Positions 1 through 25,213 of a DNA stretch of 25,213 nt are shown piece by piece. The stretch is from IMG/VR virus record IMGVR_UViG_3300021197_000925, positions 1 to 25,213 of that record; one strand, 5' to 3'. How positions within the stretch are numbered: position 1 is the first letter of the stretch; each line of letters opens with the position of its first letter. The notes below the pieces were generated by a model. That model searched no databases and had not been told where the DNA came from. It saw only the letters and a list, made by a program, of their open reading frames with translations. Source of the DNA: a virus. The position numbers and the translations under genes were made by a program.

Positions 1-25
1 TATTATTGGTAATATGGAGATTTTA

Positions 26-2257
26 TTATGCTATGTTGGCCAGCGTCTTGATTCTGTCCAGTTCCGTGTTGATCGCTTCTGCTTCCGCTTGTGCTTCTGC
101 TGGAACTTCCATTTCTTCTTCTGAGAAGAACTCTTCAGGTTGTAAGCCTGCCATCTCTATGGCATCCTTCAGTGTGTACTCGTCGTCACCTACTTTGAAC
201 TTGTCGCCTGCTTTCATGCCTGCCGCCTTGGCCTTCTGTACCGCCTGTGCGAATTGATTGCCTTCAGTCTTGTCAGTATATTTTTCATCGCCTGCCTGCA
301 TTCTCTTGTAAGCAGTTGTGTTCATCATCTTGTCTGCTTTGGTTACATCAAGTTTTGTAGCGTTCTCTTTGTCTTTTTTTTCTATTTCTTTATCTCTTGG
401 GTACTCTCCCATTTTAGCATACTCGTTTACAGTCTCGTCAACCCATGATTCAAATGCTTCTGTTTCTTTTGCTTTGCCTTTGATGTCTTTCTTGGGACTG
501 AAATCTGCTGGATCCATTCTCACTTGATCCGTGTATCCTGGCTCTGATTGCATTTTCTTGTAGTCGTCAATGTATCTCTTCGCCAACTGTACTGCGATCT
601 TCTTGTTCTTGATGTAGTCTGGTGTCGCTTTGAATGTTGCTGAATTCTCCTGTTCCATTTCATCTGCAACCCTACTAGCGAAGTTCGCCACCCTATCTTC
701 TTCACCTGTTTTAGTCAACAGTCTAGATGCTATGTCTGACAGTATTGAACTCAACATCGTGTTCTTGTTTGTGAATTTCGTAACTTTCAACATCTTGTCT
801 GCTGAATCGTCTTTCCTCAATACCAATTTTTGATCAGGATCATTTAAGAAACTCTGTACTACCGCTCCGTGATCTACTGGTGCTTGTACAGGTGCGTCAA
901 TTGGTTCTGCATCTGGCTCTAGTTCGTTAACTTGATCCTCTTTTTTGCCTTTTAGTTGTTCTATCATGTCGTCGAATGTCATTTCTCCGTCTTTATTTTC
1001 TTTTGCCTTTTGGATTATTTCCATTGCTCTGTCAACATGCTCTTCACCTACTTCATCTGTTACAAAATCTGCAATTCTTTTCAGAACTTCTTGTTCTGAA
1101 TTATTAATCAACATATTTTCTAATGTACCAAGTATTTCGTATTCTATTTGTATATATTTTAAACTTCCACCCTTGCCATAAGTGATAACGTCACTTGCTT
1201 TTGGTTTTAAATCTTTTAAGTCTAATTCGTTAACTTGTTCTTCTTCTTTAGGTGCGTTTTCTAATTCACTCATTATTCTGTTTATGATTGGTAATGCATC
1301 TTCAACTCTGCTGTCTAGGTTAGTCATTGTGAACTTCTCTCTCATTTTGTTTACAGTTTCGTCGTCCAGTATCTGTTCTTCTGATGTTTTGAAATCTTTA
1401 CTTGCGTTCTCGTAGTGTGCTTGGTTAGAAAGGTTCTTCATGTAACCTCTCAGGTTCTCTAGTTTCAATTTTGTCTGTTCAATGATGTCACCTGCGTTGT
1501 CGTTCAACTGATCTTTGTTGGTAACATATCTTGAGAATGAATTTAATTTTGCTATGTCTTCTGATGTTCTAACAATGTGTTCGCCAAATTCATCATGTGG
1601 TCTTCCACCATTTGACACGTGTCTCATCATTGCTCTCGCACCTGCTAAATGCGTCAAAGGATACTTGAATCTCTCACCGTCTTCGTTTTCGATGTATAGT
1701 GATTGTATCTGTCTTGATCTTGCACCCGGCACAGTCTCGTCAACTTTGCCTTTGTGTCTGATTATCAATTTTGTTTTGTTTAGGTTCTCGTACGAACGTT
1801 TTGAAGTGCCTGTTAGGCCTTCTGTTACACCTGCTAGTTTAGTAATTCTTGCTAGTTCTTCTGACATTTCATCAGTATTTACCGTTTTGTTCGTATCTGC
1901 AAGATTTTCATAGTCCTGCTTTGTTAGGTTGTTTTTGGTTATATCCCTAACGTCAAATCTCATTTGATGCTCCACTGCGAAGTCTTTCAACTCCTTGAGG
2001 AACGCATACCACTCGTCCCTGCTGTCCTCGTCAATCTTGCTGACCAGATCCCTGTTGTAGTACACTTTCATGTTCTCACCGTCTGCCAGGCTTATGCTCA
2101 CGCTACCAAACGTGTCTGAGTCTTCCTGGAATTCAAACTCAAAGAACACCGCACTGCTTGGATCGGCAGTAGCGGCACCGTTCTCATCACCTAGTCTGAT
2201 GTTTGAGAATTGCGATCTTATCTTGTTGAATAAATCTTCGGAGTTTTTAGGGTTCAT
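26..2257 (-). CDS. Large conserved-type phage protein of unknown function (743 aa)
   Basis: I cannot assign a function. The protein is acidic, highly charged and without signal peptide or membrane segment. Residues about 35-115 form a compact-looking N-terminal domain (FFEFEF, EWYAFLKELKDF, FDVRDITKNNL) of a kind I recall in large marine T4-like phage proteins. The middle has an ITKLAGV motif near residue 140. QVNEL occurs twice, near 342 and 442. Residues 426-440 read MTFDDMIEQLKGKKE, which is repeated exactly in the 473-aa protein on the other side of gp17. The C-terminal third is lysine- and glutamate-rich. It lies directly downstream of gp17. The ATG at 2257 is preceded by AATAAATA six nt upstream and has no Shine-Dalgarno, and the box overlaps the gp17 stop codon. 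A virion or head-associated role is only inferred from position. Confidence 0.85.
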   Translation of the reverse strand: MNPKNSEDLFNKIRSQFSNIRLGDENGAATADPSSAVFFEFEFQEDSDTFGSVSISLADGENMKVYYNRDLVSKIDEDSRDEWYAFLKELKDFAVEHQMRFDVRDITKNNLTKQDYENLADTNKTVNTDEMSEELARITKLAGVTEGLTGTSKRSYENLNKTKLIIRHKGKVDETVPGARSRQIQSLYIENEDGERFKYPLTHLAGARAMMRHVSNGGRPHDEFGEHIVRTSEDIAKLNSFSRYVTNKDQLNDNAGDIIEQTKLKLENLRGYMKNLSNQAHYENASKDFKTSEEQILDDETVNKMREKFTMTNLDSRVEDALPIINRIMSELENAPKEEEQVNELDLKDLKPKASDVITYGKGGSLKYIQIEYEILGTLENMLINNSEQEVLKRIADFVTDEVGEEHVDRAMEIIQKAKENKDGEMTFDDMIEQLKGKKEDQVNELEPDAEPIDAPVQAPVDHGAVVQSFLNDPDQKLVLRKDDSADKMLKVTKFTNKNTMLSSILSDIASRLLTKTGEEDRVANFASRVADEMEQENSATFKATPDYIKNKKIAVQLAKRYIDDYKKMQSEPGYTDQVRMDPADFSPKKDIKGKAKETEAFESWVDETVNEYAKMGEYPRDKEIEKKDKENATKLDVTKADKMMNTTAYKRMQAGDEKYTDKTEGNQFAQAVQKAKAAGMKAGDKFKVGDDEYTLKDAIEMAGLQPEEFFSEEEMEVPAEAQAEAEAINTELDRIKTLANIA

Positions 2258-2263
2258 ATAGTG

Positions 2264-2271
2264 TATTTATT
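2264..2271 (-). promoter_or_regulatory. Late-promoter-like box before the 743-aa gene
   Basis: AATAAATA, then a 6-nt spacer (CACTAT), then ATG. It overlaps the gp17 stop codon. The match is to the T4 late promoter TATAAATA; the transcript would start at or within a few nt of the ATG. Confidence 0.55.
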
Positions 2272-3862
2272 ATCCTGTGAACGATCCAAATATGGGCATT
2301 GGTGTTATCTCACTGGTCCTGTCAGTCCATTTTTCAAATATCTTAGGGTCAAAATCCGCCAACACTTTCATCATACGAGTCATTAATAAACACGAGCTGA
2401 CTAGGTCATCATGCTGTCCCGGTTTTGCTTTGAAACTCATGCCACTGGCCACAAAGTCCTTTAACTCTGATATAAGCAGTTGTGAATTGATCTTCATCTT
2501 GTTGTTCTCCACAAGTTCTTTGAATTTTGTACAAGCATCGATCTTGTGTTTTGCTGTGGTGTTGAATCCTCTCCTAAACTTACGCCTGTGTCCTTTCCTT
2601 ATTGGCTCTGACAGGAACATGCCCATTATGTTTTCTTCACCTATGTCCATCACTCTTAACAGGGCGGCCTCGCCTAGCGAGTTATTCTCCATGGAGTAGA
2701 ATATCTGTGGTGTAGCAGATGCATCTTTCTCCATGATTGCTTCATGTAGATGTTTTGTAATACTTTGCAGGATTCTTACCTGTTGATTCATTGGCGTTGT
2801 GTTGTGATGCCATTCTCCCACTTGCTCAAATGTGGGCAACTCAAAAACTTGTATTGCGGCGTAGTCACCGCCCGTTCCCATACTAGGATCTAAAGATACC
2901 ATGTAGGTCATTCCTGGTGTTGGACGTTTGAACCAACGCACCTGTCCTGTCGTCTCTACAGGGGCCGCGGCCTCCATGTCTGCCAAATGTATACTGTCTA
3001 TGAGTGTTTCATCAAAGATCAAGAATTCACATTCGTGTTCCCTTCTGAATCTCTCATCACCGATCCTGGCCTTTTCCGCTTCGGCCCACTCTTCGTTCCT
3101 GTCTGGGTGTTCTGACCAGTGTGCCTTCATGGCGTAGAACCCATTGGTTCCTATCAGTTTGTCATTGCCATACTCGTCGAATCTCTTGTTTGCTTCCTTC
3201 CAGATCAATGCGAACTGGTCTTCGTCACTGTTGGGTGTGCTTGTGATCATGCACTTACCACCTGTACTCAATGTTGGAGACAGTGATGTCCAGAACTCTT
3301 TGGCCTTCTCCGGTGGTTGCACGAATGCGAACTCATCACAATAGATTAGCGTAAGTGACATACCCCGTCCTGTGTTCTCTGTTGTTGTGGTCGCCATTAT
3401 CTTTGATCCGTTGTCGAATTCTATACTGTTCCTGTTGTACTGTGTGACACCTGCCTTGATCCAACTGGGCAACATCTCATAGGCATAACGCACCCTTGAC
3501 ATGATGTCTGATGCTCCTGCGTATTTGTGTGCCGCGATTAGTATCTGTGAATCTGGTCTGAACATTGCATACCATATTAGGAAGCCAGAGGCACAAGTGG
3601 TCTTGCCCGTCTGCCTAGGTAACATGGCGATCGAGAATCTGTGATCGTTATAACTGTTGATCAGTCTCTCTTGGTATGGGAACGGTTGGAATGGCATTGA
3701 TCCTTTGACCGGGTGCTGTATCTTCATGAATGTTTTCATAAAGAACAATGGTCCGGTTTTGGTATCCATGCATTTCTCAAGTTGTTCTACTTGTGTCTTG
3801 CTGTATTTGTGTTTCTTGTGCGCCTTCTTTATTTGGTCGCTATCTAATGATACATACGCCAT
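2270..3862 (-). CDS. 17: Terminase large subunit, T4 gp17-like (530 aa)
   Basis: This is the ATPase-nuclease motor that packages DNA into proheads and cuts the concatemer. The ATPase domain shows Walker A LPRQTGKTT at residues 81-89, Walker B LTLIYCDEF at about 171-179 with D176 and E177 as the acid pair, and a coupling motif TSTP at about 207-210. The nuclease domain begins near residue 318; MVSLDPSMGTGGDYA supplies D325 and D333 of the RNase H-like acidic cluster. The length is slightly shorter than T4 gp17 (610 aa). In T4, gp16 and gp17 are adjacent; here two unknown genes (198 and 473 aa) lie between them. The start ATG at 3862 has TTAAATA seven nt upstream and no Shine-Dalgarno. No motif residue appears lost, so the enzyme should be active. 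Confidence 0.97.
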   Translation of the reverse strand: MAYVSLDSDQIKKAHKKHKYSKTQVEQLEKCMDTKTGPLFFMKTFMKIQHPVKGSMPFQPFPYQERLINSYNDHRFSIAMLPRQTGKTTCASGFLIWYAMFRPDSQILIAAHKYAGASDIMSRVRYAYEMLPSWIKAGVTQYNRNSIEFDNGSKIMATTTTENTGRGMSLTLIYCDEFAFVQPPEKAKEFWTSLSPTLSTGGKCMITSTPNSDEDQFALIWKEANKRFDEYGNDKLIGTNGFYAMKAHWSEHPDRNEEWAEAEKARIGDERFRREHECEFLIFDETLIDSIHLADMEAAAPVETTGQVRWFKRPTPGMTYMVSLDPSMGTGGDYAAIQVFELPTFEQVGEWHHNTTPMNQQVRILQSITKHLHEAIMEKDASATPQIFYSMENNSLGEAALLRVMDIGEENIMGMFLSEPIRKGHRRKFRRGFNTTAKHKIDACTKFKELVENNKMKINSQLLISELKDFVASGMSFKAKPGQHDDLVSSCLLMTRMMKVLADFDPKIFEKWTDRTSEITPMPIFGSFTG

Positions 3863-3869
3863 AGTGTAG

Positions 3870-3876
3870 TATTTAA
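3870..3876 (-). promoter_or_regulatory. Late-promoter-like box before gp17
   Basis: TTAAATA, a 7-nt spacer (CTACACT), then ATG, in the short gap between the 473-aa gene and gp17. There is no Shine-Dalgarno. Confidence 0.5.
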
Positions 3877-3901
3877 CGCTGTAATGTTGCTTTGAAAAGT
3901 A

Positions 3902-5323
3902 TTACTTTGCTTCTTTGTCTTTGATGGCTTTTTTCATTGGTTCTTTTTTATCGCCATCTTTGTCCATGTCTAAGAAGTCAGGTTTTGCCGCTTCTTGATA
4001 TGCAGTTTTGAAACTTTCGTACTGTGTTCTAAGACTGTTAGCCAACTCTTCTTCAGTTATCTTGTCTTCCGCCGCCATTGGATTGTCGCCTGGAGAAACT
4101 CTTGGATGAGTTTGCTTTTGTCTGTTCAACCCACCTGAATGTTTGTTTACCAAACTGTCTATGTCTTGTACTTTTTCTTCAGGTTCGTTTGCAAACGTTT
4201 CTTCTTTTTGCTCGTCTTCTGGATTCTTGATTATGTCTCTCATTCTAGCCATGTCCATTGAACCTGCCGCATCGTCTGTATCCATTTGCTTGTTCATTGC
4301 ACCTGGATCCATGTCTGATCCATGTTCTGGCTCTTGACTGATCATGTCTTGGTCTACTTGTTGCACACCTGCTAGTTTCAATATCTGCATCATCATTGAT
4401 GCTTCCTGTGGACTGTCTGCTGAAATTTGTATTGCTTCTTTCACAGTTTCTTTTTTGCCTTTTAGTTGTTCTATCATGTCATCGAATGTCATGTCGTCTT
4501 TGTTGTTCTTCAATGCGTCAACCACTATTGCTGATGTACGTTTTGCCAATTCATCTCTCTCCTGACTTCCACTGTACCCAATTTCGTCCCAAGTCCACTC
4601 ATAAATCATGTGCATCACTTCGTCATCAGTCTTGCCCCACATCTGCGTGTGTTCTTTCCAGAAGTCTGTGATATCATAATAGCCTGTGACGTTGCTTGGT
4701 TGCATATTTTTCATCGCTTTTTCAATTCGGTCATCTTCTGCATCTTCTTTCAAGCCTGCCTTCTGAAGCATATTTCTGATGCTGTTAAGTTTTTGTTCTA
4801 ATTCTGCGTTGCCCGGTAAAATTCTATGTAATTCGTCCATCAAGCCATTTGATATCGGTGACATCTCCATGGCGGCGTTGATTTCTGCGTCTTCCCAGTC
4901 CTCTTGTTTCTTTCCAAGTTTTCTCTCTGCGGCCTGTAGTTCACCAACTTCAAATGTCATTTGTGTGATGCCCAGATCAAATGCAAAATCATATAGTGCC
5001 TCGATCAGGTTGTCGTTTTCTAGATTCTTGTACTGTGAGTATTTTTTGGCCCATTGCATTATGTCATCGCTTGTGTCTTCCTGCACTGCTGATTCCTCTG
5101 TTCCATTTATGCTGTCCCAAAAACCTGCTAGGCTCTCACCGTGCTTCTTGATGAATTCTTCTCTTGAAAGTTTCTCTGCCTCGTCGTGTAGGTAGTCTTT
5201 CATGCCACCCTCTGTGACTGCTTTTGGATTTGTTCTCTCAACGTTGTCCACTGCGTCTTTCACCAATTCAGGTTTTGATTCTGCTATTTCTCTTAATTTT
5301 GTTAATACGTCGATCATTTCCAT
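3902..5323 (-). CDS. Acidic phage protein of unknown function with DxDxDGD loop (473 aa)
   Basis: I do not recognise a function. The protein is acidic, predicted soluble and rich in helix-forming residues. Residues 278-292 carry MTFDDMIEQLKGKKE, identical to residues 426-440 of the 743-aa protein beyond gp17. Related LAG motifs occur (LQKAGL near 186-191 and ILKLAGV near 315). Asp/Met-rich low complexity follows around 325-370. The C-terminus has LDMDKDGDKKEPM (about 451-463), an EF-hand or dockerin-like DxDxDG calcium loop with Met instead of Glu at loop position 12. The gene begins two nt after the stop of the 198-aa gene. GAAGGAAAG upstream of ATG 5323 is a reasonable ribosome-binding site; a second in-frame ATG two codons later is possible. 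It lies between gp16 and gp17, so a packaging or head role is possible but unproven. Confidence 0.85.
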   Translation of the reverse strand: MEMIDVLTKLREIAESKPELVKDAVDNVERTNPKAVTEGGMKDYLHDEAEKLSREEFIKKHGESLAGFWDSINGTEESAVQEDTSDDIMQWAKKYSQYKNLENDNLIEALYDFAFDLGITQMTFEVGELQAAERKLGKKQEDWEDAEINAAMEMSPISNGLMDELHRILPGNAELEQKLNSIRNMLQKAGLKEDAEDDRIEKAMKNMQPSNVTGYYDITDFWKEHTQMWGKTDDEVMHMIYEWTWDEIGYSGSQERDELAKRTSAIVVDALKNNKDDMTFDDMIEQLKGKKETVKEAIQISADSPQEASMMMQILKLAGVQQVDQDMISQEPEHGSDMDPGAMNKQMDTDDAAGSMDMARMRDIIKNPEDEQKEETFANEPEEKVQDIDSLVNKHSGGLNRQKQTHPRVSPGDNPMAAEDKITEEELANSLRTQYESFKTAYQEAAKPDFLDMDKDGDKKEPMKKAIKDKEAK

Positions 5324-5325
5324 AA

Positions 5326-5922
5326 CTATTTCTTTCCTTCTATTGGGTGTGCTTTTGTGATTTTTGAGAACGGACTTGGTGTTCCTACTTCTTCTTTGCT
5401 CATTATGTTTTCTTTTTCTTTTGGAGCGTCCTTGTTTACTTCTCTGTCTTTTAATAATTCTTTCAGTAATCCCATGTTTGCTTTTGTAGAATGGAAATCC
5501 TCTGCATTCACTTTAGGTGCATCCTTGTACTCGATGTCTAGTAATTTGTTTGCGTATTCTGATTTCTTAGCAACCTGCATTTCATCTTGATATTGTTCTG
5601 TAGGTTCGCCTGGTTTTCTCACAACTATGTGTGTTGCTGGAATCCTTAACAAGTCTGAAAGGTATTCATGCATCACTCTCGGTGATTCTGGGTAGTTTGT
5701 CGTAACATCAAAGATGGTCACTTGCTCATTGCTTAAGGCAGGAAAATCAAGTGGTAGCGTCATGATAGGTGTAGTCTTACCTGCTGACATGCTGGCAAGA
5801 TCGAATTTTTGCAGTGCTGTTTCCAAAGCATTCATATCAATGTCTTTCTTTGCCCCTGCGATCTTTATTTTGTAGTCATATGACTTTGTTGATTCTGTTA
5901 GGTAGTCTTTGAATGTGCTCAT
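5326..5922 (-). CDS. Conserved-type phage protein of unknown function (198 aa)
   Basis: The N-terminus MSTFKDYLTES resembles the opening seen in many marine T4-like phage proteins (from memory). Residues about 15-125 look like one alpha/beta domain with alternating strands (YDYKIKIAGAKK, VTIFDVTTNYPE, ATHIVVRKPGE). The C-terminal third is charged and probably disordered. An in-frame TTG two codons upstream (5928) is also open. I prefer ATG at 5922 because CTAAATA sits six nt before it, as at other starts in this window. The gp16 stop codon is part of that box. No catalytic motif is visible. It lies between the small terminase and the 473-aa gene in the same transcription direction. Confidence 0.8.
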   Translation of the reverse strand: MSTFKDYLTESTKSYDYKIKIAGAKKDIDMNALETALQKFDLASMSAGKTTPIMTLPLDFPALSNEQVTIFDVTTNYPESPRVMHEYLSDLLRIPATHIVVRKPGEPTEQYQDEMQVAKKSEYANKLLDIEYKDAPKVNAEDFHSTKANMGLLKELLKDREVNKDAPKEKENIMSKEEVGTPSPFSKITKAHPIEGKK

Positions 5923-5928
5923 ATGCAA

Positions 5929-5935
5929 TATTTAG
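5929..5935 (-). promoter_or_regulatory. Late-promoter-like box before the 198-aa gene
   Basis: CTAAATA, spacer TTGCAT (6 nt), then ATG 5922. It overlaps the stop codon of gp16. There is no Shine-Dalgarno. Confidence 0.45.
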
Positions 5936-6459
5936 TCTTTCTTAAGCAGTTTCTTCATTAATTCGTTACGGTCAGATATGACGAATCCGTCGCTTTCTTC
6001 CACTGGCCCACCGTCCTTGTTGCCCTGATCCAACTTCTGCTTTTTAAGTTGTAATTCTATCATTTTAAGTTTCTTGTCGATCTTGCCACTTTTGGCGTCT
6101 ATGGCGTTACGTAGGAAGTTGCCCGCAACCTCGAATATCCTTCCAGAATATCGTGAGTCAACATTCATGCCCAAATCCATCAAATTCTTGTAACTTTCTT
6201 CCGCTTCTATGGCCAATTTGTCTAACTCGAGGTCTGACAGTTCACCCAGTCCTTTTACCTGTGGCAGGGCCGCCGCTACTTTGTCAAATTCTGCATAACT
6301 TTTCTGTAAATTCTTCTGTGTCTGTGGATCCAGGTTCTTAGCAGATGCATGTTGTCCATTGGATTCCTTGATCTTCTTGTCTTTTTCCTTCTTGTCTACC
6401 TCTTTGAATGCCTCTTTGACATTTGGTAAATTAAGGATGTCTTCTAATTTCTTTGTCAT
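5932..6459 (-). CDS. 16: Terminase small subunit, T4 gp16-like (175 aa)
   Basis: This is the DNA-recognition partner of the large terminase. The first 60 residues are charged and probably flexible. The central helical region (about 68-140) contains LGMNVDSRYSGRIFEVAG followed by AIDAKSGKIDKKLKMIELQL. That matches the helical hairpin core of gp16 proteins, where T4 has a comparable segment from AKIFLETA to the end of the oligomerisation coiled coil. The length is close to T4 gp16 (164 aa). The assignment rests on this core and on location between gp4 and gp17; no sequence search was run. The start ATG at 6459 has GTAAATA five nt upstream, overlapping the gp4 stop codon, and no Shine-Dalgarno. 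Confidence 0.8.
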   Translation of the reverse strand: MTKKLEDILNLPNVKEAFKEVDKKEKDKKIKESNGQHASAKNLDPQTQKNLQKSYAEFDKVAAALPQVKGLGELSDLELDKLAIEAEESYKNLMDLGMNVDSRYSGRIFEVAGNFLRNAIDAKSGKIDKKLKMIELQLKKQKLDQGNKDGGPVEESDGFVISDRNELMKKLLKKD

Positions 6460-6464
6460 TGCTA

Positions 6465-6471
6465 TATTTAC
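6465..6471 (-). promoter_or_regulatory. Late-promoter-like box before gp16
   Basis: GTAAATA, spacer TAGCA (5 nt), then ATG 6459. It overlaps the last codons of gp4. No Shine-Dalgarno is present. Confidence 0.45.
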
Positions 6472-6908
6472 TTACGTTTGCCGTTGTGAAACAACTGTTC
6501 TTCTGACACTACCCTAAATCTTATTTTTCTCTGCTTGGCGTATGCATTGGCGGCCTCCCACTTGGCCATGTTTATTACAACTTGTTTCTTCTTGGCCATG
6601 CTCTTGCCTGCGGCCTCCATTGACGTTTGGCTCATAGGTTTGACCTCAACCATCTCGGCGTGTTTGCGACCTTGCTTGTCTTGGTACACTATGAAGAAGT
6701 CAGGCACGTACACAGTGTACTTCCCTGTGAACGGATGTCTATAAGGAATCTTTATTGACTCACTGGCCCACTGGTATACGTTTGGATGTTCATCACATAA
6801 TCTCATAAATGAGTGTTCCCAACTTGATCTGTAGGTTGGTGTTTTTGTGCCAACATATTTCTCTTGATTCTTTGGAAAGAACTTGCCCCTAGCAAATCTT
6901 GGTAACAT
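6468..6908 (-). CDS. 4: Head completion protein, T4 gp4 (gp50) like (146 aa)
   Basis: In T4 this minor protein acts on DNA-filled heads before tail joining. The landmarks line up with T4 gp4: YVGTKTPTYRSSWEHSF (about 18-34), IPYRHP, YVPDFFIVY near 67-75, MVEVKP near 86-91, then a helical region and KIRFRVVSEE. The order WE, PDF, E.KP is that of a PD-(D/E)XK or TnsA-like nuclease fold, with D, E and K retained (PDF, EVK), so nuclease activity is plausible. The length equals the family norm (about 150 aa). The start overlaps the upstream 125-aa gene by one nt (TAATG), indicating translational coupling; I see no Shine-Dalgarno. Confidence 0.9.
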   Translation of the reverse strand: MLPRFARGKFFPKNQEKYVGTKTPTYRSSWEHSFMRLCDEHPNVYQWASESIKIPYRHPFTGKYTVYVPDFFIVYQDKQGRKHAEMVEVKPMSQTSMEAAGKSMAKKKQVVINMAKWEAANAYAKQRKIRFRVVSEEQLFHNGKRK

Positions 6909-7285
6909 TAGTCTATGATATTTCTAGATACAGTTTCTTTAGTATCTAGTGTTTTTCTCACACCCAACCTACTTGACTTGTATCTGTTGGCGTTTAATAT
7001 TATGGTCATCAGTTCAGACAACAAAGCCGGTGTGGAGTATGTCAATTGGTCTAATATCTGCTGTGGTTTGATGTTGTCTATTTTGGCCTGTGTTAGAATT
7101 GCATATGCAACGGCCTCCGCCGCTGTCCTAGAGAAATTACGTTTGACGAAGAACGCTATGGTGCTGTCATACTCTCCTATGTTGAATTGATACTCTGTTT
7201 CAAAAGGGACCGTGGTCAGTTTGTCTATAGTTTTCTGTAACTCGTCTTTGTCCTTTGGTGGTAGATTCGTATAAAATTCAGCCAT
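6908..7285 (-). CDS. Small phage protein of unknown function, probable virion or assembly protein (125 aa)
   Basis: I cannot name it. It is predicted mostly helical after residue 30, with FFVKRNFSRTAAEAVAYA (about 46-63), an ILDQL helix and the segment ILNANRYKSSRLGVR (about 96-110). That last segment resembles a C-terminal motif I recall from small marine T4-like phage proteins. There is no membrane or signal segment. Both ends overlap neighbours by one nt as TAATG: it starts in the stop codon of the tube-fold gene and its own stop overlaps the gp4 start. The three genes are therefore likely translationally coupled and expressed in fixed ratio, suggesting a structural or assembly role. Confidence 0.85.
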   Translation of the reverse strand: MAEFYTNLPPKDKDELQKTIDKLTTVPFETEYQFNIGEYDSTIAFFVKRNFSRTAAEAVAYAILTQAKIDNIKPQQILDQLTYSTPALLSELMTIILNANRYKSSRLGVRKTLDTKETVSRNIID

Positions 7286-8673
7286 TATATCGTCGCTTTC
7301 TCTACTGCTATTTCAACATCTTGTGTTGCTCTAGAAATTTTTATGTATCCTTCTGTGACCAGTTTCCTTACATCTGTTATTGCTTTACTAGTATACACGC
7401 CCTTTATGTTGTCTGCCGAACCTTCGTATTCTATGTTTGACTGGGCAACTGTCAGTCCTTTACGAGAACCTATGTCTTTGTAGTATAATCCAGCCGCTAT
7501 CTCATCTCGGACACTTTCATCATTAGATACTAGATCGAATGATTCGTTTATACCAAGGAAGTTAACAGTATCCACAGTAGCGTTTGTTATAACTGTGTTA
7601 TTTGCTTTATTCTTATTGTCTGCTGTGCCCCTTGCCGAAGCAAGTGCAGTTAACCCCACTACCGCCGCACCCACACTGAACTGTGCTACGGGATTGGTTA
7701 TTGATCCTGCCTGCTTGCCAATTTCCAATATGGAGTTTTTGGCTATACCTTTAAGTTCTTGCTTGACATCTGACTTCTTGATCTTCTTGGCATTGTTGTA
7801 AGTGTTAGATGCCGATAATATGGCACCTAAGATGTTTCCTGATTGCACGTTTCTGATCACCGAACCCACACCGTCCACGACACCACCTGGACCGAATATG
7901 CTGTTGGTACCGCCACCTAACACAGTAAGTGGACTAGGAGAGTTGTCATAGTTGATTGTAGCGAAACCAGGAACGTTGTTCTTGTTGATTATGCCTGATT
8001 TGTAAATCACGGTCTCGTACAGGATCTGCATGGTGTTGCTCATCACACCCGTACCGTCCGCCTGGTCCAGGTTGTCGTGTGAGAATGATCCTATCACAGG
8101 ATTGACAAGGGTCATTGAAGTGAAACGTTTCTTGTGTAGCACGAAAATCTCTATGCCCTTGAGGTATGGTTTACTTCTCTGTCTCGGTGTGTCCATACCA
8201 AACTTGGTCGTCTGTCTCGCATCACCATAGGCATAATAGTCATCCTTGGTGGCGGATATGGTCTGGTCACTGTTTATGCCTACAGAATCTGCTATGTGGT
8301 ATTCGTAGTACTTCTTCCAGAATGCGTTCACAGTGTCTGCGTGGTCATCATGGAATGTGATGTTAACAGGATCGTACGCAATCCTTGTGGCGTTGTACAT
8401 CTTCTTGTTGTATTGTGTCTTCTCCTCGTAGCTCATGTCGTACTTGGGCAGGTCACACTGTTTGACCAACATGTTCAGTTGGTATCTCTCACTTGCGTTG
8501 AATCCCCCTTGGAACAAGGTTTCATCGGTGTTGAACACCACGTGGAACAGGAATTTCTGTTTGGGCATCAACTTGTAATTGTCGTCTATGTACAATCTCG
8601 ATGCGTGTTGGTAGTCTTTCATACCCGGTAGTCCGTCCTGGAAACCTTTAAGGAAGTTGTTGATGCTTGGCAT
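7285..8673 (-). CDS. Tail-tube-fold virion structural protein, gp54/gp48-like candidate (462 aa)
   Basis: The N-terminal half (about 30-235) looks like the gp19-type tube fold used by T4 gp19, gp3, gp48 and gp54: FLFHVVFN, then VKQCDLPKYDM, YDPVNITFHDD, FWKKYYEYH and a strand-rich end. The C-terminal half is Gly/Ala/Ser-rich (VLGGGTNSIFGPGG, VAQFSVGAAVVGLTA) and may be extended or inserted into the baseplate hub. This is most like a tail tube initiator or cap, but I cannot tell gp54 from gp48 or gp3. An in-frame GTG at 8691 would add six residues. I prefer ATG 8673 because CATAAATA ends five nt before it. The gene lies downstream of gp19 and its terminator. Confidence 0.75.
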   Translation of the reverse strand: MPSINNFLKGFQDGLPGMKDYQHASRLYIDDNYKLMPKQKFLFHVVFNTDETLFQGGFNASERYQLNMLVKQCDLPKYDMSYEEKTQYNKKMYNATRIAYDPVNITFHDDHADTVNAFWKKYYEYHIADSVGINSDQTISATKDDYYAYGDARQTTKFGMDTPRQRSKPYLKGIEIFVLHKKRFTSMTLVNPVIGSFSHDNLDQADGTGVMSNTMQILYETVIYKSGIINKNNVPGFATINYDNSPSPLTVLGGGTNSIFGPGGVVDGVGSVIRNVQSGNILGAILSASNTYNNAKKIKKSDVKQELKGIAKNSILEIGKQAGSITNPVAQFSVGAAVVGLTALASARGTADNKNKANNTVITNATVDTVNFLGINESFDLVSNDESVRDEIAAGLYYKDIGSRKGLTVAQSNIEYEGSADNIKGVYTSKAITDVRKLVTEGYIKISRATQDVEIAVEKATI

Positions 8674-8678
8674 GTACG

Positions 8679-8686
8679 TATTTATG
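8679..8686 (-). promoter_or_regulatory. Late-promoter-like box before the tube-fold gene
   Basis: CATAAATA, spacer CGTAC (5 nt), then ATG 8673. It sits a few nt downstream of the gp19 terminator hairpin, so this operon is insulated and probably started here. Confidence 0.6.
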
Positions 8687-8692
8687 GCCACA

Positions 8693-8720
8693 AAAAAAGC
8701 GCCTATAAAGACGCTTTTTT
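8693..8720 (-). terminator. Rho-independent terminator after gp19
   Basis: A perfect 9-bp stem, AAAAAAGCG (8693-8701) with CGCTTTTTT (8712-8720), and a 10-nt loop. On the minus strand the 3' arm ends in a T-run. It lies 32 nt past the gp19 stop. The A and T arms make it nominally bidirectional. Confidence 0.85.
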
Positions 8721-8751
8721 CACTTTATAATTGCTAACTTAATTTTTTGTA

Positions 8752-9378
8752 TTACTGTCCACCACCTGTACTCAATGTACCGATCGTTCTAGCCACCGCT
8801 GTTCCAATTCCTGTTCCTGTTGGAGTCTGGATCGCGTTGTCATATCTGATCTGCATGGTGATTGTTGCCGGTTCTGAAGTTTGATATGCTAACGAGTTGT
8901 AGTTCACGTTCTCAACGTATGCACCGTAAAGTTCCCATGTCTCTAGAACGTTTGGTGTGCTCGCTCCGTTACCACCATCCAGCATCTCAATTCTGCCTGT
9001 GAATTTGTAGTCGATACCAGACGCCGCTGAACTCTGTTCAAAGAAATCAAACTGTTTCTGGATCTGTTCACCAACCAGTTTGGTCACTGAGTTGTTCACA
9101 TCATCTCTTAGAGTGACTGTGATAGGTTCCCAAGTGTGTTTGCCCGCAACATAAACTTTTGAGTTGTACACATCCAGTGTCACTGTGTCAAAAGTCAAGT
9201 TGGGTCTTGTGATATCCATAACCTGTTTCGTTAGTTCTGACCTTGGTGTTGATACTCCAAAATTCTCCAGGATCGCTCTGAAACGATACTGAAGTTTTGG
9301 CATCAACAAGCCCTGTGATGCGGCACTCTGATCGTTTGCTAAAGGTACTGTAAATTTTGATAATGTTGATATTGCCAT
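8752..9378 (-). CDS. 19: Tail tube protein, T4 gp19-like (208 aa)
   Basis: This is the major subunit of the inner tail tube, stacked in hexameric rings inside the sheath. Family features seen are MPKLQYRFRAILENFG (about 26-41), VMDITRPNLTFDTVTLDVYNSKVYVAGKH split over two strands (about 53-81), WEPITVTLRDDVNNS, the alpha segment EQIQKQFDFFEQ and WELYGAYVENVNYNSL in the C-terminal half. The length is slightly above T4 gp19 (163 aa) because of a Gly/Thr-rich C-terminal tail. The start ATG at 9378 has GGAG as ribosome-binding site directly after GATAAATA, so the promoter box and Shine-Dalgarno abut. The gene follows gp18 and ends at a strong terminator, as expected for an abundant protein. Confidence 0.95.
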   Translation of the reverse strand: MAISTLSKFTVPLANDQSAASQGLLMPKLQYRFRAILENFGVSTPRSELTKQVMDITRPNLTFDTVTLDVYNSKVYVAGKHTWEPITVTLRDDVNNSVTKLVGEQIQKQFDFFEQSSAASGIDYKFTGRIEMLDGGNGASTPNVLETWELYGAYVENVNYNSLAYQTSEPATITMQIRYDNAIQTPTGTGIGTAVARTIGTLSTGGGQ

Positions 9379-9388
9379 GTGTTTCTCC

Positions 9389-9396
9389 TATTTATC
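9389..9396 (-). promoter_or_regulatory. Late-promoter-like box before gp19
   Basis: GATAAATA followed at once by GGAGAAACAC and ATG 9378. The Shine-Dalgarno begins at the base after the box. If transcription starts 5-6 nt past the box, part of the Shine-Dalgarno would be lost, so gp19 may instead be translated mainly from the gp18 readthrough mRNA. Confidence 0.5.
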
Positions 9397-9401
9397 GAAA
9401 A

Positions 9402-12400
9402 TTAGTTCCCTAATTTTGCAATTTCTCCTGTGTTTTTTATTCTCAACGGTATGTAAATGAACTCAACTGATTTGATCGGTTCAATTGCTATATCCACATA
9501 AAGTTCGTTCCTGTCAATCCTTGTAGGTGTGTTGTTCGTGTCATCACAAACTACTAGGAAGTCATACAATGCTCTCTGACCCGTCAACTCCAACAAGAAT
9601 GATTCTACCGCACCCTTGATCTCATTCCTTGTCAACTCATCATTTGGTTCAAAAATAAATGGCTTAGCGATTGCGTCTAACTGTGTTCTTAGATACACTG
9701 CCAATCTTGAAACATTTATTCTGTCCAAGGCCGAACTTGCTGATGTTTTAGTCAAGTTACCAAAGTTAACAATTCCTGCTCCACTAAAGAACGTGATTGG
9801 GTTAACTTTTACTTCATGCATTGAATCTCTCACTGACTCCGTAACAGATATTGTTTGGAATTCTCCAGACGCTGTGTCAATGTAACCAACTGACGTAGCA
9901 TTGTCAACGACACCTCTTCTTGTACCCGATGGTGCGAACCATGGGAAAGCGATGTTATCGTTGTTTGCTAGTGTCCTCATCATCATGTGTGATGGTGGAA
10001 CAACGATTGATTTACCTGTGTTGTCTGTTGTCAAACCAGATGGATAAAACACACCCAAGTAGTCACTTGCACTTATTAATCCGTCTTCGCCGTTGTCAAG
10101 TGCTGATGCTGTGTTGTTTGCCCAGTTCTGTATAGCAGTTGACGTACCCTCTAGTCTGAATGGTGTGTCGCCCACTACAAATGCTGTGTTGTTTCTGTCT
10201 GTGTTCAAGTTGATCATGTTTTGTATCAACTCTGGGTAACCAGGAACAGCAATCACGTTGTAACCTCTTTGGTCTTCTCTGATTGCTTGGTTGGTGTCGA
10301 TCTCTGATTTTAATTGTTCAACGATCACTTTTCTCTGTGCCTTCCTACCAAAAGAACCAGAACCGTCTGCGTTGTTGCTTGATTTAGTAACCCATCTGTC
10401 AGGGAAGTAAGTTGCTACGCTCTCGTTACTTTGTCTGATGTTACCTAAACCTGATGATCCGCTTCCTGGATATTTTGTAGTTGTGATGTAATTGTTTTTG
10501 TATTCCTTGACGTTGTAACCTGAACGTCTAGTGTTCCAAAGCAATATACCCTGTGGGTAGAGGTCTGGGTTAGGAGCATCTGGATCTAGGAAGCCATCGC
10601 TTAATAAATCTTTGATGCTACTAGAAGTTCCTGCACCGCCTGTTGACAATGTATCTGCCTTGTCTGCCGCTGTGTGCAATCTAGCATCCGCGAACACAAT
10701 ACCGTCTTCTGTGGTTTGGTCTGCTTTGTCAACTAATTCCCAAGCCGCGCCTGATGTAGTCACTGCAACCTGGTTCGCCGTGTTTGTAGAACTTAAAGTT
10801 GCTGATGTGTTGTATTTGTAAAGTTTTGGATAGTTTTCTAAGTCTGAAGTGTCAACCCATAAGTCGTTGTTCACAAGTGCTGTAGCATCTGATTGTGTAG
10901 TTGGTGCAGTTGCACTGAACTGTGGACCATTTGGATCTGTGGTTGCGTATGCAGTCGCATAACCAACCCAAGTTGTGCCGTTGTGCGCCATGATGTCTGC
11001 TTCGTCTGTCGACGTGTGATACCATAGTGTACCGTCCGCTGGCTCATTTGTTGGTGCACTTGTTGAAGCAGTGTAACTTAATCTCTTCCAGTTACTTGCC
11101 AGTATACCTGTGTTAGCACTTGAGTCAAGGCTCTCACCCGTTGGTAGGTCATACAAGTTGTCGATCAAAGTTGAACTGTTCGCTGTGTATGTTCCATAAC
11201 TGTGTGCCGTCGTTGCACTGAATCCTGCATCTGTTAATGGTGTTCCAGTCATGCCTTCTTCAGTCATTCTAAACTCACCGCCCAGTTTGTGCGTCATAAC
11301 AATCGCACCAGCAGTTGTCTTGGTTGCTGAAACGTTTGTTAATCCCGCACCGTTCACTGCCGCGATAAAGTCATCCGCCCCAGTTCCGCCTAGCGTAACT
11401 GTTACTGCCGAGTTAAGTGCCTCTTGGTTCTTCACTGACTCTTGTATTTTGAAAGTGTCTGAACTTGTGAAAGTTGGCGAAGTTGTATTACTAGTGATTG
11501 TAGTAGCACCACCCTCGTATCTGAAGAATTGGAAGTCTGCAAGGTTCGGAGTAGCATCCGCGGCATCCGCCGCTGTCATTGACTCCTCAGTCACGTTGTA
11601 CTGTGCGTACACTGTGCCTGTGCTTAATGCAGTTCCACCCGTCGCCGCGTCTAGGTTGTAGATCGCAGAGTTGTGTGTGGCATAAAGTGGACTAGCAACT
11701 GTTGAGAAACTACCACTTGCCGTGCTGTAAAGTTTAGCAACAAGAGCCGCACCTGAGTTTGCAGAAGTTGTCTTGAACCAAACTGAACCGTTGGGTCTGT
11801 TCTCATCTGCTGTTTTCCAAGTTGGTCTGTTAGTGTGTTTGTCTTGTAGAAGTTGTACACCATTTAGTACCTTGTTAGAAGTTAATCCTAAGTCCGCTAC
11901 CAATGTTCCGTTTCCTTCTTCGAACCTGATAGTGTTTGTCCCACCTGTTGAGTCACCCAGTGCCTTACCGTTGTGGAAGATTTCTAGGTTACCTGTCGTG
12001 CTATTGATTGCTGAAGTAACGTTAGTTACATTAGAGCCAATTGCTGTGTTAACATCTGACAATGCTGTACCACCTGCTGAAATCGAAGTTCCGTTGATGA
12101 ACATTGTGTTGCCGCTTGTAACTGTTGTTCCTGATGCTATAGACACAACTGGTAAAGATGCGTGCCAGTCTGTAGAACCAACCTGCACCCAAGTGTTACT
12201 TGCTGTCTTCTTGTAGATCTTGTTAGTAACGTGAGTTGTGTTGATTGCGTAATCGCCAATTACACCGATTGAAGTTTTTGGTGCACCAGTTGAAACACCG
12301 CCAACTAGGTCACTTGTTGAAGTGATAAGTGTAGGAGTAATTGTTGTGAATGATTGATTAGTCTGTGACCACTCAAATAAACCGTAACTGCTTGATGCAA

Positions 12401-12815
12401 GGTCAAACCAGTATGTGCCATCTGTTGGTACTGCTGTCGGTGCCGAGGCACTTCCAACTAATTCTGCTGTGTCCACGTTCGCTCTTAGTACGTATGCTCT
12501 GTTGGCAACTCCCAAGAATGAGTAGGCCGCTTGTAAGCCGTATTCGTTCAGCTCATAACCATTTAGGCTGTTTCCTGATGCGTCCGTGTAGAATTTTGGA
12601 TCTCCAAAAGTCTCTGTTAATTCTCTCTGTGACGAGATCAAGTAAGCAGTGTTGGCGTTTGCAGTAGTTGTTCCTGTGGCCGTGCCGTCGCCTGCTCCGT
12701 TTGTCTTGTCCTGTGATGATGCTACTATGAATAAAGGTGTAGTACCCGCATCTGATGGTACGTAGAAACTCTCGTTTATTACTGAAACTTCTACTCCTGG
12801 TGATGTTAATGCCAT
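9402..12815 (-). CDS. 18: Contractile tail sheath protein, T4 gp18-like, greatly enlarged (1137 aa)
   Basis: This forms the contractile sheath around the gp19 tube. The N-terminus (LTSPGVEVSVINESF, residues 3-17) and the C-terminal region (about 735-1137) are sheath-like. The latter includes YPQGILLWNTRRSGYN, VKVNPITFFSGAGIVNFG, DRINVSRLAVYLR and FIFEPNDELTRNEIKGAVESF, ending with EFIYIPLRIKN. T4 gp18 is 659 aa; the extra length lies between about residues 110 and 720. That insert is Thr/Ser/Ala-rich and carries several copies of a short module, each with a DGTYWF-, NGSVWF-, DGTLWY- or NNDLWV-type core, near residues 124, 328, 584 and 634. These probably decorate the outer surface of the sheath. 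A Shine-Dalgarno AAGGAGA precedes ATG 12815 and AATAAATA lies about 40 nt upstream. Confidence 0.93.
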   Translation of the reverse strand: MALTSPGVEVSVINESFYVPSDAGTTPLFIVASSQDKTNGAGDGTATGTTTANANTAYLISSQRELTETFGDPKFYTDASGNSLNGYELNEYGLQAAYSFLGVANRAYVLRANVDTAELVGSASAPTAVPTDGTYWFDLASSSYGLFEWSQTNQSFTTITPTLITSTSDLVGGVSTGAPKTSIGVIGDYAINTTHVTNKIYKKTASNTWVQVGSTDWHASLPVVSIASGTTVTSGNTMFINGTSISAGGTALSDVNTAIGSNVTNVTSAINSTTGNLEIFHNGKALGDSTGGTNTIRFEEGNGTLVADLGLTSNKVLNGVQLLQDKHTNRPTWKTADENRPNGSVWFKTTSANSGAALVAKLYSTASGSFSTVASPLYATHNSAIYNLDAATGGTALSTGTVYAQYNVTEESMTAADAADATPNLADFQFFRYEGGATTITSNTTSPTFTSSDTFKIQESVKNQEALNSAVTVTLGGTGADDFIAAVNGAGLTNVSATKTTAGAIVMTHKLGGEFRMTEEGMTGTPLTDAGFSATTAHSYGTYTANSSTLIDNLYDLPTGESLDSSANTGILASNWKRLSYTASTSAPTNEPADGTLWYHTSTDEADIMAHNGTTWVGYATAYATTDPNGPQFSATAPTTQSDATALVNNDLWVDTSDLENYPKLYKYNTSATLSSTNTANQVAVTTSGAAWELVDKADQTTEDGIVFADARLHTAADKADTLSTGGAGTSSSIKDLLSDGFLDPDAPNPDLYPQGILLWNTRRSGYNVKEYKNNYITTTKYPGSGSSGLGNIRQSNESVATYFPDRWVTKSSNNADGSGSFGRKAQRKVIVEQLKSEIDTNQAIREDQRGYNVIAVPGYPELIQNMINLNTDRNNTAFVVGDTPFRLEGTSTAIQNWANNTASALDNGEDGLISASDYLGVFYPSGLTTDNTGKSIVVPPSHMMMRTLANNDNIAFPWFAPSGTRRGVVDNATSVGYIDTASGEFQTISVTESVRDSMHEVKVNPITFFSGAGIVNFGNLTKTSASSALDRINVSRLAVYLRTQLDAIAKPFIFEPNDELTRNEIKGAVESFLLELTGQRALYDFLVVCDDTNNTPTRIDRNELYVDIAIEPIKSVEFIYIPLRIKNTGEIAKLGN

Positions 12816-12824
12816 TTTTCGTAT

Positions 12825-12831
12825 TCTCCTT
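12825..12831 (-). promoter_or_regulatory. Strong ribosome-binding site of gp18
   Basis: AAGGAGA, 9 nt before the ATG. It is among the clearest Shine-Dalgarno sequences in the window and contrasts with the many starts that have none. Confidence 0.8.
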
Positions 12832-12854
12832 GCAAGTTACGTATATACTAGAGT

Positions 12855-12862
12855 TATTTATT
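12855..12862 (-). promoter_or_regulatory. Late-promoter-like box before gp18
   Basis: AATAAATA about 40 nt upstream of ATG 12815, leaving room for a normal leader with a Shine-Dalgarno. It is followed by TCTAGTATATACGTAA, a 16-mer that recurs with one mismatch near 25045-25060. Confidence 0.65.
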
Positions 12863-12919
12863 CAATCGTATGGTTTTTACGACAGAATTTACCGTTTTCC
12901 AGGTACCTATATAGGTGAC

Positions 12920-12926
12920 GTAAATA
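12920..12926 (+). promoter_or_regulatory. Late-promoter-like box before the zinc/HNH-like gene
   Basis: GTAAATA, spacer CACAC (5 nt), then ATG 12932. It has the same geometry as the minus-strand starts, and no Shine-Dalgarno is present. Confidence 0.5.
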
Positions 12927-12931
12927 CACAC

Positions 12932-13291
12932 ATGCAGTACAATGACAGACCTTTGTGTACGGAGTGTAAGACCAAACCTAGAGCCTATGCTTACAAAAGA
13001 TATGGCAGGGTTTACTGGCGTAGTTGCTGTGACACCTGTATCAGGAAAAAAGCCGGTAAGCGAGTGGGAGGCGTGACAGCACTGCAAAGATCTGGATATA
13101 AAAAGAAAAATAAGTGTGAACTTTGTGGTTTCAAAGCACAGGCCAAAGCACAACTAGATGTGCTGTTTGTGGATGGAAATCTGAGGAATACTAGTGTCAG
13201 TAATCTAAAAACTGTTTGCGCCAATTGCCAAAGGTTGGCCAGCACTCGTAGACTCGGATGGCGTGTTGGTGATCTTGTCGCTGACGATTAG
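12932..13291 (+). CDS. Small zinc-binding HNH-like protein lacking the catalytic histidines (119 aa)
   Basis: There are four Cys pairs or clusters: C9-C12, C32/C33-C36, C62-C65 and C96-C99, which could form two zinc sites. The C-terminal half has the layout of a cysteine-type HNH domain (KCELCGF...LDVLFVDGN...NLKTVCANCQR). In active HNH enzymes of this type the core is VDHIDGN and the last knuckle CxNCH; here the core is VLFVDGN (77-83) and the knuckle is CANCQ (96-100). Both expected histidines are replaced, so nuclease activity is unlikely and DNA or RNA binding is more likely. The open frame extends upstream to 12755, but I prefer ATG 12932 because GTAAATA is five nt before it and upstream sequence overlaps gp18. 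The 3' end overlaps the convergent kinase gene by 87 nt. Confidence 0.8.
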   Translation: MQYNDRPLCTECKTKPRAYAYKRYGRVYWRSCCDTCIRKKAGKRVGGVTALQRSGYKKKNKCELCGFKAQAKAQLDVLFVDGNLRNTSVSNLKTVCANCQRLASTRRLGWRVGDLVADD

Positions 13292-13858
13292 GTCGTCGAT
13301 CTTGGCGTATAGTTCTTCTTTTGTACCGTCGTTATTAATCACGAAATCAAATTCTTCCTTTGCCCATGCATACTCTGATGTGTGTATGTTTTTGGGTTCT
13401 ATGTTGCCTTCTGTGTAATTAACAAACCAGTCAGGATCCGGCCCTCTTTTCACAAGGATGATCTTGCCCCCGTGTTCTCTTATTTGCCTTACTTCATTGG
13501 GGAACCTTGTGTCTGCTATCACTGTGTTCTGACCCTTGTATCTACCAATACAACTGTCCACCCAAATACCGTCGTACATCTGACCACGCATCACTTCCGT
13601 ACCAAAGTACTGCAACACCCATCTTGGCGTTGTTGGTTTGCCAAATTTTGCACTCCAGAATGCATCTGGTTGTTCTCTCCATTGTCTACTAGATTCCGTA
13701 TCTCCTTCTAGCATGTTTCTATCCCAATTGAACATGGATGCCACAGCATCTTTCAGACTCTTGGCGAAACTGTCTTTTTGATATCCGTGTTTCTCCACCA
13801 GTCTATCCGCGACTGTGCCTTTTCCAGAACTTATTAAACCTACTACACCTATTAACAT
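13205..13858 (-). CDS. 1: Deoxynucleoside monophosphate kinase, T4 gp1-like (217 aa)
   Basis: It phosphorylates dNMPs, in T4 including the hydroxymethylated form, to feed phage DNA synthesis. The P-loop is GLISSGKGTVAD (residues 7-18). Other family landmarks are SFAKSLKDAVASMFNW, RWVLQYFGTEVMR, VIADTRFPNEVRQIRE (Asp-Thr-Arg segment, about 113-128), IHTSEYAW and FDFVINNDGTKEELYAKIDDLI. The last segment closely parallels the end of T4 gp1, where the protein stops soon after. Here about 25 further residues follow (SDKITNTPSES...), encoded antisense to the 3' end of the HNH-like gene, so this tail is probably an added extension. The start ATG 13858 has TATAATA five nt upstream and no Shine-Dalgarno. 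Confidence 0.9.
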   Translation of the reverse strand: MLIGVVGLISSGKGTVADRLVEKHGYQKDSFAKSLKDAVASMFNWDRNMLEGDTESSRQWREQPDAFWSAKFGKPTTPRWVLQYFGTEVMRGQMYDGIWVDSCIGRYKGQNTVIADTRFPNEVRQIREHGGKIILVKRGPDPDWFVNYTEGNIEPKNIHTSEYAWAKEEFDFVINNDGTKEELYAKIDDLIVSDKITNTPSESTSAGQPLAIGANSF

Positions 13859-13863
13859 AGGTT

Positions 13864-13870
13864 TATTATA
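13864..13870 (-). promoter_or_regulatory. TATAATA box before dNMP kinase
   Basis: TATAATA, spacer AACCT (5 nt), then ATG 13858. It has the position of the late box elsewhere but a variant sequence closer to a sigma-70 -10 element, shared with the Nudix gene; both encode enzymes rather than virion proteins. Confidence 0.4.
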
Positions 13871-14053
13871 CTATTTTTTTAAACGTTTTTCAATCTCTTT
13901 GATTGCTTTTCTCACAGATCTTAATATGGATGATCTCAAGGTTTTCTTGCGTTCTTTCAGCGCCTTTAGGCTCATTAGCTCAAGTTCCTCTACCAAACTT
14001 TCAAGTTCTTGCAGTGAGAGGTCAGAGTATTTTTTGTATTGGGAATGATTCAT
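13871..14053 (-). CDS. Small coiled-coil protein (60 aa), unknown function
   Basis: The protein is basic and helical. Residues 12-30 (LSLQELESLVEELELMSL) show heptad-like leucines, and the C-terminal half is Lys/Arg-rich (about 32-60), a layout seen in small nucleic-acid-binding or adaptor proteins. I cannot assign a family. It lies between gp13 and dNMP kinase on the same strand. TTAAATA lies seven nt before ATG 14053, the same start geometry as neighbouring genes, which supports this short ORF being real. Confidence 0.6.
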   Translation of the reverse strand: MNHSQYKKYSDLSLQELESLVEELELMSLKALKERKKTLRSSILRSVRKAIKEIEKRLKK

Positions 14054-14060
14054 TGCAAGG

Positions 14061-14067
14061 TATTTAA
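14061..14067 (-). promoter_or_regulatory. Late-promoter-like box before the 60-aa gene
   Basis: TTAAATA, spacer CCTTGCA (7 nt), then ATG 14053. It falls in the 31-nt gap after gp13. Confidence 0.45.
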
Positions 14068-14084
14068 ATGGAGTTTGGTGTCAA

Positions 14085-14846
14085 TTAACCAATAACAAAA
14101 CTGTGCGGTGTTCCGCCTTCTTGGAAGTTTCCTATGTCTGCTTCCAATCTATCTATCTCTGCCTGGCCTTCGTTCTTTAACGCATCGCCGTTCAGTGTTG
14201 TGCCACCCTGTGGACCTGCTATTGTGTTGAACTTGCCTCTCGCTTCGCCTAACATTATTTTAGACACGGCAAGTGTGTAATCTCTGATCCATGGTTTTGA
14301 GTAGATATCTTTAAACAGTGTGATGTCTGGCCTGAAGTTGTCAGTGTGCATAAGCACTGTCTCGTCGTCAGCTCTCGGTCTCTGAGTGATAGTTAATTTT
14401 TTTGTTGCCACGTCAAAATGGAACTGTATGAAACTTCCAAACATCTTTCCTATCATTTCTTGGTATGATGCGAAAGCGTAGTAAGTTGCCAGTCCACCTG
14501 TTGCACCCGCTCTCAACAGGTAGGTGTTCGTGTATGCGAGGTTGAATGGTTCAAACAGTGTTCCGCCTTCTCCGCCTTCAGTTCTTGAACCAACTGTTCT
14601 CCTGTTTAAATTCCTAACATTGATGATCTCATCTGGTAGGATATAACTGTTTTGATTTTTCTTCAATTCAAGAAAAGCATAAGATTCCTCAACAGCATTT
14701 GAAGATCTCTGTCTGAATTTGTTCACGGCTCTTTCCAGTGCCGTTTGATAGTGTTTTGGGTCTAATTCAACGTCAATCATCCCGTCACCGAGATTGTTCT
14801 TAACGTAATCAAAGATTTCCTGTTGTCCTGTTTGTAGTTCTGACAT
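14085..14846 (-). CDS. 13: Neck protein, T4 gp13-like (253 aa)
   Basis: gp13 forms the ring that connects the portal of a filled head to gp14 and the tail. Family landmarks seen include GDGMIDVELDPKHYQTALERA (split over about 16-36), NKFRQRSSNAVEES, NVRNLNRRTVGSR, GTLFEPFNLAYTNTYL and the C-terminal LGEARGKF...GPQGGTTLNGDAL, which matches the gp13 signature PGG.TL..D.L. The length is close to T4 gp13 (309 aa). The frame is open to 14927, but I chose ATG 14846 because TATAAATA, an exact T4 late box, ends five nt before it. The longer version would run into the divergent gp14-like gene. Unlike T4, gp13 and the gp14-like gene are on opposite strands. Confidence 0.9.
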   Translation of the reverse strand: MSELQTGQQEIFDYVKNNLGDGMIDVELDPKHYQTALERAVNKFRQRSSNAVEESYAFLELKKNQNSYILPDEIINVRNLNRRTVGSRTEGGEGGTLFEPFNLAYTNTYLLRAGATGGLATYYAFASYQEMIGKMFGSFIQFHFDVATKKLTITQRPRADDETVLMHTDNFRPDITLFKDIYSKPWIRDYTLAVSKIMLGEARGKFNTIAGPQGGTTLNGDALKNEGQAEIDRLEADIGNFQEGGTPHSFVIG

Positions 14847-14851
14847 ACTCA

Positions 14852-14859
14852 TATTTATA
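14852..14859 (-). promoter_or_regulatory. Exact T4-type late promoter before gp13
   Basis: TATAAATA, spacer TGAGT (5 nt), then ATG 14846. It is the only perfect match to the T4 late consensus I noted. It is paired back-to-back with the box at 14874-14881 on the other strand. Confidence 0.65.
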
Positions 14860-14873
14860 GTCATTGCCTGTGC

Positions 14874-14881
14874 AATAAATA
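14874..14881 (+). promoter_or_regulatory. Late-promoter-like box before the gp14-like gene
   Basis: AATAAATA, spacer TGTATGAT (8 nt), then ATG 14890. With the gp13 box it forms a divergent promoter pair in a 43-bp gap. Confidence 0.6.
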
Positions 14882-14889
14882 TGTATGAT

Positions 14890-16059
14890 ATGCCAAGATT
14901 ATCCATTTTTAAGCCTGAAAAGGGCAATGACTACAAGTTCTTCGATCGCAACATCAAAGAGATGTTTCAGGTGGGAGGCACCGATCTACATTTCCACAAG
15001 TACCTAGGCCCCTACGATCAGGGAGACACAAACAAGGACGGCCCTGCATCACCTAGCCAGCCCAGGGTAACCGGAAGTGATCTAAACGAAACGACCATAC
15101 AGGATTTACTTTTTCTAGAGAACAGGGACAGGAAATATGCAGATGATATTTACATCGTGAGGGGAATATACAATGTACAAGATGCAGATTTCAATCTATC
15201 ACAGTTTGGCATGTTCTTACAGAACGACACATTGTTTTTGACTGTGCATCTAAATGATATAGTTGAGAGGATTGGCAGAAAACCAATGAGTGGTGATGTA
15301 ATTGAATTTCCGCACATGAAAGAAGATTATTCGTTGGACGAAAGCATACCAATTGCATTGAAAAGATATTATGTTGTGGAAGATGTAAACAGGGCGGCGG
15401 AAGGATTTTCACAGACATGGTGGCCACATTTATTAAGATTGAAAATGAAAACTCTAGTCGACGCACAAGAATTCAAAGACATAATTGGTGATGCAACAAC
15501 CCAAGGATCTGTTGCCAGTTATATGAGTACCTACAACAGAGAAAAAACTATAAATGATCAAGTGGTGGCACAGGCAGAGCAAGACGCACCGAAGGCAGGA
15601 TTCAACTACAAACAATACTACGTCGCACCCATAGATGAGAGGGGTAACATACGTACAGAAAATGTCAACACAGAAGCACAAAGGGCCAGTAGTGATAAAA
15701 CTGTTAATGCAACAATAGACACACCAGCAAGTTCACATTATGGGTTCTATCTAGACGGTGATGGTGTTGCACCCAACGGAAATCCTGCAGGGTTTGGTAT
15801 AACATTTCCAACAACAGGCGTAGATAAAGGTGACTACTTCTTGAGGACAGATTTCTTACCCAACAGGTTGTTTAGATATGACGGAGCCAGATGGGTTAAA
15901 ATCGAGGACAGTGTGAGAATAACTACGACTAACAATGATTCTAGAGGAAACTACAAAACAAGTTTCGTCAACAATGCTACAGAATCAACCATAAATGGTT
16001 TAACTGTCACACAGAGACAGTCATTGACAGATGCATTGAAACCAAAGGCTGACAATTAA
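14890..16059 (+). CDS. gp14-like neck/virion structural protein with C-terminal module (389 aa)
   Basis: The core (about 60-200) has LLFLENRDRKYADDIYIVRGI, FGMFLQNDTLFLTVHLND, GDVIEFPHMKED and YYVVEDVNRA. This parallels T4 gp14, where FGMQVQDEVTLSI and EGDLIYFPM occupy the same order. In marine T4-like phages I recall a second gp14-like family opening with MPRLSI, as here, so this may be that relative rather than orthologous gp14. Residues about 297-339 form an extra module (GDYFLRTDFLPNRLFRYDG.RWVKIED), resembling ones in gp15 and the sheath, followed by a tail. T4 gp14 has 256 aa. The start ATG 14890 is chosen over 14881 because the latter overlaps the AATAAATA box. gp15 follows two nt after its stop. 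Confidence 0.7.
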   Translation: MPRLSIFKPEKGNDYKFFDRNIKEMFQVGGTDLHFHKYLGPYDQGDTNKDGPASPSQPRVTGSDLNETTIQDLLFLENRDRKYADDIYIVRGIYNVQDADFNLSQFGMFLQNDTLFLTVHLNDIVERIGRKPMSGDVIEFPHMKEDYSLDESIPIALKRYYVVEDVNRAAEGFSQTWWPHLLRLKMKTLVDAQEFKDIIGDATTQGSVASYMSTYNREKTINDQVVAQAEQDAPKAGFNYKQYYVAPIDERGNIRTENVNTEAQRASSDKTVNATIDTPASSHYGFYLDGDGVAPNGNPAGFGITFPTTGVDKGDYFLRTDFLPNRLFRYDGARWVKIEDSVRITTTNNDSRGNYKTSFVNNATESTINGLTVTQRQSLTDALKPKADN

Positions 16060-16061
16060 TA

Positions 16062-17504
16062 ATGCTACATTTTTACGAAGGACAGGTTAGAAAATTTCTC
16101 ACACAATTCATCAGGATATTGAGCAACTTCTCTGTGGAAACGGGCAGAGGCAGTGACGGGGCCGTTAATTTAAGAGCAGTACCTGTGGTGTACGGTGATC
16201 CTACTAGACAGGTAGCAAACATAATTAGAAACAACAGTGAAAATGCTTTAAACTACGCTCCTAAAATTGCCTGTTATGTGAGAGAATTAAATTATGATAG
16301 AGAAAGGATGCAGAATCCATATCATATAGAAAAGCAACATTTAAGAGAAAGAGATGTGGACAGTGATGGAAACTACACAAACCAATTAGGTGCAGGATAC
16401 ACTGTGGAGAAGGTCATGCCTTCGCCATTTAGATTGGAAGTAACAGCGGATATTTTCTCATCAAACACTGATCAAAAACTTCAGATACTAGAACAGATCC
16501 TGTACTTGTTTAACCCAGATTTCGAGATACAGAAAACAGACAACTACATAGACTGGACAAGTCTAAGTTATATTGAGTTAGGGAATATCACATTTAGTTC
16601 GAGGACTATTCCGGTGGGTGCGGATACCGAAATTGATGTGGCAACTTTACAGTTTAGTATGCCAATATGGTTATCACCGCCAGTGAAAGTTAAAAAGTTA
16701 GGGGTGGTACAGAAGATCATAATGAGCATATACGACGATGATGGTGGAATAGCAAAAGGATTGATAGACGGAGAACTAACATCAAGAAGTTACATCACCC
16801 CAAACAACTTTGGATTGTTGGTGACAGGGAACCAATTACGATTATTAGGATCAACGGGCACTAACGTTAAATCAGGTGGAGATGGATTCCAGACAGGTGC
16901 CAACGAGCCCAACAACTATGATCCATTCGAAACATTTGGCCCAGCAGTGAACTGGAAGGTGCTGTTAGATCAATACGGCAAGGTCACGAATGGCACATCA
17001 CAGATAAGATTGACACAACCAAACGGCAACGAGATCGTTGGTACCATAGCAACGTCAACGCTGGATGACACAATTTTGTTATACACAATAGACGGGGACA
17101 CTATACCAAGCAACTCATTGACAGCGGTCAAGAAGATCATAAACCCAGCAACCTTTGATCCAGGCACACCCGCAAACGGTGACAGATACTTGGTAATAAA
17201 TGACGTGGGAGATAGCACGGCCAGTTTCCAGAGTCAAACTTGGGGTACACTTGTGGCCAGTGTAGGTGACATCATAGAATACAACAGCTCAACATCCAAA
17301 TGGAATGTGGCATTTGACGCATCAAATCCAGATTCTACACAACACTACGTTACCAACCTAAACACAGGAATACAGTACAGGTTCAATGGCACAGAATGGG
17401 TCAAATCATACGAGGGTGTGTACACACAAGGTAATTGGAGCATAGTATTAGACGGTGGGGCAGACCCAGGGTACAACTCAAGCCTTGACGCTACCACACC
17501 ATAG
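16062..17504 (+). CDS. 15: Tail sheath stabiliser/completion protein, T4 gp15-like (480 aa)
   Basis: T4 gp15 caps the tail and joins it to the neck. The N-terminal 220 residues fit the family: FYEGQVRKFLTQFIRILSNF (about 4-23), VPVVYGDPTRQ, NPYHIEKQ, MPSPFRLEVTADIFSSN, LQILEQILYLFNPDFEI and LQFSMPIWLSPPVKV. T4 gp15 has 272 aa. The extra C-terminal half first carries a domain with NFGLLVTGNQLRLL, then WKVLLDQYG and DTIPSNSLTAVKKI (about 245-360). This part I recall from marine phage gp15 proteins. Two repeats of the P.NGD.Y...EYN...W type module follow (about 361-418 and 423-452). The gene starts two nt after the gp14-like stop; no strong Shine-Dalgarno is seen, so coupled translation is likely. 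Confidence 0.8.
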   Translation: MLHFYEGQVRKFLTQFIRILSNFSVETGRGSDGAVNLRAVPVVYGDPTRQVANIIRNNSENALNYAPKIACYVRELNYDRERMQNPYHIEKQHLRERDVDSDGNYTNQLGAGYTVEKVMPSPFRLEVTADIFSSNTDQKLQILEQILYLFNPDFEIQKTDNYIDWTSLSYIELGNITFSSRTIPVGADTEIDVATLQFSMPIWLSPPVKVKKLGVVQKIIMSIYDDDGGIAKGLIDGELTSRSYITPNNFGLLVTGNQLRLLGSTGTNVKSGGDGFQTGANEPNNYDPFETFGPAVNWKVLLDQYGKVTNGTSQIRLTQPNGNEIVGTIATSTLDDTILLYTIDGDTIPSNSLTAVKKIINPATFDPGTPANGDRYLVINDVGDSTASFQSQTWGTLVASVGDIIEYNSSTSKWNVAFDASNPDSTQHYVTNLNTGIQYRFNGTEWVKSYEGVYTQGNWSIVLDGGADPGYNSSLDATTP

Positions 17505-17508
17505 TTGT

Positions 17509-17515
17509 TATAATA
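17509..17515 (+). promoter_or_regulatory. TATAATA box before the Nudix gene
   Basis: TATAATA, spacer TAGC (4 nt), then ATG 17520, immediately after the gp15 stop. It is the same variant as before dNMP kinase. No Shine-Dalgarno is present. Confidence 0.4.
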
Positions 17516-17519
17516 TAGC

Positions 17520-17948
17520 ATGAAAGAAAACATAGTCTGTTCAGGTGCCCTGTTCTACGCAACAAACACCAAACGTTTCCTGTTCCTACAGAGGACTGAC
17601 CGCAAAACACAAGGCATGTGGGGATTGGTTGGTGGCCAAAGTAAATTCACGGAGAGTGCTTTTGAAGGACTCAAACGTGAGATTGAGGAAGAGACAGGCG
17701 GTCTACCCAAGTTCAAGAAGGTGATACCATTGGAGATGTTCACATCAAACGATCAGAAGTTCTTCTTTCATACGTATCTCGTAGCCATTGATGCAGAATT
17801 CATACCCAAACTCAATGACGAACATTCAGGATACTGCTGGACTGCGTTTGAATGTTGGCCCAAGAATCTACACATGGGTCTGAAAAATACTTTGAATAAT
17901 AAAAGTATCAAAGGAAAACTACAAACTATCCTAGATCTTATTGTCTAA
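17520..17948 (+). CDS. Nudix hydrolase (142 aa)
   Basis: It hydrolyses a nucleoside diphosphate linked to another moiety, releasing phosphate-containing products; the exact substrate cannot be read. The Nudix box is complete at residues 39-61: G39, E45, R53-E54, E57-E58 and G60, fitting GX5EX7REUXEEXGU. Before it lies the usual core strand and MWGLVGGQ. T4 carries a Nudix enzyme, NudE, acting on dinucleoside polyphosphates and ADP-ribose; orthology with it is not claimed. A substrate-clearing or cap-removing role during infection is possible. The gene begins 16 nt after gp15 and ends at the terminator shared with the convergent fibre gene. Confidence 0.93.
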   Translation: MKENIVCSGALFYATNTKRFLFLQRTDRKTQGMWGLVGGQSKFTESAFEGLKREIEEETGGLPKFKKVIPLEMFTSNDQKFFFHTYLVAIDAEFIPKLNDEHSGYCWTAFECWPKNLHMGLKNTLNNKSIKGKLQTILDLIV

Positions 17949-17952
17949 AAAA

Positions 17953-17978
17953 AAAAGGCGATCCGAAAACCGCCTTTT
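17953..17978. terminator. Bidirectional terminator between convergent genes
   Basis: The stem AAAAGGCG (17953-17960) pairs with CGCCTTTT (17971-17978) around a 10-nt loop. It has an A-run on the left and a T-run on the right, so it serves both the Nudix transcript and the convergent 432-aa fibre transcript. It starts 5 nt past the Nudix stop. Confidence 0.85.
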
Positions 17979-18005
17979 GATTCTATTAAAAAGTATAGGT
18001 ATTTA

Positions 18006-19304
18006 CTAGTGGCTAACTCTAACCGCCGCTAATACTGAACCTTGTCCCGATTCTGATTTGCTAGTCAAAGCTCTACCAATTACGTTGAATGCTGTGCATT
18101 CCGCTTTTGCGGCCGCTCTCGCATATCCCGGAACTGATGCAGATATAAGTCTGTCACCTTTGTTCACTGTGCCGATTACTTTCACGTCAACCCTGCCCGT
18201 CATTGCGATGTAAGGGTGAGTTTCGTCTGTACCTGCACCACCGTTCATTTTGAATGCCGCTTGGTCTAAACTAGAAACAACACCAAACACATCGTCTGAT
18301 CCTTCTTCGTTTACCTTGCATATCTCTTCAGCACCTCCTAGTGCCACAACTGTTCCTGGAGCCATTGCTTCGTCAGATGCAAATCGCTCCGCAACGTCAG
18401 AATACTGAGCCGCTGTCGCTGTGCCTTCTAGGTTCGCTAATAGCGTTCCTACCGATACAGTTATACCACCCGACTTGTCAGCCGCTGTTGAAGTTGTTAA
18501 ACCCATTGCAAACTTGTCTGCTGACTCATCCCAAACGATTGCCGCGTTGTTACCTGTTGAACCCCTCTCAATGATGATACCAGCGTCATTTGTTGATGCT
18601 GATATACCTGTGTTAAGTTCAATCAAGTTATCTGCGATAGTTGTGTTAGTTGAGCTTACTGTTGTTGTGGCTCCGTTTACCGTCAAGTTACCTGTCAGTA
18701 CAAGGTTACCGCTTATCAAGGCGTTGTTAGTAATAACTGTGTTACCTGTTGCTGTGATTGTACACAAGCCTGAAGACGAAATGGTCAAGTCTGTTCCGTC
18801 ACCCTCGATCTTCTCACCTGCATCGCCGAAAATTAATCCCTTTTCGTTGGGCAAGATTACATCTGAGGCTGGAGACAAGTTAAGTTTACCACCTGATGTG
18901 ATCGTGAAGTCTGTGTTGTCTGTTTCGATGTTCTCACCGCCATCACCAAAACGTAGACCAATGTCGACTGGAATGTTAACATCCGCACCTGCCGCCAATG
19001 TGATGTCTGTTGATGCTGTGATTGTAGTGTTCGCCGCCGTCTGGCTCAATACTGCACCGCCGTCTGCTGTGGCGGTGATTGTTCCGTTTGTTCCTGAGTC
19101 TGATACTGTTACGTTTGTGTTTAATTGTGCGATTGCAGTTGTTGACACTGCCGCTACTGAATCGTCAACGTATTTCTTGTTTGCGAACTGACCGTCAGCA
19201 CTTGGTGCCGCCGTCGCGCCGCCTGTTATTGTGTTTGCTGAGGCTGATATTACAATATCGCCTACTTCTAAACCGTTGTTTACTCTAAAGTTTCTTGTTG
19301 TCAT
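18006..19304 (-). CDS. Fibre-like structural protein with C-terminal processing-type domain (432 aa)
   Basis: This is a tail-fibre or appendage-type protein. The N-terminus MTTRNFRVNNGLEVGD is a short attachment-like segment. Residues 45-55 have the KKYVDDSV linker. About 60-210 are a Thr/Ala/Gly-rich beta repeat (two LRFGDGGE or LIFGDAGE units). LTGNLTVNGATTTVSSTNTTI near 203-223 (quoted in part) is a motif frequent in marine phage fibres. The C-terminal 150 residues (YSDVAERFASDEAMAPGTVVALGG onward) form a distinct domain that resembles the intramolecular chaperone or cap regions of marine phage fibres; I see no clear cleavage residue. GGGAG precedes ATG 19304 and a late box lies about 40 nt upstream. 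Confidence 0.75.
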   Translation of the reverse strand: MTTRNFRVNNGLEVGDIVISASANTITGGATAAPSADGQFANKKYVDDSVAAVSTTAIAQLNTNVTVSDSGTNGTITATADGGAVLSQTAANTTITASTDITLAAGADVNIPVDIGLRFGDGGENIETDNTDFTITSGGKLNLSPASDVILPNEKGLIFGDAGEKIEGDGTDLTISSSGLCTITATGNTVITNNALISGNLVLTGNLTVNGATTTVSSTNTTIADNLIELNTGISASTNDAGIIIERGSTGNNAAIVWDESADKFAMGLTTSTAADKSGGITVSVGTLLANLEGTATAAQYSDVAERFASDEAMAPGTVVALGGAEEICKVNEEGSDDVFGVVSSLDQAAFKMNGGAGTDETHPYIAMTGRVDVKVIGTVNKGDRLISASVPGYARAAAKAECTAFNVIGRALTSKSESGQGSVLAAVRVSH

Positions 19305-19342
19305 GGTTCCATATCTCCCGCATGATTGTTGTTATTATGCTG

Positions 19343-19350
19343 TATTTATT
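19343..19350 (-). promoter_or_regulatory. Late-promoter-like box before the 432-aa fibre gene
   Basis: AATAAATA about 39 nt upstream of ATG 19304, just after the stop of the 1102-aa gene. The leader contains GGGAG as ribosome-binding site. Confidence 0.6.
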
Positions 19351-19364
19351 TTGTTTTGGTAATA

Positions 19365-22300
19365 TTATTCTGCTAGGCAGTTGATTCTGTAGGCATTTAC
19401 TACAGTTGAACCACCAGATGTGGATGAAACACTTAACTCCAGACTGTTGTCAGCGTCAGATTTGAATCCTGCTGTGAACTCGAGTTGTGTTGTGCCTTTT
19501 GTTGACACAAAAGAACCAGGTGTGACTGATGCTTCTCCAGGTGCACCTGCACAGAAAACTTCATACACACTAAATTCTCCTTCTGACGAGTTACCACCTA
19601 CAACATAGTACATTGCCGCTGTTGCATCGTCAAGATCGAAGTTGTCAAATGATGTGGCACTGGAACTGACTGTGGTTGCGCCTATGATTTTTTGATTGCC
19701 GTTTGATACCGCTGACATTGAATCTGATAACAAGGTCTTGTGTATTTTCAGTGATAGGTTTGGTTCAAGACCTGCCGCCGACACTACAACATTGGCACTG
19801 ACTATCTGTGCTGTCAATGTGATCATGTCGTTGTTGCCTGTGTTCACTATTCCGTACGGAGAAATGAACGCTTCGGAACCATCATGCACAACTAGTGCTT
19901 CTATTACACCTGTTTCTGTTTTAGAATTGTTGTCTATTAGTATGGTGTATTTTGCCGCCCTGAACGATGCATGGGCAAATGAGTCTATAACTTCCGATCC
20001 CGAATCAACATCTGTGTTAGAAGTTGTTACAGTTACACCCGCGGTAGCATCGGCTGTATTGGCTCTCGATATTGGAATCTTGTAGTAACTGATCTTGGAA
20101 TCTGCACTGGGAGCCGCTATCTTGACCCTTACCTGGCCGCTGGATATGTCCGCTGTTGTCGTTGGTAGCGAGTTGTTGGATCCAGAAGAACCACCCCTTG
20201 CACCACTTACAAATGCGTCTGTGTTGTTATGTGCCACAGTAAAACAAGATGCACTTGAACGGTCATTTGTGAGGTCGTTCAATGCAATAAAGTACCATGC
20301 CATGTCCGCACTGGACGACTGAAAGTAGTCTACTGTCCTCGGCGAAGTGGACACTGATTTGTTGTTCTTGGTGACCACCCGTGTATCGTCCGAAGAAGTT
20401 GCGGCACTTGAACCAAATGACAGTGTTCCTGATCCGTCTGTTTTCAAAAATTCACCAGCACTACCATCAGTGGTTGGCAAGGTAAACGCAACACCACCTG
20501 AAGTTATTACCACCGGGCCTGTGCCATTAGCAATTATCTCTAAAGGTGCATTCGAGGCATTTGTTGAAATAGTATTGTCTGTGATTGTGACACCGTCCAG
20601 TGTAGAAGCACCCGTGACTCCCAGTGTGGTTGAAACAGTTGCCGCTCCTGTGACTGCAAGTGTGCTACCATCAAATGTCAAGTTGGCTTCACCATTAAGT
20701 GCGTGTGCACCTGTGACAGTTGCAATAGTATTGTTGGTTGAACCTGTTAATACTGCTTTGGTGTCTGCATAATCTTTAACTGCCGCTGATGTTGGTAGCG
20801 TTGTGTCATTGTCATTGGAACCAATGCCTTCTGATTCTATTACAATCGCGGCCGCTTTAAAATCTGCCACATCAATGTTTGAAATACTGTTCCCTGTGCC
20901 CTCAACATCGAATGTTTTATTAGTCAATGTCAATGTGTCTGATGCTATTGCGGCATCTTGTGCGTCAACATATGCTTTTATCGACTGTTGCGTTGCTAGT
21001 GCAGTTGCCGAATTCGAAGACATGTCGTCTTCATCGAGTATGTTGTTTACACCTGTACCACTTGCCAATGTTAGTGTTCCATCGATGTCTAGTCCGTCTT
21101 TGATGTTGATTGATGACGAATCACCAGATACAAGTGAATTTACTGTGAGTGCAGTGTCCATAGACACAGTGATTGTGTTGCCGGTGGCACTGGTTGTGAT
21201 TCCTGACCCGCCTGATACCTGTAATACTTCTGAATCTAAGTCAATGGCGATAGCAGTCGAATCATCTGCGGCTATATCTAAATCTTGTGCAGTTACCTGT
21301 GAATCGACATATGTTTTAATTGCTTTGGCAGATGCTAAGGTATCATCTGAACCAGACACACTTGTTATATCCGTGTCCAGAACACCTGATTTTAAATCAG
21401 ATACATCAATGTTTGAAATTGAGTTTCCTGTTGCCTCCACATCAAAAGTTTTGTTTGTCAAAGTTAGAGTGTCACTGGCTATGTTGGCATCTTGTGCGTC
21501 AACATATGCTTTGATTGATTGTTGTGTTGCTAATGCTGTTGCACTATTGCTAGACATATTGTCTTCGTCTTTGACTGCTGTTCCTGATACCCCTGTGTCT
21601 AAAACCGGTGATGTTAAAGTCTTGTTGGTTAGAGACTGTGATCCTGAAAGTGTTGCCACAGTTGAATCAATAGCCAAAGTCATTGTGTCATTTACAACAG
21701 CGGAAGTCAACCCTGTACCACCTGCTATCTGGAATGTTTCTCCTGAATTTACTGCTGTACCTGTTGAGTCATCACCAACAAAGGTTAATGCTTGGGCAAC
21801 GTTTTGTGCATCAATGTAAGCCTTGACTGACTGTTGACTTGGCAGTCTAGTAGCACTGTTGCTTGCCATGTTGTCCTCATCAATCAGTGCCGCTGTAATT
21901 CTGGCATCTGCCCTTGCGTTCGTGAAATATAAGTTACTTGAACCTTCTGCTATCTCATCTGTGTTGTCTTTTGTTAAAATACTTGAGTCAACATATGCTT
22001 TGATTGACTGCTGTGTTGCCAGTGACGTTGCACTATTCGAACCCATGGCATCTTCGTCAAGTATAGTTGTTACAGTTGCCCCAGACCCGATTTTAAATGA
22101 ATCATTTACATGTACTATTCCAGAACCCGAAGTTGTTAAAGTTAAATCTCCATTAGACGGAGCCGATATAGTTGATCCTATTATAGTTAGATCTCCCAGT
22201 GATAGATTGGCAAATGAAAGTGTACCACTTCCGTTCGTTTTAAGGAACTGTCCAACAGTACCATCCGATGTTGGATAGGCCAACCCACTCAGTGTTGCCT

Positions 22301-22673
22301 GGCCGGAAACAATCAAAGTACCATCAACTATCAATCCCTCGTTTATGTTTATGGATGATGAGTCAGTGGAACTAAATGTTGTTCCTCTTAATGTTATTTG
22401 ATCTAGCACTATATTCCCTGTGCCAGAAGTTGATAATGTTAAATCTGCGTTTGTGGGTGCTACTAGATTGGTGATTGATAGATCACCTTCTGCACCAAAT
22501 TCAAGAGCGTTTCCTGCCGCGTTTACTTTAATAATTTGTCCTGCTGAACCTATGGAACTAAGACCTGTACCACCGCTTGCTACTGGTACTGTGTCACCCG
22601 ATTGGAACTCTGCCATTCCAGTGGCCACATTAGATGCGTTAAAGACTACTCGTACCGGTGTTTTATCTGCCAT
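19365..22673 (-). CDS. Large repeat-rich tail-fibre-like protein (1102 aa)
   Basis: It is probably a receptor-contacting or appendage protein. The N-terminus (MADKTPVRVVFN) is followed by SGGTGLSSIGSAGQII and beta-rich blocks. At least four copies of a unit DEDxMxSNSATxLxxQQS then KAYVD occur (near residues 205, 264, 368 and 545), plus two weaker ones. A 61-residue block around 368-428 is nearly repeated at 545-605, and the DNA repeats with a 534-nt period. LYFTNARADARI (near 240) is a common fibre motif. The C-terminal third (about 770-1102) has two or more domains with IDSFAHASFRAAKYTILI and ALVVHDGSEAFIS, a domain type I recall from marine cyanophage fibres. GGGAG precedes ATG 22673. Its first fibre block resembles that of the 331-aa protein. 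Confidence 0.85.
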   Translation of the reverse strand: MADKTPVRVVFNASNVATGMAEFQSGDTVPVASGGTGLSSIGSAGQIIKVNAAGNALEFGAEGDLSITNLVAPTNADLTLSTSGTGNIVLDQITLRGTTFSSTDSSSININEGLIVDGTLIVSGQATLSGLAYPTSDGTVGQFLKTNGSGTLSFANLSLGDLTIIGSTISAPSNGDLTLTTSGSGIVHVNDSFKIGSGATVTTILDEDAMGSNSATSLATQQSIKAYVDSSILTKDNTDEIAEGSSNLYFTNARADARITAALIDEDNMASNSATRLPSQQSVKAYIDAQNVAQALTFVGDDSTGTAVNSGETFQIAGGTGLTSAVVNDTMTLAIDSTVATLSGSQSLTNKTLTSPVLDTGVSGTAVKDEDNMSSNSATALATQQSIKAYVDAQDANIASDTLTLTNKTFDVEATGNSISNIDVSDLKSGVLDTDITSVSGSDDTLASAKAIKTYVDSQVTAQDLDIAADDSTAIAIDLDSEVLQVSGGSGITTSATGNTITVSMDTALTVNSLVSGDSSSINIKDGLDIDGTLTLASGTGVNNILDEDDMSSNSATALATQQSIKAYVDAQDAAIASDTLTLTNKTFDVEGTGNSISNIDVADFKAAAIVIESEGIGSNDNDTTLPTSAAVKDYADTKAVLTGSTNNTIATVTGAHALNGEANLTFDGSTLAVTGAATVSTTLGVTGASTLDGVTITDNTISTNASNAPLEIIANGTGPVVITSGGVAFTLPTTDGSAGEFLKTDGSGTLSFGSSAATSSDDTRVVTKNNKSVSTSPRTVDYFQSSSADMAWYFIALNDLTNDRSSASCFTVAHNNTDAFVSGARGGSSGSNNSLPTTTADISSGQVRVKIAAPSADSKISYYKIPISRANTADATAGVTVTTSNTDVDSGSEVIDSFAHASFRAAKYTILIDNNSKTETGVIEALVVHDGSEAFISPYGIVNTGNNDMITLTAQIVSANVVVSAAGLEPNLSLKIHKTLLSDSMSAVSNGNQKIIGATTVSSSATSFDNFDLDDATAAMYYVVGGNSSEGEFSVYEVFCAGAPGEASVTPGSFVSTKGTTQLEFTAGFKSDADNSLELSVSSTSGGSTVVNAYRINCLAE
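20952..21512 (-). repeat. Direct repeats inside the 1102-aa fibre gene
   Basis: A 27-bp identical segment occurs at 20952-20978 and 21486-21512, 534 bp apart. Around each, the surrounding 180 bp encode nearly the same 61 residues (AYVDAQDA, SDTLTLTNKTFDVE). A more diverged copy lies near 21985-22070 and another in the 331-aa gene near 23366-23445. Confidence 0.75.
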
Positions 22674-22719
22674 ATATCACTCCCTCTGTGCTCCGCTTTC
22701 TTGCCGTCACGGAATGCAT
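22663..22719 (-). CDS. Possible 18-aa leader ORF overlapping the fibre start
   Basis: ATG at 22719 follows AGGACCTGA, a fair Shine-Dalgarno with a 5-nt spacer. It encodes MHSVTARKRSTEGVIYGR and stops a few nt inside the 1102-aa gene in another frame. Translation of it would place a ribosome at the fibre start. It may be chance, since the leader is only about 70 nt. Confidence 0.2.
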   Translation of the reverse strand: MHSVTARKRSTEGVIYGR

Positions 22720-22740
22720 TCAGGTCCTTTGTATTGTAGG

Positions 22741-22748
22741 TATTTATT
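22741..22748 (-). promoter_or_regulatory. Late-promoter-like box before the 1102-aa fibre gene
   Basis: AATAAATA just before the stop of the 331-aa gene at 22750, leaving a leader of about 65 nt with the GGGAG ribosome-binding site near 22680-22685. Confidence 0.6.
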
Positions 22749-22749
22749 G

Positions 22750-23745
22750 TTAGAACTGGAATAGTGTTATTCCGCCGGCATTTGTGGCCAACGAATCACC
22801 TGTTGCAAGGGTAAAAGTTTGCTGTGCATCTGTGTAGACTGGTACATCTTCTACTGTGCCGTTAAACTCCAGTTCCAGATCTGCTGTTTTTGCCAACAGT
22901 TGAGCATCACTGAAATTACTGCTTCCATCACTGACAAATAATTTTACAATCTGCACTGGTCTAGCAGTGGTTTTATTAGTTTTGCCACCAAGCACTATTG
23001 CCTGGTCAACAACTTTAGATCCGACAGGGAGTGTTGCTCCTGTAGCCGCAATAGTTAATTCTCCACTTCCATCTGATTTGATTGTTGCTCCACCTAGGTC
23101 AATTGTTTCCGCGGCCAAGTAGGCAGTTTGCCATCTACGTGATTGCGATCCCAACTGGAAAACACCGTCCTGGCTGGGTATAAGGTTGCCTGCTATCTCT
23201 ATTCCTGGACTTGAGTCCTCTGTAGATAGTGTGGTGCCTGCTACCCTGATTCCTTCTATTACTACGTTTCCATTGCTAGAAACAAGTGTAAGGTCTGCGT
23301 TGCTGGGTGCGGCAATTGTGGATCCCACGAATGAAAGATCACCAACGGATACGTTCGCTATCTCTGTGTCAACGTATGCTTTGACTGATTGTTGTGTTAC
23401 CAAGGCCGTTGCTGAATTTGAAGATAAGGTGTCCTCATCCAGTATTGTTGTTACACTCGCACCGGAACCTATTTTGAAGGTGTCATTGATCAACACAATC
23501 CCTGTGCCGGATGTCTGCAATGTCATGTCTGCGTTACTTGGTGCTGACAATGTTGAACCTACTGCGTTAAGGTCTCCCAGGCTCGATGAACCGCCACCGC
23601 CACCAACTGCTGTTCCGCCTGGCGTGCTACCATCTCCGAGAGCTAAACTACCTGTGTCTACGTCTACTGCTAGGTAACCGTCTTCCAAGATGTGTGTTGA
23701 TAGGTTGTAATCTTTGTAAGATCCTACTAGTTTCCTGAATGCCAT
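22750..23745 (-). CDS. Fibre-like structural protein with Mtd-like N-terminus (331 aa)
   Basis: The N-terminal 45 residues include YLAVDVDTGSLALGDGSTPGG, similar to the short phage domain found at the front of major tropism determinant and hyaluronidase-type fibres (LxxGDGxTP). Residues about 65-125 repeat the unit found in the 1102-aa protein (APSNADMTL, FKIGSGASVTTIL, DEDTLSSNSATALVTQQS, KAYVD). A Gly-rich linker GGGGGSS is at about 50-56. The remainder is beta-rich with VFQLGSQSRRWQTAYLAAET and a C-terminus GGITLFQF. It is likely a short fibre or adaptor. AAGGAG overlapping the upstream region precedes ATG 23745, and the gene follows the 148-aa gene within 9 nt, so both are probably on one mRNA. 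Confidence 0.8.
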   Translation of the reverse strand: MAFRKLVGSYKDYNLSTHILEDGYLAVDVDTGSLALGDGSTPGGTAVGGGGGSSSLGDLNAVGSTLSAPSNADMTLQTSGTGIVLINDTFKIGSGASVTTILDEDTLSSNSATALVTQQSVKAYVDTEIANVSVGDLSFVGSTIAAPSNADLTLVSSNGNVVIEGIRVAGTTLSTEDSSPGIEIAGNLIPSQDGVFQLGSQSRRWQTAYLAAETIDLGGATIKSDGSGELTIAATGATLPVGSKVVDQAIVLGGKTNKTTARPVQIVKLFVSDGSSNFSDAQLLAKTADLELEFNGTVEDVPVYTDAQQTFTLATGDSLATNAGGITLFQF

Positions 23746-23754
23746 TTACGCTCC

Positions 23755-24201
23755 TTATAGGCCGGATAATGTTTTCAATCTCTGAACGAATTCACTCTCT
23801 GTCTTTGGTTCCTTGCTCTTCATTTCTTTTGGAACCCCTGGTTGGTCGCCACCGTCCATTGTTTCTGGTTGTTGCACCAACGGTGCGTCAACTCTTGCTT
23901 CCTCGTCTGCGGCTCTTTCATCAGCGTCCTGTTGTATGTTTGAGAACTGTCCAAGGTCCTTGCCTGCTTCTTGTTTCTTTAATTCTAATTCTTGTTGTGG
24001 AGGGAAAACTGTTGCCACTGTGTTTGGATCATCTGATGCAACCTTTCCTGGGTTGTCGCTGTTGTCCGCCGCTGGTTTGTCGGACTTCTCTTCATTGTCA
24101 GTCACTGACACGCCCTTGGCACCCATCAGTTGGTTCAGTAGTGCTTCATCTTCTTTGTCTGGGATGGCCTTTATGTTGATGTCAATTTCCTTGTATCTCA
24201 T
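23755..24201 (-). CDS. Acidic low-complexity protein of unknown function (148 aa)
   Basis: It is rich in Asp, Glu, Lys, Pro and Gln and probably disordered for most of its length (about 35-125). The first 25 residues (MRYKEIDINIKAIPDKEDEA) and the last 15 (ESEFVQRLKTLSGL) look more ordered. The ending LKTLSGL resembles the LAGV-type helices seen in the 743- and 473-aa proteins. AGGA lies just before ATG 24201. It is in an operon-like run with the 82-aa gene upstream and the 331-aa fibre gene downstream. A fibre-assembly or chaperone role is possible but unsupported. Confidence 0.75.
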   Translation of the reverse strand: MRYKEIDINIKAIPDKEDEALLNQLMGAKGVSVTDNEEKSDKPAADNSDNPGKVASDDPNTVATVFPPQQELELKKQEAGKDLGQFSNIQQDADERAADEEARVDAPLVQQPETMDGGDQPGVPKEMKSKEPKTESEFVQRLKTLSGL

Positions 24202-24209
24202 CTGTTATC

Positions 24210-24458
24210 CTATGATGTTGCCACAGCACTTCCGTCGTCTACATAACTCCATCTGTTGTTAGTAGTTTCGTAGAAACATAATTTGTTTTTAGTGGCACCT
24301 GCCCCATCTGTGGTCAAGAATGCGACCATTCCGTTTGCAGGACTTCCCGGTAGACTAGCGAAGGCCACCGGAGTGAACTGTAGGCCATTCTTGATCGTAA
24401 CGACCGCAGTACTTGGTTCTAGAGTGTATGCACCTGATGTTCTAACTGTCTTTGCCAT
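24210..24458 (-). CDS. Small virion-type protein with P..G..W module (82 aa)
   Basis: Residues 34-76 (ASLPGSPANG onward, KLCFYETTNNRWSYVDDG) form the same kind of short beta module that ends the gp14-like and gp15 proteins and recurs in the sheath insert. The first 30 residues (VRTSGAYTLEPSTAVVTIKNG) are predicted beta strands. It is therefore likely a free-standing decoration or fibre-tip subunit. CATAAATA lies seven nt before ATG 24458 and no Shine-Dalgarno is present. It is the first gene of the run 82-, 148-, 331-aa proteins. Confidence 0.7.
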   Translation of the reverse strand: MAKTVRTSGAYTLEPSTAVVTIKNGLQFTPVAFASLPGSPANGMVAFLTTDGAGATKNKLCFYETTNNRWSYVDDGSAVATS

Positions 24459-24465
24459 TTGCTAG

Positions 24466-24473
24466 TATTTATG
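24466..24473 (-). promoter_or_regulatory. Late-promoter-like box before the 82-aa gene
   Basis: CATAAATA, spacer CTAGCAA (7 nt), then ATG 24458. Confidence 0.55.
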
Positions 24474-24480
24474 TTGTGAA

Positions 24481-24503
24481 TGGGGGAGCGTAAAACTCCC
24501 CCA
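24481..24503 (-). terminator. Strong GC-rich hairpin after the 144-aa gene
   Basis: The stem TGGGGGAG (24481-24488) pairs with CTCCCCCA (24496-24503) around a 7-nt loop. It lies 20 nt past the stop at 24523 and just upstream of the next promoter box. No T-run follows on the minus strand, so it may act as a weak terminator or an mRNA 3'-end stabiliser. Confidence 0.65.
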
Positions 24504-24522
24504 TAAAAGCACGTTAAGTGTA

Positions 24523-24957
24523 TTAGATTGTGTCGATTGAACCAACGCCAGAGTTTGCACCCTCGTCAGTACCTTCTGCTAACAACGAGTACTTCACTGA
24601 ACCTGTAGTACCACCTGCTTCTTTGTAGTGTACAGTGTTGTTGAAGATCTTAGCCGCGTAAGCAACCGTAGAGTCATCCAATATGATCTGTATACAGAAC
24701 TGTCCGTTCGTAAGTGAACCCGTAGCAACCGGTGTAAGATCTAAGACTTGTGTAAGTCTTGTTGATCCATCCGCTGATAGGAAATTCACTTTGTATCTAG
24801 TACTTGATCTCTGAGATACGATGTAGTTTCCCGAAGCAGTTGACACCGCCTCTGCACCTGTTCCGTCTGGTTGAACTGTTCCTGTAGCAAACGCACCAGT
24901 GACTTCGAAGTCTCCTGCTGTGTTTCCAAATCTACTTGATTTTACTGGTCTTCCCAT
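24523..24957 (-). CDS. Probable abundant virion structural protein (144 aa)
   Basis: It is predicted all-beta, with MGRPVKSSRFGN at the N-terminus, IVSQRSSTRYKVNFL (about 48-62), FCIQIILDDSTVAYAAKIFNN (quoted in two halves, about 88-108) and a Gly-rich C-terminus. The pattern of VSQRS.TRYKV and a late AAKIFNN matches a small protein family I recall from marine T4-like phages, probably capsid decoration or tail-associated; I cannot choose. It has the best Shine-Dalgarno in the window (AAGGAGA), its own late box and a long structured leader, which argue for high and controlled expression. It ends 20 nt before a strong hairpin, so it is likely monocistronic. Confidence 0.8.
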   Translation of the reverse strand: MGRPVKSSRFGNTAGDFEVTGAFATGTVQPDGTGAEAVSTASGNYIVSQRSSTRYKVNFLSADGSTRLTQVLDLTPVATGSLTNGQFCIQIILDDSTVAYAAKIFNNTVHYKEAGGTTGSVKYSLLAEGTDEGANSGVGSIDTI

Positions 24958-25058
24958 TTTGTTTTCTCCTTCTATGGAGCCAAATGTGAGTTCTACTCAC
25001 TACGCGGTTTAATCCGCATAAGTCCAACTGTAAATTTGTTGGCTCTGTTGACTGTTTG
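24958..25058 (-). promoter_or_regulatory. Structured 5' leader of the 144-aa gene (candidate cis-regulatory RNA)
   Basis: About 100 nt of untranslated leader. Three local stems are visible: GTGAG/CTCAC (24986-25000), GCGG/CCGC (25004-25017) and CCAAC/GTTGG (25024-25042). In addition, GAGCCAA (24977-24983) pairs with TTGGCTC (25039-25045), a 7-bp stem that encloses the others but cannot coexist with CCAAC/GTTGG. When that outer stem is open, CTCC (24976-24979) can pair with GGAG of the Shine-Dalgarno (24966-24969). No known riboswitch class was recognised. Confidence 0.45.
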
Positions 25059-25066
25059 TATTTATT
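25059..25066 (-). promoter_or_regulatory. Late-promoter-like box for the 144-aa gene
   Basis: AATAAATA about 100 nt upstream of ATG 24957, the longest leader in the window. Confidence 0.6.
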
Positions 25067-25096
25067 GTTTTTTGTGATGTGTAAAGTGCAAAGAAA

Positions 25097-25139
25097 AAGG
25101 GTGATGCGACACAATCCATAAATTAATCACACCACCCTT
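25097..25139 (-). terminator. Probable terminator of the gene upstream (outside the window)
   Basis: AAGGGTG (25097-25103) pairs with CACCCTT (25133-25139). On the minus strand the 3' arm runs into CCCTTTTTC. The loop is long (29 nt), so it is weaker than the other terminators. Confidence 0.5.
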
Positions 25140-25213
25140 GAGGTTTACGTATATTCTAGATTTTTATATTATTTTCTACTGTAGATATGATATAAAATCC
25201 AAACTGCTACCAA
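25140..25213. other. Non-coding right edge
   Basis: AT-rich, with no supported ORF. It holds TTACGTATATTCTAGA (25145-25160), a near copy of the sequence in the gp18 leader, next to TATAAAAA (25161-25168, minus). This could be a promoter whose transcript reaches only the hairpin at 25097-25139. Confidence 0.4.

Follow-up and report, generated by a model that had tools for sequence, protein, structure and literature searches.

A freshwater-2 RNA leader upstream of the MGRP gene of uncultured T4-like phages

The DNA analysed here (the window) is a stretch of 25,213 nt that makes up positions 1 to 25,213 of the IMG/VR virus record IMGVR_UViG_3300021197_000925. A gene for a 144-aa protein, termed MGRP, lies on its minus strand and is preceded by a structured leader, in which a first-pass annotation had drawn several stems. 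All of these stems were found on the minus strand, in the leader before the ATG at 24957 (Table 1), and the leader's fold is much more stable than those of dinucleotide shuffles of its sequence (−30.8 versus −16.3 ± 2.75 kcal/mol; z −5.3, matched by 0 of 200). The elements are confirmed as drawn. Further upstream, a terminator-like hairpin probably closes the capsid transcription unit that would lie beyond the end of the window.

Table 1. Positions of the leader, its parts and the neighbouring features in the window
Feature	Position	Strand	Remarks
Leader RNA	24958..25053	-	From the predicted +1 at 25053 (T4 rule: 5 nt past box) to the base preceding ATG
Rfam RF02980 freshwater-2 RNA	24955..25043	-	69.3 bits, E 6.8e-9, full model 1-84
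P0 5' arm AGUCAA, conserved closing stem	25048..25053	-	Partner 24983-24978; homologous columns 96.2% of cells paired
P0 3' arm UUGGCU	24978..24983	-	Overlaps the first-pass arm 24983-24977
Alternative closing arm GAGCCAA (first pass)	25039..25045	-	Partner TTGGCTC 24983-24977; encloses 69 nt
P1 hairpin CCAAC/GUUGG	25024..25042	-	Arms 25042-25038/25028-25024; 131/133 leaders long enough (among matches listed), 89 distinct arm pairs
P2 hairpin UAUGCGG/CCGCGUA	25001..25020	-	Arms 25020-25014/25007-25001, hold GCGG/CCGC; near-invariant
P3 hairpin GUGAG-UAGAA-CUCAC	24986..25000	-	Arms 25000-24996/24990-24986; 4 pairs with two-sided changes
Shine-Dalgarno hairpin CUCC-AUAGAA-GGAG	24966..24979	-	CUCC 24979-24976 faces GGAG 24969-24966; 6-nt loop
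144-aa MGRP protein gene	24523..24957	-	ATG at 24957; leader at 103/103 protein-derived homologous loci
TAAATA, T4-type late promoter box	25059..25064	-	132/133 relatives (among matches listed)
Intrinsic terminator-like hairpin, then UUUUUC	25097..25139	-	Fold −22.3 kcal/mol, z −4.5, 0/200 shuffles

The leader is a member of a known RNA family, freshwater-2 (Rfam RF02980, cis-regulatory), which it matches in an Rfam scan well above the gathering score of 49.9 bits; the first-pass annotation, which had recognised no known riboswitch class, had passed over this family. The match is full-length, and in the RF02980 alignment of the window P1, P2 and P3 follow in order, directly upstream of the Shine-Dalgarno sequence and start codon; P1-P2-P3, the UAGAAC loop, the Shine-Dalgarno sequence and the AUG all fall within the model. 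The family consensus differs in having neither the closing stem P0 nor the Shine-Dalgarno hairpin, both of which occur in the window's clade. Among 46 contigs searched, the model matched 45 (34 above the cut-off, 11 under the gathering threshold) and none of the controls. Rfam annotates a cis-regulatory role, and the position of the leader would support action in cis. One published study reportedly describes the family; in the literature available for searching, no paper that names freshwater-2 RNA or RF02980 was found, and no functional study of it. The glutamine riboswitch family (glnA and Downstream-peptide motif) of cyanobacteria and cyanophages is similar in being a structured RNA upstream of a small protein in T4-like aquatic phages, but its conserved core is unlike that of the window leader, and it was not matched in the Rfam scan of the latter.

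Relatives were collected in two ways. A search of IMG/VR with the P2 pattern gave at least 142 matches, 133 of them also with the P3 loop; the 9 of 142 listed loci that lack the UAGAAC loop were rejected as chance hits, as was locus L143. A protein homology search, independent of the RNA, yielded 21 loci in a first round and 80 in a second. This search cannot favour the RNA, because its query was the protein, and the leader was present at every protein-derived locus examined, the window and locus L144 included. About 150 distinct leaders from IMG/VR were analysed in all, and alignment A4 was built from 50 distinct leaders in the clade to which the gene belongs. Searches of isolated phages with tblastn found no homologue of the 144-aa protein; one blastn search with the leader gave matches in Mycobacterium and Gordonia phages, which are unrelated and were rejected as chance, and another gave none, so that no isolate with the leader or the protein was found by these searches. 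The gp17, gp18 and gp23 proteins are closest to those of jumbo T4-like phages (PA5oct group, Atu_ph07, Phosso, GAP32). Five genomes that share these genes (PA5oct, Vibrio 2.275.O, Phosso, GAP32 and Atu_ph07) gave no RF02980 score above the cut-off, their weak scores equalling those of control genomes, and the genes after gp23 are unrelated in the four regions read from such isolates.

The three hairpins of the core change in different ways. P1 was missed by RNAalifold on alignment A3, owing to variable loops, and was therefore counted by script; it is present in nearly all leaders (Table 1) versus 38% of shuffled 5' regions. P3 has its two-sided changes in the broad set and in the 144-aa clade alike, and its loop, (U/G)AGAAC, is nearly invariant. 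In P2, whose flanking U and G are also conserved, CGG/CCG is replaced by the compensated CAG/CUG in 7 leaders and by CUG/CAG in 1, and a G-U form occurs in a single leader (L258). By these patterns of change, P1 is selected for shape, P3 for shape and loop, and P2 also for sequence, a combination typical of a recognition core. A pseudoknot between GAAC of the P3 loop and a 5' GUUC was inconsistent in the window (which has AGUC) and was dropped without a statistical test.

The promoter and gene order around the leader are just as regular. In phage T4, about one helical turn separates the late TATA box from the start that follows it (PMC2988020), and a late transcription unit of this type would be expected to have a TATAAATA-like box at that distance. 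In 132 of 133 leaders (among the matches listed; about 1.3% expected per leader by chance), TAAATA is found at 18-48 nt before P2. The surrounding sequence in relatives, mostly GATAAATAC or AATAAATAC, is that of a T4-like late box, with GA or AA in most cases before TAAATA and AA in the window. TAAATA is strand-biased in the window, with 16 copies on the minus strand, in most cases shortly before a late gene, versus 2 on the plus strand; minus-strand copies at 24471, 22746, 19348, 14066, 12860, 9394, 6470, 5934, 3875 and 2269 stand 7-73 nt before most late genes. Most of the other late-gene leaders in the window are short, unlike the 96-nt leader studied here. Since T4 late promoters have this geometry, we infer that +1 is the A of AGUCAA at 25053. 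In relatives whose contigs extend far enough, the leader is preceded by gp20-gp21-gp22-gp23, usually with gp23 (major capsid) directly before it; gp23 lies upstream on the same strand at 101 of 135 loci, the rest being mostly short or rearranged. Given the late box, the terminator and the placing of gp23, the leader would begin a transcription unit of its own immediately behind the capsid genes. Contigs of up to 176 kb carry one copy each, apart from L008, which has a tandem pair.

Behind 130 of 133 leaders (among the matches listed) the gene starts with M[G/A]RP, and 196 of 201 proteins behind the leader start with MGRP itself, at lengths from 109 to 512 aa. These proteins form one single-linkage family, even after the first 12 residues are dropped, and share a conserved basic N-terminus, MGRPx[KN][KSR]. 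Profile searches of PHROGs, Pfam and PDB gave nothing significant with a function, and an AlphaFold2 model (pLDDT 70) matched no PDB fold; its matches in BFVD are uncharacterised phage proteins only, two of them from Atu_ph07. The protein had been described as looking like an abundant virion protein. No homologue of known function was found, and the label of virion protein is a guess that comes from the gene neighbourhood, not from homology. What is new is that the freshwater-2 RNA is tied to a fixed place: behind a late promoter box, after gp23, before one protein family and in single copy. For an orphan candidate RNA, this fixed place provides a concrete hypothesis of function and a protein with which to test it.

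Two further elements set the window's clade apart. The closing stem P0 uses the predicted first bases of the leader and in the majority type reads AGUUCAA/UUGGACU (A4); each arm in the window is 1 base shorter, which is consistent with the loss of one base pair. P0 is compatible with P1 and, save for 1-2 nt, with the Shine-Dalgarno hairpin. Support for P0 is moderate, because its changes in A4 are one-sided only and two-sided covariation is absent. Among 53 distinct leaders that belong to this gene family, four (L164, L175, L176 and L214) lack a convincing closing stem, and L164, L175 and L176 lack the anti-Shine-Dalgarno sequence as well. In the second element, CUCC(U) or CUCU faces GGAG across variable loops in the clade's 49 leaders of types A-C, as expected from the earlier proposal that the Shine-Dalgarno sequence is sequestered in one state. 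Computed access to the Shine-Dalgarno sequence has a median of 0.03 with the anti-Shine-Dalgarno sequence versus 0.22 without it, and this predicted low access supports translational damping. Many other family members carry no anti-Shine-Dalgarno sequence, some of them also no P0 and P1, and the Shine-Dalgarno hairpin therefore cannot be the universal mode of control in the family. The strong covariation and the Shine-Dalgarno sequence within a hairpin in the window's clade bear out the idea that a late gene of the phage has a structured cis leader here.

The leader probably acts in cis on a late gene of virion type, and its most probable role is to control (or stabilise) the late MGRP mRNA by way of a factor that recognises P2/P3. 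More specifically, we lean towards a model in which the late MGRP mRNA of a T4-like phage begins with the freshwater-2 leader, which is recognised by a factor and tunes MGRP output. Transcription would start at the conserved AGU(U)CAA, and P2 together with the UAGAAC loop of P3 would be the surface that a trans-acting factor recognises; for this factor, a protein of the phage or host is likelier than a small molecule. Within the clade with mainly 144-aa proteins, P0 and the Shine-Dalgarno hairpin would keep the start region compact and ribosome access low, and binding or unfolding at the core could then tune the amount of MGRP protein late in infection.

A 5' element that stabilises or processes an abundant late mRNA, rather than a sensor, is a possible but rather unlikely alternative. 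Selection of P1 for pairing and not for sequence would suit such an element, as would the start of the RNA near the predicted +1 and its single copy per genome before a late gene beside the capsid gene. However, P2 and the UAGAAC loop are conserved beyond what a stabilising hairpin needs, and the leaders of the window's other late genes are short and plain.

Several phage genes, such as T4 gp32 and RegA, are translationally autoregulated via their mRNA leaders. The window leader resembles these systems in that a gene of a T4-like phage has structure close to its ribosome site, but differs in that no known operator sequence was identified in it. We regard it as doubtful that the MGRP protein binds its own leader. 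Leader and MGRP start go together throughout about 200 distinct leaders and at all of the protein-found loci, and the basic N-terminus points the same way, but such co-occurrence is equally expected for any orthologous gene with any leader. In addition, no RNA-binding fold was recognised in MGRP by profile, PDB sequence or fold searches, and one leader, in L008, serves a protein that starts MGNALK. The narrower version, in which MGRP binds the P2/UAGAAC core of its own mRNA and thereby links its production to the assembly of the capsid, is more doubtful still; if true, the MGRP-leader pair would be a capsid-linked feedback circuit kept across a large group of uncultured T4-like phages.

Similarly improbable is the translational switch of the first-pass annotation, in which the stem GAGCCAA/UUGGCUC alternates with P1 plus the CUCC/GGAG hairpin. 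The two states are nearly isoenergetic in the window (−23.9 kcal/mol closed and −25.2 kcal/mol with the Shine-Dalgarno sequence blocked, 1.3 apart), and GAGCC/GGCUC is common to the window subclade and subclade C, where its 3' arm overlaps the anti-Shine-Dalgarno sequence. The earlier annotation had missed a third fold at −24.8 kcal/mol, which combines P1, AGUCAA/UUGGCU (5 bp) and a 3-bp Shine-Dalgarno hairpin. Comparison of relatives counts against a switch: most relatives that carry the same gene do not conserve the 7-bp stem, whose columns pair in only 55.7% of cells (A4, 50 relatives) versus 96.2% for P0, which is compatible with P1. The window subclade has the GAGCCAA arm, and subclade C (L136, L144, L207, L218 and L223), which closes with CAGAGC(C/U)/GGCUCUG, has it in a shifted position; the stem is mostly private to the window's subclade. 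L164 retains GAGCC and P1 without the partner arm and without the anti-Shine-Dalgarno sequence. Because closing stem, P1 and Shine-Dalgarno hairpin coexist in the minimum-energy fold of the majority type A, exclusivity of the states is a trait of the window's small subclade and partly of subclade C, not of the family, and an obligatory two-state switch is not supported. A two-state switch that is plausible in one sequence can thus fail once relatives are compared. A small-molecule riboswitch is very unlikely, for despite a compact conserved core just before the ribosome site, the sole gene served is not metabolic and riboswitches usually control ligand-linked genes.

Some individual leaders depart from these types. 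In L164, L175 and L176, homologues of the 144-aa gene stand behind a different, shorter leader type, which suggests exchange of leaders between phage lineages. Another subclade (L006, L015, L037, L050, L096 and similar) has an invariant CGGACUUCU before the Shine-Dalgarno sequence, replaced by GGGCUUCU in L088; here the ribosome site could be covered in a second way, by pairing of CUUC with GGAG and of GGAC with GUCC in codons 3-4. L008 carries two freshwater-2 leaders in tandem (1428-1515 and 3148-3232), each with one gene, and it is the first, with a compensated P2 (GCAG/CUGC), that precedes the protein starting MGNALK instead of MGRP. L144 (NZHE01000016.1) is filed under the Rickettsiales MAG MED657 but looks like T4-like phage DNA, with gp20-gp23-like genes, an MGRP gene and a fibre-like gene; a binning error or a hint of the host is probable. 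Finally, the window contains at 12755-13291 (+) a 178-aa ORF, without a Pfam match, that runs opposite to its neighbours and carries CxxC pairs and a pattern like that of HNH-type nucleases.
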